Origin: Desulfatitalea sp. BRH_c12 | GTDB lineage: Bacteria; Desulfobacterota; Desulfobacteria; Desulfobacterales; Desulfosarcinaceae | Assembly: GCA_000961655.1 (NCBI GenBank) | Contig: LADR01000065.1 | Coordinates: 62,001-126,000, forward strand | Direction: 5' to 3' | DNA length: 64,000 nucleotides | Part shown: piece after piece, positions 1 through 64,000 of the stretch | How the letters are laid out: each line of letters starts with the position of its first letter | Numbering within the stretch: the first letter of the stretch is position 1 | Translations under genes and position numbers: made by a program | The notes under the pieces: model-generated | Told to the model about the DNA's origin: nothing | Seen by the model: the letters and a program-made list of their open reading frames with translations, nothing else | Databases searched by the model: none

Positions 1-65
1 TGGAAGAGAGCTATGCTTTTGGCCGCGCCATCGGACAGGCCATCAACGCCCAGGTGCCTGCATGA
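1..65 (+). CDS. C-terminal end of an unidentified protein (partial)
   Basis: Only the last 20 codons are inside the window, in the frame that ends with TGA at 63-65. The tail is alanine-rich and helical (EESYAFGRAIGQAINAQVPA). The stop overlaps the ATG of the ferredoxin gene (ATGA), so the two are almost certainly translationally coupled. A flavodoxin or NADPH-dependent FMN reductase would fit a ferredoxin partner, but the visible residues are too few to assign a family. Confidence 0.5.
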   Translation, partial: EESYAFGRAIGQAINAQVPA

Positions 66-253
66 AACGGCCCTTAGTGGATATGGCCGCCTGCACCATG
101 TGCATGGGGTGTGTGGCGGTCTGTCCTGAGGTGTTCAGTGAGAACGATGCGGGGTATATCACGGTGGCCGACCTGGACGCCTATCCGGAAGCGTGCGTCG
201 CCGAAGCCATCAAATATTGCCCCGAAGATGCCATCGGCTGGGAAGAAGAGTGA
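62..253 (+). CDS. Monocluster [4Fe-4S] ferredoxin
   Basis: A 63-residue electron carrier of the Desulfovibrio ferredoxin I/II type. Residues 11-22 read CTMCMGCVAVCP, giving the C-x2-C-x2-C ligands, and the fourth ligand is the cysteine of KYCPEDAI near residue 53. Cys21 and Cys45 occupy the places that form a disulfide or a convertible cluster ligand in related proteins. The protein is acidic and has no second cluster motif. The gene overlaps its upstream neighbour by four bases and is directly followed by the HEAT protein gene, so it probably shares a transcript with both. Its redox partner cannot be told from the window. Confidence 0.92.
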   Translation: MKRPLVDMAACTMCMGCVAVCPEVFSENDAGYITVADLDAYPEACVAEAIKYCPEDAIGWEEE

Positions 254-261
254 CGGGCAAA

Positions 262-969
262 ATGTCCTTTCGTCGGCTGAAAATAGAGGTGCTCAGCCTG
301 TTGCGGCAAGCCGACCTGGCGCCCGCTTTGCAGACGATCGCCGCGATGCCGGCGCGCCAGGTGATCAACCCGTTGTTCGGTTTGCTTTATCACACCGACC
401 TGCGCGTGCGCTGGCACACCATAACCGCCATGGGCACCGTTGTCGCCGGATTGGCCGACCACGACCTGGAAGCGGCCCGGGTGATCGTGCGCCGGCTGAT
501 GTGGAACCTGAACGACGAATCGGGCGGCATCGGATGGGGATCGCCTGAAGCCATGGGCGAAATTTTGGCCCGCCACACCCGCCTGGCCGAAGAGTATGCC
601 CCCATCTTGATCTCGTACATCGATCCGCAAGGCAATTTTCTCGAGCACGCGACCCTTCAGCAGGGCGCCTTATGGGCGGTGGGCCGCTTGGCCAGAAGTC
701 GGCCGCAACGGGTGCAGGCAGGCGCGCCCCTGCTGCTGCCATTTATAGGATCATCGGACAACGCCCTGCGCGGCTTGGCCGTGTGGGCGGCCATTCCGTT
801 CGAAGATACGCCCCTGACGGAAGCCATTCGTCCGCTGCGCTCGGACCCTTCCATCATCACGCTTTTTTCAGAACGAAGGCTGGTGCAAACCACGATTGCG
901 GAGTTGGCATCGGCTGCAGTGGATACCCCAAATTCTCTGGTTACCGGCGCGCCATCAGGCAAGCGTTGA
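262..969 (+). CDS. HEAT-repeat protein, DVU0298 family
   Basis: This 235-residue protein is made of amphipathic helical pairs, with no signal peptide or membrane segment. The pattern (VINPLFGLLYHTDLRVRWH near residue 35, then a WNLNDESGGIGWGSPE stretch and GALWAVGRLA) matches the DVU0298 family of sulfate-reducing bacteria, which has HEAT-like repeats and no defined function. HEAT proteins of this kind usually act as scaffolds or partner-binding proteins. The ATG at 262 is used here; a GTG at 250 overlapping the ferredoxin stop (GTGA) is an equally possible start. Cotranscription with the ferredoxin is likely, so a role near redox proteins is an inference from context only. Confidence 0.8.
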   Translation: MSFRRLKIEVLSLLRQADLAPALQTIAAMPARQVINPLFGLLYHTDLRVRWHTITAMGTVVAGLADHDLEAARVIVRRLMWNLNDESGGIGWGSPEAMGEILARHTRLAEEYAPILISYIDPQGNFLEHATLQQGALWAVGRLARSRPQRVQAGAPLLLPFIGSSDNALRGLAVWAAIPFEDTPLTEAIRPLRSDPSIITLFSERRLVQTTIAELASAAVDTPNSLVTGAPSGKR

Positions 970-1213
970 CCGGGTGCCGAAAAAGGTGCAGACGTTCACA
1001 AACCCTCTTTGATTCTCCGACTTTTGCATTATTGTTGAAAAGCCATTTTCCAGACCCGCTGAATCTCTCCGGGAAATTTTTGGCCAAGTGGCAAATGGAT
1101 ATGGCTCGAACGCGACCGGATCGTCCCGCTCCGAGACACCGGTATTTGAACGAACCTGTCGATAAATATACGGAAAGGGGTTATCGAGGAGGAGGAAGAG
1201 GGTGGTGGACCAG

Positions 1214-1258
1214 CCACCCGGATCGCCGGGGTTTGAAAACCCGAAATTGGACTTTCAA
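1214..1258. repeat. Dispersed palindromic repeat, module B (copy 1)
   Basis: The stretch begins CCACCCGGATCGCCGGGG and continues with a TTTGAAAACCCGAAATTGG arm. It matches copies at 22844-22880, 44784-44814 and 55964-56000. It lies in the gene-free interval 970-1305, in which I see no other structure apart from the repeat just downstream at 1273-1305. Confidence 0.6.
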
Positions 1259-1272
1259 CGAAAAACATACCA

Positions 1273-1305
1273 CTCCGGCAAGGGCCGGTTTTATAAAGGT
1301 GGACC
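1273..1305 (+). repeat. Short dispersed repeat, family A (divergent copy)
   Basis: The core is CCGGCAAGGGCCGG followed by a TATAAAGGTGGACC tail. It resembles the copies at 31927, 34755, 39456 and 60559. Here the AAAGGTGG of the repeat sits at ribosome-binding distance in front of the next gene's ATG at 1306, so the repeat may serve as its Shine-Dalgarno site. Confidence 0.5.
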
Positions 1306-1620
1306 ATGGCTAGAGAGAAAAAAGGGTCTCCCAAAGAGACTACTATCGTGGGTTTCATCGAAGAGATAGAGCTCGAGGATGATGAAACCGGACTCCAAAT
1401 CGTGGACGAAGAACATGCCTACCGGGTAGAGATGGACCGGCAGGGTAGAAAACTACTCGATTATGTCGAGGAGGAGGTCGAAGCGACCGGTTTTGTCACC
1501 AAAGGCTCCGATGCGCGTGAGATAAAAATCACACGGTTTCGGCTGGTGGAAGGGTATGATGATGAGGAGGAAGAAGTCGATTTCGATGAGGATTTCCTTG
1601 ATCATCGCGATGATGATTGA
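1306..1620 (+). CDS. Small acidic protein of unknown function
   Basis: A 104-residue protein. Residues 1-80 look like a small beta-rich domain (TTIVGFIEEIELEDDETGL, then YRVEMDRQGRKLLDYVEEEVEATGFVTK), with the alternation seen in OB-fold or similar barrels. The last 25 residues are almost entirely Asp and Glu. I do not recognise a family. The start follows the repeat-derived AAAGGTGG. It stands alone, with a gene-free region upstream and the convergent tatD gene downstream. The acidic tail suggests interaction with a basic protein or nucleic-acid mimicry, but this is speculation. Confidence 0.75.
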   Translation: MAREKKGSPKETTIVGFIEEIELEDDETGLQIVDEEHAYRVEMDRQGRKLLDYVEEEVEATGFVTKGSDAREIKITRFRLVEGYDDEEEEVDFDEDFLDHRDDD

Positions 1621-1708
1621 TCCGCCTGCTTTGCAGACATAGCCAAAGGGGGTCGTGCAGCAGCCATCGCACTTGGCCGCTCACGGCCCGCTGTGCCCTG
1701 GCTAGCGG

Positions 1709-2506
1709 CTAGGATGCGGGATCGCCCGTGGGCAGGCCGTACAGTCGGCAGGTGTTGGCCCACGTGACCGCCGCTAAACTTTCAGGCGTCGATTGCCGCA
1801 CCTCGGCCAGCTTCATCAGAACTGTACGCACGAAAGCCGGTTCGTTGCGGCGGTATTTGTTGCGTTCAGGGGTCGGTGTCAAATAGGGCGCGTCGGTTTC
1901 GACCAGCAGGCGCTCTGCCTGGATACGCCCGACCATGGCGCGCAGGTTTTGACCCCGGGATTGCACGGTCAGAATGCCCGTAATGCCGATATACAGTCCC
2001 AGGTCCAGATAGGCCGCCAGCTCCGCCGCATCGCCAGAAAAACAGTGCACCACGCCCAAGCGGTTTGAATTCCAATGGCCTTTGAGAATGTTTAGAAAAC
2101 GCCCCTGACTGTCTCTTTCATGAAAAATCATGGGAAGGTTCAATTGCCCGCCGATTTCCAGTTGGCGGACGAACCAGCGTTCTTGGGCTGCTCGGGGCGA
2201 GTGCATGCGGTTAAAATCCAGCCCCGTTTCCCCCCAGGCTTTCACTTTGGGGTGACCTGCCATGCGCGTCATTTCTTGAAACAGGTCGTCAGTACCGCTC
2301 TGGGCATCGTGAGGATGCAAACCCACCGAAGCGTAAACGCCATCATGGCCCTCGGCGATGGCGATGGCCTTTCGTGAACTGTTCAGATCGATGCCCACCA
2401 CCATCATGGCGGCCACCTCCGCTTGATGGGCGCGCAGTAGCACGGCATCCAAATCACCATCATAGCCGGCGTCGTCCAAATGGCAGTGGCTGTCGAAAAT
2501 TTTCAT
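1709..2506 (-). CDS. tatD: TatD family metal-dependent hydrolase/DNase
   Basis: At 265 residues this is full length for the TatD/YcfH amidohydrolase family. It opens with the metal-binding FDSHCHLDD (residues 4-12) and has GLHPHDA near 62, WGETGLDF near 91, FHERDS and VVHCFSG in the middle, and ETDAPYLTP near 203. These are the canonical ligands and catalytic residues for the two-metal TIM-barrel site. Family members remove nucleotides from DNA 3' ends and are cytoplasmic. The upstream region is the long divergent interval shared with nfnA. Substrate specificity between TatD, YcfH and YjjV types cannot be settled from the sequence. Confidence 0.93.
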   Translation of the reverse strand: MKIFDSHCHLDDAGYDGDLDAVLLRAHQAEVAAMMVVGIDLNSSRKAIAIAEGHDGVYASVGLHPHDAQSGTDDLFQEMTRMAGHPKVKAWGETGLDFNRMHSPRAAQERWFVRQLEIGGQLNLPMIFHERDSQGRFLNILKGHWNSNRLGVVHCFSGDAAELAAYLDLGLYIGITGILTVQSRGQNLRAMVGRIQAERLLVETDAPYLTPTPERNKYRRNEPAFVRTVLMKLAEVRQSTPESLAAVTWANTCRLYGLPTGDPAS

Positions 2507-2620
2507 GGGTGGCCGTCCAGGCCGGCGGGACCGGCAGTTTTAATAGTCTTTAATACCTCGAACCAATCCGTTTGCGGATATCATCGAAGCCGGTATGAAG
2601 CAAGTGCGATCCGCTTGCAA

Positions 2621-2712
2621 CGCAGGGCAATCGCATGTAAACCTTGGCACGCAGCGTGCCTTTACTTGGTGCCATATCTATCGTGCTGAAAACCCGGTGA
2701 TTCGGGTGGGTG
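2621..2712 (+). repeat. Dispersed repeat R1, copy 1
   Basis: This stretch aligns with the reverse complement of 16356-16459. By eye about nine in ten aligned bases agree, apart from a ~10-base insertion in the second copy. Shared blocks include ATCGCATGTAA, CCTTGGCACG, TTTACTTGG, ATATCTATCGTG and a terminal CCGGTGAT..CGGGTGGGTG. Both copies point toward the gene behind them (nfnA here, metK for the other). Confidence 0.75.
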
Positions 2713-2740
2713 GTCCGCGCCACCACCCACCCGAATCACC
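2696..2740. repeat. Perfect 19 bp inverted repeat with 7-base loop
   Basis: The left arm GGTGATTCGGGTGGGTGGT (2696-2714) is the exact reverse complement of 2722-2740. The arms enclose CCGCGCC. The left arm is the end module of repeat R1, so the palindrome consists of two end modules facing each other. It is too far from either gene start and lacks a T-run, so it is not a simple terminator. Confidence 0.85.
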
Positions 2741-2989
2741 TCCTCCGTGCCAATCCCGTAAACGAATTCGGGTATCGAGAGAGTTTTTATGCGATTGCCC
2801 TGGCTTGCAACAAGCTTGCAACGGCGGTACGTAGAGTGAATAATTTAGATCGGTTCTCTATTGTAAACGCCTGCTTGCCTGCACCAGGCGAGCTGCGCAA
2901 AGAATTTGATTCGACTGCAATATCGGACTTTTATTTTGATTTCAAACGCGCTATGAACTCCAAAGGTTGTTAAAACGCAAGGAGAAGAT

Positions 2990-3823
2990 ATGTTTAAAAT
3001 TGTCAAACGCACTGAAATGGCTCAAGGCACGGTGATCCTGAATGAAATCGAAGCACCCCTGATTGCTCGCAAAGCAAAGCCCGGGCAGTTCGTGATTCTC
3101 AAATCCCACGAAGAGGGCGAGCGGATTCCGCTGACCATGGCGGAAACCGACCCTGTCAAAGGCACGATCACGATCATCTACATGGTTGTCGGCAAGTCCA
3201 CGGCATTGTTCAGGGACCTCAAAGAGGGCGACGGTTACCAAGATGTGATTGGACCACTGGGCCGGCCCACCCATGTCGAAAAAGTCGGCACCGTGTTGTG
3301 TGTGGGCGGCGGCACCGGGGTAGCCGTGCTGCACCCGATCACGCGCGCCATGAAGGAGGCCGGCAACAATGTTATCTGCGTTATCGGCGCCCGCAACAAG
3401 GATCTGCTGATCCTCGAGGATAAGATGAAAACTGCCTCTGATGATCTGCGTGTCTGTACCGATGATGGTTCTTACGGTCACCACGGATTTGTCACCGATA
3501 TCGTGAAAAAGGTCTTGGCCGGAGAAAAGGTCGCCCAGGTGGTGGCCATTGGCCCGGTGCCGATGATGAAAGCCGTCAGCGCCGTGACCAAGGAATTTGG
3601 GGTGCCGACAATGGTCAGTCTCAACCCGATCATGATCGACGGCACCGGCATGTGCGGTGGCTGCCGCGTCAGCGTGGGCGGTGAAACCAAGTTCGCCTGC
3701 GTGGACGGTCCGGAATTCGATGGCCACAAAGTCAACTTCGATGAGTTGATGATGCGGTTGCGGGCCTATTGTGACGAGGAAAAGCAGTGTTATGAGGGCT
3801 ACTGTCGGCTGAGCGACGGTTGA
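2990..3823 (+). CDS. nfnA: NfnA: FAD/[2Fe-2S] subunit of ferredoxin:NADP oxidoreductase
   Basis: This 277-residue protein is the small subunit of the NADH-dependent reduced ferredoxin:NADP+ oxidoreductase, a cytoplasmic flavin-based electron-bifurcating transhydrogenase. It carries an FAD-binding barrel with RIPLTMAET near residue 44, an NAD-binding VGGGTGVAVLHP near 104, and a C-terminal [2Fe-2S] motif MCGGCRVSVGG...FACVDG around 222-243. The gene is followed after 85 bases by nfnB, as usual. Members are also annotated as sulfide dehydrogenase beta subunit or dihydroorotate dehydrogenase electron-transfer subunit, but the NfnB partner supports Nfn. It links the NADH, NADPH and ferredoxin pools. 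Confidence 0.93.
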   Translation: MFKIVKRTEMAQGTVILNEIEAPLIARKAKPGQFVILKSHEEGERIPLTMAETDPVKGTITIIYMVVGKSTALFRDLKEGDGYQDVIGPLGRPTHVEKVGTVLCVGGGTGVAVLHPITRAMKEAGNNVICVIGARNKDLLILEDKMKTASDDLRVCTDDGSYGHHGFVTDIVKKVLAGEKVAQVVAIGPVPMMKAVSAVTKEFGVPTMVSLNPIMIDGTGMCGGCRVSVGGETKFACVDGPEFDGHKVNFDELMMRLRAYCDEEKQCYEGYCRLSDG

Positions 3824-3908
3824 CGCATTCCGCGCGGTATTCGTCTGAACCTCGTAAGTTATCGTGAATTCACGCACAGCTGATTGCTGTTGTTAATAGG
3901 AGGAAGTC

Positions 3909-5312
3909 ATGGCTGAAAAACAAGCCAAACCCGGCCGCGTGCCGATGCCCGAGCAGGATCCGGCGGTTCGCAGGCGTAATTTTGAGGAAGTGCCCACCGG
4001 CTACACCGCTGCGATGGCACAGGAAGAAGCCGCACGCTGCCTGCAATGTAAAAAGCCAGGATGTGTCGAGGGGTGTCCGGTTCAGGTGGATATCCCCGGA
4101 TTTATCCGCTTGCTTACCGAAGGCGACCTGACGGCTGCTATTCGGTCGATATGGCAGAAAAACGCCTTGCCGGCGGTCTGCGGGCGGGTTTGTCCCCAAG
4201 AGATTCAATGCGAAGGCAAATGCATCCTGGCCAAAAAAGGGACGCCGGTCGCCATCGGCAACTTGGAGCGATTCTGCGCGGATTACGAGCGCAATCATGG
4301 TACAGGGGCCCTGCCGCCCAAAGCGGATCCGACCGGCAAGCGCGTGGCCGTTGTGGGATCGGGACCATCAAGCCTCACCGTGGCCGGCGACCTGATTCTG
4401 AAAGGCCATGCCGTGACTGTCATGGAGGCTTTTCACAAGCCCGGAGGTGTGCTGGTCTACGGTATTCCCGAATTCCGCCTGCCCAAAGCGATCGTCGCCC
4501 AGGAGGTCAATTTCCTTGAGCGATTAGGGGCCACCGTGGAATGCAATATGGTGGTCGGACGTACGGTCACCTTGGATGAATTGTTCGAACAAGGCTATGA
4601 TGCTGTTTATTTAGGCGTGGGCGCCGGTTTGCCCAGGTTCATGAATATTCCGGGGGAGAATTTGATTGGTATCTTATCGGCCAATGAATATCTTACGCGG
4701 GCCAACCTGATGAAAGCCTACAAGTTTCCGGAAGTGGACACCCCCGTGCCGATGGGCAAGAACGTGACCGTCTTGGGTGCCGGCAACGTGGCCATGGACT
4801 CGGCACGCACCGCCATGCGCCTGGGCGCGGAAAAAGTACGCATTGTCTATCGCCGCTCGCGCGAAGAAATGCCAGCGCGCTCAGCCGAGATCCATCACGC
4901 TGAGGAAGAGGGCATCGAGTTTATGCTGCTGACCAACCCGACGCGCTATATCGGGGACGAACGGGGGCGGTTGACCGGCATGCAGTGCCTGAAAATGGCC
5001 CTGGGTGAACCGGATGCCTCGGGACGCCGCCGGCCTGTCCCGATCGAAGGGTCGGAGTTCGAACTTAAAACCGACCTGGTGATTGTGGCCGTAGGCTCCG
5101 GTGCCAACCCCCTGCTGACCCAATCGACTCCCGAGCTGGCTCTGAACAAGTGGGGCTACCTGATCACCGATCCGGATACCGGCAAGACATCCAAAAAAGG
5201 GGTTTGGGCCGGCGGCGACATCGTCACGGGCGCTGCGACCGTGATTCTGGCCATGGGTGCCGGGCGCGCTGCGGCCGATAGTATCCATAAATATTTAAAT
5301 TGGGGATGGTAA
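3909..5312 (+). CDS. nfnB: NfnB: NADPH-dependent glutamate synthase-like subunit
   Basis: This 467-residue protein is homologous to the GltD small subunit and is commonly annotated gltA. Residues 45-60 and 88-105 carry the cysteine sets of two [4Fe-4S] clusters (CLQCKKPGCVEGCPV and CGRVCPQEIQCEGKC). Then come an FAD GxGxxG fold (VAVVGSGPSSLTVA near 144) and a NADP(H) fold (VTVLGAGNVAMDSA near 287), ending in GGDIVTGAATVI. In Nfn this subunit holds the bifurcating FAD. The AGGAGG at 3899-3904 gives a strong start. It is the distal gene of the nfnAB pair and a hairpin terminator follows at 5355. Free glutamate synthase activity without GltB is not expected. Confidence 0.94.
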   Translation: MAEKQAKPGRVPMPEQDPAVRRRNFEEVPTGYTAAMAQEEAARCLQCKKPGCVEGCPVQVDIPGFIRLLTEGDLTAAIRSIWQKNALPAVCGRVCPQEIQCEGKCILAKKGTPVAIGNLERFCADYERNHGTGALPPKADPTGKRVAVVGSGPSSLTVAGDLILKGHAVTVMEAFHKPGGVLVYGIPEFRLPKAIVAQEVNFLERLGATVECNMVVGRTVTLDELFEQGYDAVYLGVGAGLPRFMNIPGENLIGILSANEYLTRANLMKAYKFPEVDTPVPMGKNVTVLGAGNVAMDSARTAMRLGAEKVRIVYRRSREEMPARSAEIHHAEEEGIEFMLLTNPTRYIGDERGRLTGMQCLKMALGEPDASGRRRPVPIEGSEFELKTDLVIVAVGSGANPLLTQSTPELALNKWGYLITDPDTGKTSKKGVWAGGDIVTGAATVILAMGAGRAAADSIHKYLNWGW

Positions 5313-5354
5313 CTCGGACGCGACACACCAGTCCATCATCCTATGCAGGTATTC

Positions 5355-5390
5355 CGGCCTCTCCAGTTTGGGAGGCCGATCTTATTTTGA
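5355..5390 (+). terminator. Rho-independent terminator after nfnAB
   Basis: CGGCCTCTC (5355-5363) pairs with GGGAGGCCG (5370-5378) around a six-base loop, with one G-T pair, and is followed by ATCTTATTTT. It lies 43 bases after the nfnB stop. Confidence 0.75.
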
Positions 5391-5602
5391 TTACTTAGAA
5401 TACTTTTTATAGGATGGTTTGCTGAAGATTCAGGTTCCCAAGTCCGAAGCCAGAAAACCCAAACCGATCACGGTGCAGTAAGGATTTTTCATGGCACCCC
5501 TTTCGGCCGGTCGCGGGCATGCATGACCCCGGCCGGTCGTGACTCGCCCGCAGGGACTACGCCTCGTTGTCCTTTTCACCGTGTGATCGCAGGGGGTTCC
5601 AT

Positions 5603-5738
5603 CCGTAGGGGCGACCGCCGGTGGCCCCTACAGCGGGCCTCGTGCCCATAAGCCTCGTGCTCCTCAAAGTGTCCATTCGCCCCTGAGAAAGAGCGACATT
5701 TCTGAAATGCGGCCCACACGCAAATGCGGTTACCCTGG
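5603..5738. repeat. Mosaic dispersed repeat, family C (copy 1)
   Basis: Three blocks recur in order at 38247-38559. The first is GTAGGGGCGACCGCCGG. The second runs through AAGCCTCGTGCTCCTCAAAG to GTCCATTCGCCCC. The third is CATTTCTGAAATGCGGCC followed by CGCAAATGCGGTTACCCTGG (5697-5738). Spacing differs between the copies. The rest of the gene-free interval 5391-5914 shows no coding potential. Confidence 0.75.
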
Positions 5739-5914
5739 AACTCTCCTGTAAAGCGCTTGAATTTTAAGGCTTATCGTAATACAATCCATTCCGGCTATGG
5801 CACGTAACTCCCGACGTATGAAACAAACGTGCGCAAAGCACATCAGCATATCTTTCTACTTTCACTTTAACCGTCACCTCCGGCAATGCCGGTTTGACAA
5901 ACACCGTAACCGAA

Positions 5915-6634
5915 ATGCTAAAAAGCGAATCGCAAACCTACGACGACTATATTAAAGCCCTCACCGATATCAGCCGGGCCATCACCTCCGACCTCTATCT
6001 TGAGGATCTGTTGAAGTTGATCGTCATGGTGACTGCCAAAGTAACGAGTGTGGCGATATGTTCCTTGTGGCTGATCGACGATAGCATTTCACCGCCTAAA
6101 ATCCGCCTGAAGGCGACCCAGGCCATCGCCCCCGAGTATGTCAAAGATCGCAGTCTCGCGCTCGATGAGGGCGTGGTTGGTTATGTGGCCACTCACAAAC
6201 GCCCTTTGATCATCAAAAACGTGCTGCGCAACCAACGTTTCAAGGAAAAAGAGATGGCCCGGCGCTTGGGACTTGTTTCCATGATCGGGGTGCCACTGCG
6301 CCTCAAAGACGATAAAGTCATCGGTGTGCTCAACTGTTTTACCAACGAACCGTATGATTTTACGGCAACCGAAGTGAATTTGCTCACCGCGGTGGCCAAT
6401 CAGGCGGCCGTAGCGATTCTGAACACTGAATTGATGGTCAAGACCAAGGTGATTCAGGAGGAGTTGGAAACGCGCAAACTGGTCGAGCGGGCCAAAGAGA
6501 TTCTCATGCAGCGCATGAACATCAATGGTGAGGCTGCTTACCACTGGTTGCGCAAGCACAGCATGGATTCGCGCAAATCCATTCGTCAGGTCGCCGACGC
6601 CGTCCTGCTGTCCCATGAAATAAACATGTCGTAA
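5915..6634 (+). CDS. GAF-ANTAR transcription antitermination regulator
   Basis: A cytoplasmic signal-responsive RNA-binding protein of 239 residues. A GAF sensor domain occupies about residues 15-170 (LYLEDLLKLIVMVTAKV, then LDEGVVGYVATHKRPLIIKN and MIGVPLRLKDDKVIGVLNCF). A short coiled linker and a C-terminal ANTAR three-helix domain (about 180-235, KLVERAKEILMQRMNINGEA, then SIRQVADAVLL) follow. ANTAR domains bind paired hexaloop RNA hairpins and prevent terminator formation. Such a structure lies about 310 bases downstream in the leader of the FMN glutamate synthase. The ATG at 5915 is used; an in-frame TTG at 5894 is possible. No receiver Asp is present, so the signal is likely a GAF ligand. 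Confidence 0.9.
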   Translation: MLKSESQTYDDYIKALTDISRAITSDLYLEDLLKLIVMVTAKVTSVAICSLWLIDDSISPPKIRLKATQAIAPEYVKDRSLALDEGVVGYVATHKRPLIIKNVLRNQRFKEKEMARRLGLVSMIGVPLRLKDDKVIGVLNCFTNEPYDFTATEVNLLTAVANQAAVAILNTELMVKTKVIQEELETRKLVERAKEILMQRMNINGEAAYHWLRKHSMDSRKSIRQVADAVLLSHEINMS

Positions 6635-6942
6635 AGCACCTGTCTTTTCTTTCCTATGATGCGGTGAGCCGTTCAGCGCTACTGATGGTCTTCTCATTTA
6701 ATTAGCGAAAATTAACTTTGAGGCCATCGCCATCATGCTTTTAGGTCCAGCGCAGGCAAATTGCAAAACATCCCTTGAACGCAATCGCATCGTGTAATGG
6801 CCTTCGATAGGGCCGGCACGCCCGATGTTGGTAAGTCTCTCATTTGCAGGGCGGGCAAATCTTCAGCAAACTGCCCAACCGCAATTTTAATCTTGACTAA
6901 TAACATCAGTGCCACTAAATACATCACGAATAATTAAGAAAG
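6635..6942. other. Gene-free stretch between ANTAR gene and leader
   Basis: AT-richer than its neighbours, with no credible ORF. It presumably holds the promoter for the glutamate synthase transcript, because the hairpin leader begins at its end. I could not pick a single convincing -35/-10 pair. Confidence 0.5.
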
Positions 6943-7065
6943 CTTGTCAACGGCGACAGGTCGAAGCGTTTCGGCGCTCCAAATCCGCACAGAGATGTGT
7001 GCGGCCCCATATTCGTTAAAAAGACAAAGGCGTCTGCATTCCCCATGGGGGGCAGGTGCCTTTTT
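6943..7065 (+). promoter_or_regulatory. Candidate ANTAR-responsive leader: two hexaloop hairpins plus intrinsic terminator
   Basis: Hairpin 1: CTTGTC (6943-6948), loop AACGGC, GACAGG (6955-6960). Hairpin 2: CGCAC (6986-6990), loop AGAGAT, GTGTG (6997-7001); an alternative register pairs CCGCACA with TGTGCGG. Both hexaloops have A at position 1 and G at position 4, the known recognition signature of ANTAR proteins. A strong hairpin follows (7026-7063; AAAGGCGTCTGC pairs with GCAGGTGCCTTT, with an inner CCCCATGGGG), ending in TTTTT and lying 97 bases before the start codon. The layout is that of an attenuator. A mutually exclusive fold could form between GGCCCCAT (7003-7010) and ATGGGG (7045-7050). 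Confidence 0.75.
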
Positions 7066-7161
7066 GCGTTTATACGCTCTGACGCCATTGATTGCGCGGG
7101 TGCAACCGGCACGATTAGTGCGGTGGAACACTTTTCAGTTAGGAAAAAATAAGGAGGAAAA

Positions 7162-8802
7162 ATGATGCGTTTTGATAAAAGAAATGATGTTTTGGGGACA
7201 GTGAATCGCGGGAACCCCGCGGAATCAGGTCTTTGCACCCTTTGCCGCGCCGATTGCGAAGGCAAATGCGAAACCTGGCTGTCAGGCCTGGTCGGCCGCA
7301 AGTTGCTGTATCCTCGCGATTTCGGCCTCGTTACCGCCGGAGCAAATAACACGACGCATGTGGGGGTATCCTATAATGCCTTACGCATCCAGGGCTACGC
7401 ATACGGCGCCCACGGGCTGAATGGCAATCTTTCCACCGACCCCGACGATTGCATTTTTCCCAATGTCGATCTGAGCACCGAGTTCGGCAACGAAGTTAAG
7501 ACCAAAGCCCGTATTCCCCTGATGACCGGCGCTCTGGGATCCACCTTCATAGCGGCCAAGTACTGGGATTCTTTCGCGGTCGGCGGTGCCCTGGTGGGCA
7601 TGCCCATCGTGATCGGTGAGAACGTGGTTGGCGTGGACCGCCAGTCGGAAATCAAGAACGGAAAAATCACCAAAGCCCCTGAGTTGGACCGGCGCATCGA
7701 CACCTACTTGCGCTATTTTGACGGCTATGGCGGTATTTTCGTCCAGATGAATGTGGAAGATACCCGCAATGGTGTCGCCGAATATGTCGCCGGCAAATAT
7801 GGCGATAAATGCATCATCGAATTGAAATGGGGGCAGGGCGCCAAGGATATCGGCGGTGAGATTCAGGTCACCAGCCTCGATTATGCGCTGTTTTTGAAGA
7901 AACGCGGGTATGTGGTCGATCCCAACCCCGAGTTGCCCGAGGTGCAGGAAGCCTTTGAAAAAGGCGCTATCCGATCCTTTGCCCGTCACAGTCGACTGGG
8001 CGGCACCAACCTGAGCAGTGTGGACCTGGTACGCGAGGATTTCATGAAGAGCGTTGATTACCTGCGCAGCCTGGGCTTCAAACGGATCTCGCTCAAAACC
8101 GGTTCCTATGGCATGGAAGAGTTGGCCATGGCTATCAAATTCGCCTCGGATGCCAAAATGGATCTGCTGACCATTGACGGCTCGGGCGGCGGCACCGGCA
8201 TGAGTCCCTGGAACATGATGCAAAGCTGGGGCGTCCCCTCGATCAACCTGCACTCCAAGGCCCATGAATATGCCAGCATTCTGGCGGCCAAAGGCGAGCG
8301 CGTCGTGGACCTCTCTTTTGCCGGCGGGTTTGCGCTTGAAGACAGCATCTTCAAAGCATTGGCGCTGGGCGCACCTTACACCAAGATGGTGTGCATGGGG
8401 CGCGCCGTGATGGTCCCCGGCTATCTTGGCGCCAACATCGAAGGCGCGCTGCATCCCGAGCGCAGGGAAAAGGTATGCGGCAATTGGGACCGCCTGCCCA
8501 AAACGGTCACCGATATCGGTTCGACACCCGATGAAATCTTTGCCTCCTATTTTGATATTCAGAAAAAGATCGGCAAAGACGAAATGAAGAAAATTCCTTA
8601 CGGTGCGATGGCTTTCTGGACAATGGCCGACAAGCTTTCCTGTGGTTTGCAGCAGTTGATGGCCGGCGCGCGCAAGTTCTCGATGAAGCAGGTCTCACGC
8701 AACGACATCTTCGCTGCCAATCGAGAGACTGCCGTCGAAACAGGTATCACGCATTGCGCGGATGTCAACGATGCCTTTGCCAAAAAGATTCTGAATAGTT
8801 AG
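7162..8802 (+). CDS. FMN-binding glutamate synthase family protein
   Basis: This 546-residue protein matches the central and FMN domain of glutamate synthase large subunit (GltB2-like) without the glutaminase domain. An N-terminal cysteine group (CTLCRADCEGKC near 26-37) precedes the TIM-barrel. Within it are LKWGQGAKDIGGE near 223, ISLKTGSYGMEELAMAIKFA near 310, and the FMN-phosphate region TIDGSGGGTGMSPWNMM near 336 with GGFALEDSIFKALALGA. It should make glutamate, or a related amidotransfer product, using ammonia from a partner. An AAGGAGG at 7151 sets the start. The attenuator-like leader and the ANTAR gene upstream suggest control by nitrogen or redox state. The terminator at 8847 makes it monocistronic. 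Confidence 0.9.
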   Translation: MMRFDKRNDVLGTVNRGNPAESGLCTLCRADCEGKCETWLSGLVGRKLLYPRDFGLVTAGANNTTHVGVSYNALRIQGYAYGAHGLNGNLSTDPDDCIFPNVDLSTEFGNEVKTKARIPLMTGALGSTFIAAKYWDSFAVGGALVGMPIVIGENVVGVDRQSEIKNGKITKAPELDRRIDTYLRYFDGYGGIFVQMNVEDTRNGVAEYVAGKYGDKCIIELKWGQGAKDIGGEIQVTSLDYALFLKKRGYVVDPNPELPEVQEAFEKGAIRSFARHSRLGGTNLSSVDLVREDFMKSVDYLRSLGFKRISLKTGSYGMEELAMAIKFASDAKMDLLTIDGSGGGTGMSPWNMMQSWGVPSINLHSKAHEYASILAAKGERVVDLSFAGGFALEDSIFKALALGAPYTKMVCMGRAVMVPGYLGANIEGALHPERREKVCGNWDRLPKTVTDIGSTPDEIFASYFDIQKKIGKDEMKKIPYGAMAFWTMADKLSCGLQQLMAGARKFSMKQVSRNDIFAANRETAVETGITHCADVNDAFAKKILNS

Positions 8803-8846
8803 ATATTGCCTGCGCTGAATTCCAGCGCAGTCCGATGCCTCAATGA

Positions 8847-8884
8847 AAAGACCTTCCGGGTCCGAGACCGGAAGGTCTTTTTTT
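8847..8884 (+). terminator. Rho-independent terminator after the FMN glutamate synthase
   Basis: AAAGACCTTCCGG (8847-8859) pairs perfectly with CCGGAAGGTCTTT (8868-8880), and a run of seven Ts ends at 8884. This is a 13 bp stem with an eight-base loop. Confidence 0.93.
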
Positions 8885-8954
8885 ATGGCATCGATGCGTT
8901 CGTCAGATCTGCGCTATCGACACGAGCGTCATTATTGCAGGGTAATTCCGGTGA

Positions 8955-9251
8955 TTATTCGATCTCCTCGAGTAAGGATTCTGATAGAATTTTCGAGGCG
9001 ATTTTCTGAGGGTCAATCACGTAGGTTCCCTCCCGGATCTGGCTGCGGATCTTGTTGACTTTGTCCATGTCCACTGCCGGCATCCTACGAATAGCCTCCC
9101 GGGCAGCGTGCAGCGAACGCGCCTGGACAGACAGGGTGACTTGATCGCCCGCGGGGGAGGGCCGAGCGTGACCGCTGACGGCGTGGGAAGACCCGCTCCT
9201 GCGAATCTCTCTCAATGGGACGATAGGGGTCAGATTGTTGTTGATGTCCAT
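8955..9251 (-). CDS. flgM: FlgM-like anti-sigma-28 factor
   Basis: At 98 residues it has FlgM family length. The N-terminal half is low in structure (Ser/Pro/Gly-rich). The C-terminal half carries the conserved sigma-28-binding helices, VNKIRSQIREGTYVIDPQKI near residues 64-83, ending ASKILSESLLEEIE. FlgM holds the flagellar sigma factor FliA inactive until it is exported through the hook. AAGGCGG stands before the ATG. No other flagellar gene is in the window, so this FlgM is detached from its usual cluster; the next gene downstream on this strand is far away. Confidence 0.88.
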   Translation of the reverse strand: MDINNNLTPIVPLREIRRSGSSHAVSGHARPSPAGDQVTLSVQARSLHAAREAIRRMPAVDMDKVNKIRSQIREGTYVIDPQKIASKILSESLLEEIE

Positions 9252-9263
9252 GATTCCGCCTTT

Positions 9264-9764
9264 TTAAAACGTTGTACCGACACCCACCCCGAAATGGAAC
9301 CGCGGATAGGTCGCATCCTGTTTAGGCCATTTTTTGATTTCTTCCAAGGCAACGACTGGATAGCGGTAGCTCATTTGACCAATGTGTCGCGCCTCGCTTT
9401 CCAGCAGGCGACCGGCCACCGTAACGAGTGTTCCGGGAGGATAAATGGCCGGGTCGATGAACTGATCGGATCGCACCAGGTAGCGGCCCTGGGACTGGTC
9501 ATTATCGTCGGGTCGGTTCGATGCGTTCAATTCCAGATGGAGCACGATGATTTCCGTCCCATTTCCCAGCGCCTGCGTTTCGATGATCTTGCCTCCGAAC
9601 ATCACCATTTCGCCCCTGAAGCGCTCGGGGTTTTGCTGCAACTCCTTGAAAGGGCCGAAAAAAGTCACCTGTGATCTGACCTGCTTCGAGATCCCGCCGC
9701 CACAGCCGGCGATCCCAAGGATCAGGAGCAAGCTCCAAAAAGTACTATAGCGCCTTTTTCGCAT
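9264..9764 (-). CDS. Slp family outer-membrane lipoprotein (first copy)
   Basis: A 166-residue lipoprotein precursor. A basic N-terminus, a hydrophobic stretch and the lipobox LGIAGC near residue 21 give the signal peptide. The mature part has the Slp (starvation lipoprotein) pattern: a VTFFGPFKELQQNPERFRGEM start, then GGKIIETQALGNGTEI, SQGRYLVRSDQFIDPAIYPPG, TVAGRL and a VVALEEIKKWP end. Slp proteins are anchored in the outer membrane and are linked to stress; their biochemical role is unknown. It lies 12 bases upstream of flgM and just after a second Slp gene, so a three-gene transcript is plausible. Confidence 0.88.
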   Translation of the reverse strand: MRKRRYSTFWSLLLILGIAGCGGGISKQVRSQVTFFGPFKELQQNPERFRGEMVMFGGKIIETQALGNGTEIIVLHLELNASNRPDDNDQSQGRYLVRSDQFIDPAIYPPGTLVTVAGRLLESEARHIGQMSYRYPVVALEEIKKWPKQDATYPRFHFGVGVGTTF

Positions 9765-9847
9765 TCGAACCTCGTTCTATCAGGGGTGTGCCATCGTGCA
9801 TTTGGCGCCTGCGGCCCGATCCGGTGCAGATGTCTTGGCTCCCAGCG

Positions 9848-10375
9848 CTACCAGCCATATGGGTAACGCCAACCCCATGGGTAAGGATAGAAATGATAGT
9901 ACCGATAGTCCCAGTATGGATCATACGGCATCTTTTTTTCCTCTGCCCACAGATGCATGTCACTCAATTCCAGGCGTACATATGGATAGGCGTTGGAGGA
10001 TTGTTCGGTTGCCGAACTGCCGAGAAGCTTGCCTGCGACGGTGATCTTGCGATCTTTTGTATAAACTTCGGGGTCCAGAAACCCCTTGTACTCGACGATC
10101 AAGCGACCCTGGGAACGATCCTTGGATTTGGGTTCATGCCCCAATCCGAGAGGTGCCTGCACGGCGACGATGCGGGTCAGATCCTTTTCGTTGGAGATCT
10201 CAACGACATAGCCACCCAAAATGACAGTGCTTCCCACGTAATTAGGCGCATTTTGAACCAATTCTGGAAAAGGCACATCAGCCGCTTGATTTTCCACCTC
10301 AGCCGGCATCACCGAGCAGGCCATGATGAATAGAAGGGCGATTCCCAAACTCACCCGCTGAAGATGATTTTTCAT
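9848..10375 (-). CDS. Slp family outer-membrane lipoprotein (second copy)
   Basis: The start at 10375 gives 175 residues with a signal peptide and lipobox (LLFIMAC near residue 20). The Slp core is clear: FPELVQNAPNYVGSTVILGG, VEISNEKDLTRIVAVQAPLG, SQGRLIVEYKGFLDPEVYTK, ITVAGKLLG, and YPYVRLELSDMHLW. Unlike the first copy it ends in about 25 residues dominated by Tyr, Trp and Pro (the region after KKMPYDPYWDY). Similar aromatic tails are known in Slp-like proteins of other bacteria and might interact with the membrane surface or polysaccharide. A longer reading frame upstream lacks a signal peptide at its start and is rejected. Confidence 0.86.
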   Translation of the reverse strand: MKNHLQRVSLGIALLFIMACSVMPAEVENQAADVPFPELVQNAPNYVGSTVILGGYVVEISNEKDLTRIVAVQAPLGLGHEPKSKDRSQGRLIVEYKGFLDPEVYTKDRKITVAGKLLGSSATEQSSNAYPYVRLELSDMHLWAEEKKMPYDPYWDYRYYHFYPYPWGWRYPYGW

Positions 10376-10484
10376 AGGTCCACTCACACATTTATATATC
10401 AACGTAATGCGTGCCAACCCCAATTGCAATTGTATGCCAAGAATTTTACAGGAAGATTCGCTGCCGGCCCAAGCTCTTGGAGCG

Positions 10485-11537
10485 CTAGAATGCGTAAACG
10501 ACACCGGCCATCAGGCTGTGCGAGTGCCAGTTCACCTCATTCAGGCGGGTGGTCAGGATGTTGCCGGTGGCGTGGTAAACAGTGTCCACACCATGGTCGG
10601 TCCACCACCTGGCATAATTGAAATTGAAACGCATTTTGAAATGCTCGCCAAAGGGGATGAGCCATTCGGCCCCGACGGAAATGCCTTGACCATCGGCTTC
10701 ATGTTCGAAGCTGACCGGGTGTTGAAAATCGCTGCGCAGATTCCAGTTCGCTTGCGCAGTATAATCGACACTGAAATGGTAGGCCAGCGCAAGACCCCAC
10801 GACATGGCCGGAAGCGATTGATGAAAAGCGGCCATTTCGTAGCGCAGGTCGCACCCAGCCCACAATCCAAACCACTCGGCATTGTATCGACTGTTGAGAC
10901 CTGCGTCCAAAGGACCTGCGGGAGGGTTGCCCGTGCTGATGATTTGCTGGCCATCCGTGATCCGGAAATCCTGCGTGTGGATAGATACCCCCAACATGGG
11001 CGCCAAAAAGAAGCGGTCGTTCAAAAATGTAAACGGGTAACCGGCACCGGCCTCTACATCCCAGAGGTGATCGTTGTCGGTCTCGCTGATGGACCGGGAA
11101 TATTCCAGGGTGCGGTTGTCTCCGCCATAATCGGAATCTCGGACTTCCCCGCTTTGAATCCAGGCATAATTGATGTGCCCGCGGGTATAAAAATGGCGCC
11201 CCACCGTTGCACGGCCGCCGAAGGAAAGTTGGTAACTTGTTACTTGCGACCACTCTAATTCCGAAAGAACATTCGGGTTGGAACCAGTGCCGGCAATGTT
11301 CCAGTCAAGCGCGTCGAACCGCACACCGCCGGAGATCCAAGCCGCCAGGTGGTACGTCTGGGCGTCATTGTGCCGCGGGCTGCTTTGCGTGCCGGTGACC
11401 GAGGTGTCTGCCGGACCAACCATCGGCGCGGTGCGGTCTTCAAACAGGTCGGCTGCATATGTTGGTGTGCCACCGACCATGGGGCCCATGAAAATGATGC
11501 AGCACCAGAATGAGGTCCACTTTACGAATCGAACCAT
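10485..11537 (-). CDS. Outer-membrane beta-barrel protein (Pom/omptin-like)
   Basis: A 350-residue precursor with a signal peptide (hydrophobic residues 8-28, cut likely after TYAA). The mature part alternates polar and hydrophobic residues in the manner of transmembrane strands and ends in VVYAF, the C-terminal aromatic residue expected for BAM-assembled barrels. The motifs WISGGVRFDALDWNIAG and PNVLSELEWSQV recall the Protochlamydia outer membrane protein family and omptins. I see no clear omptin catalytic set, so a structural or porin role is as likely as protease. It is followed on the same strand by the Slp lipoprotein genes, suggesting an envelope gene group. Confidence 0.8.
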   Translation of the reverse strand: MVRFVKWTSFWCCIIFMGPMVGGTPTYAADLFEDRTAPMVGPADTSVTGTQSSPRHNDAQTYHLAAWISGGVRFDALDWNIAGTGSNPNVLSELEWSQVTSYQLSFGGRATVGRHFYTRGHINYAWIQSGEVRDSDYGGDNRTLEYSRSISETDNDHLWDVEAGAGYPFTFLNDRFFLAPMLGVSIHTQDFRITDGQQIISTGNPPAGPLDAGLNSRYNAEWFGLWAGCDLRYEMAAFHQSLPAMSWGLALAYHFSVDYTAQANWNLRSDFQHPVSFEHEADGQGISVGAEWLIPFGEHFKMRFNFNYARWWTDHGVDTVYHATGNILTTRLNEVNWHSHSLMAGVVYAF

Positions 11538-11802
11538 CCGACTGACTCAGCTAAGTTTTGTCATTTAATCCGAAAGGAGTAGCAGAACGCACTCACCTTT
11601 TTGCCAAGCTGAGCCATTCGCATAATTTGGCATATAAAGCCAGCGATTTTTCTATTCGTTTTTTCCGGCAAGGTGCACGATTCATCGGCAAGGGCCGTCC
11701 CCTGCGAGTAAACGCCGTCAAAAATGGACCGTAGCCAAGGGCAAGCTGGTCCCCACCGCTCGATCCTCTTCGGCCACATGCTATACGTGTTTTTATTTGC
11801 GA

Positions 11803-12297
11803 CTAATCGATTTTGGCAAAAGCCTTGGCCTTCGCCTTGCAAACCGGACAGGTATCGGGCGGCGCGCTTTCGCAGGTGTAACCGCATACCGAACAGACAT
11901 AGTAATCGACTTCCGGCAGCGCGTTCAGATTGTCCAGGGCTTTTTGATAGAGTTGCGCATGGACTTTTTCGACAGCATTGGCGTAAGTGAAGGTTTGGAC
12001 GGCTGCTTTGTTGCCTTCCGCCTCGGCGGTGGCGATCATCGGGGGATACATGGATTCGAATTCGTGGGTTTCGCCGGTGATGGCTGCCTTGAGGTTGGCG
12101 GCGGTATCGCCGACCTCGCCCAGAACACGCAAATGGCTATGCGCATGGATGGTCTCCGCGGCGGCGGCGGCGCGGAATAGTTTGGCCACCTGGGGATGTC
12201 CCTGGGTTTCGGCCTTTTTGGCAAAGGCGAGATACTTGCGGTTGGCCTGGGACTCGCCGGCGAAGGCTTCCTTCAGATTTTTTTCAGTTTGAGACAA
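11803..12297 (-). CDS. Rubrerythrin
   Basis: A 164-residue cytoplasmic peroxide-scavenging diiron protein of anaerobes. The ferritin-like domain carries the metal ligands in EAFAGESQANRKYLAFA (near 10), ETIHAHSHL, GETHEFESMYPPM and NAVEKVHAQLYQ. The C-terminal rubredoxin-like domain has CSVCGY and CPVCKA for the Fe(SCys)4 site. The start is a TTG at 12297, chosen because an AAAGGAGG lies nine bases upstream and the conserved N-terminus begins there; the reading frame extends further but is not conserved. It stands alone between two intergenic regions. Confidence 0.93.
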   Translation of the reverse strand: MSQTEKNLKEAFAGESQANRKYLAFAKKAETQGHPQVAKLFRAAAAAETIHAHSHLRVLGEVGDTAANLKAAITGETHEFESMYPPMIATAEAEGNKAAVQTFTYANAVEKVHAQLYQKALDNLNALPEVDYYVCSVCGYTCESAPPDTCPVCKAKAKAFAKID

Positions 12298-12647
12298 TGG
12301 TTGGACCTCCTTTGTGCAGGGACAGCATGCAGGCATATGCGCCGGAATCGGGCAGCGGCATACATCCCAAATGATCATACTGTCAGGTTAAAAAAGACAA
12401 GTGAACCGAAACTGGACGAAGATAATCCATAAAAGGTGGGGGTCAAGGTGCAGCATGCATGCCCCACTTGTCTTAAGATGGCTTGCAAGAAGGCCTGTTT
12501 TGTTTTGCTTGACGGATTGCCGGAGACTATCATAAAAGAACAAACTGATTTGCCCGTCCACAAACACCATCACAGCGCAATCAGGATTGTAAATGATTCG
12601 GATCAGTTAAAGTTGCAGCTGGCGGATGTCTCTTTCTTAAAAGTCGC

Positions 12648-13076
12648 GTGAGGGACCCCATTATTTCCAACGTCCAAATTGCCATTGTTGATCACGACCC
12701 ACTGACGCGGGACTTTATCGCCAATGTGATGATGTACAGTGTCAACAGGGAGATTCTTGTTTTCGAGAATGTTCAGGAGGTCCTGGATGCATTGGTGGCC
12801 GGCAAAGGAATTCATCTGGTACTGGCCGAAGTGCGTATGCCTGGCCGCAGCGGTTTCGAACTGCTGTGCCTGTTGAAAAAAGAGCATCCCGAGATTTGCT
12901 TTGTAACCATGTCCGCCAATCCTGCCGACGAAATATCCGCCGTAGAACTGGGTGCGGACGCTTTCTTAGCCAAGCCCTTCGCACTGAAGGATCTCTTTGC
13001 GATCGTCCAGCACTTTGTCGTGGAGCGAACGGAAATGGTGCTGGGCAGGGGCGGCCGGCCGGCCGCCCTGCCCTGA
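12648..13076 (+). CDS. Receiver-domain protein with Glu at the phosphorylation site
   Basis: This 142-residue single-domain protein has the CheY fold: acidic pair VDHD at 14-17, LVLAEVRMPG at 57-66, the conserved Thr/Ser in VTMSA near 97 and LAKPF with the conserved Lys near 118. The residue normally Asp is Glu61, so phosphorylation as in standard receivers is unlikely and the protein may be constitutively active-like. No output domain follows; the tail is Gly/Arg-rich. The start is a GTG without a clear ribosome-binding site, so a different start is possible. No kinase is adjacent. Confidence 0.82.
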   Translation: MRDPIISNVQIAIVDHDPLTRDFIANVMMYSVNREILVFENVQEVLDALVAGKGIHLVLAEVRMPGRSGFELLCLLKKEHPEICFVTMSANPADEISAVELGADAFLAKPFALKDLFAIVQHFVVERTEMVLGRGGRPAALP

Positions 13077-13317
13077 TATCCTATCTTTTATTTTAAACTT
13101 TCTGGGCATGCACTCCTCTCCAGTGATTATGGGTGAAGTGTTAAGTGTAAAGTTTAAAGTGTAAAGGGAGGCATTCTGTCGATTTGACATGCTCACCTGC
13201 CCATGTTGCACGCTTTTACGTGCATGCTTTTGTTGAAGGTTCTAAAAATTGCAACATAACCTTCTTGACACCCCATACTGTGTCTTTCTGGAGCGAAGTG
13301 CATAACCAGATTAAACT

Positions 13318-14769
13318 TTAATAGCGATAATGGTCCGGCTTGAAAGGACCTTGCGCGGGCACGCCAAGGTAATCCGACTGTTTGGCTGTCAGGCGGGTCA
13401 ACTTAACGCCAAGGCGTTCGAGATGCAGCCGGGCTACTTCCTCGTCGAGCTGTTTGGGCAAGGTATACACTTTGTTCGCGTGCTTTTCCGTGGCCAAGGC
13501 GATTTGTGCCAGGCATTGATTGGTGAAGCTGTTGCTCATCACGAAACTCGGGTGCCCGGTGGCACATCCGAGATTGACCAGACGCCCTTCAGCCAGAACG
13601 ATGATCGAGCGGCCTGACTTGAGGCGCCAGCGATCCACCTGTGGTTTGATGTTTTCACGCTGGCAGTCTCCGGTCTCCAGGTAGCGCATTTCGATTTCGG
13701 AATCGAAATGGCCAATATTGCAGATGATGGCTTCGTTTTTCATCATCTCCATGTGATCGCCGCGGATCACATCACAGCATCCGGTTGCGGTCACAAAGAT
13801 GTCGCCGGTCGAAGCGGCCTCTTCCATGGTGGTGACTTCGTACCCTTCCATGGCGGCCTGCAGCGCGCAAATCGGATCAATCTCCGTAATGAGGACACGG
13901 GCACCGTACCCGCGCATCGACTGGGCGCATCCCTTGCCCACATCGCCGAAGCCGGCCACAACGACCACTTTGCCGGCCATCATGACGTCGGTTGCCCGTT
14001 TGATGCCGTCCGCCAGCGACTCCCGGCAGCCATACAGATTGTCGAACTTGGATTTCGTGACCGAATCGTTGACATTGAAGGCCGGGAAAAGCAGTTCATT
14101 GTTTTTCTGAAGCTGGTAGAGCCGGTGGACGCCGGTGGTGGTCTCTTCGGAGACGCCGCGCACCCGGGTCGCCACGCGCGACCAGAAGTTCGGATCGCGT
14201 CCATAGCTGACTTTCAGCCGCGCCATGAGCAGTTGCATATCCTCGCTGTCATATTCTTTCTCCAGCAAGGCGGGATTTTTCTCAACCGCCGCACCTTGAT
14301 GAATGTAAATGGTAGCGTCACCGCCATCGTCGACGATCAGGTCGGGCCCGCTGCCATCCGGCCAGATTAAGGCCTGCTCGGTGCACCACCAGTACTCTGC
14401 GAGGGTTTCGCCCTTCCAGGCGAACACGGCCGCCGACCCGTTCTTGGCGATTGCCGCGGCGGCATGGTCCTGGGTACTGAAAATGTTGCATGAAGCCCAG
14501 CGCAGGTCGGCTCCGAGGATCTTCAATGTGTCAATGAGCATGGCCGTCTGGATGGTCATGTGCAGGCTGCCCATCACCTTCAAACCTTTGAGCGGTTGCT
14601 GTGGACCGTACTTCGCGCGAATGGCCATCAACCCGGGCATTTCATTTTCAGCCAGGGCCATCTCCTTGAGACCGAACTCCGCCAAACCAATATCGGCCAC
14701 CTTGTAGGACAGCTTGGGGTCGACTTCGAGATACCCCTGGCGTGGGGTGTTTTTGGGTGCAACTGGCAT
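13318..14769 (-). CDS. ahcY: Adenosylhomocysteinase
   Basis: This 483-residue NAD+-dependent enzyme splits S-adenosylhomocysteine to adenosine and homocysteine, closing the methyl cycle. Seen in the sequence: [23 protein letters not shown] near 20, [10 protein letters not shown] near 50, [12 protein letters not shown], the NAD-binding GYGDVGKG-type motif ([15 protein letters not shown]) in the middle, and the C-terminal KPDHYRY. Length fits the long bacterial form. An AGGAGG lies seven bases before the ATG at 14769. It follows metK on the same strand by 148 bases, so the two may be coregulated. I checked the leader for a SAH riboswitch and found none. Confidence 0.96.
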
Positions 14770-14917
14770 TGGGAAAACCTCCTGGTATACAAAGAACGTG
14801 TCCTGACCGGCCACGGACTCTGACGATAGTGATGTACTAAGTGCTCCTGACCTCAGGGCACGTTCGAACTAAACTAAGGCATGTTCGGAAAATGTCATAA
14901 AGGGTGTGCGTATTGTG

Positions 14918-16087
14918 TTACAATCCGGCCTTTTCGCGGATCAGATCGGCCATATTGGTATTTTCCCAAGTAAATTCGGGTTCCTTGCGTCCAAAGTGGC
15001 CGTAGGCGGCCGTCTTTTTGTAAATGGGGCGCAACAGATCCAGATATTCGATAATGGCCGCCGGCCGTAAATCGAAAACCTCGGTCACGATCTGGCGGGC
15101 GCGACTTTCCGTTATCTTGCCGGTGCCCATAAAATCGACCATGATCGAAACCGGCTGGGCCACGCCGATGGCGTAGGCGACCTGGACCTCACACTTTTTG
15201 GCCAAACCGGCTGCAACCAGGTTTTTGGCGACATGCCGTCCCATATAGCTGGCGCTGCGATCCACTTTGGAAGGATCCTTACCGGAAAAACAGCCCCCGC
15301 CGTGGCTGCCCTGGCCGCCGTAAGTGTCCACGATGATTTTACGGCCGGTCAGCCCACAGTCGCCCATGGGGCCGCCCACAACGAATCGGCCGGTCGGATT
15401 GATGAAATAACGGGTGTCGCCGTCGACCATGTCGCGGGGAAGCACCTTTTTGATGACCTCTTCGATGATCGCTTCACGCAGATCCTCATGCGTGACATCC
15501 GGTTTGTGCTGCGCGGATATCACGACCGTATCCACCCGCAAAGGGGTGCCGTTTTCGTATTCGATCGTGACCTGGGATTTGCCATCCGGCCGCAGAAAAT
15601 CAAGAGAGCCGTTCTTGCGTACCTGGCTTAACCGGCGGGTCAGCTTGTGCGCGTACATAATCGGCATGGGCATGAATTCGGGGGTTTCGTCGGTGGCAAA
15701 ACCGAACATCAGACCCTGGTCGCCGGCGCCTTGTTCCTTCTGAAGGCCCGCATCGGAATTGACGCCCATGGCAATGTCGGGGGATTGGTGATCGATGCTG
15801 GTGATTACAGAGCAGGTTTGCCAGTCGAATCCCATCTGGGACGAGCTGTAGCCGATTTCGCGGATGGTATCACGGACGATCGCGGGAATCTCCACGTAGC
15901 ATGATGTGGTGATTTCGCCGGCGATAAAGGCCAGGCCCGTAGTGACCAGCGTCTCGCAGGCCACGCGGCAGCTGCGGTCCTGAGCCATGATGGCATCCAG
16001 GATGGAATCGGAAATCGCATCGGCCACTTTATCAGGATGACCCTCCGTCACCGACTCGGAAGTAAAGAGAAAACGTTCCTTATTCAT
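14918..16087 (-). CDS. metK: S-adenosylmethionine synthetase
   Basis: A 389-residue cytoplasmic enzyme making SAM from methionine and ATP. Signature regions are [20 protein letters not shown] near residue 5, [16 protein letters not shown] near 60, the loop with [10 protein letters not shown] near 120, [20 protein letters not shown] and [20 protein letters not shown]. The start at 16087 has AAAGGAG eight bases upstream; an ATG two codons earlier is too close to that site. It is the first gene of the metK-ahcY pair and is divergent from rplU. A copy of repeat R1 lies about 270-370 bases upstream in the sense orientation. Confidence 0.96.
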
Positions 16088-16355
16088 ATCCATTGCTCCT
16101 TTAACTTTCGCACTATGAGCCCTCCGGCGCGTCGGGCGGCTGCGCATGGAAGCGGCCAGTCGATTTTTGGACCTTTTACTTTCAGGTGAAGTTTGATAAT
16201 AGGGGTTTCAAAGGTGAAGCACCTTTTTAACCGGGCCAACGTACCGTAAGCAAAGGTGAAATGTCAATTCATTTGATAAACTGAAGGGGTCTGATTCAGT
16301 GTGCAAGGGAGCGGACGCAATTTCTATATGAAGATGTTGGATTCATTGGCCAAAG
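16088..16355. other. Gene-free region upstream of metK
   Basis: The minus strand has TTGACA at 16264-16269 and no good -10, so a metK promoter is possible but weak. A small hairpin AAAGGTG-AAG-CACCTTT (16211-16227) is followed by extra Ts on the plus strand. No SAM riboswitch core was recognised. Confidence 0.4.
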
Positions 16356-16459
16356 CACCCACCCGGATCACCGGATTTCAGCCACGATAGATATCGCGCC
16401 AAGTAAAGAATCTCTTAACAGCACGCTACGTGCCAAGGGTTACATGCGATGGCCCTGGG
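16356..16459 (-). repeat. Dispersed repeat R1, copy 2
   Basis: The reverse complement aligns with 2621-2712, from CCCAGGGCCATCGCATGTAA through TTGGCACGTAGCGTGC to CCGGTGATCCGGGTGGGTG, with an extra ~10 bases after the GTGC block. It lies between metK and rplU and is read in the metK direction. Confidence 0.75.
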
Positions 16460-16547
16460 ATACGCCCAAATTTCTCTTGACATTTTTTTTGAAAAGATTA
16501 ATGTTTCGCATTTTTAAAGCGGGCGATACGCCTTTAGGAGGACGAAA

Positions 16548-16859
16548 ATGTACGCTGTAGTAGCTGCAGGTGGCAAACAATATCGGGTCGAGACAGGCGA
16601 AATCCTGCGTGTGGAAAAGCTCGCAGGCGATGTGGGCGCCGAAGTGGCCTTCGACCAAGTGCTGATGTTCAGCGATGGTGAAAATGTTCAAATCGGCCGA
16701 CCTGTGGTGCAAGGCGCCTCCGTCAAAGGCCATATTGTTGAACAGGGCAAACACAAGAAAATTCTCGTTTTTAAGTACAAACGCCGCAAACGGTATCGCC
16801 GCAAACAGGGCCATCGCCAACCTTTTACCGCGGTACTTATTGACACTATCGAGGCATAG
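16548..16859 (+). CDS. rplU: 50S ribosomal protein L21
   Basis: A 103-residue 23S rRNA-binding protein of the large subunit. It starts MYAVVAAGGKQYRVETGE, carries the basic KHKKILVFKYKRRKRYRRK stretch near residues 67-85, and ends with FTAVLIDTIEA. Length and pattern are standard. AGGAGG lies just before the ATG. It opens the conserved rplU-rpmA-obgE group with nadD and rsfS following, as in many bacteria. Confidence 0.98.
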   Translation: MYAVVAAGGKQYRVETGEILRVEKLAGDVGAEVAFDQVLMFSDGENVQIGRPVVQGASVKGHIVEQGKHKKILVFKYKRRKRYRRKQGHRQPFTAVLIDTIEA

Positions 16860-16895
16860 CGTTGCTTTGCGCGCATTGTAAGGAGAAAGAGGACC

Positions 16896-17150
16896 ATGGC
16901 ACATAAAAAGGCGGGCGGAAGCTCAAAGAACGGTCGCGACAGTCAGGGGCAGCGCAGGGGCACCAAGCGCTACAGCGGTGAAGTCGTAAGGGCGGGCAAT
17001 ATTATTGTGCGCCAACTGGGCACCAAAATCCACCCCGGTGAAAATGTGGGATTGGGTCGGGATTATACTCTTTTTGCCAAGATCGACGGCGTTGTCACCT
17101 TTGAACGCAAAGGCCGCGCGGGCAAAAAGGTCAGTGTTTATGCCGCGTGA
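16896..17150 (+). CDS. rpmA: 50S ribosomal protein L27
   Basis: An 84-residue protein whose N-terminal tail reaches the peptidyl-transferase centre. It begins [16 protein letters not shown], so the tail is exposed directly without the cleaved N-terminal extension found in Firmicutes. [30 protein letters not shown] and the basic end are canonical. AAGGAG precedes the ATG. The stop overlaps the obgE GTG by four bases. Confidence 0.98.
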
Positions 17151-18154
17151 AATTCATTGATGAAGCCACCATCATCGTGCAGTCTGGCAACGGCGGACGC
17201 GGTTGCGTCAGTTTTCGACGTGAGCGTGCCGTGCCCAGAGGCGGACCGGACGGCGGTGACGGTGGCCTGGGCGGTGACGTCCTTCTGAAAGCCACATCCG
17301 GTAAGAGCACCCTTTATCATCTCCAATTCAAAAGAGAGTACAAGGCCTCCAACGGCGAATCCGGCCAGGGCAGACAGAGAAGCGGTCGCGGCGGCGAGGC
17401 CCTGCTGATCGAAGTGCCGGTAGGGACGCTGGTGATCAATGCCGAAACCGGTGAACTGCTGCACGACCTGGTCACCCCGGAGCAGTCGATCGTTGTGGCC
17501 CGCGGTGGCCGCGGTGGCCGCGGCAATTTGCATTTCAAGACCTCCACGCATCGCGCCCCCCATTTCGCGCAGCCCGGAGAACCGGGTGAACGCCTGACCC
17601 TTCGTTTGGAACTCAAACTGATGGCCGATGTGGGCATCATCGGTTTGCCCAATGCCGGCAAGTCGACCCTGATCAGTGCCATCTCTGCGGCGCGCCCAAA
17701 AATCGCCGATTATCCGTTTACAACTTTGACCCCCAATTTGGGTGTGGTGGCCGTGCCCGGCGGCGAGCCATACGTCATCGCGGACATTCCCGGCTTGATC
17801 CAGGGGGCGCATACGGGCACAGGCCTGGGCACCCGATTTCTCAAGCATATCGAGCGCACGCGGTTGCTGGTCCACTTGATCGACTGCAGCACCTTGGACG
17901 CTCAAGACCCCTTGGCATCGTACAGGACGATTTGCCGTGAACTGGCCATGTACAAGGACAGTCTTGCGGAGAAACCGCAATTGGTGGTATTAAACAAGCT
18001 CGATCTGACAGATTGTGACCGTTTGGCGGATAGCTTCTGCCAGGCGCTGCCCGATAGCGATGTACTTCGCATCAGCGCGGCCACGCGCAAGGGGCTGGAC
18101 AGCTTGAAAACCCGCATCAGACGGCAATTAGATATTCTGGATGAAAGCTTGTGA
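17147..18154 (+). CDS. obgE: Obg/CgtA family ribosome-associated GTPase
   Basis: A 335-residue GTPase acting in late 50S assembly and the stringent response. The N-terminal glycine-rich Obg fold (1-158, [13 protein letters not shown] and GGRGGRGN) is followed by the G domain with GLPNAGKST (G1), the [16 protein letters not shown] switch II region, NKLD (G4) and an SAATRKGL G5 region. The variable C-terminal domain is absent, as in many short Obg proteins. The start is GTG in a GTGA overlap with rpmA, indicating coupled translation. The last 14 bases overlap nadD. Confidence 0.97.
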
Positions 18155-18836
18155 GACCTGCCGGGACCGCTCCAGCCGGATCGGTCTTTTCGGCGGCACA
18201 TTCAACCCCATTCATCGCGGCCACACGCAAGTGGCCCTGGATGTGTTGCGCCATTTCCAACTGGATTGCATCCACTTCATTCCCAGCGCCATGCCGCCGC
18301 ACAAAAGCCGTGGCAAATTGGCCTCCGCCCAAGACCGGCTGCATATGGTGCGCTTGGCTTTGGGCGATCATGATCGCCTGCAGGCCTGCGACATCGAAGT
18401 AAAACGCAGCGGCCCTTCTTACAGCATCGATACCGTGCGGCAACTGAGGGCGGATTTGCCCGGGCAGACCCAATTCTTTTTTGTCTTGGGGGTGGACGCA
18501 TTCCTGGAGATCCATACCTGGAAGAATTTTCACCAGCTATTTGAAGAAACCGCTTTTGTGGTCATGTCGCGACCGGGAACCGGACAATGGTCCGACACCC
18601 TGTGCCGGAAGGTCGGAGACTATGTCAGACGGCACATCGGCGCAACTTATGAATTGTCTGCCGATGGCACGTGTCTGTCCAATTCGAACCGGCCGACAAT
18701 ATGGCTGGCATCCGTCACGCCGGTGGACATCTCCTCCTCCCTGATCCGGACGATGCGCCAACAAGGAGCGTCTGTCAAAGCATGGGTTGCGCCAGCCGTA
18801 GCCGAGTATATTATATCAAGAGGGTTATACCGATGA
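18141..18836 (+). CDS. nadD: Nicotinate-nucleotide adenylyltransferase
   Basis: This 231-residue enzyme adenylates nicotinate mononucleotide to deamido-NAD. The nucleotidyltransferase motif GLFGGTFNPIHRGH sits at residues 15-28 and the C-terminal ISSSLIRT near 205, which together bind ATP; SYSIDTVRQL and FVLGVDAFLEIHTWK match the NadD subgroup rather than CoaD. It starts inside the end of obgE and ends in an ATGA overlap with rsfS. nadA lies elsewhere in the window at 51372. Confidence 0.95.
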   Translation: MKACETCRDRSSRIGLFGGTFNPIHRGHTQVALDVLRHFQLDCIHFIPSAMPPHKSRGKLASAQDRLHMVRLALGDHDRLQACDIEVKRSGPSYSIDTVRQLRADLPGQTQFFFVLGVDAFLEIHTWKNFHQLFEETAFVVMSRPGTGQWSDTLCRKVGDYVRRHIGATYELSADGTCLSNSNRPTIWLASVTPVDISSSLIRTMRQQGASVKAWVAPAVAEYIISRGLYR

Positions 18837-19237
18837 GTATGGAAAATAATTTAGATTTATACGTGCAAGCGGTTCTGGAGAAAAAAGCCGAAGGCATCGT
18901 CGTTCTCGACGTGCGCAGCCTGACCTCTATTGCAGATACCTTTATCATCTGCAGCGGACGCTCCAACCGCCAGGTCAGCGCGATTGCCGACAGTGTTGAA
19001 CGTTTCCTGAAGAAACAGGCAATCAAGCCGTTAAGTGTGGAAGGCAAGGCGGATGGCCACTGGGTGTTGTTGGATTATGGTGAGGTCATCATTCACATAT
19101 TTTATGAAACCACCCGCGTTTTCTACGATCTGGAAGGACTGTGGAGCGATGCCACGCGCATCACCACCGAAAGCATGCAAAAAAGCCATGCCGCCGATGC
19201 CCGGGTTTTCGATGGCCAGGAAATCATCGTCGAATAG
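18833..19237 (+). CDS. rsfS: Ribosomal silencing factor RsfS
   Basis: A 134-residue factor that binds L14 and blocks subunit joining in starved cells. Family motifs are present: VVLDVRSLTSIADTFIICSG near residue 23, SNRQVSAIADSV, GHWVLLDYGEVIIHIF near 72 and FYDLEGLWSDA near 95. The start codon overlaps the nadD stop (ATGA). The protein is slightly longer at its C-terminus than the usual ~110 residues. Its place after obgE-nadD is the common one. Confidence 0.95.
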   Translation: MSMENNLDLYVQAVLEKKAEGIVVLDVRSLTSIADTFIICSGRSNRQVSAIADSVERFLKKQAIKPLSVEGKADGHWVLLDYGEVIIHIFYETTRVFYDLEGLWSDATRITTESMQKSHAADARVFDGQEIIVE

Positions 19238-19355
19238 GATGACCACTGTGCTTTTCGAGTGCCAGAACCATGTGGTGGCTGTGGTCGGACGAGTGAGCTT
19301 CAGTCCGGATTCGTTATCGGGACGTAACGGCTAACCCCAAAAATGGAGAACGATC

Positions 19356-20900
19356 ATGCCGAGACCCAAACCGGTCATGCTGATGATTCTTGACGGCTGG
19401 GGCGATTACCCGCCTGGGCCGGGCAACGCCGTCAGCCTGGCCCAAACCCCAGTGCTGGACCGTCTGCTGGCCAGCTATCCCCACTGCCACCTGAAGACAT
19501 CCGGCAAATCCGTCGGTTTACCCGAAGGAATCATGGGCAACTCGGAGGTCGGACATCTGAACATTGGCGCGGGGCGTGTGGTTTACCAGGATTTGCTGCG
19601 GATCGACCTCGCCATCGAAGATGGCACCTTTTTTCAAAATGCCGCCCTTGATCGGGCCATGTCCCGCGTTGCGCAAAAAAGCAGGGCGTTGCATCTGATC
19701 GGCCTCGTTTCCGACGGCGGCGTTCACAGCCAGTTGACCCACGTGCTGGCCTTGCTGGATATGGCCAAAAAGAAGGGGCTCTCCAAAGTTTACGTGCACG
19801 CCATTCTGGACGGACGAGATACGTCCCCCGAGGGTGGACAGGATTACGTTGCCCAGGTGCAGCGGCACATTCAAGATATCGGCACGGGCGCCATCGCTAC
19901 CATCTGCGGCCGCTATTATGCCATGGATCGCGATACCCGATGGGATCGTACTGAAAAAGCCTATCGCCTCCTGACGGCCGGCGAGGGCCTGCGGGGGCAT
20001 GACCCGGTGGCGGCCATTCGCGCCGCTTACGAACGCGGCGAGACTGATGAATTCGTTAAGCCGATTGTAATCGCGACCGAAAGCGATAGCCCCCAGGCCA
20101 TGGTGCAGGACCAGGATGCCATCATCTTTTTCAATTTTCGCGCCGATCGTGCGCGCCAACTGACGCGCGCCTTTAACGAAACCGATTTCAAGGGTTTTGA
20201 ACGCTCGGTGTTGCCGCGCCTCAGCGACTATGTGTGCATGACCCTTTACGATGAATCCTTCGATCTGCCCACGGCATTTCCGCCTGAGCACCTGGAGGAC
20301 ATTTTAGGTGAGACGGTCGCCGCCAATGGCATGCACCAGCTGCGCATCGCTGAAACCGAAAAATACGCCCATGTGACCTATTTCTTCAACGGCGGGGAGG
20401 AAAAACCCTTTGAAAACGAGGATCGTTGCCTGATTCCGTCGCCGCGCGAAGTGCCTACGTACGATCATAAGCCGGAAATGAGCGCCGAAACGGTCACCGA
20501 GGAGGTGTTGAAGCGGATTGCCGCAGATACCTATGATATGATTGTGCTCAACTTTGCGAACATGGATATGGTTGGCCATACCGGGGTTATTTCAGCGGCC
20601 GTCAAAGCCTGTGAGACGGTTGACCGCTGTGTGGGCCGTATCGTGGATGCGGTTCAATCCAAGGGTGGCGCACTGCTGATCACCGCTGATCACGGCAATG
20701 CCGAAACCATGCTGACCGGCGAAGGCAAGGCGTTCACGGCACACACAACCAATCCGGTGCATCTGGTCCTGGTGGACGACTGCCGTAAGCACGTTCAATT
20801 GCGCGAAGGCGTTTTGGGAGATATTGCGCCGACGATTTTGCAGCTCCTGGGCGTTGCGCAGCCGCCCAAAATGACCGGCCGTTCACTGTTAACGACCTAA
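19356..20900 (+). CDS. gpmI: 2,3-bisphosphoglycerate-independent phosphoglycerate mutase
   Basis: A 514-residue dimanganese enzyme of glycolysis and gluconeogenesis, interconverting 3- and 2-phosphoglycerate. Motifs include MLMILDGWGD at the first metal site, the catalytic serine in GIMGNSEVGHLNIGAGR near 60, HAILDGRDTSPEGG, GRYYAMDRDTRWDRTEKAY, FFNFRADRARQLT and ITADHGNAE with TAHTTNPVHLVL. Full length. GGAG stands eight bases before the ATG. The 118-base gap after rsfS contains only a 31-codon ORF of no recognisable kind. Confidence 0.96.
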   Translation: MPRPKPVMLMILDGWGDYPPGPGNAVSLAQTPVLDRLLASYPHCHLKTSGKSVGLPEGIMGNSEVGHLNIGAGRVVYQDLLRIDLAIEDGTFFQNAALDRAMSRVAQKSRALHLIGLVSDGGVHSQLTHVLALLDMAKKKGLSKVYVHAILDGRDTSPEGGQDYVAQVQRHIQDIGTGAIATICGRYYAMDRDTRWDRTEKAYRLLTAGEGLRGHDPVAAIRAAYERGETDEFVKPIVIATESDSPQAMVQDQDAIIFFNFRADRARQLTRAFNETDFKGFERSVLPRLSDYVCMTLYDESFDLPTAFPPEHLEDILGETVAANGMHQLRIAETEKYAHVTYFFNGGEEKPFENEDRCLIPSPREVPTYDHKPEMSAETVTEEVLKRIAADTYDMIVLNFANMDMVGHTGVISAAVKACETVDRCVGRIVDAVQSKGGALLITADHGNAETMLTGEGKAFTAHTTNPVHLVLVDDCRKHVQLREGVLGDIAPTILQLLGVAQPPKMTGRSLLTT

Positions 20901-20913
20901 AAAGGCCGAACCA

Positions 20914-21450
20914 ATGTCAACAGATGCCAATGGGGAGTGGGTGATCGATTACATCACCGGCCGCAAAGTGCCCAATGCAGGCGCGGAAGCCAATCGCCAA
21001 GCAGTCGAGCGCCATCTTGTCGAAATTAAAGGGTATGCCAAAACGGAAATCGAGGTGGATGCCTCCATTTGTTTTGACATGGGCCTCGAGCAGTATGCCT
21101 CATTTCTCGATTTGGTGGTGAGCGTCGCCGGGCGGCGTTGCATGGTCATCAAATGCGCGCCCGGGTCGCTCGCATCGCGTGAAAGAGAGGTCGTCGCAGC
21201 GGCGCGTCTTCTCGCCTCCTACCAGATACCCTTGGCCGTCGCGTCTGACGGCCAAACGGCCATTGTCTGGGAGACGATCAGCGGGAAGGAACGGGGCCAG
21301 GGCCTGAATGCCATTCCTTCCCGCCAACAGGCAGAACATCTTATCGATCCCCACCGGATAGCGCCGCTCAACGAAAAGCGGCGCATGCAGCAGCAATTGA
21401 TCTTTCGTTCATACGACAGCATGAATGTTCACGGTTCGGCAAAAAAGTAG
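20914..21450 (+). CDS. Orphan HsdR N-terminal-like (HSDR_N_2) protein
   Basis: This 178-residue protein resembles the nuclease-fold N-terminal domain of type I restriction R subunits. GEWVIDYITGRKVPN at the start, NRQAVERHLVEIKGYAKTEIEVDA near 28 and CMVIKCAPGSLASREREVVAAARLL near 76 match that domain. In the usual PD-(D/E)xK site a D...ExK pair is expected; here the region reads MVIKCAPG, so the central acid is not obvious and activity is uncertain. No helicase, HsdM or HsdS gene is near. It follows gpmI by 13 bases and is likely cotranscribed. Stand-alone proteins of this type are common in Desulfobacterota and have no proven function. Confidence 0.75.
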   Translation: MSTDANGEWVIDYITGRKVPNAGAEANRQAVERHLVEIKGYAKTEIEVDASICFDMGLEQYASFLDLVVSVAGRRCMVIKCAPGSLASREREVVAAARLLASYQIPLAVASDGQTAIVWETISGKERGQGLNAIPSRQQAEHLIDPHRIAPLNEKRRMQQQLIFRSYDSMNVHGSAKK

Positions 21451-21458
21451 TTTTTTGC

Positions 21459-22136
21459 TTATACGCCGGCCACATCCTTGCCGCAGCTCTTGCAGATCTT
21501 TGCGCGTCGTTTGATGACTTCGGCGCAGAAAGGACATTCGCGCGTAAAATAGCGCTCATGGATCTTTTCGACGGCATTGCTGATCGATTCCTGCAATTTC
21601 TGGTTGGCTGCTTTCATGCAACGCAACGGCTCAATGGCTTCCAGTTCACCGAGATCGCCGATCATTTGGGCCGCCTTCAGGCGCACACGTACCGGCTCGC
21701 AACTATCGCTCAGCAGGCGCATGATCGTGACCCCATCCTTGTTGGTATAGCAATCCGCCAGGATTGAAAAACCCTTCTTGGTCTGTTCTTTGAGGATCTC
21801 CTCCTGTGCCAGGGCCTCGTCCTCGATAATCTGCCCCTGCCCGCCCATCGAGCTGAACACAGGCATGCATTCGAATTGTTCGGTGCCGGGATAGTTGAGA
21901 CATCGCATTGAGGCACGCTGGGCGAAATTTTCTTCCATATCCTTCCACCCTTGCGTATACAGGGGGCATTCGTCATTGAAACACAGGAACAAAAAAGGTT
22001 CGCCCCAGCCCAATCCGTCGGAAACGTTAATTGGAGGGACCTCCCACAATTTCATTGTTTCGCCGCAATGGGGGCAGTTTGGTTTTTTCAACGCCAGCAC
22101 TCGTTCGATATACTCTTGTTTGCTTTCTATAGCCAT
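21459..22136 (-). CDS. Zinc-ribbon protein with HEAT-like middle
   Basis: A 225-residue protein with three visible parts. The N-terminus has CPHCGETMKLWEVP (residues 21-34) and later CFNDEC, a split zinc ribbon. The middle (about 130-185) has paired helices, VRLKAAQMIGDLGELEAIEPL, like a single HEAT repeat. The C-terminus ends in a second zinc ribbon, CPFCAEVIKRRAKICKSCGKDV. No signal peptide is present. I know of similar uncharacterised proteins in sulfate reducers but no function. It is convergent with the HsdR-N gene, the stops being eight bases apart. Confidence 0.8.
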   Translation of the reverse strand: MAIESKQEYIERVLALKKPNCPHCGETMKLWEVPPINVSDGLGWGEPFLFLCFNDECPLYTQGWKDMEENFAQRASMRCLNYPGTEQFECMPVFSSMGGQGQIIEDEALAQEEILKEQTKKGFSILADCYTNKDGVTIMRLLSDSCEPVRVRLKAAQMIGDLGELEAIEPLRCMKAANQKLQESISNAVEKIHERYFTRECPFCAEVIKRRAKICKSCGKDVAGV

Positions 22137-22595
22137 TATTTACTCCATAAGGATGTCGATGGATCAGCGGCACCCGATTGAATTTCCACATGCAGGGCAG
22201 GTGGCGGTATCCCCTAAGGGATGGGCGGAGCCTCGCCGGCCCAGCCTCTCGATTCGGCCGTTTTTCAACACACGCACGGCTGTTTAAACCATGACAATAT
22301 TAAGGAGATTTACATTGATGTCAATTGAAACGATCGGTATCGTCCGCAGGCGAGCTGCTTTTTGGGCTCTCTAAATATGCTATCCTCAAGCGCCTTGACG
22401 TTTGAACCGATGATCCCGGTGTGCCGGTGCGGAGCATCGCCCGGGCCACCTTATGCGTTCTGACGTTATCCGCTTGACTTCAATGACAAAAGACCTAAAG
22501 ATAGGCAACCTGCGGATGACGCGCTGCGCATGGCGGCAGACCTTTATCCGTGCAGATGCCGAAAATTGGATGCAAGCCTTGAAAGGAGGGGCGCC
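22137..22595. other. Gene-free divergent interval
   Basis: I find no real gene. An 18-codon ORF with a fair ribosome-binding site (22318-22374, AAGGAG upstream) starts MSIETIGIV, oddly like the MSIDRIV start of the next gene, and could be a leader or remnant. A TTGACT at 22472-22477 with AAAGAT 17 bases later is a possible promoter for the DUF2892 gene. Confidence 0.4.
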
Positions 22596-22799
22596 ATGAG
22601 TATTGACCGAATCGTGATGGCATGGGCCGGAGGGATTGTTCTTCTCAGCGTTCTACTCTCATTCGCGCATTCATCTTACTGGCTTTTGTTGACAGCTTTT
22701 GTCGGCATCAATTTGCTTCAATCCGCATTCACCGGTTTTTGCCCAATGGCCATTCTGCTCAAAAAGCTCGGTGTCAAATCCGGAGCTGCCTTTGAGTGA
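22596..22799 (+). CDS. Small DUF2892 (YgaP-like) membrane protein
   Basis: A 67-residue protein with two transmembrane segments (about 10-28 and 33-50) and the DUF2892 signature: MSIDRIVMAWAGGIVLLSVLL at the start and a GFCPMAILLKKLGVK end. In YgaP the same module is attached to a rhodanese domain; here it stands alone. An AAAGGAGG seven bases before the ATG at 22596 fixes the start, and the reading frame upstream is discarded. The conserved cysteine of the FCP motif may be functional. Function unknown. Confidence 0.85.
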   Translation: MSIDRIVMAWAGGIVLLSVLLSFAHSSYWLLLTAFVGINLLQSAFTGFCPMAILLKKLGVKSGAAFE

Positions 22800-22843
22800 C
22801 CCAGAAGTGACGCTCCTCTGTGACGAATCCTATGAATGCACCC

Positions 22844-22880
22844 GCCCGGCTCACCGGCGTTTGGAACCCGAAAGTTGAAC
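22844..22880. repeat. Dispersed palindromic repeat, module B (copy 2)
   Basis: GCCCGGCTCACCGGCG is followed by TTTGGAACCCGAAAGTTGAAC. It is the clearest copy of the module and lies just upstream of recX. Its presence inside the upstream extension of the recX reading frame argues for a downstream start. Confidence 0.7.
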
Positions 22881-22927
22881 GAGGTCATGTGCCCGTGGCA
22901 TCGAATTCCAGGAGGCCGTCGATAAAA

Positions 22928-23392
22928 ATGGTTGCTGCTACCGGAGATGCTCGAAAGTGTCTCGATTCGGCATTACGGCTTCTGGGCGGCCGCGACCACG
23001 GTTGCGCGGAGCTTTCGCAAAAACTGAAACGGCGCGGGTTCGCGCCGCCAGATATATCGCAAGCCATCACGGAATGCAGGCGCCTGGGCTATCTGGATGA
23101 TCGACGATTCTGTTCCCGGTTCATGGTTCAGAAGCGCCGCAAAGGCTACGGTCCGCTGCGCATCGCGCAAATGTTGCGGAGTAAGGGCGTATCGGCGGAC
23201 CTGGTGGATGAAGCCATCGCGTCGAATGAGGAGGCGCAAATCGAAGATTGTCGTCGGGCCTTGGTTGGCAAAGTTAATCGCGATTCCAACGCGCGGGCCA
23301 GCGAGCTTAAGTTGTATCGCTTTCTTCTTCAGCGCGGGTTTGCGCCATCGATTGTCCGGCAGGTCCTCAAGGCCTCGATGCAGGGCATGTAG
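22928..23392 (+). CDS. recX: Regulatory protein RecX
   Basis: A 154-residue all-helical modulator of RecA filaments. Tandem three-helix repeats are visible: ALRLLGGRDHGCAELSQKLKRRGF near residue 15, ECRRLGYLDDRRFCSRFM near 48, then KGYGPLRIAQMLRSKGVSADLV. The ATG at 22928 has AGGAGG 12 bases upstream; the frame runs back to 22820 but passes through a dispersed repeat and is not RecX-like there. recA is not in the window. The neighbouring genes are unrelated. Confidence 0.88.
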   Translation: MVAATGDARKCLDSALRLLGGRDHGCAELSQKLKRRGFAPPDISQAITECRRLGYLDDRRFCSRFMVQKRRKGYGPLRIAQMLRSKGVSADLVDEAIASNEEAQIEDCRRALVGKVNRDSNARASELKLYRFLLQRGFAPSIVRQVLKASMQGM

Positions 23393-23505
23393 CTGCGAAT
23401 CGTGTTCGGCACTGAAGGTGGGGAAATGGCCAGCAGCCAAGTTTTGAGCGAAAAAGACCCCTGAAACCGTCCCTCTTGAGAAAAGATGCAAGAGGGTGCG
23501 TAGGA

Positions 23506-23551
23506 AAAAACTAAAAAGGGCAGCCTTACCGAATGGTGGTAAGGCTGCCCC
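23506..23551 (-). terminator. Rho-independent terminator after the HU gene
   Basis: On the minus strand GGGCAGCCTTACC (23550-23538) pairs perfectly with GGTAAGGCTGCCC (23530-23518), followed by TTTTTAGTTTTTT. The 13 bp stem has a seven-base loop. It sits 18 bases beyond the hup stop. Confidence 0.93.
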
Positions 23552-23569
23552 TCAAAGCACATGCTTGAA

Positions 23570-23842
23570 CTAGATCGACTCTTTAAGTTTTTTTCCGGGC
23601 TTGAATTTCACGACGTTGGAAGCCTTTATTTTGATGACTTCGCCGGTCTGAGGATTTCTGCCTTTGCGGGCTTTACGGCGTGCCTTTTGGAAAGTACCAA
23701 ACCCAACCAGGGTCACTTTACCATCTTTCTTCTTAAGTGCCTTGGTGACGCCGTCGACGAAAGATTCCAGAGCAGTCTGTGCCGCAGCCTTGGTAATACC
23801 TGCCTCATCGGCCATTTTCTCAACAATTTCCGCTTTAGTCAT
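23570..23842 (-). CDS. hup: HU family DNA-binding protein
   Basis: A 90-residue histone-like protein that bends and compacts DNA as a dimer. It begins MTKAEIVEKMADEAGITKAA and has the beta-arm core VTLVGFGTFQKARRKARKGRNPQTGE with the Pro that intercalates in DNA, ending FKPGKKLKESI. The start at 23842 follows an AGGAGG; the frame extends upstream without conservation. A strong terminator follows, so it is monocistronic. Confidence 0.96.
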   Translation of the reverse strand: MTKAEIVEKMADEAGITKAAAQTALESFVDGVTKALKKKDGKVTLVGFGTFQKARRKARKGRNPQTGEVIKIKASNVVKFKPGKKLKESI

Positions 23843-24065
23843 CTGAATTCCTCCTTTAATATATGTGAAAACCCGCCAAACGCATATACTCTGCATTTAC
23901 AGTCTCGTACGGCCCTTGTCAACATAAAACACCTGTCAATAGCGGTTTTTTGCAGGGCTCCTGAATAATAACCGGCATGGGATGGTGCTTTGCGACTGGT
24001 GCATCTCTGATTAACCGCTGATGCCAACGGCAATGCGGCAGACCGTACTCCCAAACATGCGAATA

Positions 24066-25607
24066 TCAGCCGGCGCAAGCGACGGTACGATCCGGTGTCC
24101 GGTATTGCAGAGACTCTCCGATATGGTGCGCTTCGATGCCTTCCGCCCCACTCAAATCGGCAATCGTGCGGGCAATCTTGAGAATTCTATTCAGGGCACG
24201 GGCTGAAAGACCCAGCTTGTCACCGGCTTCCTCCAGCAGGCACGTTGAATCCGCTGCAATCCGGCATTTTGCTTTAAGTTGCCGACTACTCATCTGCGCA
24301 TTACAGAAAATCTGTGTTTTCCGAAATCTTTCTGTCTGAATGTGTCTGGCGGCTATCACGCGATGGCGAATGTCTTCCGACGATTCGGTCTGCGACACTG
24401 TCGTCAACTCACGGTACGGCACGGCCGGCACATCGATATGAATATCGATACGGTCCAGCAATGGACCGGAGAGTTTTGCCCGGTAACGCTGAATTTGCTG
24501 TTGCGTACAACTGCATACGTGCCTGGGATCGTCGAGATAGCCGCAGGGACAAGGATTCATGGCGGCAACCAGCATCACGCGGGCAGGATACGTGATCGCG
24601 GAACTGGCTCTTGAAAGGGTCACATGGCCATCTTCAAGGGGCTGGCGCAGTACTTCGAGAACGTGCTTTTTATACTCGGGCAGTTCGTCCAGAAAAAGAA
24701 CACCATTGTGCGCCAGGCTGACCTCGCCCGGCCTGGGTTGGGCCCCGCCGCCGATCAGCCCGGCATCGGAAATGGTGTGGTGCGGTGCGCGGAAACAGCG
24801 GTGCGTAATCAAAGCCTGATTGCGGGCAAGCATGCCGGCGACACTATAGATTTTGGTTGTCTCAATGGCCTCTTCGAAGGACAGCGGCGGCAGAATGGAC
24901 GGGAGTCTGCGCGCAAGCATGGTTTTGCCGGCACCAGGCGGGCCTACCATCAATAGATTATGGCCGCCGGCGGCGGCGATTTCCAAGGCCCGTTTGACGT
25001 GCGCCTGACCTTTAACATCACTGAAATTTTTCTGCGTACGGTCGGGCTGGTCGAACAAAGGTGCAAGATCGGCTTTTTTTTCCGCGGTGAGCTGAATGTC
25101 CCCGCGCACGAACGCCACAACCTGGGAGAGGTTTTGGGCGGCATACACATCAATATCCTGGACCACGGCGGCTTCGTTTCGATTTTCATGCGGTACGACA
25201 ATGCCGCCGATGCCGGCTTGCCGCGCCTTTATGGCCATGGACAGCGAACCGACGACCGACTTGATCCGGCCGTCCAGGCTCAATTCTCCCAGAAAAAGAA
25301 ACCCCTCCAAAGCAGTGGGCGGCAACATTCCGGTGGCGCCCAGAATGCCCAAGGCGATTGGCAAGTCGAAACCGGTGCCCACTTTTTTGATATGCGCCGG
25401 CGCCAGATTCACGGTAATGCGGTCGTCGGGGAAGGTGTATCCCGAGTTTTTAATGGCCGCGCGCACACGTTCGCGACTCTCTTTGACCGCGGTTTCCGGT
25501 AGTCCCACCGTCACGAAAGAGGGCAGACCGCGGGAAATATCTACTTCCACCTCCACCAGATAGGCATCCACCCCGATAACAGCGGTGCTCAATATCTTCG
25601 ATAACAC
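24066..25607 (-). CDS. comM: ComM/YifB family Mg chelatase-like AAA ATPase
   Basis: A 513-residue hexameric helicase-like ATPase; the proteobacterial ComM promotes branch migration during natural transformation. The N-terminal Lon-like domain (GVDAYLVEVEVDISRGLPSF) is followed by the Walker A GPPGAGKTML near 220, Walker B NGVLFLDELPEY near 303, the zinc-like cysteines in NPCPCGYLDDPRHVCSC near 350 and a C-terminal helical domain ending in ARTIADLSG. Full length. No competence genes are nearby. The gene is single, with intergenic regions on both sides. Confidence 0.94.
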   Translation of the reverse strand: MLSKILSTAVIGVDAYLVEVEVDISRGLPSFVTVGLPETAVKESRERVRAAIKNSGYTFPDDRITVNLAPAHIKKVGTGFDLPIALGILGATGMLPPTALEGFLFLGELSLDGRIKSVVGSLSMAIKARQAGIGGIVVPHENRNEAAVVQDIDVYAAQNLSQVVAFVRGDIQLTAEKKADLAPLFDQPDRTQKNFSDVKGQAHVKRALEIAAAGGHNLLMVGPPGAGKTMLARRLPSILPPLSFEEAIETTKIYSVAGMLARNQALITHRCFRAPHHTISDAGLIGGGAQPRPGEVSLAHNGVLFLDELPEYKKHVLEVLRQPLEDGHVTLSRASSAITYPARVMLVAAMNPCPCGYLDDPRHVCSCTQQQIQRYRAKLSGPLLDRIDIHIDVPAVPYRELTTVSQTESSEDIRHRVIAARHIQTERFRKTQIFCNAQMSSRQLKAKCRIAADSTCLLEEAGDKLGLSARALNRILKIARTIADLSGAEGIEAHHIGESLQYRTPDRTVACAG

Positions 25608-25708
25608 GATTCCTCCTAAGCGGCGACCCGGAGTGTAGCCATTCGCACATGGTGCCCAGGATCGGCAGGGGCCATAATTTAGTTGTCAAAAGGACGCACA
25701 ATGCGCTA

Positions 25709-25972
25709 TTAAGTGTGCTTAATTTTACACATGTCCCCTTGTTCGGGGGGCATGTAGAACGAATGGTTCTGGAATGCGTCTGAATGTGCATTCGGACATA
25801 CGGCATACGGGCAAACGTATTGGGGATTGTCCGTCCGGTAAAAAGGATCCAGTGTAATCGTTGAACCGGGAAAACATTTGCAGTTCCCGGTCTTGCGGTG
25901 CAGGATCTTAAAAGTGATGGCAGCGTGAGAAGTGGCCGAACTAATCCGTGTCGGTGGCAGCAGCTTGGCCAT
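25709..25972 (-). CDS. Possible small cysteine-rich protein (uncertain)
   Basis: An 87-codon frame in the otherwise gene-free interval 25608-26062. The product has CKCFPG near 32, a CPYAVCPN motif near 54 and a final MCKIKHT, the sort of Cys spacing seen in small metal-binding proteins. Against it, there is only a weak ribosome-binding site, no family is recognised, and the bases ACATGTCCCC..GGGGGGCATGT inside it form a palindrome that could be a regulatory structure. It is offered as a low-confidence candidate; the remainder of the interval shows nothing clear. Confidence 0.25.
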   Translation of the reverse strand: MAKLLPPTRISSATSHAAITFKILHRKTGNCKCFPGSTITLDPFYRTDNPQYVCPYAVCPNAHSDAFQNHSFYMPPEQGDMCKIKHT

Positions 25973-26062
25973 TGCGCACCATCACCGATGATGACTATAT
26001 TGGTTTAATCGCGATAGAGAAAGGTTCCATACCAGGGTTGCGACAGGGTCGCAAGGAAATAT

Positions 26063-26989
26063 ATGGCTATGAATAGTGCAGAATTTCTTCAAAAAACGAT
26101 TGCCAAAGAGGTAGGCTGTTCAGGAATCGGCCTGCATTCAGGCAAAACCGTCCACATGCGTATCAAGCCGGCGCCCGTCAATCACGGCATCCGGTTCGCG
26201 CGAACCGATTTGCCCAACCGCCCGAGCGTGGCGGCACGTTTTAACAAGGTGGTGGATACAAGCTTGGCAACGGTCATTGGTGACGAAGGCTTTATCGTTT
26301 CCACCATCGAACATTTGATGGCGGCGTTTTCCGGTTTGGCCATCGATAATGCCATCGTAGAGGCAGATGCCTACGAATTGCCCATGATGGACGGCAGCGC
26401 TGGTCCATTCGTACACTTCATCAAATCGGCCGGCCTTCAAATTCAGTCGGCGCCGCGCATCTTTTTCGTCGTTAATGAGCCCATAGAACTGGAAGAGAAC
26501 GACAAATTTGTCGGGATCTACCCGGCGCCTCATTATCGTGTGACCTGCACGATCGCGTTCGATCACAGCCCCGTAATTCAGACCCAGACCCATGATCTGA
26601 TCGTCACCCCGCAGCGTTTTGAGAAGGAAGTCGCCAAAGCGCGCACTTTCTGCTTTTTGCAGGAAGTGGAATATATGCAAAAATTTGGCTTGGCCCAAGG
26701 CGGGTCGCTGGAAAATGCCATTGTCATCGACGGGGATCATATATTGAATGAGGAAGGCTTGCGGTTCAAAAACGAATTCGTGCGGCATAAATTGCTCGAT
26801 TGCATCGGCGACTTTTCCTTGATCGGGCTGCCCATTATGGGGCATGTGGTTGCCAGGCGATCGGGACACGCGTTCAACCATGCTTTTCTCGAAAAATTTT
26901 TTCTTGAAAAAGGTTCTTGGCAAACCCGTACCGTGGAGACCCCGAACGGGTGGCCGACCGGCGCCGCCTTGAAACAACTTGCCAATTGA
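26063..26989 (+). CDS. lpxC: UDP-3-O-acyl-N-acetylglucosamine deacetylase
   Basis: A 308-residue zinc enzyme for the committed step of lipid A synthesis, so the organism has a lipopolysaccharide outer membrane. Seen: the QKTIAKEVGCSGIGLHSGK start, zinc ligand His in IEHLMAAFSGLAIDN near 90, ARTFCFLQEVE near 193, and the second zinc region RHKLLDCIGDFSLIG with GHVVARRSGHAFNH near 270. Length is typical. It leads a set reading lpxC, DUF4390, ntrY, ntrX, rsmD and coaD on the plus strand with short gaps. Confidence 0.97.
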   Translation: MAMNSAEFLQKTIAKEVGCSGIGLHSGKTVHMRIKPAPVNHGIRFARTDLPNRPSVAARFNKVVDTSLATVIGDEGFIVSTIEHLMAAFSGLAIDNAIVEADAYELPMMDGSAGPFVHFIKSAGLQIQSAPRIFFVVNEPIELEENDKFVGIYPAPHYRVTCTIAFDHSPVIQTQTHDLIVTPQRFEKEVAKARTFCFLQEVEYMQKFGLAQGGSLENAIVIDGDHILNEEGLRFKNEFVRHKLLDCIGDFSLIGLPIMGHVVARRSGHAFNHAFLEKFFLEKGSWQTRTVETPNGWPTGAALKQLAN

Positions 26990-27053
26990 ATCCCGTTCAA
27001 CTATGATGTCCCGGTTTACACCTGTGCCGCATTTAACTTAACACTCTGACATC

Positions 27054-27620
27054 ATGAAAAAAAGAGGCATGCGTTGTTTGGCATTGATTCTCGTCGGGCT
27101 GCTCGCGCTGCCACCGCTGAGCTTTGCGCAAAACGCGAAATTGACCAACATCATCGTCACCAATACACAGGATGATCTGCTTCTTTATCTATCCGTTAAA
27201 AACGCGTTTCCTCCCGAAATAGAGGAGACGATTAAAAGCGGCGTTCCAGCCGCTTTTTCATTTTATATCAATTTGTACCAAGTTCGCAGTTTCTGGCCGG
27301 ATAAGGAAGTGGTCGAATTGGATGTGACGCACCTTATCAAGTATGACAATCTGAAAAAAGAGTACATGGTAACGCGATCCTGGGAGGGCGAGCGGCCGAC
27401 GGCCGTCGAATCCTTCGAGGAAGCCCAAATGTTGATGACGGAAATTGATGCCATGGCCATTGCCTCGTTGCAACTGCTGGAAAAAAATAAACAGTACCAG
27501 ATTCGCGCCAAAGCCAAGCTGAGCAAGTTGACCCTGCCGTTTTACCTGCATTATGTGCTGTTTTTTGTTTCATTGTGGGATTTCGAGACCGATTGGTATA
27601 CGATTGATTTTATCTATTAA
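27054..27620 (+). CDS. DUF4390 domain-containing exported protein
   Basis: A 188-residue protein with a signal peptide (residues 1-25, MKKRGMRCLALILVGLLALP then LSFAQ). The mature part, beginning LTNIIVTNTQDDLLLYLSVKNAFPPEIEETI, matches DUF4390, a family found upstream of NtrY-type kinases in proteobacteria. It ends DWYTIDFIY. It is probably periplasmic and could act as an input to the kinase encoded 32 bases downstream; that role is inferred from gene order. Confidence 0.85.
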   Translation: MKKRGMRCLALILVGLLALPPLSFAQNAKLTNIIVTNTQDDLLLYLSVKNAFPPEIEETIKSGVPAAFSFYINLYQVRSFWPDKEVVELDVTHLIKYDNLKKEYMVTRSWEGERPTAVESFEEAQMLMTEIDAMAIASLQLLEKNKQYQIRAKAKLSKLTLPFYLHYVLFFVSLWDFETDWYTIDFIY

Positions 27621-27652
27621 TTGCCGGTACCCAAGCTATTCTTGCCGAGGAT

Positions 27653-29884
27653 ATGATCCGTTCAGAGCATAAAATCATGGCCACGCTTCCGGTCGAAGAG
27701 AAACGGCGAAGAAAAAGAGAAATCATTCTCATCGTCGCTATTATTCCGATAGTGATCTTTCTGGCTTGGATCCTCAATCGAAATTTATACCTGAGAGCCG
27801 ATTTTCCGGTATCCAATCAGATATTGATGTTCATCCTGATCAATATCAATCTCCTGCTTTTGCTGCTGCTTATCTTCCTTGTGTTCCGCAACCTGGTCAA
27901 GCTCTTGTATGATCGAAAGCGCAAGGTCCTAGGCGCAAAACTGCGCACGCGGCTGGTCATTGCCTTCGTATCCCTGACCTTGCTGCCGACTACCGTCCTT
28001 TTCCTTTTTTCAATCAGCTTCATTACCAGCAGTATCGATTTCTGGTTCAATGTGCCCGTGGAACAGGCCCTGGAAAATTCTTTGCGCGTGGGACACACGA
28101 TGTATGAGCGTCTTGAAAGGGAAAGCCGTTTTTTATTGGAACGCGTGGCCTATCAGATCGAAAAAAAAGATCTGCTCGCCCCCGGTAAAGAGCAGGCACT
28201 CGCGAACTATATTCAGGTGGTGCAGCGCGAGTTCAGCCTGGACGCCATTGAAGTGTATGCCGTCAATGCCGAAAGAGGCACCTACGCCCTGTCGCCAATA
28301 CTAGAAGATAAGCCGCTTGAAAGGATTGCGGCAGCCGACCTGCTCAAAGTGCATTCCGGTAAAGGCGTTCATACTGTTTCCACCAATTTTAATGCCGGTG
28401 AATTGCTGCGCACGATCGGTTCGGTGCCATACGGCGCCGGTGCCGGACAGGCAAAGGCGTTCATCGCGATCACGGAATTTCTGCCAGCCGAACTTTCCGA
28501 CAGCATGTCTTCGATTGTGCGCGGTTTTGAAGAGTACCGCCAAATTGTGCTGCTGAAGCGGCCGATTCAGACATTTTACTACATTACCCTTTCTGTGGTT
28601 GCGCTGCTGGTGGTTTTTTGCGCGGTGTGGCTTGGCTTTTATCTGGCGCGTACCATTACTATTCCGATCATGCGCCTGGCCGACGGGACACGCCGTGTGG
28701 CCGAAGGGGATTTGAGTTTTGCCCTAGATGTACAGGCCGACGATGAAATCGGCAGTCTGGTGTCTTCGTTCAACAAAATGACCCGCGATTTGCGGATCAG
28801 CCGGGAACAATTAGAGTTGTCCGCCCAGATGCTGCGTGAGCAGAATATAGAAATAGAAGCGCGCCGGCGATACATGGAAATCGTGCTCAAAAACGTTTCC
28901 GCAGGGGTAATCACCTTGGATGCCAAGGGGGTAATCCTGACCTTCAACACCTCTGCCGAGCGGATGCTGGATCTGAGCGCGGCCGACATTCTCAATAAAA
29001 ATGTCACATCGCTGCTGACCGGCCCCCGCCTGAAGCTGGCCGAGGAGATCATTGAAAGGCTTAAGGGCAGCCAGCAAAGCGCCACGGAAATTCCTTTGCG
29101 TCTGGCCATTGCGGGCCGCCCGCGCAGTTTCATTGCGTATATCAATGCCCTCAAGGATGAAGCCGGTCAGCATGTCGGCATCGTGATGGTCATCGATGAT
29201 CTCACGGAATTGGAAAAGGCCCAGCGAATGGCCGCCTGGCGCGAGGTGGCGCGACGCATCGCCCATGAGGTCAAGAACCCTCTGACGCCCATCAGTCTGT
29301 CCGCCCAGCGCCTGAAGCGCAAATACTCCCAGATTATCGATGAGCCGGTATTCGATGAATGTACCCAGATGATCATCAACCATGTGGAATTGATTCGCAA
29401 CCTGGTCAATGAATTTTCCGCTTTTGCGCGATTTCCCACCGCGGATCCCAAACCTTGTGATTTGCCGCCGATCATCGAAGAAACCATTGCTTTGTATAAA
29501 GAGGGCCATCCGAATATTGACTTCCGGATACATATACAGGATGCTGTGCCCATGATGAATCTGGATCGCCAGCAGATCAAGCAAGCCATGATCAATCTGG
29601 TGGATAACGCTGTTTCGGCCATTCGCGTACAAGGCACGATCAGTATTTTGGTGTCGCACGACACCATTCTCAAAATGGTCCGCGTCGAAGTGGCCGATGA
29701 TGGCATCGGGATCACCACCGAAGACAAAATCCGGCTGTTCGAACCGAATTTTTCAACCAAAAAAACCGGTATGGGACTTGGCCTGACAATCGTCAACAGT
29801 ATTGTCAGCGACCATGGCGGCATGATCAGCGTGCGGGACAACCCTCCGCGTGGTGCCAAATTCGTCATCGAACTGCCGGTTTGA
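27653..29884 (+). CDS. ntrY: NtrY-like membrane sensor histidine kinase
   Basis: A 743-residue kinase. Three or more transmembrane segments lie within residues 22-135, followed by an extracytoplasmic sensing region, another membrane helix near 305-325, HAMP (about 325-378), PAS (about 402-512), HisKA with RRIAHEVKNPLTPISLSAQR (His near 537), and HATPase with DNAVSAIRVQG, ADDGIGI and TGMGLGLTIV. NtrY proteins phosphorylate NtrX in nitrogen or envelope regulation. It is followed after 43 bases by ntrX. The lpxC and DUF4390 neighbours suggest a cell-envelope link, but the signal cannot be read from the sequence. Confidence 0.93.
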   Translation: MIRSEHKIMATLPVEEKRRRKREIILIVAIIPIVIFLAWILNRNLYLRADFPVSNQILMFILININLLLLLLLIFLVFRNLVKLLYDRKRKVLGAKLRTRLVIAFVSLTLLPTTVLFLFSISFITSSIDFWFNVPVEQALENSLRVGHTMYERLERESRFLLERVAYQIEKKDLLAPGKEQALANYIQVVQREFSLDAIEVYAVNAERGTYALSPILEDKPLERIAAADLLKVHSGKGVHTVSTNFNAGELLRTIGSVPYGAGAGQAKAFIAITEFLPAELSDSMSSIVRGFEEYRQIVLLKRPIQTFYYITLSVVALLVVFCAVWLGFYLARTITIPIMRLADGTRRVAEGDLSFALDVQADDEIGSLVSSFNKMTRDLRISREQLELSAQMLREQNIEIEARRRYMEIVLKNVSAGVITLDAKGVILTFNTSAERMLDLSAADILNKNVTSLLTGPRLKLAEEIIERLKGSQQSATEIPLRLAIAGRPRSFIAYINALKDEAGQHVGIVMVIDDLTELEKAQRMAAWREVARRIAHEVKNPLTPISLSAQRLKRKYSQIIDEPVFDECTQMIINHVELIRNLVNEFSAFARFPTADPKPCDLPPIIEETIALYKEGHPNIDFRIHIQDAVPMMNLDRQQIKQAMINLVDNAVSAIRVQGTISILVSHDTILKMVRVEVADDGIGITTEDKIRLFEPNFSTKKTGMGLGLTIVNSIVSDHGGMISVRDNPPRGAKFVIELPV

Positions 29885-29927
29885 CCCGCTCGCATGGGGT
29901 TGGCCTAGAATTCAAAGGAGTTGCCCA

Positions 29928-31295
29928 ATGTTTCCGACTATCATGATCGTGGATGACGAACCCTCCATACTCAGATCCCTGGCGGGACTGCTGACCGATG
30001 AAGGCTTCGAGGTCACCACAGCTTCCAACGGCTATGAGGCCCTTCAGCGTATCGAGGGCGAAGCGCCGGATCTTATTTTGCTGGATATCTGGATGCCGGG
30101 CATCGACGGGCTGGAAACGCTCAAGGAGATCAAGAAGGATAATCCCCATATTCAGGTGATCATGATCACCGGACACGGCACCATCGAAACTGCCGTGCAG
30201 GCGACCAAGTTGGGCGCTTTTGATTTCATAGAAAAACCCCTGGCCATTGAAAGGGTCATCGTGGCCATCAACAATGCCTTGAATTTCCGGCGCCTGGAGG
30301 AAGAAAACCGCTATCTGCGCAGGAAAACCATCGAAAAGCACGCCATCACCGGCAACAGCCCCCAGATCATGGCACTGAAAGAGGCGATCGTCAAAGTGGC
30401 GCCCACTGAAAGCTGGGTGCTGATCAAGGGTGAAAACGGCACAGGTAAAGAGCTGGTCGCCCGCAATATCCACAATCTGAGCCAGCGCGCCGGTAAGCCG
30501 CTGATCGATGTCAATTGTGCCGCTATTCCTGAAGAACTGATTGAGAGCGAGCTTTTCGGCCATGAAAAAGGGGCCTTTACCGGGGCCAACAGTAAAAAGG
30601 TGGGCAAATTCCAGTTGGCGGACAAAGGGACGCTTTTTTTGGATGAAATCGGCGACATGAGCCTGAAAACCCAAGCCAAAATTTTACGCGTTCTGCAGGA
30701 AAAGCAATTTCAGAGCGTCGGCGGTAGTCGCACCATGCAGGTCGATGTGCGGGTGATTGCGGCCACCAACAAAAATCTGGAGGAAGAGATCGCCAAGGGG
30801 CTGTTCAGGGAAGATCTTTATTATCGCCTCAATGTGGTACCCATCGAAGTACCTTCACTTAAAAATCGTGGGCAGGACATTGCCATGCTTGTGGACATTT
30901 TTCTGGAAGAAGCCGCCCACAAGAGCAGAGCACCCAAAAAGAGCATGGCCCCCGAGGCGTTATCCTTATTGAGCCAATATACGTGGCCGGGCAATGTCCG
31001 GGAGTTGAAGAACCTTATCGAACGTCTGGTGATCATGATTTCGGACAAAGAGATTACGGCCGCACACCTGCCCAAGCCTTACAATCCCGGCCGCGTGTCG
31101 GAAGGCGTGCAGGCGTTTGAATCACTGTTCGCGCTTCAGGAACTCAAGACTGCGCGCCAGTTATTCGAACATTATTTCATTCGCCGCAAGTTGACTGAAA
31201 ATGAAAACAACATCACCCATACCGCCAAATGCATCGGGGTCGAGCGCAGCTACCTGCACCGGCGCATCAAGCGGCTGGAAAAGGATAAGCTTTAG
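29928..31295 (+). CDS. ntrX: NtrX-like sigma-54-dependent response regulator
   Basis: A 455-residue activator. The receiver domain (1-120) has the acidic pair at D9-D10 and the phosphoacceptor D53 in LILLDIWMPG. The AAA+ domain has Walker A GENGTGKELVARNIH near 168, the sigma-54 contact loop GAFTGA near 217, Walker B GTLFLDEIGDM near 235 and a GNVRELKN arginine-finger region. A Fis-type helix-turn-helix ends the protein (TAKCIGVERSYLHRRIKR). Intact GAFTGA means it can drive sigma-54 transcription. AAAGGAG precedes the ATG at 29928. It is the partner of ntrY. Confidence 0.95.
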   Translation: MFPTIMIVDDEPSILRSLAGLLTDEGFEVTTASNGYEALQRIEGEAPDLILLDIWMPGIDGLETLKEIKKDNPHIQVIMITGHGTIETAVQATKLGAFDFIEKPLAIERVIVAINNALNFRRLEEENRYLRRKTIEKHAITGNSPQIMALKEAIVKVAPTESWVLIKGENGTGKELVARNIHNLSQRAGKPLIDVNCAAIPEELIESELFGHEKGAFTGANSKKVGKFQLADKGTLFLDEIGDMSLKTQAKILRVLQEKQFQSVGGSRTMQVDVRVIAATNKNLEEEIAKGLFREDLYYRLNVVPIEVPSLKNRGQDIAMLVDIFLEEAAHKSRAPKKSMAPEALSLLSQYTWPGNVRELKNLIERLVIMISDKEITAAHLPKPYNPGRVSEGVQAFESLFALQELKTARQLFEHYFIRRKLTENENNITHTAKCIGVERSYLHRRIKRLEKDKL

Positions 31296-31320
31296 GCGCT
31301 CCGGCTGAAAGGAACTATAA

Positions 31321-31887
31321 TTGCGCATTATCGGCGGCAGTCTCGGAGGGCGTAAACTGGCTTCGATTCGCGGCATGGCGATTCGCCCGACGGCAGACCG
31401 CGTTCGTGAAGCCGTATTCAATATCCTGGGATCCCAGTCGCGGGAGGCCGTAGTGCTGGATCTGTTTGCCGGCACCGGCGCCTTGGGGCTCGAAGCCCTG
31501 AGCCGGGGTGCACGCCGGACGGTGTTCGTCGACCACGCCGCGCAAGCGATAACGTTGATACGTAAGAATATCGTTTTGTGCCGCATTGAAGACAGTGCCC
31601 ACGTGCTCCAATGGGATATCATTCAAAACCTGCACTGTTTACGGCCCTATCAGGGCGTTTTCGATCTGATCTTCATCGATCCGCCCTACAAGCGGCAAAT
31701 GATCGCCTCTGCGCTGATCCATCTGACCGGAGCCTGTCTGGCATCACCGGGCGCAGTGGCCGTGGCCGAACATGATGCGTCGGAGACGATCCAGTTGCCG
31801 CCCGTGTGGCATCTTACCGATCAGCGTCGGTACGGACACACCGGAATCTCTTTTTTGACCTACCAGCCCTCAAATATTGAAACCTGA
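31321..31887 (+). CDS. rsmD: 16S rRNA (guanine(966)-N(2))-methyltransferase
   Basis: A 188-residue SAM-dependent methyltransferase acting on 30S subunits. It has the family start RIIGGSLGGRKLASI, RPTADRVREAVFNIL near 25, the SAM-binding VLDLFAGTGALGLEALSRGA near 44 and the catalytic FIDPPYKR near 119. The start is a TTG with AAAGGA eight bases upstream and no ATG nearby. It is paired with coaD downstream, as in many bacteria. Confidence 0.95.
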   Translation: MRIIGGSLGGRKLASIRGMAIRPTADRVREAVFNILGSQSREAVVLDLFAGTGALGLEALSRGARRTVFVDHAAQAITLIRKNIVLCRIEDSAHVLQWDIIQNLHCLRPYQGVFDLIFIDPPYKRQMIASALIHLTGACLASPGAVAVAEHDASETIQLPPVWHLTDQRRYGHTGISFLTYQPSNIET

Positions 31888-31926
31888 GCCATTCCATGCT
31901 AGAAAGTCGCAAAGCATCGGCCCCAA

Positions 31927-31955
31927 CGCCGGGCTGTGCCGGAGTCGAAAGCAGA
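31927..31955 (+). repeat. Short dispersed repeat, family A
   Basis: GCCGGGCTGTGCCGGAGTCG then AAAGCAGAC. It lies in the gap between rsmD and coaD. Confidence 0.55.
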
Positions 31956-32004
31956 CAGGGGCCTAATTCTACGCTTGGATGCCGAATTGATACGGAAGGA
32001 GCAT

Positions 32005-32496
32005 ATGCAAAAGATTGCTGTTTATCCCGGTTCTTTTGATCCTGTTACCTATGGGCATATCGATATCGTACAAAGAGGCAGCAGGCTTTTTGACACCATT
32101 ATTGTCGCCATCCTGAACAATCCTGCCAAAAAATCGCTTTTTCCGGTTGAAGACCGGCTTGAAATGCTGCGTGACAGCATGAAGGATATTCCCAATCTGT
32201 CTTTTGATATCTTCAATGGCCTGTTGGTCGATTATGCCAAGAAAAGAGGTGCTCAGGCAATTTTGCGTGGCATGCGGGCCGTTTCCGATTTTGAATATGA
32301 ATTCCAACTCGCTCTGATGAATCGTAAACTCAATCGGGATGTTGAAACGGTCTTCCTCATGACCGGAATGCGCTGGTTTTTCACGAGTTCATCCATCATC
32401 AAAGAGGCGGCTTTGTTTGGGGGCGATATTTCGGACATGGTGCCCCCCAAGGTGAATGAACGGGTCAAGGCAAGATTCAAGCAACTCAAACAGTAG
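32005..32496 (+). CDS. coaD: Phosphopantetheine adenylyltransferase
   Basis: A 163-residue hexameric enzyme of coenzyme A synthesis, adding AMP to 4'-phosphopantetheine. The nucleotidyltransferase motif GSFDPVTYGHIDIV (residues 9-22), LRGMRAVSDFEYEFQ near 87 and the C-terminal TSSSIIKEAA are characteristic. The start at 32005 has GGAAGGAG upstream. A hairpin with GCGCAAAAC/GTTTTGCG arms lies about 40 bases after the stop and could end the transcript. Confidence 0.96.
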   Translation: MQKIAVYPGSFDPVTYGHIDIVQRGSRLFDTIIVAILNNPAKKSLFPVEDRLEMLRDSMKDIPNLSFDIFNGLLVDYAKKRGAQAILRGMRAVSDFEYEFQLALMNRKLNRDVETVFLMTGMRWFFTSSSIIKEAALFGGDISDMVPPKVNERVKARFKQLKQ

Positions 32497-32702
32497 CGCA
32501 ATGTACACAGGTTGTGCTGCGTGTCCTTGAGTATGGCGCAAAACGTCCGGCATGTTTTGCGTCATTCTGCGTTTTTGGTCTCTGTGGGGTAGCGCGTGCG
32601 ACAATTACGGGGGGTGTAAATAGGCAGTCCTGCTCTGCCCTGGCCGATGACTCGAGCGCAGATAGCACGCTTCAGCAAACGACTTGGTTGTTAGTACCCG
32701 AT

Positions 32703-33437
32703 TTACCCGCGCGCAGTGTCGCGTTTACGTCGGGATTTCTGGTCGGTGCCCAATCGGCCCATGACCGCCCCGAGGACCGATTCCACAGCCGCCGCAACCG
32801 ATAAGTGCCCAGTATTGATGATCATATCGTAATGCATCGGATCGCAGATATCGGCATTAAAGGATTGACGCACGAACGCGCGTCGCCGGTTATCACGGAT
32901 AAGGACGCGGCGTTTGGCGATATCGCTGAAAACGCCGAAACGGCTGGCCACGTTTTCAATTCGCATCTCCAATGGCGCGATGACGCGTACCGCAAAACGA
33001 TCCTTGGGAGGGATGATGAAATTGGCGCCCCGGCCGACAATCACGGCTCGGCCATGCTTACCGATGGTGCCGACCACCTTCATCAAGTATTCCAGGTAGA
33101 TGTTCGGATGAATGTATTGTTCCTTGATCACCGAGGCAATGAAATCCTGAACGCCGGAAAGCCGCTCTTTTTCCAGCGATTCCACCACGGTTGTGCTGAT
33201 ATGGGCGCTTTCGGCGATCTTGTGAATCATATCGCGATGAAAAAAATCGAACCCAAGCCGCTGGGCGATCTGTTCGGCGATGAGACAGCCGCCGCTGCCT
33301 GGCTCCATGCACAACGTGATGACCGGAATATGCCCCTTTTTCTTGTATTCATCCGACTTAGAAAGGGTTTGCCACCGTTTGATCTGGTTTTCGACAAACG
33401 TTTCAACCGAAAATTGCTCGCGTTCTATCTCTTCCAT
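32703..33437 (-). CDS. Cytidylate kinase-like family protein (F0 operon member)
   Basis: A 244-residue protein of the cytidylate kinase-like family (PF13189 type). The P-loop region reads TLCMEPGSGGCLIAEQIAQRLG near residue 44, a variant of the usual ISRQxGSGG start, then HRDMIHKIAESAHI, RAVIVGRGANFI near 130, VRVIAPLEMRI and the nucleoside-site DICDPMHYDMIINTGHL. True CMP kinase activity is unproven in this family. The start at 33437 lies 17 bases after the ATP synthase b subunit stop, so it is the last gene of the F0 operon. A related gene lies at 37618-38232 on the opposite strand. Confidence 0.85.
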   Translation of the reverse strand: MEEIEREQFSVETFVENQIKRWQTLSKSDEYKKKGHIPVITLCMEPGSGGCLIAEQIAQRLGFDFFHRDMIHKIAESAHISTTVVESLEKERLSGVQDFIASVIKEQYIHPNIYLEYLMKVVGTIGKHGRAVIVGRGANFIIPPKDRFAVRVIAPLEMRIENVASRFGVFSDIAKRRVLIRDNRRRAFVRQSFNADICDPMHYDMIINTGHLSVAAAVESVLGAVMGRLGTDQKSRRKRDTARG

Positions 33438-33454
33438 GTTATTGAACCTTCTTC

Positions 33455-34030
33455 TTATTTGGCTGCAGCATCCAGCCACTGGGCAACCAGGTGCTCTTGA
33501 TTCTGGGGCGTTATGCGCCGTTGAACGCTTACCGCGGCCATATCCGCGGCCATATCGATCATTTCCGTGCGAAACCGCTGTGTGAGTTCTTTGATTCCGA
33601 TTTCGATCTTGAAGCGCGCGCTTTCCAACAAAATACGGCTCTCATTCTGCGCCTCGGCGATCAGTTCCTCCTTGCGGCGTTGACCCTGGGCAATGATTTT
33701 CTCTTTGATCACCTCCAACCGCTTCTGTCCGAGTGCGAGCTGGTGATGAATTTCCGAGATTTGCAGTTCCATCCCCCGCTTTTCTTCTTCCAGCTTGTGG
33801 ATCGAACCCGCTACTTCTTCTTTTTTGTCTTTGAGAAACCCGACGATCGGCCGGCGCGCATACTTGATAATCAAACCCGCCAGAATACCAAAGTTGACCC
33901 ATCGCATGATCGCGCTGAAATCGGCACGTGTAAAACCCGCTGGATCCTGGGCCAAAACATCGGAGACCATGAGGCAGGTGACGACCAACGCCGTGGCTAA
34001 AATTTTCGGAAACAGGGGAAAGCGGTTCAT
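33455..34030 (-). CDS. atpF: ATP synthase F0 subunit b
   Basis: A 191-residue peripheral-stalk subunit. An N-terminal hydrophobic stretch with AQDP resembles a signal peptide, followed by one membrane helix (WVNFGILAGLIIKYA near 45-59), a proline and glycine turn, then a long charged coiled coil (about 70-175, VAGSIHKLEEEKRGMELQ onward) that contacts F1. The signal-like start is common in b subunits of this lineage. It overlaps the upstream b' gene by ATGA. The F1 partners (delta, alpha, gamma, beta, epsilon) are not in this window. Confidence 0.92.
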   Translation of the reverse strand: MNRFPLFPKILATALVVTCLMVSDVLAQDPAGFTRADFSAIMRWVNFGILAGLIIKYARRPIVGFLKDKKEEVAGSIHKLEEEKRGMELQISEIHHQLALGQKRLEVIKEKIIAQGQRRKEELIAEAQNESRILLESARFKIEIGIKELTQRFRTEMIDMAADMAAVSVQRRITPQNQEHLVAQWLDAAAK

Positions 34031-34476
34031 GTTTTTAACTCCAGCAAGCGTGCGGCCATGCGTTCTCCGATCGCCTCGGCTTCCGCTTTCATCTCTTCGC
34101 GAGCGGCGGCTAAACGGAGGGCAGCCTCTTCTTGAGCCTTGGTTTTAAGCCGATCGATTTCCGCGCGGGTTTGGTCAACGATCTCGGCCGCCGTTTGTTT
34201 TGCGGAGGCTTCGATATCCTCGCGAATCTTGTGGGCCGTCTCGCGGGCATGCGCATCGTCGGATTCGATTTGTTGCTGAATCTCCAAGTGCTCCTCACGC
34301 GCTTCGTCAATATCATCCTTGATCCGGGTGAGCAAGCGCTCTCTTTCCTCCATGATGCGCATCAGTGGGCGCAGCATGATCCGGTGCAGCAGCACCAGGA
34401 AAAGAAGAAACGAGAGCAACTGAAAAACCATGGTCGCATTGATACTGATCAAGGCTATGGATTCAATAATTCTCAC
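34027..34476 (-). CDS. atpF': ATP synthase F0 subunit b'
   Basis: A 149-residue second stalk subunit. One membrane helix (residues 16-33, MVFQLLSFLLFLVLLHRI) is followed by RPLMRIMEERERLLTRIKDDI and a continuous coiled coil rich in Glu, Arg and Ala to the end. Having b and b' together is typical of photosynthetic and desulfobacterial synthases and means a heterodimeric stalk. The start is GTG at 34476, with GGAG six bases upstream. It overlaps atpF. Confidence 0.92.
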   Translation of the reverse strand: MRIIESIALISINATMVFQLLSFLLFLVLLHRIMLRPLMRIMEERERLLTRIKDDIDEAREEHLEIQQQIESDDAHARETAHKIREDIEASAKQTAAEIVDQTRAEIDRLKTKAQEEAALRLAAAREEMKAEAEAIGERMAARLLELKT

Positions 34477-34494
34477 GATGGACTCCAGTCAACC

Positions 34495-34743
34495 TTAAAC
34501 GACGAACAACAACAACAGCGCAATAACCAACGAATAAATGCCGGTGGATTCGGATACGGCCTGCCCGACCAGCATCGTGCGCGTCAGCAAACCCGCTTCT
34601 TTCGGATTGCGGCCGATAGCCTCGCACGCTTTGGCCGCGGTGATGCCTTCGCCTACACCTGGGCCGATCGCACCCAGTCCCATGGCCAATCCCGCCCCCA
34701 GAAACGCCGCCGCTTTGACTAAATCTGCACCTTCGATTGCCAT
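34495..34743 (-). CDS. atpE: ATP synthase F0 subunit c (two-carboxylate type)
   Basis: An 82-residue rotor subunit of two helices joined by the polar loop IGRNPKE (43-49). Helix 1 has GPGVGEG with Glu32. Helix 2 has VGQAVSESTGIYSLV, with Val63, Glu65, Ser66, Thr67 and Tyr70. In known sodium-type rings the site is Gln32, Val63, Glu65, Ser66, Thr67 and Tyr70; here position 32 is Glu, as described for the two-carboxylate Fusobacterium ring. That points to Na+ coupling, though H+ use cannot be excluded. An AGGAGG precedes the ATG. It is 64 bases downstream of a fused c protein. Confidence 0.95.
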   Translation of the reverse strand: MAIEGADLVKAAAFLGAGLAMGLGAIGPGVGEGITAAKACEAIGRNPKEAGLLTRTMLVGQAVSESTGIYSLVIALLLLFVV

Positions 34744-34754
34744 TTTTCCTCCTG

Positions 34755-34784
34755 ACCGGCTTTGCCGGAGTTGAAAGTGGAACG
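34755..34784 (+). repeat. Short dispersed repeat, family A
   Basis: ACCGGCTTTGCCGGAGTTG then AAAGTGGAACG, between the fused c gene and the single c gene. It is the best-preserved copy, with a perfect CCGGC-TTT-GCCGG palindrome. Confidence 0.65.
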
Positions 34785-34807
34785 TATCAAAAGATTATGG
34801 TTGAGGT

Positions 34808-35782
34808 TCATATTACAAATATCAAAATCAACGAAATGACCATTGCATAAATACCAGTGGATTCGGCTACTGCCATTCCGATGAGCATTGTCCGGGTCAA
34901 ATCTCCTATGCTATCTTTTTCGCGGGCCATCCAGCGCACAGCCGCCTGGGCTGTAAAGCCTTCCCCGATACCGGGGCCGATGCCGCCGATCCCCATGCAC
35001 AGGCCCGAACCAAGCAGCGCCATTGCAGGGGCGAGGCTCTCCGTGGCCGGGTGCGCCTTGAACAATAAAATGAATGATATCAACAACCCGTAAATGGCTG
35101 TGGTCTGGGTGATGGCTTGGCCCAGCAGCATGCTGTTGGTCATGACGGTGGCCGAGGTAGGCTGCCGGGAAATGCCTTCGCAGCTGGATGCGGCCACTAG
35201 GCCGCTGCCGAGCCCGGCGCCGATGGCGCTGAGTCCGGTGGCCAGCCCAGCGCCAAGTACCGCGGCCCAGGTCGGGGACAGGGGGTTGTTGTCCAAACCC
35301 GTAAACAGCAGGATGAATGCAATCACAAGGGCAAATATCGAGGGCGTCTGGCACACGGCCGAACCAATCAGCATATTGGTGGTCAGGCGACCGCTTATCC
35401 CCGGTTGGCGCCCAATGCCCTCACACGCCGCGGCAGCCGGAAAGCCGGCGCCGATGCCCGCGCCGATCGCGCCCAATCCCATGCACAGTCCGGACGCCAA
35501 AACCGCCCACACCATAATAAAGGAGTCGGACTGAAAAGTGGTAAATAACAGGACCATGGCAACCACCAGCGCAAAAATGGATGCCGATTCGGCAATGGCC
35601 TGGCCGACCAGCATCGATTTGAAAATTTCTCCGGAGCGGGCGGGATTGCGTGAAATGGCCGCGGTGGCTTGCGCGGCCGTATAGCCTTCGCCGATGGCAG
35701 CGCCGATGGCGCCCAAGCCGATGGCCAGGCCGCTGCCGGCATATGCACCTACTTTGATCCAGGTCGGGATATCAAATTCCAT
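34808..35782 (-). CDS. Fused four-hairpin ATP synthase c-type rotor subunit
   Basis: One unbroken 324-residue frame contains four complete c hairpins (about 10-80, 90-160, 171-241 and 251-324), each with a GLxxGLGAIGxG helix 1, an R-x-P-type polar loop (RNP 45, RQP 125, RQP 206; REK 287) and an M-L-x-G helix 2. Hairpins 1 and 4 keep both carboxylates (E32/E65 and E274/E307). Hairpins 2 and 3 have lost both (A112/Q145 and S193/Q226). Acetobacterium and V-type rotors have two-hairpin proteins with one site; four hairpins with two sites is new to me for an F-type operon. It begins six bases after the a-subunit stop, so it is translationally coupled. Hairpin 4 is closest to the single c. Confidence 0.93.
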   Translation of the reverse strand: MEFDIPTWIKVGAYAGSGLAIGLGAIGAAIGEGYTAAQATAAISRNPARSGEIFKSMLVGQAIAESASIFALVVAMVLLFTTFQSDSFIMVWAVLASGLCMGLGAIGAGIGAGFPAAAACEGIGRQPGISGRLTTNMLIGSAVCQTPSIFALVIAFILLFTGLDNNPLSPTWAAVLGAGLATGLSAIGAGLGSGLVAASSCEGISRQPTSATVMTNSMLLGQAITQTTAIYGLLISFILLFKAHPATESLAPAMALLGSGLCMGIGGIGPGIGEGFTAQAAVRWMAREKDSIGDLTRTMLIGMAVAESTGIYAMVISLILIFVI

Positions 35783-35788
35783 AGTGGG

Positions 35789-36463
35789 TTACTTTGCCTG
35801 CGTTGCAATGTAAACGATCGTCAACATCGTGAATACGAACGCCTGAATGGCGCCGACGAAAAAGCCGAAAAACGCGTTCAGAAACGGCGGAAACAGAATG
35901 TCGTACGTCAAATAGGAGACCACCAGAATAATGATCGATCCGCCCATGATGTTTCCGAACAAGCGGAAGGAGATGGAAACAACTTTGGCCAGTTCGCCGA
36001 TCAGATTCAGCGGCATCATGAAAAACATGGGCTGAAAATATTCCTTGATATATGCTTTGAACCCCTTGGTTTTGATGCCGACATAATGGGCGATGGCAAA
36101 GCCCATCAGCCCCAGGCTCAAGGGGGTGTTCAGATCCTTGGTGGGTTCCTCAAGGTGCGGAATGATGCCGATCCAGTTGCACAGCAGAAGAAACATGAAC
36201 AAGGCGCAGATCATCGGTGCATAGGTCCGGGCCAAGGTCTTGCCCATGGCGTCTTCGGTCAACTCGTACAGCTTGGACACCAGCAGCTCGCCCAGCACCT
36301 GGAAGCGGGTCGGCACCATGGCTCGCCGCGACGCGCAAGCCCATCCGAATAAGAGCAGTAAAAGAATGACAACCCAGGTCATCAACATGGCCTTCAAATT
36401 GAAAACAAGCTGATAGCCGGCAATATCGATTACCAACTGGCTTATCTTCCCTAAATCTTCCAC
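35789..36463 (-). CDS. atpB: ATP synthase F0 subunit a
   Basis: A 224-residue membrane stator with five or six helices that forms the ion half-channels. The essential arginine lies in SFRLFGN near residue 166, preceded by GELAKVVSI, and a CNWIGIIPHLEEPTKDLNTPLSLGL region matches the conserved N-terminal channel. The C-terminus has FVGAIQAFVFTMLTIVYI with the conserved Gln. The start is GTG with AAGGGGA upstream. It lies between atpI and the fused c gene. Confidence 0.95.
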   Translation of the reverse strand: MEDLGKISQLVIDIAGYQLVFNLKAMLMTWVVILLLLLFGWACASRRAMVPTRFQVLGELLVSKLYELTEDAMGKTLARTYAPMICALFMFLLLCNWIGIIPHLEEPTKDLNTPLSLGLMGFAIAHYVGIKTKGFKAYIKEYFQPMFFMMPLNLIGELAKVVSISFRLFGNIMGGSIIILVVSYLTYDILFPPFLNAFFGFFVGAIQAFVFTMLTIVYIATQAK

Positions 36464-36534
36464 TCGGGTTCCCCTTTCACGGCTCGGGTTGGGAGGGTTA
36501 AGGGAGGCGGCGCCTTCGAACCGATGCTACGGTT

Positions 36535-36909
36535 CTACTGGCGGTCCCACAGGAGCTTGCCGATATGATGCACTATCAGAACGCCTTGAACCATGAAAAT
36601 GCCGGCGGCGGTGGCAAAAAAATCAAAGTTCTCCATCATGGCCGCAATGAACAGCGGGATGCTCAGTAGCAGATAGCGGCAGCCGATCCCACCGATACAG
36701 GTGAAAAAGGTTTTGCGTTGCCCCTTGTTGATCTGCATCGGCAGACTATGGGCGATCAGGACAAAATTCAGCACGCTGAACAGTGTGCCCAGGACCAGAC
36801 CCCTGGCGATGGGCTTGGCGCCGGCGAGAAGAAAAATCAATGCGATGACAACGGCGGCCGCAAGGGCCCGCGAGCAGAACAACCGCTGAACGTCACGAAC
36901 ATCATTCAT
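36535..36909 (-). CDS. atpI: ATP synthase subunit I (AtpI)
   Basis: A 124-residue membrane protein with about four hydrophobic segments (LAAAVVIALIFLLAG, ARGLVLGTLFSVLNFVLIA, CRYLLLSIPLFIAAM and a final helix). It fits the AtpI/UncI group that helps insert the c ring and may transport Mg2+. The ATG at 36909 overlaps the atpZ stop by eight bases. The longer frame upstream is out of place and rejected. In N-ATPase operons an AtpR takes this position; AtpI is favoured from the order. Confidence 0.85.
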   Translation of the reverse strand: MNDVRDVQRLFCSRALAAAVVIALIFLLAGAKPIARGLVLGTLFSVLNFVLIAHSLPMQINKGQRKTFFTCIGGIGCRYLLLSIPLFIAAMMENFDFFATAAGIFMVQGVLIVHHIGKLLWDRQ

Positions 36910-37147
36910 CGTTGCCTTCGTCTCCTGGTTTACGGTCATCGGCCAGTACGGTTTGAATTTGACGATAGGCGACAACGGCGCCTCCGACAATTCCAAGCAA
37001 AATGAACAGGGTCGTAAAAATTCCCCGGAGACCCAGAAGTTGATCGATATAGCGTCCCACAAAGAAGCAAAATACGACGGAGCCGGCAATGGTCAGTCCC
37101 AATTGCATGACGATGTGGAGATTCTGCCATAAGATACGATTTTTCAT
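36902..37147 (-). CDS. atpZ: AtpZ/AtpI-type small ATP synthase assembly protein
   Basis: An 81-residue protein with two membrane helices (about 10-30 and 42-62) separated by GRYIDQLLGLRGIFT, ending in a charged tail. It matches the F0F1-ATPase subunit family (AtpZ) that precedes atpI and forms a channel-like complex with it. It is the first gene of the minus-strand F0 operon, 290 bases downstream of a plausible promoter. The ribosome-binding site is weak. Confidence 0.85.
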   Translation of the reverse strand: MKNRILWQNLHIVMQLGLTIAGSVVFCFFVGRYIDQLLGLRGIFTTLFILLGIVGGAVVAYRQIQTVLADDRKPGDEGNDE

Positions 37148-37617
37148 TTGGATGCAGTTGCCCTGTCGTGGCCGGAAATATGGCCTTCGGACGATGTTGG
37201 CCCGGAAGTGTTTTTGCAGGGTGCTTTCTATCGTGAAACAGGCAGTTCGTGGTGAAGCTCCTTACATTCCATTTCGATTCGCTTTCGATTGCTATTGACA
37301 TCGGGCGTATGATTCACCTGAAAGAAATAATCGCTAACCTGGCGCTGGAACAGTGTGTCCCGGAACCGCACGAAAGAGAAGAATGCCAACGGAAAAACCA
37401 GTCGTGAATCATCGGAAAAACTGATCGTGAGTTGATGAATAGCAAAACTTTACAATTTATGTCAAGGATTGGTAGTGTCTCATTAAATAAATGTAAAGCA
37501 GACTATACGAGCAATTCATATTGACGCCGATGAGACCATTCAGTTAGGCTCAACGCATCGCGCAGGTAACGATTGAACATCATGCGCATAAATGGAAAAT
37601 GGACAAAGGAGGCACCC
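37148..37617. other. Divergent interval between atpZ and the second cytidylate kinase-like gene
   Basis: No credible coding sequence. It carries a minus-strand promoter candidate (37437-37465). AAAGGAGG stands before the ATG of the plus-strand gene at 37618. Confidence 0.55.
37437..37465 (-). promoter_or_regulatory. Candidate sigma-70 promoter of the F0 operon
   Basis: On the minus strand TTGACA (37465-37460) and CTATTC (37442-37437) are separated by 17 bases. The -35 is perfect and the -10 is moderate. It would leave a leader of about 280 bases before atpZ. Confidence 0.4.
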
Positions 37618-38232
37618 ATGGCGGTGATTACCATTTCCAGGCAATTCGGGGCCGGCGGTCTGACATTGGGGCAAAAAGTGGCCCAACTGCTCGGATATAC
37701 ATTCATCAGCGATGAAATTATTACGCTTGTGGCCAAAAAGGCGCGCGTGTCCTCCGATTGGGTCGAAGTGGTCGAAAAAGAGGCGGGCGGCAGGCTTCAA
37801 AAATTTCTCAATACCCTTGTTCCGCGTGCTTTCCTCGATCGCATCCTTGATCCACAGGCCGGCTATATTGATGAAGAGATTTTTATCGACCTGCTCGGAC
37901 AGATTGTCACCCAGATCGCGGATGAAGGCAATTGCGTCATTCTTGGCCGTGGCGGGCAGTATATTCTGCAAAACCGGCCGGATGTCTTTCATGTTTTACT
38001 GATTGCCGAGCCACACCACCGCATCGAATTTATGCAACACAAATACAGACTATCGCCGGCGCAGGCCCTTCAGACCGTTTCGGCCGAAGATAAGCGGCGC
38101 ACCAATTTCTACCATAAATTCCACAAAACCGATTACGATCGGCCCGAGCACTACCATCTCACCCTCAACACAGGCCGCATCGATCTGGATAGAGCGGCCG
38201 ATATCATCCGCTTGCTGATTATGGGAAGATAG
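37618..38232 (+). CDS. Cytidylate kinase-like family protein (second copy)
   Basis: A 204-residue protein with the family start AVITISRQFGAGGLTLGQKVAQLLG, in which the P-loop is ISRQFGAGG. DEIITLVAKKARVS, CVILGRGGQYILQNRPDVFHVLLIA and KRRTNFYHKFHKTDYDRPEHYHLTLNTG follow, the last being the phosphate-binding arginine region and the nucleoside site. AAAGGAGG fixes the ATG. It is divergent from the F0 operon and shares the family with the operon's last gene, but the two differ in length and in the P-loop. Substrate unknown. Confidence 0.86.
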   Translation: MAVITISRQFGAGGLTLGQKVAQLLGYTFISDEIITLVAKKARVSSDWVEVVEKEAGGRLQKFLNTLVPRAFLDRILDPQAGYIDEEIFIDLLGQIVTQIADEGNCVILGRGGQYILQNRPDVFHVLLIAEPHHRIEFMQHKYRLSPAQALQTVSAEDKRRTNFYHKFHKTDYDRPEHYHLTLNTGRIDLDRAADIIRLLIMGR

Positions 38233-38246
38233 ATCCCGACCTCCGC

Positions 38247-38559
38247 TGTAGGGGCGACCGGCGGTCGCCCGGTGCGGGAGCAAAGCCATCATTTCCGGCA
38301 TCATGAGTGTGGGAGAATAAAGGCCTCGCCAGCCTGTGCGATGACCCGAAAAGGTTCGCGCGGGCGACCGCCTTGTCGCCCCGACAGCGCGCATCGTGCC
38401 CTTAAGCATGATGCCCCTAAGCCTCGTGACCATCAAGGTGTGCATTCGCCCCAGGTATCAACCGACATCCTCCGCATCGCGCATAACATGGTTCGCTCCT
38501 AATAAAGAACGATGTGCCATTTCTGAAATGCGGCCTTTTCGCAAATGCGGTTACCCTGG
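38247..38559. repeat. Mosaic dispersed repeat, family C (copy 2)
   Basis: Same block order as 5603-5738: GTAGGGGCGACCGGCGGTCG, then AAGCCTCGTGACCATCAAGG with TGCATTCGCCCC, then CATTTCTGAAATGCGGCC and CGCAAATGCGGTTACCCTGG (38518-38559). There is an insertion between blocks that holds another GGGCGACCGCC unit. It fills most of the gene-free interval 38233-38661. Confidence 0.75.
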
Positions 38560-38661
38560 CGCGATTCATAATCCCCATATGGACACGGGGCCGGAAATAT
38601 GTTCTAACAACTGGCTGAAAGTACGTTAAAAAGATCCGAAAAGGCCCTGAAAGGTGATCCC

Positions 38662-39489
38662 GTGAGCACGACCCAGCGCACCGTTTTGCTTTGGCAGAAC
38701 ACCCAAAAACAAAGCCTGCCGATGGCTATCCTCGATGAAGAGCCGCTTTCCATCCGCGTTCAGGGCAAGGGATATGCCGTGGTCATGCGGACGCCAGGAG
38801 ACGAGCTGGCGCATGCCGCTGGATTCTGTCTCACCGAAGGCCTGATCGACACGCCGGACGATATTGTCAATCTGGCTGTTTGCGATGGCGGCGATACCAA
38901 CGTCGTCACCGTGACCTTGACGCCGCAGCGCCTGAAAAAGGTTTCCGCCCACCTGGACCGGCGCAGTTATATCAGCCAAAGCAGTTGCGGGTTGTGTGGA
39001 AAAACCGTGATCGAGGAGCTCGTGCAAGAGTTGCGGCCGATACAGGCGCGGACCAGCGTGCCTCTGGATCTGGCCGAGCAGCGCTTGCGCACCCTGGATG
39101 TGCACCAGCCCATGCGCGATCGCAGCGCCGCCAGTCACGCGGCCGTGTTGTTCGATGCACACCTCGAACCCTTGGTCGCCGCCGAGGATGTCGGCCGCCA
39201 CAATGCTCTCGATAAAGCCATTGGCCGGCTTTTCCTCGAACGCCGCCTGCCGCTGGCCAGGGTGGTTATGATGTCCTCGCGGATCAGCTACGAACTGGTG
39301 CAGAAGACGGCACGTGCGCGCATTCCCATCTTTTTGGCCCTTTCACGGCCCACCCGGCTGGCGGTCGACCTGGCCGCGCAATTGGGCATTTCCCTGGCCG
39401 GCACGGCCAAGCCAGCGGGTCTGTATCTTTATTGCCATGCCCAGCGGTTCGTGCAACCGGCTTCACCAGAGTCGAAAGTGGACCGTTGA
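38662..39489 (+). CDS. fdhD: Formate dehydrogenase accessory sulfurtransferase FdhD
   Basis: A 275-residue protein that passes sulfur from a cysteine desulfurase to the molybdenum or tungsten cofactor of formate dehydrogenase. Seen: ILDEEPLSIRVQGKGYAVVMRTPGDELAHAAGFCLTEGL-type N-terminal region, the sulfur-carrying cysteines in SSCGLCGK near 109, HAAVLFD, AAEDVGRHNALDKAIG and MMSSRISYELVQK. The start is GTG with AAAGGTGAT upstream. The final nine residues (after PAS) are encoded by a family A dispersed repeat, which therefore adds a foreign C-terminus. No fdh genes are in the window. Confidence 0.95.
   Translation: MSTTQRTVLLWQNTQKQSLPMAILDEEPLSIRVQGKGYAVVMRTPGDELAHAAGFCLTEGLIDTPDDIVNLAVCDGGDTNVVTVTLTPQRLKKVSAHLDRRSYISQSSCGLCGKTVIEELVQELRPIQARTSVPLDLAEQRLRTLDVHQPMRDRSAASHAAVLFDAHLEPLVAAEDVGRHNALDKAIGRLFLERRLPLARVVMMSSRISYELVQKTARARIPIFLALSRPTRLAVDLAAQLGISLAGTAKPAGLYLYCHAQRFVQPASPESKVDR
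39456..39485 (+). repeat. Short dispersed repeat, family A (overlaps the fdhD end)
   Basis: ACCGGCTTCACCAGAGTCG then AAAGTGGACCG. It supplies the last codons of fdhD and ends nine bases before the dihydrouridine synthase start. Confidence 0.6.
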
Positions 39490-39493
39490 AAGT

Positions 39494-40519
39494 ATGATGA
39501 ACGAAACGTTGACCTCTTTGCTCAATCGACCGCTACGGATAGGTCGTCGAACGATCGACTCTCGCCTGGTGCTGGCCCCGATGACTTGCCTGGGGCATGT
39601 GGCCTTCCGCCATCTTCTGGATGAACTGGGAGGATGCGGTCTGATGTTTTCAGAAATGTGCAGCGCCGCCCGCGTTCCGTATGAAAATAGACACTCTTCA
39701 GCCTATTTCCGTTGGCGTGACGCCGAAGCCGGACGGCTGGCAATACAGATTCTGGGTGGGGAACCTGAGCGCATGGCCGCCGCCGCGCGCAGGATCGAGC
39801 GCGAAGGGCTGTTCGGTGTTGATATCAATCTGGGCTGTTCGGTCAGAGAGATATGCAAGTTCAATCAGGGAGCGGCTTTGCTCAAAGACCCTGCGGCCAC
39901 GGCCCGGATGGTACGGCATGTGCGGGAAGCGATCCATTGCCCCTTGATGGTCAAGTTCCGCACCGGCTGGGAAGACGATGCGCGTCTGCCGGTCGATCTG
40001 GCCCGCCGCTTGGAGGATGCCGGAGCCGATGCATTGACCTTTCACCCCCGCGTGGCCCCAGATGTGCGCACCCGGCCGGCGCGTTGGGAGTATATTGCGC
40101 GGGTCAAAGAGGCCGTTGCCATCCCGGTGTTCGGCAACGGCGATGTGTTCGAGCCCGAAGATTGCCTGAAAATGCTTCAGACCACCGGCTGTGACGGGGT
40201 GGCGTTGGGGCGCATCGCCATCGCGCGCCCCTGGGTTTTCAGCCAGTGGCGCCATGACGTGGCGTCTCCTGCTGAAAATTACGCGGCCACGGCCCTGCGC
40301 CTGGCCGATCTGATCGAGCGCTATTTCGAACCGGTACGCGCCCTGCGCCGCTTTAAACGCTACAGCGCTTACCTGTGCGCTAACTTGTCATTCGGAAATA
40401 CGCTCTACAACTGCATCCGCAACGCCCCTGACATGACCGGTGTGCGCGCGGCGGTGCAAGCCTTTTTCAGCAACGAACCCCGCCTGCTGACGCGTCCCAA
40501 TGTGAATTTGCTGCGCTGA
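39494..40519 (+). CDS. tRNA dihydrouridine synthase family protein
   Basis: A 341-residue FMN enzyme that reduces uridines in tRNA. It opens with RIGRRTIDSRLVLAPMTCLGHVAFRHLL, has MFSEMCSA near 57, QILGGEPERMAAAARRIE near 85, and the active-site loop DINLGCSVREICKFNQGAALLKDP, where Cys is the proton donor. MVKFRTGW, VFGNGDVFEPEDC and GVALGRIAIARPWVF complete the barrel. The usual loop is NMGCP; here it is NLGCS, a common variant. The start ATG at 39494 immediately follows a repeat. Which Dus subtype it is cannot be told. Confidence 0.93.
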   Translation: MMNETLTSLLNRPLRIGRRTIDSRLVLAPMTCLGHVAFRHLLDELGGCGLMFSEMCSAARVPYENRHSSAYFRWRDAEAGRLAIQILGGEPERMAAAARRIEREGLFGVDINLGCSVREICKFNQGAALLKDPAATARMVRHVREAIHCPLMVKFRTGWEDDARLPVDLARRLEDAGADALTFHPRVAPDVRTRPARWEYIARVKEAVAIPVFGNGDVFEPEDCLKMLQTTGCDGVALGRIAIARPWVFSQWRHDVASPAENYAATALRLADLIERYFEPVRALRRFKRYSAYLCANLSFGNTLYNCIRNAPDMTGVRAAVQAFFSNEPRLLTRPNVNLLR

Positions 40520-40676
40520 AAATAAAAATCGCACAAAGCCATAGAGATACACTTCCTGGCCTTGTGCGAGCAAAGAGGAGGACGGACTGGGTGTTTCAGC
40601 GCCTCGCTGGGAGGGAAAGCGCACCCCGTCAGTCGCTCGTGTAAGGACAAGCCACTCAATATAAGGCGTGATCGCT

Positions 40677-40859
40677 TTAGAACGGTTGCATCAAGCCGCA
40701 CTGGCCCTCGAGGACACAGCGTTTGATGAAAATTTTCTCTGCGTCCTTGAAATGCTCAGCGGAATAGTGGTCCGTATTTTCGGGGATCCGGAACAGCTGG
40801 CGCCCTTGCCGGATCATCTTGCGTAAACCATTTTCTTTGTCGGCTTTCGGAGTGTCCAT
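40677..40859 (-). CDS. Small protein downstream of the Etf operon
   Basis: A 60-residue, mostly helical, basic protein (LRKMIRQGRQLFRIPENTDHY near 11-31, then KDAEKIFIKRCVLEGQCGLMQPF). The two cysteines are eight residues apart near the end. The frame continues upstream but only from 40859 does it look coding. It follows the etfA fusion gene on the same strand, separated by 162 bases. No family recognised. It may be a conserved small member of this operon in sulfate reducers. Confidence 0.5.
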   Translation of the reverse strand: MDTPKADKENGLRKMIRQGRQLFRIPENTDHYSAEHFKDAEKIFIKRCVLEGQCGLMQPF

Positions 40860-41021
40860 AAGGCGAGTCCCTGTGTGTTCTATAAGGGTTGGTCTCAGAA
40901 GCAGGCGGGTGATCGCATACGTACCAGCCCCTCCTGCGATGAAAAGATACCCCAATATAAACGCACAAGGATGTTTATCAAGTCGAACAGGGTAAAAGGC
41001 ACCTTTAGGTTTCGGTCCCAT

Positions 41022-42641
41022 TCAAACCGTATAAAGGACCACCAGGCAGCGCGTGGGAAGGCTGGACAAGCTTTTCAGCTTGTGGGCGATGTCCGAGTTA
41101 AAATGGATCGATTCGCCGGGTTTGAGGACATGCTCCCGGGTTCCCAAGGTGAGTCCAAGATCCCCTTCCAGGACATAGATGAACTCTTCGCCATCATGTT
41201 TGTACGCCACGGGCTTGTGGTCGTTGTGGGCCTCGATGGTGATCATGAAAGCCCGCAGGTGGTTGTTGGCCGCTTCCGGGGTCAATGTGGCGTAGCTGTA
41301 TGCCTGGGTGCGTTGATAGTAGGCCTGCGCGCGGCGGTCGCGGATTGCGGTCTGTTCTTCTTTGTGCAGAAAGGTGCTCGGATCGATCTGCATGGCCTGG
41401 GCCATACGTAAAATGAAGCTTACGGGGGGCGAGAGCTGATCGTTTTCCACCTGGGCGATGAATTCGGGGCTCTGGCCAGTGAGATGCGCCAACTCCTCCT
41501 GGCCCCAGTTGCGGGCCTGGCGCAGTTGGCAGACCATCGCGCCGAAACCGCCTTTGGGGGCAGGCGCCTCGGCGTTTATGGCGCAGGTGGCATCGGTCAG
41601 CCGGCGCATGGCCGCCTGCTGGGCGCGTTGATTCAACAACGGCAACAAGGTGCCGGCATCGGCGGCAATGCCGATATCGGCAATCTGAAAAATAGGTGCG
41701 GACGGATCGCGGTTGATGGCCACGATGGTCTCGGCCTCCATGATGCCGGCGGTATACTGGACCGCTCCCGACGTGCCGACCGATATCAGAAGGCGTGGAT
41801 GCACCGTCTTTCCGGTTTGACCGATCAGACGATCTTCCTCCACCCAGTGATACAGCACGGGCGGACGGGTCGCGCCCACTTCGCCGCCCAGGGCCGCGGC
41901 CAGTTCCCTGGCCATTCCGAAACCGCGCATGTCGCCCAGCCCGGCACCGCCAACGACGACAACGTCCGCATCTTCCAGGCGGGCGGTTTCAGCCGTCTCC
42001 AGCGCGCGCGCCACTAGTCGCGCATTTGCGGGCCACGTCACCTGTTCGAGGGCGATGTTCTCAATATGCCCGCTGACCGGAGCGGTGCAAGGCAGCGCGC
42101 CGCCGTGCGGCTGAACCGTGACGAATGCAGTCGAAAAGCCATCGGCAAGGGTGATGTCGGCCATGATCTGACCACCCCAGGCCGGGCAGCGGCCGACGAA
42201 GCCGTCCGCCCCGACAACCAGTTCGACGCAATCGGCGATCAGTCCGGCCTGACAGCGTTGGGCGCCGATGGCGGCCGTTTCGCGGCCGAAATCATTCAGC
42301 GGCAACAGGACCAGCCAAGGTTGGCGCTGGTGCACGAAATCAGCTAAGGCCGCTGCATGGACATCGCAGCGTGGAACGGCAAGATGGGCGTGCCGCAGGC
42401 AGTGGACCGCCGCGACGCCCAACGAAAGCGCCTGGTCGGCAGCCTCTTCGCACGTCACGCAGGCCGATAGATCAAACGCGTGCGTTGCATCGGCCGCGGC
42501 CGGCGCACCCAACAACACCACGGCGATGTCCGCATTGGTGTGGGCGGTCATCTTCTGGGCCTTGGCAAGCACTTTCAGGCTATCGTGCCAGTGGCGCCGG
42601 GTCCTCAAATCACCATAAATCCAGATAAGGCCTTGGGTCAT
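41022..42641 (-). CDS. etfA: EtfA fused to an XRE helix-turn-helix and cupin domain
   Basis: A 539-residue continuous frame. Residues 1-345 are an electron transfer flavoprotein alpha subunit, with the FAD-binding GQTGKTVHPRLLISVGTSGA (274-293) and IVAINRDPSAPIFQIADIGI. Residues 365-427 form an XRE-type helix-turn-helix (LRQARNWGQEELAHLTGQSP, then IAQVEND, QLSPPVSFILRMAQAMQI). Residues 464-537 are a cupin (YKHDGEEFIYVLEGDLGL and PGESIHFNSDIAHKLKS, with His482, Glu486 and His520 as possible metal ligands). The HTH-cupin half matches PuuR-like regulators. EtfA normally ends near residue 330, so this joins a redox flavoprotein to a DNA-binding sensor. The gene overlaps etfB by four bases. Confidence 0.92.
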   Translation of the reverse strand: MTQGLIWIYGDLRTRRHWHDSLKVLAKAQKMTAHTNADIAVVLLGAPAAADATHAFDLSACVTCEEAADQALSLGVAAVHCLRHAHLAVPRCDVHAAALADFVHQRQPWLVLLPLNDFGRETAAIGAQRCQAGLIADCVELVVGADGFVGRCPAWGGQIMADITLADGFSTAFVTVQPHGGALPCTAPVSGHIENIALEQVTWPANARLVARALETAETARLEDADVVVVGGAGLGDMRGFGMARELAAALGGEVGATRPPVLYHWVEEDRLIGQTGKTVHPRLLISVGTSGAVQYTAGIMEAETIVAINRDPSAPIFQIADIGIAADAGTLLPLLNQRAQQAAMRRLTDATCAINAEAPAPKGGFGAMVCQLRQARNWGQEELAHLTGQSPEFIAQVENDQLSPPVSFILRMAQAMQIDPSTFLHKEEQTAIRDRRAQAYYQRTQAYSYATLTPEAANNHLRAFMITIEAHNDHKPVAYKHDGEEFIYVLEGDLGLTLGTREHVLKPGESIHFNSDIAHKLKSLSSLPTRCLVVLYTV

Positions 42642-43462
42642 GATCCTAAAATACCTTTGGTCGTCAACTCTTCGATCAATGCATCGACCTGTTCGCGCGG
42701 TTCGCCTGTCAGCATGCGGCAGGTCCGGGGGCGTTTGATTTTACGGAGGTTCGAAACCCGTGTGGGCGATCCGGCAAGACCGACACTGTCCACCGACATG
42801 CCCACATCGGCCAACCCCCAGGTTTGTATATCCAGAGGCGCGTGGGCGGCAGCGATGCCGCCCAAGGCGATGGATCGGGCTTGATAGGCACGCGGGTGAA
42901 TGGTGACCGCCATCGGCGATTGCACCTGCCATGACTCTTCCCAGCCATCGATGAGGCGCTGCAGACGCCAATGAGATGCGGTGGCCCCCGGGGCGGTTGG
43001 CGCGTCGGCCAGCGGGTCGGTGAGGGCGGGTTCGAGCTGTTTGACACCGCCGATAAAAGGAATGGCCAGCACCGTGGCCGATTGGGGGCCCACCTGTCCC
43101 GTGTCGCTGTCCGACGTGCGCGTGCCGAAAAAAACAATATCGTAGGGCATAAGGCGCGCAATGCCGGCGGCCAGCACCCGGGCCGTGACCAGTGTGTCCG
43201 AGCCGGCCAGGGCCGGACCGCAGATCAGCACGGCCCGGTCAACCCCCATGGCCTGCGCTTCGGCCAAAACCTCTGCACTGACGGGTGGCCCCATCGAGAG
43301 CGCTGTTACCGAGCCGCCCAGGGCCGCTTTCAAACGCAGGGCCGCTTCCAGGGCCGGTCGATCGAAGGGATTCAGCTCGCTGTTGTCGGGTGTCCGGCGT
43401 CCCACGCCATCCGGCGCGGTGCGCACCACCGACTTGATGCATACGATGCTATGAACAGGCAT
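42638..43462 (-). CDS. etfB: Electron transfer flavoprotein beta subunit
   Basis: A 274-residue EtfB. It begins VHSIVCIKSVVRTAPDGVG and has NPFDRPALEAALRLK near 31, a central nucleotide-binding domain (VLICGPALAGSDTLVTARVLAAGI, then IVFFGTRTSDSDTGQVGPQSA) and a C-terminal arm ending EELTTKGILGS. In conventional EtfB the AMP or second FAD lies in the GPQSA region. It is cotranscribed with the acyl-CoA dehydrogenase upstream and the EtfA fusion downstream, so it likely carries electrons from acyl-CoA oxidation. Confidence 0.93.
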   Translation of the reverse strand: MPVHSIVCIKSVVRTAPDGVGRRTPDNSELNPFDRPALEAALRLKAALGGSVTALSMGPPVSAEVLAEAQAMGVDRAVLICGPALAGSDTLVTARVLAAGIARLMPYDIVFFGTRTSDSDTGQVGPQSATVLAIPFIGGVKQLEPALTDPLADAPTAPGATASHWRLQRLIDGWEESWQVQSPMAVTIHPRAYQARSIALGGIAAAHAPLDIQTWGLADVGMSVDSVGLAGSPTRVSNLRKIKRPRTCRMLTGEPREQVDALIEELTTKGILGS

Positions 43463-43524
43463 GTCGTTTCTCGCTTATCCATTGTCGTTTATCATTGATG
43501 GTCTCGATTTAACCCATCATCAAA

Positions 43525-44670
43525 TCAGTTCCCCAACACGTCGCGTGCGATGACCATGCGATGGACTTCGGAGGTGCCTTCGTAAATACGGGTCACGCGC
43601 GCATCGCGGTAATATCGTTCGACGGCGTAGGCTTTGGAATAGCCATAACCGCCATGAATCTGCACCGCCAGGTCGGTCACCGTGCAAGCGGCCTCCGAGG
43701 CGAACAACTTGGCCTGGGCGGCCGCGCGACTGACTGCTGCCCCCTGGTCTTTGAGCAGCGCTGCACGATAGACCATCAGGCGCGCGGCTTCCACCTGGGT
43801 CGCCATATCGGCTATCATCATCTGAATCGCCTGATGTCGCCCCAGCGGCACGCCAAACTGCTGGCGCTGATTGGCATAACGCACGCCCTCGTCCAAGGCC
43901 GCCTGGGCGATGCCCAGGGCCTGTGCGGCAATGCCGATACGGCCGGTATCCAAGGCGGCCATGCCGATGGTCAGTCCCTGGCCTGCCCGTCCGAGCAGAT
44001 GGTCGCGGGGAATTCGGCAGTCATAGAGGCGAATCGATGCAACCGGATTGGCGCGCATGCCGCAGAGATCTTCCAGATCGCCGACCACGAAACCCTGGGT
44101 GCCTCTTTCGGCCACCACCACACTGATGCCTTTTCGGCCGGCAGCCGGATCGGTGCGGGCGAAGATCAGGCAAATGTCGGCGATGCCGCCGTTGGTCACG
44201 AAAACCTTGTTGGCATTGACCAGCCAATGATCAGACGCGGGCAAGGCTGTGGCCGTGATAGCACCGGCATCCGAGCCCACATTGGGTTCGGTCAGGCAGA
44301 AAGCCCCAATTTTGCGTCCCTGAGCCAGTGCGGGCACCCAGCGTTGTTGCTGCTCGGGAGATCCGAAAGCAAGAATCGGGTAGAGCGCCACACTGTTATG
44401 AACGCTCAAGCATAAACCTACCGCGGCGCTGACCCGCGACACCTCTTCGATGATGATCACATAGCTGAGTGCATCCAGTCCGGCGCCGCCCAGTTCAGGG
44501 GGCGCCTGGATGCCAAAGTAACCCAGCCGGCCCATTTTCTCGACCACTTCCCACGGGAAACGTGCTTCCTGATCGATTTCGGCGGCAATGGGACGCAGTT
44601 CCTGGTCGCAGAAAGAGCGGACAGTCCTGCGTAGCAAACGATTTTTGGCGGTTATAAATGGTTCTGTCAT
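43525..44670 (-). CDS. Acyl-CoA dehydrogenase
   Basis: A 381-residue FAD enzyme of beta-oxidation or a related acyl-CoA route. Family signatures: FCLTEPNVGSDAGAI near residue 125, KVFVTNGGIADICLIFART near 155, LGRAGQGLTIGMAALDTGRI near 220, QFGVPLGRHQAIQMMIADM near 272, IHGGYGYSKAYAVERYYRDARV near 340 and the catalytic-Glu region RIYEGTSEVHRMVIARDVLG. The start at 44670 has AAAAGG upstream. The long frame upstream runs through a repeat and is not coding. Chain-length specificity cannot be judged. It donates electrons to EtfAB encoded next. Confidence 0.95.
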   Translation of the reverse strand: MTEPFITAKNRLLRRTVRSFCDQELRPIAAEIDQEARFPWEVVEKMGRLGYFGIQAPPELGGAGLDALSYVIIIEEVSRVSAAVGLCLSVHNSVALYPILAFGSPEQQQRWVPALAQGRKIGAFCLTEPNVGSDAGAITATALPASDHWLVNANKVFVTNGGIADICLIFARTDPAAGRKGISVVVAERGTQGFVVGDLEDLCGMRANPVASIRLYDCRIPRDHLLGRAGQGLTIGMAALDTGRIGIAAQALGIAQAALDEGVRYANQRQQFGVPLGRHQAIQMMIADMATQVEAARLMVYRAALLKDQGAAVSRAAAQAKLFASEAACTVTDLAVQIHGGYGYSKAYAVERYYRDARVTRIYEGTSEVHRMVIARDVLGN

Positions 44671-44783
44671 GACAACCTTTTGGGTGAGCCTTAGACCGTT
44701 GGGCAAAATTGCCGCGACATTACCCCTTCCCGGCCCAGTTGTAAATATGTGGTCCGTTCGGATAGGTTTTTTTTCGCTCAGTT

Positions 44784-44814
44784 CGCTCACCGGCGTTTGT
44801 AACCCGAAAGTTGA
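44784..44814. repeat. Dispersed palindromic repeat, module B (copy 3)
   Basis: CGCTCACCGGCGTTTGTAAC then CCGAAAGTTGAA. It lies upstream of the acyl-CoA dehydrogenase start, in the gene-free stretch 44671-45012. Confidence 0.6.
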
Positions 44815-44918
44815 AATAGAATATATAACTCGGACCCCTGAAGGGGCGAACCTTGTGTTCGCGCGCATGGCCTAAACGGCACCGTTGGGTGCAAATTGAG
44901 GTGACCAACCTGAAATAA

Positions 44919-44945
44919 AAAAGGCAGGAGCGCATCCTGCCTTTT
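44919..44945 (-). terminator. Terminator after the CheY-like gene
   Basis: On the minus strand AAAAGGCAGGA pairs with TCCTGCCTTTT around a five-base loop and runs into TTTTTTA. The plus strand has four Ts, so the element may act in both directions. Confidence 0.85.
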
Positions 44946-45012
44946 GGGGTCTTTTTTGCGAGCGGGTCGCTACATGTCACGCCCCGGCCGAACCGGTATC
45001 CAGGGGGACGGA

Positions 45013-45393
45013 TCAGTCCTTTGGTTTGAGTTTCAAAATGGCCTTGGCGCGGTCCAGGAGTTGGTCCCCCTTAAACGGCTTTACCACGTAATCGCGGACC
45101 CCCATTTTAACGATCTTCATGACATTTTCCTTGCCGGACTCAGCAGTGAGCATGATGACCGGTATGTCCTTGAGATCCTTTTCGGACTTGAGTTTAGCCA
45201 ACATCTCGATGCCGGTCATAACCGGCATGGTGATATCCAGGATGATCAGATCAGGCTTTTCCTTATTGGCGATCGCCAGACCCTCCACACCATTTTCGCC
45301 CTCGAACAGGTCGCAATTGTAAGGTGCAAACGCCTTTTTCACGATCATGCGAATTGTTTTACTGTCGTCCACTGTCAATATCTTATAGGCCAT
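45013..45393 (-). CDS. CheY-like single-domain response regulator
   Basis: A 126-residue receiver: acidic pair in LTVDDSK (9-10), phosphoacceptor Asp53 in LIILDITMPVMTG, Thr83 in MLTAESGK and Lys105 in VVKPFKGD. It has no output domain and looks like the PilG/CheY class that binds a target protein when phosphorylated. AGGAGG lies seven bases before the ATG. A terminator follows. No kinase is adjacent, but a hybrid kinase and Hpt protein lie at 47094-49465. Confidence 0.93.
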   Translation of the reverse strand: MAYKILTVDDSKTIRMIVKKAFAPYNCDLFEGENGVEGLAIANKEKPDLIILDITMPVMTGIEMLAKLKSEKDLKDIPVIMLTAESGKENVMKIVKMGVRDYVVKPFKGDQLLDRAKAILKLKPKD

Positions 45394-45575
45394 GGATTTC
45401 CTCCTGAGTAGACACCATCGCGATAGTTGCGCTGAATTTCCGGGGCTTGGCATGCCTGGCCGTGGACACCCGGCCCCGAAAGCGCACGTATTGTTTAACG
45501 GCCATTTGCGGAAATTCTTTAGGGAATTCTCGGCAAATCCATAAAAACAGATTGGCGCCAGACAAGGCGACAGGG

Positions 45576-46079
45576 TCAGATCATCATGGTGCGCTGCGCG
45601 ATGGCCATGATTTCTTCCTTTGAATAGCGTCGGCCGTGACCGATACCCGGGCATTGCGCCTGGATATGCAACCAATGCGATTGCGAACGCACATTATCGA
45701 ACCAGAAAGGAAACGTGCTGCACTGCAGCGGACGAACCGGGTAAATGGTGCAGCCGTTATCGAAGAAAAGGCAATTGCCCTGGTCATCTTCCCGAACGCT
45801 ATAGCTCGTTTGGTAGGGATAAAGGTAGCGCCCGATCAAATCCGCCACGCTCAGATTTAAAAAACCGGCCAGGGGATCTAATTCGTCGGGGCCGACATAA
45901 ACGGTGCCAGGCGCGCCAGTGCAACATGCACCGCAGCGCCGGCACGCGAAAAGAAGCCCGTCGTCAAAAAAATAGGATTGCTCGCAAAACAAGATGGAAA
46001 TAGCCTCCGCGTGGTTCAGAGATGGCCCAGGGCGGTCTCCCTCACAATCGTCTTGCCCAAGGCCGATTGAATGATACAT
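45576..46079 (-). CDS. YkgJ family cysteine cluster protein
   Basis: A 167-residue protein of the CxxCxxCC family, which is thought to bind an iron-sulfur or zinc centre. The core is FACRRCGACCTG near 45, CLFFDNGCTIYPVRPLQCSTFPFW near 103 and a later QCPGIGHG. The ATG at 46079 is used, but a TTG at 45992 with GGAGG 11 bases upstream would give a protein starting near the family's usual N-terminus and may be the real one. No neighbour shares its strand closely. Function unknown. Confidence 0.82.
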   Translation of the reverse strand: MYHSIGLGQDDCEGDRPGPSLNHAEAISILFCEQSYFFDDGLLFACRRCGACCTGAPGTVYVGPDELDPLAGFLNLSVADLIGRYLYPYQTSYSVREDDQGNCLFFDNGCTIYPVRPLQCSTFPFWFDNVRSQSHWLHIQAQCPGIGHGRRYSKEEIMAIAQRTMMI

Positions 46080-46280
46080 AGCACAATCGCCGGTTCGCAA
46101 CCATCTTTATGAATACACTCGCCTCTAACCATCCGTTTACAATACTATTAAATGGGTTATGTTAGATGCGGCGCAAGTCGCGATGGTTCCAGCCACATCC
46201 AATCACGCATTTTTCTGGATTTTAGCATTAAGGAGTGACCCGAAAGCTGTCTATTCACCCTATGCCACGAGGAACTAAGT

Positions 46281-46847
46281 ATGAATACATCCATTATCGT
46301 GTGTCCCCATTGCGGCACTAAAAACCGGATTCTATTAGAAAAAAAAGATCAACACCCCAAATGCGGCCGTTGTCATCAACCCCTGCCCGAAGAACTGCTC
46401 AACCCTGTCCTGACGCTGCGCTGCAGCCAGTGTCGCGCCAAAAACCGGGTACCGCTTGCCAAACTCGCCGACCAGCCCAAATGCGGCCGATGCAAAGCAT
46501 CTTTGCCGACCGAGCATGTCACCGACGGTCGGCCGGTTCTGGTCAGTGACGGCAATTTCGCCCAAACCGTGCTGCAATCCCCCCAGCCGGTGCTGCTGTA
46601 TGCCTGGGCGTCCTGGTGCAGTGTATGCAGCGGGATCAATTCAACCGTGGATCAACTGGCCCAGGAAACCAAGGGCAAGCTGCGTGTCGGCAAATTGAAT
46701 ATCGAAGCCAATCCCGAGTTGGCGAACCGGTACAATATCCTCAGTGTCCCCGCCTTCTTCATCTTCGATGCCGGCCAGTTGAAAGAACACCTGCCCGGCG
46801 CGGTCCCCAAGTATGATTTAATGATGAAAATGGCGACTTACATCTAA
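46281..46847 (+). CDS. Thioredoxin with two N-terminal zinc ribbons
   Basis: A 188-residue protein. Residues 8-32 (CPHCGTKNR ... CGRC) and 48-72 (CSQCRAKNR ... CGRC) are a pair of near-identical zinc-ribbon repeats like the single one in TrxC. The thioredoxin domain occupies about 82-188, with the active site WASWCSVCSG near 110 in place of WCGPC, and the cis-proline in SVPAFFIF near 153. Changing the residues between the cysteines usually alters redox potential. TrxC-type thioredoxins act in oxidative stress. Single gene. Confidence 0.9.
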   Translation: MNTSIIVCPHCGTKNRILLEKKDQHPKCGRCHQPLPEELLNPVLTLRCSQCRAKNRVPLAKLADQPKCGRCKASLPTEHVTDGRPVLVSDGNFAQTVLQSPQPVLLYAWASWCSVCSGINSTVDQLAQETKGKLRVGKLNIEANPELANRYNILSVPAFFIFDAGQLKEHLPGAVPKYDLMMKMATYI

Positions 46848-47093
46848 ACCGCACGTCGCCTGAGCGGCAGACCGTGACCGGTGGCGTCGTTCCTGCGAGC
46901 CACGCTTCCACGGGTAAACGGCCCAATGGATGTGTGTATGGATCGGTTCCGTGCAGCATTCAAAAGGGCCTGCCGTGGCGCGGCGCTAAAGTGATTTTCG
47001 CGGCAAGCCGATATACCCCTTCGACATGCGTCACGCAGATCCACGCACGTACATATCCATTGGCGGCGCACGCATCAGCTGGAGACTGTCTGA
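46848..47093. other. Short gene-free stretch
   Basis: No gene or clear signal seen between the thioredoxin and the hybrid kinase; the start of the kinase gene lacks an obvious strong ribosome-binding site. Confidence 0.4.
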
Positions 47094-49154
47094 ATGGCCC
47101 AAAAAGCGACTATCATAGAGCTCCTCAAACGTGTCCGGGTCCTTGAAGCCGAACAGGATAAAACGCGCCAGGCCCAAGCCGCGTTGAAGGAGAGCGAGGA
47201 GCGTTTCCGCCTAATATCCGAAACCATCCATTTTGGAGTTTTTGAAATCGATTCGTCCAGCAGCTGCCTATACACCAATACGCGCTACCAGGAGATTTTC
47301 GGAATCAGTCTGGTGGAAAGCCTGACCACACACTGGTACGATTATGTCGATGCGCGGGATAAAGACTGGATAATCCGGCAATGGCACGCCTCGGCCGGAC
47401 AGGTAAAGACCTTCTCGGAAGATTGCCGCATCGTGAGCGCCTCCCAACAGATTCGATGGGTGCATGTGCATGCCTCTCCCGTGTTCTCCGATCAAGGCGC
47501 CCGCTACACCGGTACGGTCGAAGATATCACTGCGCGCAAAGAAAACGAACAGGAGCTGAAAACGGCCAAAGAGGCTGCCGAGTCCGCCAGCCGAGCCAAG
47601 AGCCAGTTCCTGGCCAACATGAGCCATGAGATCCGCACACCGATGAACGGCATTATAGGATTCACCGACTTGCTGACTGAAACCGTCTTGGATGAGGTTC
47701 AGTCCGACTACACGCAAACCATTAAGCGCAGTGGCGAATCATTGATGCTGTTGATCAACGATATTCTTGATTTTTCCAAGATCGAATCGGGCGAACTGGA
47801 AGTGGAATGCATTGATTTCGATCCCGAGTTGCTGGTCTACGATGTGTGCGAGCTGGTGCGGCCCAGGATCGCCGGCAAGCCCATCGAACTGTTGTGCCGC
47901 ATCGCCGACGATGTGCCTGCCCTGGTCCAGGGCGATCCGCTGCGTTACCGCCAGGTGATCACCAATTTGCTCGGCAATGCCCCGAAATTCACTGACCAAG
48001 GCGAAATAGAAGTGTTCCTGGAAGTGGCGGCGGAAACCGAGGACCGGCTTCAACTGCACGCCGGCATCCGGGACAGTGGCATCGGCATTCCGCCCACGAA
48101 GCTGAAGGCTATATTCGAGCCGTTTCAGCAAGCCGATGGGTCCACAACGCGCAAGTACGGCGGTACCGGTCTGGGGCTCTCTATCTGCAAGCAATTGGCT
48201 GTCTTGATGTGCGGCGATACATGGGTGGAGAGCCGATTGGGCCATGGCAGCACGTTTCATTTTACGGCCTGGGTGAAAAAGGCGCATAGCCAACCTCCCG
48301 CCCGGGTGCCGTCGGCGGCATTGGCGAACAAGCACGTGTTGGTCGTCGATGATCACCCGGGTACACTCAAGATTTTGCAGCATATAGTGACGGCGGCGCG
48401 GATGAAAGTGGTCTGCCTGGGCGATGGTGCGCAGGTGATGTCCGCGCTGCGGCAGGCCGAAGCCGCGCAACAGCCTTTCGACATTTGCCTGATCGACCTG
48501 CATATGCCGGGTATGAATGGCTACCAGGTGGCTGAAGCCATATCGGCCAAAGTTGGGACGCGGCCGGCGCTGATTGCGCTCTCTTCGGCCCTGCAACGCG
48601 ATGCCGCCCAGTGCGAAGCAGTGGGTTTCGACGGGTTTCAGGCCAAACCGGTCCGCCGCGTAAGACTGATCCAAATGATCGGACGTTTGCTGGGGGAGGG
48701 CGGCCAAAGCGATGCCGATGACACCAAGCGAAAAATGCACACCCAATATTCGGTGCGCGAAGCCATGAAGCATACCGTCAGCATCCTGCTGGCCGAGGAC
48801 AATCCGGTGAATCAGAAGCTGGCCTCGATGATGCTGGGCAAAGCCGGCTACCGCATCGAAGTGGCCGGCAACGGACGGGAGGCGGTCGAGAAATACCATG
48901 CGGCCCCCGATGCCTTCGACTTGATCTTCATGGATGTTCAAATGCCCGAAATGGACGGCACGGAGGCCACTCTGAGGCTGCGCCGCATGGGCTATGCGGA
49001 CGTTCCGATCGTGGCCATGACAGCCAATGCCATGAAGGGCGATCGCGAGAGGTGTATTAAAGCGGGCATGAACGACTACATCACCAAACCCATCAAACGG
49101 GATCGTGTTTTTGACATCATTGCACAATATGTATTCAACAGGAGAGCTGCGTGA
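47094..49154 (+). CDS. PAS-containing hybrid sensor histidine kinase with two receivers
   Basis: A 686-residue cytoplasmic protein without membrane segments. An N-terminal coiled coil (5-35) leads to a PAS domain (about 35-150), HisKA with the phospho-His in [15 protein letters not shown] near 180, HATPase with [12 protein letters not shown] near 365, and two receivers (about 415-530 and 560-680) with [11 protein letters not shown] and [11 protein letters not shown]; both keep the Asp. This is an ArcB/BarA-like phosphorelay kinase, and the separate Hpt protein is encoded in the next gene, overlapping by GTGA. The downstream regulator is not evident. Confidence 0.94.
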
Positions 49155-49465
49155 ATTTTAAAGAGCTCAGCGCTGATTTGGGATTGGAAGAAGACGAGTA
49201 CCGTGAAATCCTCGAGCTGTTCATACTGTCCGGCGGTGCCGACTTTCAGAAGCTGCAGGGATCCCTGGATGCCGGCAATGCCGACCAGGTGATGCGTTGC
49301 GCGCACACCATTAAAGGCGCCGCCGGCAATCTGGGCTTGGAGGAGGTCAGCGCGCTGGCCGCAATCATCGAGGCGCGTGCCCTGCAAAACAGATTGCATG
49401 ATCTGGGTGCGGCTGTGCTGGCATTGAAAGGGCATTTCGAAGCCATCCGGGCTGCGGCGCGGTAG
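49151..49465 (+). CDS. Hpt domain phosphotransfer protein
   Basis: A 104-residue four-helix protein with the histidine phosphotransfer motif CAHTIKGAAGNLGLEEVS near residue 50, His being the phosphorylated residue. It receives phosphate from the hybrid kinase receiver and would hand it to a further response regulator. The start is GTG in a four-base overlap with the kinase stop, which indicates coupled translation. The CheY-like protein at 45013-45393 could be its target, but this is speculation. Confidence 0.93.
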   Translation: MNFKELSADLGLEEDEYREILELFILSGGADFQKLQGSLDAGNADQVMRCAHTIKGAAGNLGLEEVSALAAIIEARALQNRLHDLGAAVLALKGHFEAIRAAAR

Positions 49466-49549
49466 GTGGTTCAACCGCGCAATGTCGGTAACCGGCTGAC
49501 TCGCCAACCCGGTGTGGTCACGGCAGGGTTAATCTGATATACTTCGTAC

Positions 49550-50446
49550 ATGGATGCTTTTATAAAACACCAGGACCTTGCGCGCTGGTTGCGGCAGGTC
49601 TTGCAAGTCATTCCGCTCGAAGGCGCCCTTCTGGAATTCGCCGAAGCCACTTTCGGGACACACGACCTTGCCGCGCTACTGGCCGATGTTGATACCAGTG
49701 ATGCCGCCTCTTTTCTGGAGTTGGCCTGCTCGCCGGACTGGCCCACCCGCCTGGACTATGAAATCCATTGGGGCGAGCAACTCATTTCAAAGACGCAATC
49801 CGACCACCTGCTGCAGGCGTTGCTGCGAAAACCGCTGGCCGCACGCATGCGCGCGTCCGGGCAACCACCGGTTCGTCTGCAGTTGCCGGATTTTGCCATC
49901 GCCGCCTTTGTAGCGCGCCTGAAGATCACCTGGCAGCCGCCGGACCCCCTGAATGCGCCCCTGCATGATCTGCCGGATGGGCCGTATTGGATGACAAGGG
50001 CGCGTTTGCGCCAGGCCCGGCTGGCTTGGCATGCCGGCCAAGTGCATTTGATGGCCCTGTTTTTGGCCCATTTGCCCGCAACCGATCCGGATTTCGAAGA
50101 GAGCCTGGATTTTCTGCTTGCGATTCTGGGCGATCTCGGGCCGATGCAAGCACCGTTTGCGTTTTTTAAAGCTCAAAAATTTTCATTTTTTCAAAGCCTG
50201 TGTCAGTATGAAAACTTTGAGCGGCGGCGCAGGGCCGGCAACATGGAAATTCTGATGTTGCAAGGTGCGCGGGCCGCTTTCGGCAGTGCCGATCACTGGC
50301 GGACCTGCATGCGCCGCGTGGATCACATCTGTACCGCCCTGTTTGGTCGTGCGCCTTTTTTTCAGCAGCCTTTGGACAGTTGCCTGGATGTTTCCGATCA
50401 GACACCGGAGGCGCGCATGCAAACCCTGTTTCGTGAGCTGAGTTAA
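49550..50446 (+). CDS. Uncharacterised helical protein
   Basis: A 298-residue protein with a high content of Ala, Leu and Arg and no signal peptide. Features seen: DLARWLRQVLQVIPLEGALLEFAEATFG at the start, a middle with RMRASGQPPVRLQLPDFAIAAFVARLKI-type hydrophobic runs, and DHWRTCMRRVDHICTALFG near 245. Secondary structure appears all-alpha. I recognise no motif or family. The codon use matches neighbours, supporting a real gene. It is on its own between the Hpt gene and lolA. Confidence 0.65.
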   Translation: MDAFIKHQDLARWLRQVLQVIPLEGALLEFAEATFGTHDLAALLADVDTSDAASFLELACSPDWPTRLDYEIHWGEQLISKTQSDHLLQALLRKPLAARMRASGQPPVRLQLPDFAIAAFVARLKITWQPPDPLNAPLHDLPDGPYWMTRARLRQARLAWHAGQVHLMALFLAHLPATDPDFEESLDFLLAILGDLGPMQAPFAFFKAQKFSFFQSLCQYENFERRRRAGNMEILMLQGARAAFGSADHWRTCMRRVDHICTALFGRAPFFQQPLDSCLDVSDQTPEARMQTLFRELS

Positions 50447-50477
50447 CGCGCTGAAGACCGTGCGTATAACGCGGGCG

Positions 50478-50501
50478 AACACAAGGGTCGCCCCTACGGG
50501 T
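50478..50501 (-). repeat. Fragment of the family C repeat, inverted
   Basis: AACACAAGGGTCGCCCCTACG is the reverse complement of the CGTAGGGGCGACC start of the family C repeat. It sits in the gene-free stretch 50447-50673, in which I see no other structure. Confidence 0.5.
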
Positions 50502-50673
50502 TGAAACGGGGGGTTGGCCTTGGCGAAAGGTAAAAGAGTGTTTACAAAGCCGGGTAATTTCCATAAATAGAAGGATTTAGACTGCCACGCCACGTTATTG
50601 GCGATACGCAAGAGACAGACAGCGGCTCGCGGGGTTTCATCGGAAATCAGCGGCGGCTGCATGGAGAACCGAA

Positions 50674-51336
50674 ATGTTGACGCTAAAACGCCTGCTCGTC
50701 TTTACCCTGATGGCTGCCTTCACCTGGGCTATGTCGGCCGCGGCGCAGGATCCGCCCAGCCTGGACAATATCCTTGCCGGTATCGAAAAGCGCTATGCCG
50801 GCAAAGGGTTTTCGGCTACCTTTTTCCAAGAGTCCATTCTCAAGGCCATGCAGATCACGGATACAGCGGAAGGCACCTTGACGGTCAAAAGTCCCGGAAA
50901 GATGCATTGGGCGTATACCATTCCCGAAGTTCAGAAGATCATCACCGATGGCAAAGAGATGTGGATTTACCGGCCAACGGACAATCAGGTCATGGTCGGT
51001 AAGGCGCCCAGCTATTTCGGCGGCGGCAAAGGGGCCGGCTTCTTGTCCGATATCCGCCAGATTCGCAAAAGCTTTCGCATCCAATTGCAGCCGGCACAAA
51101 ACGACCATCACCGGCTGAAGATGGAGCCTCTGAAACCGACGCCGGAGTTGGCCGACATCGTGATCTCGGTATCCAAAAAGACGTTTCAGATCGATCAGGT
51201 AGTTACTCACAATGCTTACGGCGATGAAACCCGTTTCATTCTGGACAACTATCAATTCGACATCAACCCGGATGAGAACTTGTTCCATTTCACCATTCCC
51301 AAAGGCGTCGAAGTGATTAAACTGGAACAGTTCTAG
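50674..51336 (+). CDS. lolA: Outer membrane lipoprotein carrier LolA
   Basis: A 220-residue periplasmic chaperone that carries lipoproteins from LolCDE to the outer membrane. Signal peptide 1-24 (TLMAAFTWAMSAAAQD). Mature features: LDNILAGIEKRYAGKGFSATFFQES near 30, GTLTVKSPGKMHWAYTIPEVQKIITDGKEMWIY-type beta core and FRIQLQPAQNDHHRLKM, all typical. GGAG lies eight bases before the ATG. It fits with the Slp lipoproteins in this window, which need Lol sorting. Confidence 0.94.
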   Translation: MLTLKRLLVFTLMAAFTWAMSAAAQDPPSLDNILAGIEKRYAGKGFSATFFQESILKAMQITDTAEGTLTVKSPGKMHWAYTIPEVQKIITDGKEMWIYRPTDNQVMVGKAPSYFGGGKGAGFLSDIRQIRKSFRIQLQPAQNDHHRLKMEPLKPTPELADIVISVSKKTFQIDQVVTHNAYGDETRFILDNYQFDINPDENLFHFTIPKGVEVIKLEQF

Positions 51337-51371
51337 ACCCGGTATTGCCAAGGAAGCGAACGGAGAAGAAG

Positions 51372-52289
51372 ATGAACGACGATCAGGCCCGAATGTACTC
51401 CCGTATTAAAGATGTGGCCAAAGCCCGCAACGCGATCATTCTGGCGCATAATTATCAGCCGGCCGAGATTCAGGATCTGGCCGATATGTGCGGCGACTCT
51501 CTGGAGCTCAGCCGCAAGGCCGCGCACACCGATGCGGACGTGATCGTTTTTTGCGGAGTGCATTTCATGGCTGAAACCGCCTCCATTCTCTGTCCGCACA
51601 AGACCGTTTTACTGCCGCGCATGGACGCCGGTTGCCTGATGGCCGACATGATTACGGCCGAGGCCCTGGCGGCGAAATTGGCCACTCTGCCGCCCATGCC
51701 GGTCGTGACCTATGTCAACTCCACTGCCGATGTTAAAGCGCTTTCCACGGTCTGCTGTACTTCAGCCAATGTGGTGCAGGTGGTCAATAGCCTGCCCGAG
51801 AATGAAATGCTTCTGACGCCCGATCGCAACCTGGCCATGTACGCCGCTTCGCGCACCGGCAAGAAGATTCACATCTGGGAAGGCTATTGTCCCACGCATG
51901 AATGGCTGCGGCCCGAAGATGTCGACCAGGCCCGGGCCGAGCATCCTGGCGCTGTTTTTATCGCGCACCCCGAATGCCGTCCGGAAATACTTCAGATGGC
52001 CGACGTGATCACCAGTACTTCGGGAATGCTGCGTCACGCCGCGCAGGCCGATGAAAAAGAGTTCATCATCGGCACCGAACAGGGTCTGCTTTATCCGTTG
52101 CGCAAAGCCAATCCGGACAAGCAGTTTTATCCGGCGTCCACACGCTTGATCTGCAAAAACATGAAGAAAATACAGGCGTCCGATGTGTTGCGCTGCCTGG
52201 AAACCATGACTGGCGAAGTAAAAGTGCCCGAAGCGATCCGGGTGCCGGCACTCAAGGCTGTTGAACTGATGATATCGCTGAAGGTGTAA
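51372..52289 (+). CDS. nadA: Quinolinate synthase
   Basis: A 305-residue [4Fe-4S] enzyme condensing iminoaspartate and dihydroxyacetone phosphate in NAD synthesis. Seen: AIILAHNYQPAEIQDLADMCGDSLELSRKA near residue 18, the PRMDAGCLMADM and HPEC cluster cysteines, VTYVNSTADVKA, GTEQGLLYPLRKANPDKQFYP and the third ligand in RLICKNMKKIQ. GAGAAGAAG precedes the ATG at 51372. It is 35 bases after lolA and is followed directly by the phosphatidyltransferase gene. nadB and nadC are not in the window. Confidence 0.96.
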   Translation: MNDDQARMYSRIKDVAKARNAIILAHNYQPAEIQDLADMCGDSLELSRKAAHTDADVIVFCGVHFMAETASILCPHKTVLLPRMDAGCLMADMITAEALAAKLATLPPMPVVTYVNSTADVKALSTVCCTSANVVQVVNSLPENEMLLTPDRNLAMYAASRTGKKIHIWEGYCPTHEWLRPEDVDQARAEHPGAVFIAHPECRPEILQMADVITSTSGMLRHAAQADEKEFIIGTEQGLLYPLRKANPDKQFYPASTRLICKNMKKIQASDVLRCLETMTGEVKVPEAIRVPALKAVELMISLKV

Positions 52290-53759
52290 ATGGTAACTCA
52301 ACTCCCCTCCAAAACGGCGGCTGTCCTTGTGTACAGTCGGCCAATTCTGGTCTTCGGCGGCATGGTCTGCGCGCTGGCCGTTATGTGGACGCGCGATCCA
52401 GCCGTTTACACGCTGGGCGTTTGCCTTTTGCTGTTATCCATGACCTTCGACCTGATCGACGGATGGTTCTCCACGCGCTATCGGCCGAACGCGCCGCTGG
52501 CGCACCTGGCGGATCGGATCATGGACAAATTGGTCTATTCGATCATTTTTCCAGTTGTGGCCGTGGGAACCATGTGGCGCTTGTCCGTGTTCGCGCCGGA
52601 CCTCAGCCGCAATCAGCTGCTGCATGCCATCTTTGTGCTTCTGCTGTGCGTTACGGTGCTGATCCGCGACAACTTTGCCGCTTTCATGCGCAGTTTCGCG
52701 CTTCGTCAAGGTACGGAACCCGAATCGATCGAGTTCACCCGGCTGCGCACCATCGTGGCCGCGCCGGTTGCCGCCTTGCTCTACGCGCATGCCTTTTACG
52801 TGCCCCAGGTGTCGTCCGCCTGGATTTATCGCTGGACCGCCACAATGGGCTCGCTGTCGCTGCGCACGCTTTTTTTTATCGAGATCCTGTTTCTGATTAT
52901 CAACTTGGGCTCGATCGCCGCCTACTGCCGCAAATACGGCACGGTCTGCCTGGATGAACTGTGCTTTGGCGATCAGGTACTGCGGCGCAAAATTCTCTCC
53001 GTACTGCCCAATGCCTTGACCATCATGAATGCCATGATGGGGCTGATCGCCGTGTTCTTCGCCTACCAGGGACGTTTCCGTGAGATGTACTTCATGATCA
53101 TCGGCGCAGCCACCTTTGACAAACTGGACGGCTCGGTGGCCCGCAAGCTCGGATTGACCGAACCCCTGCCGGGTGCGCTGACCCAGAAGAAGGTCAACCT
53201 GGGCAACCTGATGGACGATTTTGCCGACGGCATCAGCTTTTGCATCGCCCCCGCCTGGATCTTCTATATCGCCATGACCCGCCTGGGCAACGACCGTTTC
53301 GCAGCCGTTCCCGTGGGCTGGATTGCGCTGCTGTATGCGATTGCCGGCATCGGCCGCCTCATCTACTTCACCCTGGACAAAAGTCCCATTCCGGGGTTCT
53401 TTAAAGGCCTGCCGTCACCGGCCGCGGCCCTGCTGGTGCTGGCACCCATCGTCATCTTCGATCAGGCCTTCGCAACGTTTCCGGGATGGATCGGCTTTTG
53501 GGGCTACTTCGTTATCGTCACGATAGTCTTTTCAGCGTTTATCATGAATTTTTATCCGCTGCGCTACATGCACATGGGAAGAGCCATGAGCCGCAATCCC
53601 TGGTTCGGTCGCATCACCGCGATCGTCTTGACCGTGACTGCTTTCACGCCTTTTCTGGGACAAGTCTGTTTAGGATTTATGATAGTGTACGTGCTCTCAC
53701 CCCTGGTCACCGGACGGGTCGATCCCCATGTGGCGGCCCGCGAGAGCCGGGTAGAATAG
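52290..53759 (+). CDS. Tandem CDP-alcohol phosphatidyltransferase-like membrane protein
   Basis: A 489-residue protein of about 12 membrane helices made of two CDP-alcohol phosphatidyltransferase domains. The family motif is D-x2-DG-x2-AR-x8-9-G-x3-D-x3-D. The second domain has it in full (DKLDGSVARKLG, with a longer insertion, then GNLMDDFADG near 300). The first (54-79, DLIDGWFST then LAHLADRIMDK) keeps all four aspartates but has ST for AR and Ala for the Gly. Likely phospholipid head-group synthesis, perhaps phosphatidylserine or inositol type. It starts one base after the nadA stop, so they are coupled. Confidence 0.88.
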   Translation: MVTQLPSKTAAVLVYSRPILVFGGMVCALAVMWTRDPAVYTLGVCLLLLSMTFDLIDGWFSTRYRPNAPLAHLADRIMDKLVYSIIFPVVAVGTMWRLSVFAPDLSRNQLLHAIFVLLLCVTVLIRDNFAAFMRSFALRQGTEPESIEFTRLRTIVAAPVAALLYAHAFYVPQVSSAWIYRWTATMGSLSLRTLFFIEILFLIINLGSIAAYCRKYGTVCLDELCFGDQVLRRKILSVLPNALTIMNAMMGLIAVFFAYQGRFREMYFMIIGAATFDKLDGSVARKLGLTEPLPGALTQKKVNLGNLMDDFADGISFCIAPAWIFYIAMTRLGNDRFAAVPVGWIALLYAIAGIGRLIYFTLDKSPIPGFFKGLPSPAAALLVLAPIVIFDQAFATFPGWIGFWGYFVIVTIVFSAFIMNFYPLRYMHMGRAMSRNPWFGRITAIVLTVTAFTPFLGQVCLGFMIVYVLSPLVTGRVDPHVAARESRVE

Positions 53760-53827
53760 TATTATGCGGCTGTGAATGTCACAGTATGTGAACCACTGAT
53801 TCGAAAAAAATGAGGAGCTGATCAATA

Positions 53828-54316
53828 ATGGAACCATGCCCTTGCGGTAGCGGCCAAACCTACGCGGAGTGCTGCCAGCCCATGATTCGCGGCGATCGCC
53901 CGGCCGGTACGGCCGAAGAATTGATGCGATCGCGCTACACGGCCCATGCCAAGACCGAAGTTGACTACGTATATGAGACCACCCACAGCAGCCAGCGTAA
54001 AAAGGTGAATCGTGAGCAGGTCGCGGCCTGGTCCAAAAACGCTGAGTGGTTGGGCTTGGAAATCGACGAAACCGAGGGCGGCGGGCCTGACGACGATGCC
54101 GGTTCGGTGACATTTACCGCGCGCTACCGGGAAAAAGGTAAAAAGGTCGAACACCGTGAAGTGGCCGAGTTCAAGAAAGAAGAAGGGCGCTGGTATTTCG
54201 TGGATGGCCGTGCGCCCAAGGCCGTGCAGGTGATCCGCCAGGGGCCCAAGATCGGCCGCAACGATCCGTGTACCTGCGGCAGCGGGAAGAAATTCAAGAA
54301 ATGCTGCGGGGCGTGA
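53828..54316 (+). CDS. YchJ family protein with two SEC-C motifs
   Basis: A 162-residue protein. N-terminal [18 protein letters not shown] and C-terminal [18 protein letters not shown] are zinc-binding SEC-C motifs. The middle is a YchJ (UPF0225) NTF2-like fold, with [21 protein letters not shown] near 33 and [16 protein letters not shown] near 113. Function unknown; SEC-C modules usually mediate protein or ribosome contact. It is convergent with gltD, with a hairpin between them. Confidence 0.9.
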
Positions 54317-54326
54317 TTGCTGACGA

Positions 54327-54351
54327 CCCTCCCACGCACAGCGTGGGAGGG
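54327..54351. terminator. Hairpin between the convergent ychJ-like and gltD genes
   Basis: CCCTCCCACGC (54327-54337) pairs perfectly with GCGTGGGAGGG (54341-54351) around ACA. There is no T-run on either side, so termination is likely weak or needs another factor. Confidence 0.45.
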
Positions 54352-54368
54352 AGAATAAAAAATGCGGA

Positions 54369-55841
54369 TCAGCGGACCAGCGGCAGATCGCAACAGCCCT
54401 TGGTCGGCAGATCGGATGCGCCCATCAGGTAGATATCGACCGCGCGGGCGGCTTCGCGGCCTTCCGAAATGGCCCACACAATCAGCGATTGCCCGCGATG
54501 CGCGTCGCCGGCACAGAAGATGCCCGGCACATCGGTCATATAGCGGTCGTCGGCAGCAATGGCGCCGGTCGGCGATGTCTTGAAGCCCATCGCGGGCGCC
54601 AATCGATCCGTTTGCGGACCGGCGTAGCCGATGGCGATCAGCACCAGATCCGCCGGCCACCGGCGGGTCGTTCCCGGCAGTTCTTCGATGCGCGGCGGCC
54701 CACCCGGTTGGGGGATCATGCGGATGTCCACCGTGACCAGTTGCTGCACACGGCCTTCATCGCCCTCAAAAGCTTTGGTCAGAATGCCCCATTGGCGGTC
54801 GACGCCCTCTTCATGCGAAGCGCTGGTGCGCAGCCGCATCGGATAGTACGGCCAGGGCTGGTGTTGCGGCCGGCCCTCCGCGGGTTGGCCAACGGCCTCG
54901 AAATTGGTGATTGACAACGCCTTTTGGCGGTTGCTGGTGCCGATGCAGTCACTGCCCGTGTCCCCGCCGCCGATGACGATGACATGTTTGCCGGCGGCGC
55001 TGATGGGTTTGACGCCCGCAGCGGTCGGGACATCGCCGGCCACCACCCGGTTCTGCCGGGTCAAAAAATCCATCGCAAAATGGATACCCTCCAATGCCCG
55101 TCCGGGCAGGTTCAGATCGCGCGGCACGGTCGCGCCGATACAGAAGACGGCCGCATCGAACCCTTTGATCTCTTCGACCGGCACAGTGACGCCCACGTGG
55201 GCCCGGGTGCGAAAGCGGACGCCCTCGTGCGCCATGATGGTCAGCCGCCGATCGATGACCCATTTTTCCATTTTGAAATCGGGGATGCCGTAGCGCAGCA
55301 ACCCGCCCAGGCGATCATCGCGCTCGTAAACCGTGACCCTGTGTCCGGCGCGGTTGAGTTGCTGGGCGCACGCCAGGCCGGACGGCCCGGACCCGATGAC
55401 AGCCACCGTTTTGCCCGTGCGTTGTTGGGGTGGCCGCGGCTGAATCCAGCCTTGCGCGAAAGCATGTTCGATGATCTCTTTTTCGATCTGCTCGATTGTC
55501 ACCGCCGGCGCGTTGATGGCCAGCACGCAAGCTTCTTCACACGGCGCCGGGCACAACCGGCCGGTAAATTCAGGGAAGTTGTTGGTGGCATGCAGGCGTT
55601 CGACCGCTTCCGGCCAAAGCTGCCGGTAGACCGCGTCGTTCCATTCGGGAATCAGATTGCCCAACGGGCATCCGGCAATACAGGTCGGCACCCCGCAGTC
55701 CATGCAGCGCGCCGCCTGCTGGATCTGCTTGTCCTTGGGAAAAGGGGTGTATATTTCGCGGAAATCATCGACCCGCACCGTGACCGGCCGCTTTTTAGGC
55801 AGCTCTCGAGGAAATTCTTTGAATCCGGTCGGTTTTCCCAT
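54369..55841 (-). CDS. gltD: Glutamate synthase small subunit
   Basis: A 490-residue NADPH-oxidising subunit of GOGAT. N-terminal cysteine clusters CMDCGVPTCIAGCPLGNLIPEWND-type region and CPAPCEEACVLAIN hold two [4Fe-4S] centres. The FAD fold GSGPSGLACAQQLNRAGH near 149 and the NADP fold VIGGGDTGSDCIG near 290 follow, ending in GIFCAGDAHRGQSLIVWA. It passes electrons to GltB. It lies after gltB on the same strand, separated by 169 bases that contain a module B repeat. Confidence 0.96.
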   Translation of the reverse strand: MGKPTGFKEFPRELPKKRPVTVRVDDFREIYTPFPKDKQIQQAARCMDCGVPTCIAGCPLGNLIPEWNDAVYRQLWPEAVERLHATNNFPEFTGRLCPAPCEEACVLAINAPAVTIEQIEKEIIEHAFAQGWIQPRPPQQRTGKTVAVIGSGPSGLACAQQLNRAGHRVTVYERDDRLGGLLRYGIPDFKMEKWVIDRRLTIMAHEGVRFRTRAHVGVTVPVEEIKGFDAAVFCIGATVPRDLNLPGRALEGIHFAMDFLTRQNRVVAGDVPTAAGVKPISAAGKHVIVIGGGDTGSDCIGTSNRQKALSITNFEAVGQPAEGRPQHQPWPYYPMRLRTSASHEEGVDRQWGILTKAFEGDEGRVQQLVTVDIRMIPQPGGPPRIEELPGTTRRWPADLVLIAIGYAGPQTDRLAPAMGFKTSPTGAIAADDRYMTDVPGIFCAGDAHRGQSLIVWAISEGREAARAVDIYLMGASDLPTKGCCDLPLVR

Positions 55842-55963
55842 CGTCTATCTTTCGTTCGTTAGTGGGATTGATTTGAAAAGATCCTACCATGATCTCCGAT
55901 TTACCAATCGCCTATTTACCTGATTAACGCAACTTTCGGGATTGGCGTGTGGCGCGGACAACA

Positions 55964-56000
55964 CGCCCGGATCACCGGCGTTTGGACCCGAGGTTTGAAT
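55964..56000. repeat. Dispersed palindromic repeat, module B (copy 4)
   Basis: CGCCCGGATCACCGGCG then TTTGGACCCGAGGTTTGAAT, between gltD and gltB. A partial inverted copy (CAACTTTCGGGATTGGCG) is present just before it at 55930-55947. Confidence 0.65.
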
Positions 56001-56010
56001 GATTAACAAA

Positions 56011-59000
56011 TTAACGACTCAACGACCTCTTGTATTCCACGGGCATCACCTTCACAAACAGGGGCAGCATGGCCTCCCAGCGCTTCAGAATGCGCTGCGC
56101 CACGGGACTTTCGGTGTAGGCCAAGTGGCGTTCGATCATCGTTTTCAGCTCGCGAATATCCTCGTCGTCGGTCACCGGATCCAGATCGACCATCTGCATG
56201 TTGCAGCGGTGCTGTTTGAAATCGCCCGCTTCGTCGAGCACGTAGGCAATGCCGCCGCTCATGCCCGCGGCCGTGTTGCGGCCGGTGCGGCCCAGGATCA
56301 CCACGCGGCCGCCGGTCATATATTCGCAGGCATGATCGCCGGTGCCTTCGACCACCGCCTGCACGCCGCTGTTGCGCACGCAGAAGCGTTCGCCGGCCAT
56401 GCCGCGAATGAAGGCCTCGCCGCTGGTGGCACCATAGAAGGCCACATTGCCGATGATCACGTTCGTTTCGGCCGCAAAACCGGCACCGGCCGGCGGACGG
56501 ATCGTCAGTCGGGCCCCGGACAAGCCCTTGCCGAAATAGTCGTTGGCATCGCCGTGGATGACGGCGGTCACGCCCTTTGCGCCGAATGCCATGAAACTCT
56601 GTCCGGCCGAACCAGTGCAGCGCAAGGTGATGGTGTCATCGGGCAATCCGGCTTCACCATAGCGCAGGCAAATAGCGCTGCTCAGACGTGTGCCGAGCGT
56701 GCGGTGCACGTTGCGGATGGCAATATCCAGCGTCACGGCCTGCTGCCGTTCCAGGGCCGGTTCGCACAGCGCATGGATGTGCTTCTCAAGGGTGTCATCC
56801 ACCTGGCGAGCCTGAATTGCACCGCAATGATCCTGGACATGCACCGGTACCTGCACCTGGCGCACCACTTTGGACAAGTCAACGCCATGGGCCTGCCAGT
56901 ACTCGACCGCCGGCTGGAAATCGAGCCGATCGGCGCGGCCGACCATCTCGTCGATGCGCCGGAAGCCCAAACCGGCCATGATGTGACGCAGTTCTTCGGC
57001 CAGAAAGCGCATCATGGTGATGACGTGTTCGGGCTTGCCCGTGAATTTTTTGCGCAGTTCGGGATCCTGGGTCGCAATGCCAACCGGGCAGGTGTTCAAA
57101 TGGCAGACCCGCACCAGGATGCAGCCCAGTGCCACCAGCGATAACGTGCCGAACCCGAACTCCTCGGCACCCAGCAGGCAGGCAATGGCCACATCGCGGC
57201 CGGTCTTCAATTGGCCGTCACACTCCAGCACCATGCGATCCCGCAGACCATTGAGAACCAGGGTTTGATGGGCCTCGGGCAGTCCCAGCTCCCACGGCGC
57301 GCCCGCATGGCGGATCGAGCCTTGCGGCGAGGCGCCTGTGCCGCCCGTATCGCCGCTGATCAGAACGCAGTCGGCACCGCCTTTGACCACACCGGCCGCA
57401 ATCGTGCCCACCCCGACCGCCGAGACCAGTTTGACGCTGACGCGCGCCTCGGCATTGGCGCGTTTCAGATCGTAAATCAGCTGCGAAAGATCCTCGATCG
57501 AGTAGATGTCGTGGTGCGGCGGTGGCGAAATCAACCCCACATAGGGCGTGCTGCGGCGTGTTTTGGCGATCCAGGGATAGACCTTGAAGCCGGGCAACTG
57601 GCCGCCTTCACCGGGTTTGGCGCCCTGGGCCATTTTGATCTGCAGCTCGCGGGCGCTGGCCAGGTAGGTGCCGGTCACGCCGAATCGGCCCGAGGCCACC
57701 TGCTTGATGGCGCTGTTGCGCCAATCCCCATTGGGATCGGGCTGGAAGCGGTCCTCGTCTTCGCCGCCTTCGCCGCTGTTGCTGCGCCCACCGATGCGGT
57801 TCATGGCCACGGCCAAAGTTTCGTGGGCTTCCTTGCTGATCGAGCCGTAAGACATGGCGCCGGTTTTGAAGCGCTTGACGATCTCGGTCCAGGGTTCCAC
57901 TTCGGCGAGCGGCACCGGCGTGTCCGCCGGTTTGAGGTCGATCAGGCCGCGCAGCAGCCCTTCGGTGCGGTTTTGTTCGTCCACGCCGGCGGCATAGGCT
58001 TGCCAGGCTTGCCAGTTGTCGTCGAAAACCGCCTGGCGGAAGCGCGCCAGCATGAGCGGGTTGTATTGATGCGCTTCGCCGTCACGACGCCACTTGTACT
58101 TGCCGCCCGAATTCAGCGCCGTCCGCTCGCCCGATGGGACCGGCGCGTAAGCGCGGCGATGGCGCTCGGCGATGCCTGTGGCCAAACGGTCCAGTCCGGC
58201 CCCACCGATGCGCGAGGCGGTGTCGGTGAAAAAGCGCGCGACCACGTCATCGGCCAACCCCAGGCATTCGAAAATCTGGGCGCCCTGATAGCTTTGCAGG
58301 GTGGAAATACCCACTTTGGACATCACCTTCAGAATGCCCGCTTCCAGCGCATGCACGTAATTGCGCACGGCCGCTTCGGGAGCCAGCGCGGCCATCTGAC
58401 CGTTGGCGACCAAGTCCGCGATAGACGCATACGCGAGGTAAGGATAAACGGCGCCGGCCCCGTAGCCGAGCAGGCAGCAGAAATGATGCACTTCGCGCGG
58501 CTCGCCGCTTTCCACGACCAAGCCGCAGCCGGCACGCAGGCCCTGGCGGATCAGGTGATGATGCACGCCGGCCGTAGCCAGCAGGGCAGGGATCGGCATG
58601 CACGCCGCACCGGCCCGGCGGTCGGACAAGATGATCAGTGTGGCGCCACCGGCTACCGCGCGCGCGGCCGCTTCGCACAAATCGTTCAGCCCCTGGCCGA
58701 GCCCCTGCGCTCCCTGATCTGCGGGATACACCATATCCAGCGTGACCGTGCGGATGCCGGGCCGGTCGATCGCACGCAGCCAGGCCATGTGGTCGGAGGT
58801 CAAGATGGGGCTGTTCAGTTTGATCCGTCGGCAGTGCGCAGGCGATTCGTCGAGCAGGTTGCGCTCGGCGCCAAGATAGACATCCATGGCGGTCACCAGT
58901 GCCTCGCGGGTGGCATCCAGCGGCGGATTGGTGACCTGGGCGAACATCTGTTTGAAGTAGTCGTACAGCAGGCGCGGCCGTTTTGAGAGGATGGCCGGGG

Positions 59001-60546
59001 GGATATCGTCGCCCATCGATCCGACTGGCTCCTTGCCGTCGACGAGCATGGGCGGCAGAATGATCTTCAGATCCTCCAGGGTGTAGCCGAACAGATGATG
59101 CCGCTGGCGCAACGTCTCAGCGTTTTCACCGGCAGCGTCACGCGCCGTGACCGGCACCGTGATCAGGGTCTCCGGCGTAATCACATTGGCCGTGATCCAA
59201 TGCCGGTAGGGGTGGCGCTGGACAATGCGCTCTTTGATCTCTTCGTCTTCGACAATGCGCCCGGCCTCGAGATCCGCCAGGAACATGCGCCCCGGCTGCA
59301 GGCGGCCCTTGCGTGCGATGCGGGCTGGGTCGATGTCGAGCACGCCGGTTTCGGAAGCCATGACCACCAGGCCGTCGTGTGTGATGGTGTAGCGCGAAGG
59401 GCGCAGCCCGTTGCGGTCCAGCACGGCGCCGATGTGCCGACCGTCGCTGAAGGGGATACTGGCCGGTCCGTCCCAGGGTTCCATGCAGCAGGCGTGGTAT
59501 TCGTAAAATGCGCGGCGCGCGTCTGGCATGCTGTCATGGTGCTGCCAGGCTTCGGGAATCATCATCATGATGCAGTGCGGCAGCGAGCGGCCGGCATGGT
59601 AGAGCAGCTCCACCACGCTGTCCAGACAGGCCGAATCGCTGGAGCCCGGCCGGATCAGCGGCAGCACTTTGGCCAGATCGCTGCCGAAGCGATCGGATGC
59701 AAAATGGGCCTCGCGCGAGCGCAGCCAATTCAAGTTGCCCCGCAAGGTGTTGATCTCGCCGTTGTGCGCCAGAAAGCGGAAAGGATGCGCCAGGTCCCAG
59801 GCGGGAAAGGTGTTGGTGCTGTAACGTTGATGCACCATGGCCATGACGCTCTGCAAGGCCGGGTCACGCAGGTCCGCAAAGTATGGGCCCAACTGGGTAG
59901 CCACCAGCATGCCTTTGTAGATAAAGGTGCGGCTGGAAAGACTGGGGATATGGAAGCAGGCCCCCTGCGCGAGGCCGGCCTGGCCAACAGCCTTTTCGGC
60001 CTGGCGCCGGATCACATACAAGCTGCGCTCGAAAGCGTCCGGATCGGCGGCCGTGCGGGCGTCGCATCCGACAAATATCTGGAATATGGCCGGTTCGACA
60101 TGCCGTGACAAAGGTCCCAGAACTTCGCTGCGCACGGGTACCTTGCGCCAGCCCAGCACCTTCTGACCTTCCTGGCCGATGGCTTTTTCCAGCTTTTGCC
60201 GGCAAAAAGCGTCTTGGGCCGCATCGCGCGGCAAAAAGACCAAGCCACTGGCGTATTGGCCGGGACCCGGCAAGGCGAACCCTTCTTCGCGGCACACGTC
60301 GCGCAGGAAGCCGTCCGGCATGCGCAGCATGATGCCGGCACCGTCGCCGGTATCGGCATCGCAGGCGCAGGCACCGCGATGGGCCAGGTTTTCAAGGACC
60401 TGCAACCCCTGAGCGACAATTTCGTGAGACGGGCCGCCGCGCAACCGGCAGACGAAACCGACTCCGCAAGCATCGTGTTCAAAGCGCGGGTCGTACAATC
60501 CCGTGGCTTGCGGTCTTCCGAAAGCCAGTGGCGGCACAGGTGTCAT
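56011..60546 (-). CDS. gltB: Glutamate synthase large subunit
   Basis: A 1511-residue enzyme making two glutamates from glutamine and 2-oxoglutarate. A 26-residue propeptide precedes Cys27 (EHDACGVGFVCRLRG), the class II amidotransferase nucleophile after self-cleavage. The central linker leads to the FMN domain (about 840-1200) with SYGSISKEAHETLAVAMNRIGGRSNSGEGGEDE and SGDTGGTGASP. The [3Fe-4S] site is in GCILVRVCHLNTCPVGIATQ, and the C-terminal beta helix carries G-x-G repeats. It is the third glutamate-synthase-type protein in the window. GGAG lies six bases before the ATG. Confidence 0.97.
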   Translation of the reverse strand: MTPVPPLAFGRPQATGLYDPRFEHDACGVGFVCRLRGGPSHEIVAQGLQVLENLAHRGACACDADTGDGAGIMLRMPDGFLRDVCREEGFALPGPGQYASGLVFLPRDAAQDAFCRQKLEKAIGQEGQKVLGWRKVPVRSEVLGPLSRHVEPAIFQIFVGCDARTAADPDAFERSLYVIRRQAEKAVGQAGLAQGACFHIPSLSSRTFIYKGMLVATQLGPYFADLRDPALQSVMAMVHQRYSTNTFPAWDLAHPFRFLAHNGEINTLRGNLNWLRSREAHFASDRFGSDLAKVLPLIRPGSSDSACLDSVVELLYHAGRSLPHCIMMMIPEAWQHHDSMPDARRAFYEYHACCMEPWDGPASIPFSDGRHIGAVLDRNGLRPSRYTITHDGLVVMASETGVLDIDPARIARKGRLQPGRMFLADLEAGRIVEDEEIKERIVQRHPYRHWITANVITPETLITVPVTARDAAGENAETLRQRHHLFGYTLEDLKIILPPMLVDGKEPVGSMGDDIPPAILSKRPRLLYDYFKQMFAQVTNPPLDATREALVTAMDVYLGAERNLLDESPAHCRRIKLNSPILTSDHMAWLRAIDRPGIRTVTLDMVYPADQGAQGLGQGLNDLCEAAARAVAGGATLIILSDRRAGAACMPIPALLATAGVHHHLIRQGLRAGCGLVVESGEPREVHHFCCLLGYGAGAVYPYLAYASIADLVANGQMAALAPEAAVRNYVHALEAGILKVMSKVGISTLQSYQGAQIFECLGLADDVVARFFTDTASRIGGAGLDRLATGIAERHRRAYAPVPSGERTALNSGGKYKWRRDGEAHQYNPLMLARFRQAVFDDNWQAWQAYAAGVDEQNRTEGLLRGLIDLKPADTPVPLAEVEPWTEIVKRFKTGAMSYGSISKEAHETLAVAMNRIGGRSNSGEGGEDEDRFQPDPNGDWRNSAIKQVASGRFGVTGTYLASARELQIKMAQGAKPGEGGQLPGFKVYPWIAKTRRSTPYVGLISPPPHHDIYSIEDLSQLIYDLKRANAEARVSVKLVSAVGVGTIAAGVVKGGADCVLISGDTGGTGASPQGSIRHAGAPWELGLPEAHQTLVLNGLRDRMVLECDGQLKTGRDVAIACLLGAEEFGFGTLSLVALGCILVRVCHLNTCPVGIATQDPELRKKFTGKPEHVITMMRFLAEELRHIMAGLGFRRIDEMVGRADRLDFQPAVEYWQAHGVDLSKVVRQVQVPVHVQDHCGAIQARQVDDTLEKHIHALCEPALERQQAVTLDIAIRNVHRTLGTRLSSAICLRYGEAGLPDDTITLRCTGSAGQSFMAFGAKGVTAVIHGDANDYFGKGLSGARLTIRPPAGAGFAAETNVIIGNVAFYGATSGEAFIRGMAGERFCVRNSGVQAVVEGTGDHACEYMTGGRVVILGRTGRNTAAGMSGGIAYVLDEAGDFKQHRCNMQMVDLDPVTDDEDIRELKTMIERHLAYTESPVAQRILKRWEAMLPLFVKVMPVEYKRSLSR

Positions 60547-60558
60547 GCAATCTCCTGA

Positions 60559-60587
60559 TCCGGCGTGGCCCGGAGTGGAAAGTGGCG
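60559..60587 (+). repeat. Short dispersed repeat, family A
   Basis: TCCGGCGTGGCCCGGAGTGG then AAAGTGGCG, just upstream of gltB. Confidence 0.55.
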
Positions 60588-60664
60588 TTTCCCTGGCATT
60601 CCTTTGAACTGGCGCTATCCCTGGCGCAGGATGTCGAGGGCGCGCAACGGGCGATCGGCGTGTG

Positions 60665-61405
60665 CTATTCGGTCATCAAATCATTGGGCAGATCGGCGTT
60701 GGTGTAGACCTTTTGCACATCGTCGCAATCTTCCAACGCATCGAGCAGCCGGATCAGCTTTTCGGCTGTCTCGCCTTCGACCGGCGCCAGATTCTGAGGC
60801 ACCATGGTGACCTCGGCCACTTCGAGCTTGATGCCCTTTGCTTCGAGGGCCGCCTTGACCTCTTCGAACCCGTCGGGTTCACAGGTGATCTCGAAAGAAT
60901 CGCCGTCATCGCGCACGTCCTCCGCGCCGGCTTCCAGGGCGATCTCCATCAAGGCATCCTCTTCGATTCCGTTTTTCTCAACGACCATGTAGCCTTTTTT
61001 ATTGAACATCCAGGCCACGCAGCCGTTTTCACCCATATTTCCGCCATGCTTGGTCAGCGCATGCCGAATTTCGGAAACCGCGCGGTTTTTGTTATCGGCC
61101 AACGAATCGATCAAAATGGCCGTTCCGCCGGGGCCGTACCCCTCGTAGGTGGCCTCCTCGTACTGCACCCCTTCCAATTCACCGGTGCCTTTTTTGATGG
61201 CCCGCTCGATATTGTCCTTGGGCATGTTTTCCGCCTTGGCGGCCAGCACTGCGGCGCGCAGACGGGGGTTGGCGTTGGGATCGCCGCTGCCCGCACGTGC
61301 CGCCACGGTAATTTCCTTGATGATCTTGGTGAAGGTCTTTCCGCGCCTGGCATCGGCGGCGCCTTTTTTATGTTTGATATTGGCCCACTTACTGTGCCCT
61401 GACAT
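60665..61405 (-). CDS. yebC: YebC/PmpR family regulatory protein
   Basis: A 246-residue protein of the YebC/TACO1 family, recently linked to rescue of ribosomes at proline stretches and to transcription control. It begins [25 protein letters not shown]-like sequence and has [34 protein letters not shown] near 93 and [30 protein letters not shown] near its end. Full length. AGGAGGAAG precedes the ATG. It lies between rlmE and gltB on the same strand; ruvC, a frequent neighbour, is absent. Confidence 0.95.
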
Positions 61406-61414
61406 AACTTCCTC

Positions 61415-62017
61415 CTACTTTTTGCCCAAGCCGATGATAAAGATTTCACGGCTGGCTTTACGACTGCTTTGAGGTTTAAATATATGCATTCTGTCGAACC
61501 GTGCTTTTACCTGCTCGCTGAACGACTTGAAATCCTCTCCTTGAAAAATCTTGCAAACGAACCGGCCGCCGGCGAGCAGCAAGCCATCGGCCACTGCCAG
61601 AGCAGTCTCGCACAACGCAAGCGAGCGCGCCGCATCGCCGAACCGGTCGCCGGTGGTCGCCGGCGCCATATCGCTCAATACGACATTATAACCTGTGCCC
61701 AAGGGCTGCTCCGCACTGGCGCGCAAGTCGTGAACGTCGGCCGTTAGAACCGTTACGTTTGCCGGCAACGCGATGGTTACTGGCGTCAGGTCCACCCCCA
61801 GCACCGATCCGCCCCCGCCAGCCTGCTCGGCGGCATACAACAGCCACGACCCAGGCGCACACCCCAAGTCCAGGACACGGTCGCCCTTGATGATGATGCG
61901 ATGTTTTTTCTGGATTTCAGCCAGCTTGTAGACCGACCGGGCCGGATAGTGCTCCTTTTGGGCCTGCCGCGTATAGTGGTCCTGCCATTGGGGCGTTTTG
62001 CTTTTTTTGCGTGTCAT
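61415..62017 (-). CDS. rlmE: 23S rRNA 2'-O-methyltransferase RlmE (FtsJ)
   Basis: A 200-residue enzyme that methylates U2552 in the A-loop. The catalytic set is visible: RSVYKLAEI (Lys), LDLGCAPGSWL SAM site, VLSDMAPATTGDR (Asp) near 112, VCKIFQGEDF (Lys) near 158, and a C-terminal GLGKK. It ends nine bases before the yebC start, so the pair is likely cotranscribed. Confidence 0.95.
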   Translation of the reverse strand: MTRKKSKTPQWQDHYTRQAQKEHYPARSVYKLAEIQKKHRIIIKGDRVLDLGCAPGSWLLYAAEQAGGGGSVLGVDLTPVTIALPANVTVLTADVHDLRASAEQPLGTGYNVVLSDMAPATTGDRFGDAARSLALCETALAVADGLLLAGGRFVCKIFQGEDFKSFSEQVKARFDRMHIFKPQSSRKASREIFIIGLGKK

Positions 62018-62081
62018 AATATTATTGCCGGTGCCAAGTCAATAAGGGTTGCTTAATAAGCAGTTTACAGGGAATGTCCGA

Positions 62082-63455
62082 TCAGAATAACGTCTCCAGC
62101 GCCTCGCCCACACTCCCCACCCCGACGACCGAAATACCGGCCGGCACCTCGACGCGCTTGAGGCTGCTACGCGGAGCCAGGCAACGGTGAAAACCCATTT
62201 TGGCGGCTTCGGTCAGCCGGGCTGTCAGATTGCCGATGGCGCGCACCTCGCCGGTCAAGCCGACCTCACCCAACACCAGCGTCTCGCCGGCCACCGGTTT
62301 ATCGAGAAAGCTGGAGGCAATGGCTGCCAATACGGCCAAATCCACTGCCGGTTCATCGATTTTGACGCCACCGGCCACATTCATGAAAATGTCATGACCG
62401 ATCATGTGCAAGCCCAGCTTTTTTTCCATTACCGCCACCAGCAAGGCCACCCGCTGAGGATCCAGACCCAAAATAGTGCGGCGCGCCGTGCCAAGATTCG
62501 AACTGCTGGCCAGGGCCTGCAATTCCACCAGGATCGGCCGCGTACCCTCCATGGTGGCCGTCACCACCGATCCAGCCGCATTGTCCGGACGTTCCGACAA
62601 AAAAACCGCCGACGGATTGGGCACCTCGATAAGACCGCCCGACTGCATTTCGAACACCCCGATCTCGTTGGTCGAGCCAAAACGGTTCTTGACCGCGCGC
62701 AGGATACGGAAAACGTGATTGCGGTCGCCCTCGAAATAGAGAACCGTGTCCACCATGTGCTCGAGCAGCTTCGGCCCCGCTATAGCACCATCTTTGGTGA
62801 CATGACCAACCAGCAGGGTAGGGATGCCCGACTTTTTGGCGTTGAGCATCAGGCGCATGGCCGAATCACGCACCTGGCTGACACTGCCCGGCGCCGACGT
62901 CAGATCGCTGCTGTACATGGTCTGGATCGAGTCGATGACCAGCACGTCGGGCCGGTGCTCTGCAACCATCTGCAAAATAGCATCCAGATCGATCTCCGAG
63001 ACCACCAGCAAATGCGGCGCGCTGGCCGCCAGGCGCCGGCTGCGCAGGCGCAACTGCTGCACCGACTCTTCGCCCGACACATACAACACCTTGTGCGCAT
63101 TGGCCGCCATGCCATGCAGGGCCTGAAGCATCAAGGTAGACTTGCCGATGCCCGGGTCGCCGCCGATCAGCACCAACGACCCTTCGACCAGCCCGCCGCC
63201 CAGCACCCGGTCCAGTTCGGCGATGCGGGTCGAAAGCCGCTCCTTGTCCTCGACCGTCACCGCATCGATCGGCACCGGCGTGGCTTTGAGCGTGCCGGTG
63301 ATGCCGCGCAAGGGGCCAGTCGCCCCCGGCGCAGCAACCATCTCTTCGGCAAAGCTGTCCCATTGGCCGCACTCCGGGCATTTGCCCAGCCATTTGGGCG
63401 ACTGGAAGCCGCACGCCTGGCAGTTGAACAACGTTTTGGCAATTCGTTTGGCCAT
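62082..63455 (-). CDS. radA: DNA repair protein RadA
   Basis: A 457-residue RecA-like helicase for recombination intermediates. The N-terminal zinc finger CQACGFQSPKWLGKCPECGQW, Walker A GGDPGIGKSTL near 104, the RadA-specific KNRFGSTNEIG near 258 and a Lon-like C-terminal domain with GLTGEVRAIGN and KMGFHRCLAPR are all present. The start at 63455 is chosen because the frame upstream is not RadA-like. It reads toward rlmE, with a 64-base gap between the genes. Confidence 0.96.
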   Translation of the reverse strand: MAKRIAKTLFNCQACGFQSPKWLGKCPECGQWDSFAEEMVAAPGATGPLRGITGTLKATPVPIDAVTVEDKERLSTRIAELDRVLGGGLVEGSLVLIGGDPGIGKSTLMLQALHGMAANAHKVLYVSGEESVQQLRLRSRRLAASAPHLLVVSEIDLDAILQMVAEHRPDVLVIDSIQTMYSSDLTSAPGSVSQVRDSAMRLMLNAKKSGIPTLLVGHVTKDGAIAGPKLLEHMVDTVLYFEGDRNHVFRILRAVKNRFGSTNEIGVFEMQSGGLIEVPNPSAVFLSERPDNAAGSVVTATMEGTRPILVELQALASSSNLGTARRTILGLDPQRVALLVAVMEKKLGLHMIGHDIFMNVAGGVKIDEPAVDLAVLAAIASSFLDKPVAGETLVLGEVGLTGEVRAIGNLTARLTEAAKMGFHRCLAPRSSLKRVEVPAGISVVGVGSVGEALETLF

Positions 63456-63629
63456 TGAATACTTATCCCTGGTATGCGCGGCAGCCGCAGATACATCGCG
63501 GCCCACAACGGTTTTCGAGCGCAGATCCTTGACAGCCCGCACCATACCATGTCATGGTGACCCTATCAAGCCAGCCGAGCTGTTCAATACAATAATAACA
63601 ATGCCTTTGCAGGCATCCTGCGAGACGAC

Positions 63630-64000
63630 ATGATCAAAGTACCCTATGCAAACCCATGCCGGGCAATCCTGGCCCTCCTTCTGGTCGCGATTTTTTCCTC
63701 AGTCCAGCCAGCCCACGCGCAAGTAACCACCGAATCCTATTACGATGCCCTTCAGCAGCGTCTGATCGCCGACGGCTTCAATCCCAGCCGCGTCAAGCAG
63801 CTTTATGGCAGCGAATATGTTTTCTTCGAAGCCAAAGGCGTGACCGCCTATTTTCAGCACAACGAATCTAAACTCAATTACGACGCCTTTTCAAAAGACA
63901 ACTACATCCGTGATGCCAAGGACTACATGCGCCAGCACGCCGAAGCCCTGTCGCGCGCCGAAAAACAGTTCGGCGTCGACCGGCGCGTCATTACGGCCAT
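63630..64000 (+). CDS. MltB-type lytic murein transglycosylase (5' part)
   Basis: Only the first 123 codons are inside the window. A signal peptide (residues 12-30, AILALLLVAIFSSVQPAHA) precedes a mature part reading YYDALQQRLIADGFNPSRVK, then DAKDYMRQHAEALSRAEKQF and GVDRRVITA, the start of the lysozyme-like fold of MltB and related proteins. The catalytic glutamate would be just past the window end. It is divergent from radA. The start ATG at 63630 has no strong ribosome-binding site. These enzymes cut peptidoglycan between MurNAc and GlcNAc. Confidence 0.85.
   Translation, partial: MIKVPYANPCRAILALLLVAIFSSVQPAHAQVTTESYYDALQQRLIADGFNPSRVKQLYGSEYVFFEAKGVTAYFQHNESKLNYDAFSKDNYIRDAKDYMRQHAEALSRAEKQFGVDRRVITA

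Follow-up and report, generated by a model that had tools for sequence, protein, structure and literature searches.

Trifunctional proline utilization A (PutA) is a catabolic redox flavoprotein that gains control over DNA through a DNA-binding domain fused to the same chain, according to the consulted part of PMC5293562. The XRE-cupin transcription factors (PuuR, ErfA, PauR, and PsdR; structure 1y9q) combine an HTH_3 domain with a following Cupin_2 domain and are found among metabolic genes; in Pseudomonas, such factors inhibit neighboring metabolic genes, and palindromic sites are described for those with several targets (PMC7901475, consulted part). For electron transfer flavoproteins (ETFs), the consulted parts of PMC5109826 and PMC11887813 describe separate ETF/dehydrogenase sets for separate substrates in sulfate reducers.

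We analyzed a gene of Desulfatitalea sp. BRH_c12 that encodes an ETF alpha subunit (EtfA), a Cro/C1-type (XRE) helix-turn-helix (HTH) domain, and a cupin on one chain. The gene lies in a stretch of 64,000 nucleotides (contig LADR01000065.1, positions 62,001 to 126,000), here referred to as the window, and coordinates are those of the window unless another locus is named. The fusion resembles PutA in architecture, since in both a redox flavoprotein and a DNA-binding type of domain form a single chain. PutA carries an N-terminal ribbon-helix-helix, whereas the fusion carries a C-terminal XRE HTH plus cupin; in addition, PutA is the dehydrogenase itself, whereas the fusion is an electron carrier with possible DNA binding. 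It differs from the XRE-cupin transcription factors in being joined to an enzyme subunit, in standing last in its operon, and in having an acidic HTH. Each half of the protein is already known; the joined EtfA-HTH-cupin form is a variant of an enzyme-regulator fusion that we did not meet among the listed results of a search of the open-access literature. Among these, the consulted part of PMC5373536 treats XRE, cupin, and EtfA as separate proteins and does not describe the fusion, nor do the consulted parts of PMC2700814, PMC6085437, PMC12316311, and PMC3582634.

Architecture and operon of the fusion gene

The fusion gene (41022..42641, minus strand) encodes 539 amino acids (aa) from an ATG start in a single, uninterrupted frame; over the same positions, the plus strand contains stops in the translated frame, and the coding strand is the minus strand. 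In the window's protein, Pfam detected the ETF domain (residues 21 to 179), the ETF_alpha FAD domain (222 to 300, 94.6 bits), HTH_3 (372 to 422, 31.1 bits against a cut-off of 23), and Cupin_2 (473 to 535, 51.9 bits), all above their cut-offs, which confirms the joint frame described in an earlier sequence-only reading of this DNA. The four models also match all 43 members of an alignment that includes the window's protein (E ≤ 0.001).

Based on Pfam, fold comparison, and residue conservation, we assigned residues 1 to 345 (41607..42641, minus strand) to the EtfA part with its ETF and FAD domains. A linker follows at residues 346 to 365 (41547..41606, minus strand; predicted model and alignment), then the XRE HTH domain at residues 366 to 428 (41358..41546, minus strand; Pfam, model, and structure search), within which the recognition helix spans residues 392 to 399 (41445..41468, minus strand; model and alignment of fused sequences). 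The cupin domain occupies residues 446 to 539 (41025..41306, minus strand; Pfam, the H482/E486/H520 triad, and fold matches). The linker is 18 to 22 residues long in 42 of the 43 aligned members; in the predicted model, its residues 355 to 363 have pLDDT values under 50, and the tether of the HTH-cupin half departs from the FAD domain. Given the confidence values of the models (pLDDT 81.0 and pTM 0.58 for the full-length fusion, 76.6 and 0.49 for the HTH-cupin half alone), we left the placement of the domains relative to one another uninterpreted.

The EtfA part is complete, as had been proposed: in addition to its two domains, residues R259, Q275, T276, S291, Q295, and D322, which we take to bind FAD, are invariant in all 43 aligned members. 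In fold comparison, ETF alpha chains match the predicted EtfA model at Z scores of about 20 to 29. The closest solved relatives by sequence of both EtfA and EtfB are bifurcating ETFs, with bifurcation a possibility for the window's ETF; the best matches are Bcd-EtfAB, CarDE, LctBC, and Thermotoga EtfAB (5ol2, 6fah, 7qh2, 7koe, and 4kpu). ETFs of the Bcd-EtfAB kind are also among the best fold matches, and the FAD-site residues are kept. These known chains match the EtfA part alone, to about residue 349, and have neither HTH nor cupin. Further differences are a GGAG in the fusion, compared to GGRG/GGKG in 4kpu and 7koe and GGMG in CarE, and a Tyr after Gln, compared to His in most of these chains and Phe in LctC.

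The fusion is the third gene in the order acyl-CoA dehydrogenase-etfB-etfA/HTH/cupin, and the overlap with etfB and the position behind the dehydrogenase are as previously read. The etfB gene (274 aa; 42638..43462, minus strand) shares a 4-bp ATGA stop/start overlap with the fusion gene, and the dehydrogenase gene (381 aa; 43525..44670, minus strand) has a start agreed on by its relatives, its longest frame beginning at 44868. The top solved relatives of the dehydrogenase are of the Bcd/SCAD type. Homology and operon position identify the fusion product as an ETF alpha subunit; it would pair with EtfB and serve a dedicated short-chain acyl-CoA dehydrogenase. A predicted sigma-70-like promoter (TTTACA, 17 bp, TAATGT; 44717..44745, minus strand) precedes the dehydrogenase start by 75 nt. 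A promoter of the same form was seen in 8 of the 12 near loci inspected, the window included, although the pattern was picked after viewing those loci. The pattern TTGAC-N14-19-TGnTA, likewise set post hoc, occurs in 17 of 27 listed upstream regions (one of which, L105, is a near-copy of L089), compared to 48 occurrences in 1.46 Mb on both strands, true sites included. Convergent to the operon on the plus strand are genes for FdhD (38662-39489) and a DusB-type tRNA dihydrouridine synthase (39314-40519); their longest frames overlap, therefore the start of the synthase is probably downstream.

Distribution, neighborhood, and origin

Within the order, a model of the whole fusion matches 41 of 291 genomes (E ≤ 1e-90), representing 22 of 138 genera; in a sample of 297 genomes from the whole phylum it matches 18, and the window's genome is counted in both sets. 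Two of the 41 matches are partial: G002 is matched in two pieces, and G063 is partly matched and proved full length when the locus was read. In a search of 60 genomes that included the window's own, we aligned single chains from 20 loci, which are 51 to 75% identical to the window's protein (one of them, L051, is without its last few residues). Carriers include Desulfatitalea (among them the isolate Desulfatitalea alkaliphila), Desulfosarcina widdelii, D. alkanivorans, D. cetonica, strain NaphS2, Desulfamplus, and Syntrophaceae. The fusion is also present in metagenome-assembled genomes (MAGs) labeled Nitrospirota and Myxococcota, labels that may be wrong.

An error of sequencing or assembly that joined two genes, a possibility raised in the sequence-only reading, has a negligible probability. 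The window shows no sign of such an error. Two relatives are broken, one into two overlapping frames from about residue 269 (L059, 9189-10821) and one by an early end at residue 507 (L111, 4063-5586); in contrast, EtfA and XRE-cupin share one frame at 55 of 62 named loci, including those of the isolates D. widdelii, D. alkanivorans, D. cetonica, and Desulfatitalea alkaliphila. Six of the other seven are truncated at the end of a contig, and the last (L123) encodes EtfA without the XRE-cupin. We rejected a sequencing-error fusion given single-frame homologs in many genomes and the whole fusion on two complete Desulfosarcina chromosomes, those of D. widdelii and D. alkanivorans. No homologs encoded as two separate genes were found among these loci: in L123, the sole unfused member, the HTH-cupin is absent rather than separate. 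The EtfA-HTH-cupin fusion is real and conserved across many sulfate reducers and related anaerobes. The L123 gene (5980-7038) encodes an EtfA of the fused clade beside a retained dehydrogenase and etfB; provided that the assembly is correct, it has lost the HTH-cupin by natural deletion.

We counted upstream genes at the 64 loci for which 2.3 kb or more of upstream sequence was available; a few of these loci are present in both of the sets used. An upstream etfB is found in 63 of them and etfB together with the dehydrogenase in 60. The three-gene unit is not seen in full at L093 and L155, where the dehydrogenase is missing, at L081, whose upstream sequence contains runs of N, and at L113, where the fusion stands alone with neither gene beside it. 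The sequence-only reading had asked whether the fusion always lies in beta-oxidation loci; a full beta-oxidation operon is not always present, as L113 illustrates and as do the neighbors outside the three genes, which vary. Looking for a clue to the substrate, we found that no other cluster of neighboring genes recurs in more than 10 of 59 loci. At L113, the fusion (5646-7229) is preceded by 5.6 kb without a same-strand etfB or dehydrogenase, and the opposite strand carries a free XRE-cupin as well as a fragmentary dehydrogenase gene.

Thiolase and hbd motifs adjoin the fused operon at three loci (L109, L127, and L161), and at two others (L102 and L120) a thiolase motif lies on the opposite strand. 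Pfam was applied to the thiolase of L138 and L109 and to the hbd of L109 and L127, and it confirmed thiolase and hbd in L109 and hbd in L127; all other assignments of these genes are motif counts. The closest free-standing XRE-cupins in these genomes, 38 to 44% identical, have similar company. In a set of 21 loci (20 hand-picked from search matches, plus L062), a same-strand second acyl-CoA dehydrogenase lies no more than 0.41 kb downstream of the free XRE-cupin in 20, an hbd C-terminal motif lies just upstream in 18, and a thiolase motif lies 1.0 to 1.5 kb upstream in 17. The usual operon of the free form is thus thiolase-hbd-XRE-cupin-dehydrogenase, and the same regulator family occurs unfused in butyryl-CoA-type operons. 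This arrangement is seen across the order in most of the loci concerned (L129 to L148 and L062, the latter at G000:C34:8001-28000). The window's genome has an XRE-cupin/dehydrogenase pair of its own, which lacks an hbd motif and is located on the same contig, about 41 kb ahead of the first position of the window; its XRE-cupin is at G000:C34:19997-20509. Given that thiolase and hbd occur both at the three fused loci and in the free XRE-cupin operons, short-chain acyl-CoA oxidation is indicated, the three fused loci being the main hint pointing to this pathway.

In a tree of XRE-cupins, fused and free forms fall on opposite sides of one branch (SH-aLRT 86), and in a tree of EtfA, L123 falls within the fused group (91 for its grouping with L078 and L083; a starred set of 29 rows holds L123). 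Both are quick trees with SH-aLRT values only and many open forks, and the contig-cut L125 was scored as a group of its own. With modest support, one fusion and one later loss would be the simplest account: a single event probably attached an XRE-cupin of the family found in short-chain acyl-CoA operons to the EtfA of one such operon, and almost every descendant that we saw has retained it. In one MAG labeled Myxococcota, a free XRE-cupin (L115, 3362-3958) is divergent from the fused operon, and the two forms share one intergenic region.

The HTH domain, the cupin, and the upstream region

The fused HTH keeps its fold in the predicted model, sequence search finds Cro/C1 HTH structures, and R374, T388, and E399 are invariant in the 43 aligned members. 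Conservation of the recognition helix, on which the earlier reading had placed weight, is divided. The start of the helix is conserved, with P392 in 43 and E/D393 in all of 45 thinned fused sequences, whereas its center is variable and poor in basic residues, and the central contact positions 381, 396, 397, 400, and 402 vary. Helix 3 differs in three distant fusions (L149 to L151). Presumed DNA-facing sites, which we chose from the contacts of the 434 repressor, are more conserved than other exposed sites in fused sequences (permutation p = 0.011) but not in free ones (p = 0.43).

The net charge of residues 366 to 428 averages −1.72 in fused sequences, with positive values in 5 of 53 rows (from 55 matches, of which two short ones were dropped by a length filter, with the window added), compared to +2.22 in free-standing sequences, with positive values in 19 of 23 (from 26 rows classed as alone, less two contig-cut fusions and the distant paralogue L066). 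Only 1 of 17 further fused loci, a few repeats included, has a positive HTH. Lys and Arg are less frequent in the fused HTH at positions 368, 377, 378, 396, and 402, and the one clear gain is at 412. We regard the odds that the fused HTH binds DNA as about even.

The cupin residues His482, Glu486, and His520 are at the positions given in the sequence-only reading and are invariant in all 43 aligned members, the window included. Among solved structures, 1y9q matches the HTH-cupin half best; in the fold comparison, the rows were filled by ETF and cupin chains, such that the HTH was barely tested there. The iron enzymes HppE, HEPD, and MPnS are among the closest solved HTH-plus-cupin structures and close fold matches, and their iron ligands presumably have the same His-x3-Glu...His form, which would fit a catalytic site in the fused cupin. 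However, the triad is also fully conserved in the free-standing XRE-cupins, which are placed in metabolic operons where regulators would sit, and it is therefore not diagnostic for an HppE-like enzyme. The HppE class uses O2 or peroxide, whereas the named fusion carriers are strict anaerobes. HppE, HEPD, and MPnS are catalysts, and we saw no pointer to turnover in the fusion; a catalytic role appears very improbable. In the fused cupin, K476, Y480, K481, K521, and K523 are conserved, and the basic residues K476, K481, K521, and R531 are more uniform than in the free cupin, as if suited to an anionic ligand.

We searched 47 regions upstream of the dehydrogenase, three near-copies having been dropped, for exact dyads with gaps of 0 to 14, using base shuffles alone for comparison. 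No operator common to lineages was found among them, in that no inverted repeat is common to more than 5 of the 47 regions. The best 4-bp dyad occurs in 5 regions (3 to 4 in shuffles), the best 5-bp dyad in 3 (1 to 2), and the best 6-bp dyad in 3 (1). Total numbers of 4-, 5-, and 6-bp dyads are 762, 244, and 80, compared to shuffle means of 626, 157, and 42, indicating some excess. Two of the dyads found in three regions belong to near relatives, CCGCCG-N5-CGGCGG in L070, L073, and L124 and TTCAA-N-TTGAA in L079, L103, and L114, and neither occurs in the window's 200 bp. Dyads specific to a clade are present in some Desulfosarcina and some Desulfatitalea-group loci. In L070, L073, and L124, which belong to the Desulfatitalea group, the GC-rich dyad is located between the promoter and the dehydrogenase gene, 36 bp ahead of the start codon. 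In the Desulfosarcina-clade loci L046, L051, L053, and L054, the palindrome TTCAATTTGAA lies 37 to 38 bp upstream of the −35 box of the dehydrogenase promoter.

Possible roles of the fused regulator

Our main reading, to which we assign a probability of about 0.48, is a PutA-like autoregulator, in which the ETF alpha subunit incorporates an XRE-cupin and represses its own operon. We favor it because Pseudomonas XRE-cupins are local repressors and because the fused DNA-binding domain of PutA works in this way, as described in the consulted parts of PMC7901475 and PMC5293562. The EtfA part would pair with the adjacent EtfB, hold FAD, and accept electrons from the dehydrogenase, while the fused XRE-cupin would most likely act as a local repressor of the operon, and the signal may consist of a metal and an anionic ligand bound by the cupin triad together with the conserved Lys and Tyr residues. 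The ETF would then be both worker and gauge of its pathway, as PutA is for proline. Coupling to the flavin, through the FAD domain that tethers the HTH-cupin, is hypothetical, and redox control by the fusion protein is something that we infer. It is doubtful that the ETF itself is the transcription factor, with docking at the FAD domain or a redox change freeing the HTH-cupin for the promoter or pulling it off, such that electron load would set the expression of the pathway. Several observations count against the autoregulator: the acidic HTH, both in the main charge set and in the further loci, the variable contact positions of the recognition helix, the missing common operator, the lone fusion of L113, and the retention of dehydrogenase and etfB without the regulator half in L123.

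The same acidic charge, with its loss of basic residues, and the same missing operator would be explained if the HTH no longer binds DNA and has become part of an accessory domain, in which the HTH-cupin dimerizes the ETF, or lets a metal-bound ligand adjust docking of the ETF to the dehydrogenase, as a regulator at the level of the enzyme. The greater uniformity of the basic cupin residues in the fused form and the start of the tether at the FAD domain in the predicted model also favor such a role, which we consider possible, if a minority view. Against it, the HTH fold persists with its three invariant residues, and the presumed DNA-facing sites are the more conserved ones in fused sequences. 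Conservation is higher in the cupin than in the HTH (0.91 compared to 1.30 bits in fused sequences), yet this is true of the free relatives too (0.84 compared to 1.06 bits). Neither the autoregulator nor the accessory domain is settled, because of the acidic HTH and the missing operator. It is unlikely that the fusion is one of convenience, in which an ordinary XRE-cupin repressor is tethered to EtfA and responds to its cupin ligand alone, uncoupled from flavin and electrons, the fusion fixing the ratio of regulator to enzyme. A low-confidence and presumably flexible linker of near-constant length is consistent with this arrangement, as is the local repression by Pseudomonas XRE-cupin factors (PMC7901475, consulted part); nevertheless, it shares the charge problem of the autoregulator, and a repressor made in the amounts of an enzyme subunit would be unusual unless the state of the enzyme matters.

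If the HTH has been recruited for a role other than DNA binding, the fusion would illustrate clearly how a regulator can become a component of an enzyme. If the autoregulator reading is true, autoregulation by a flavoprotein would be extended from a dehydrogenase, as in PutA, to an electron carrier. If there is a regulator inside the ETF, the self-contained dehydrogenase-ETF unit would offer a directly testable answer to how sulfate reducers switch their ETF/dehydrogenase sets.
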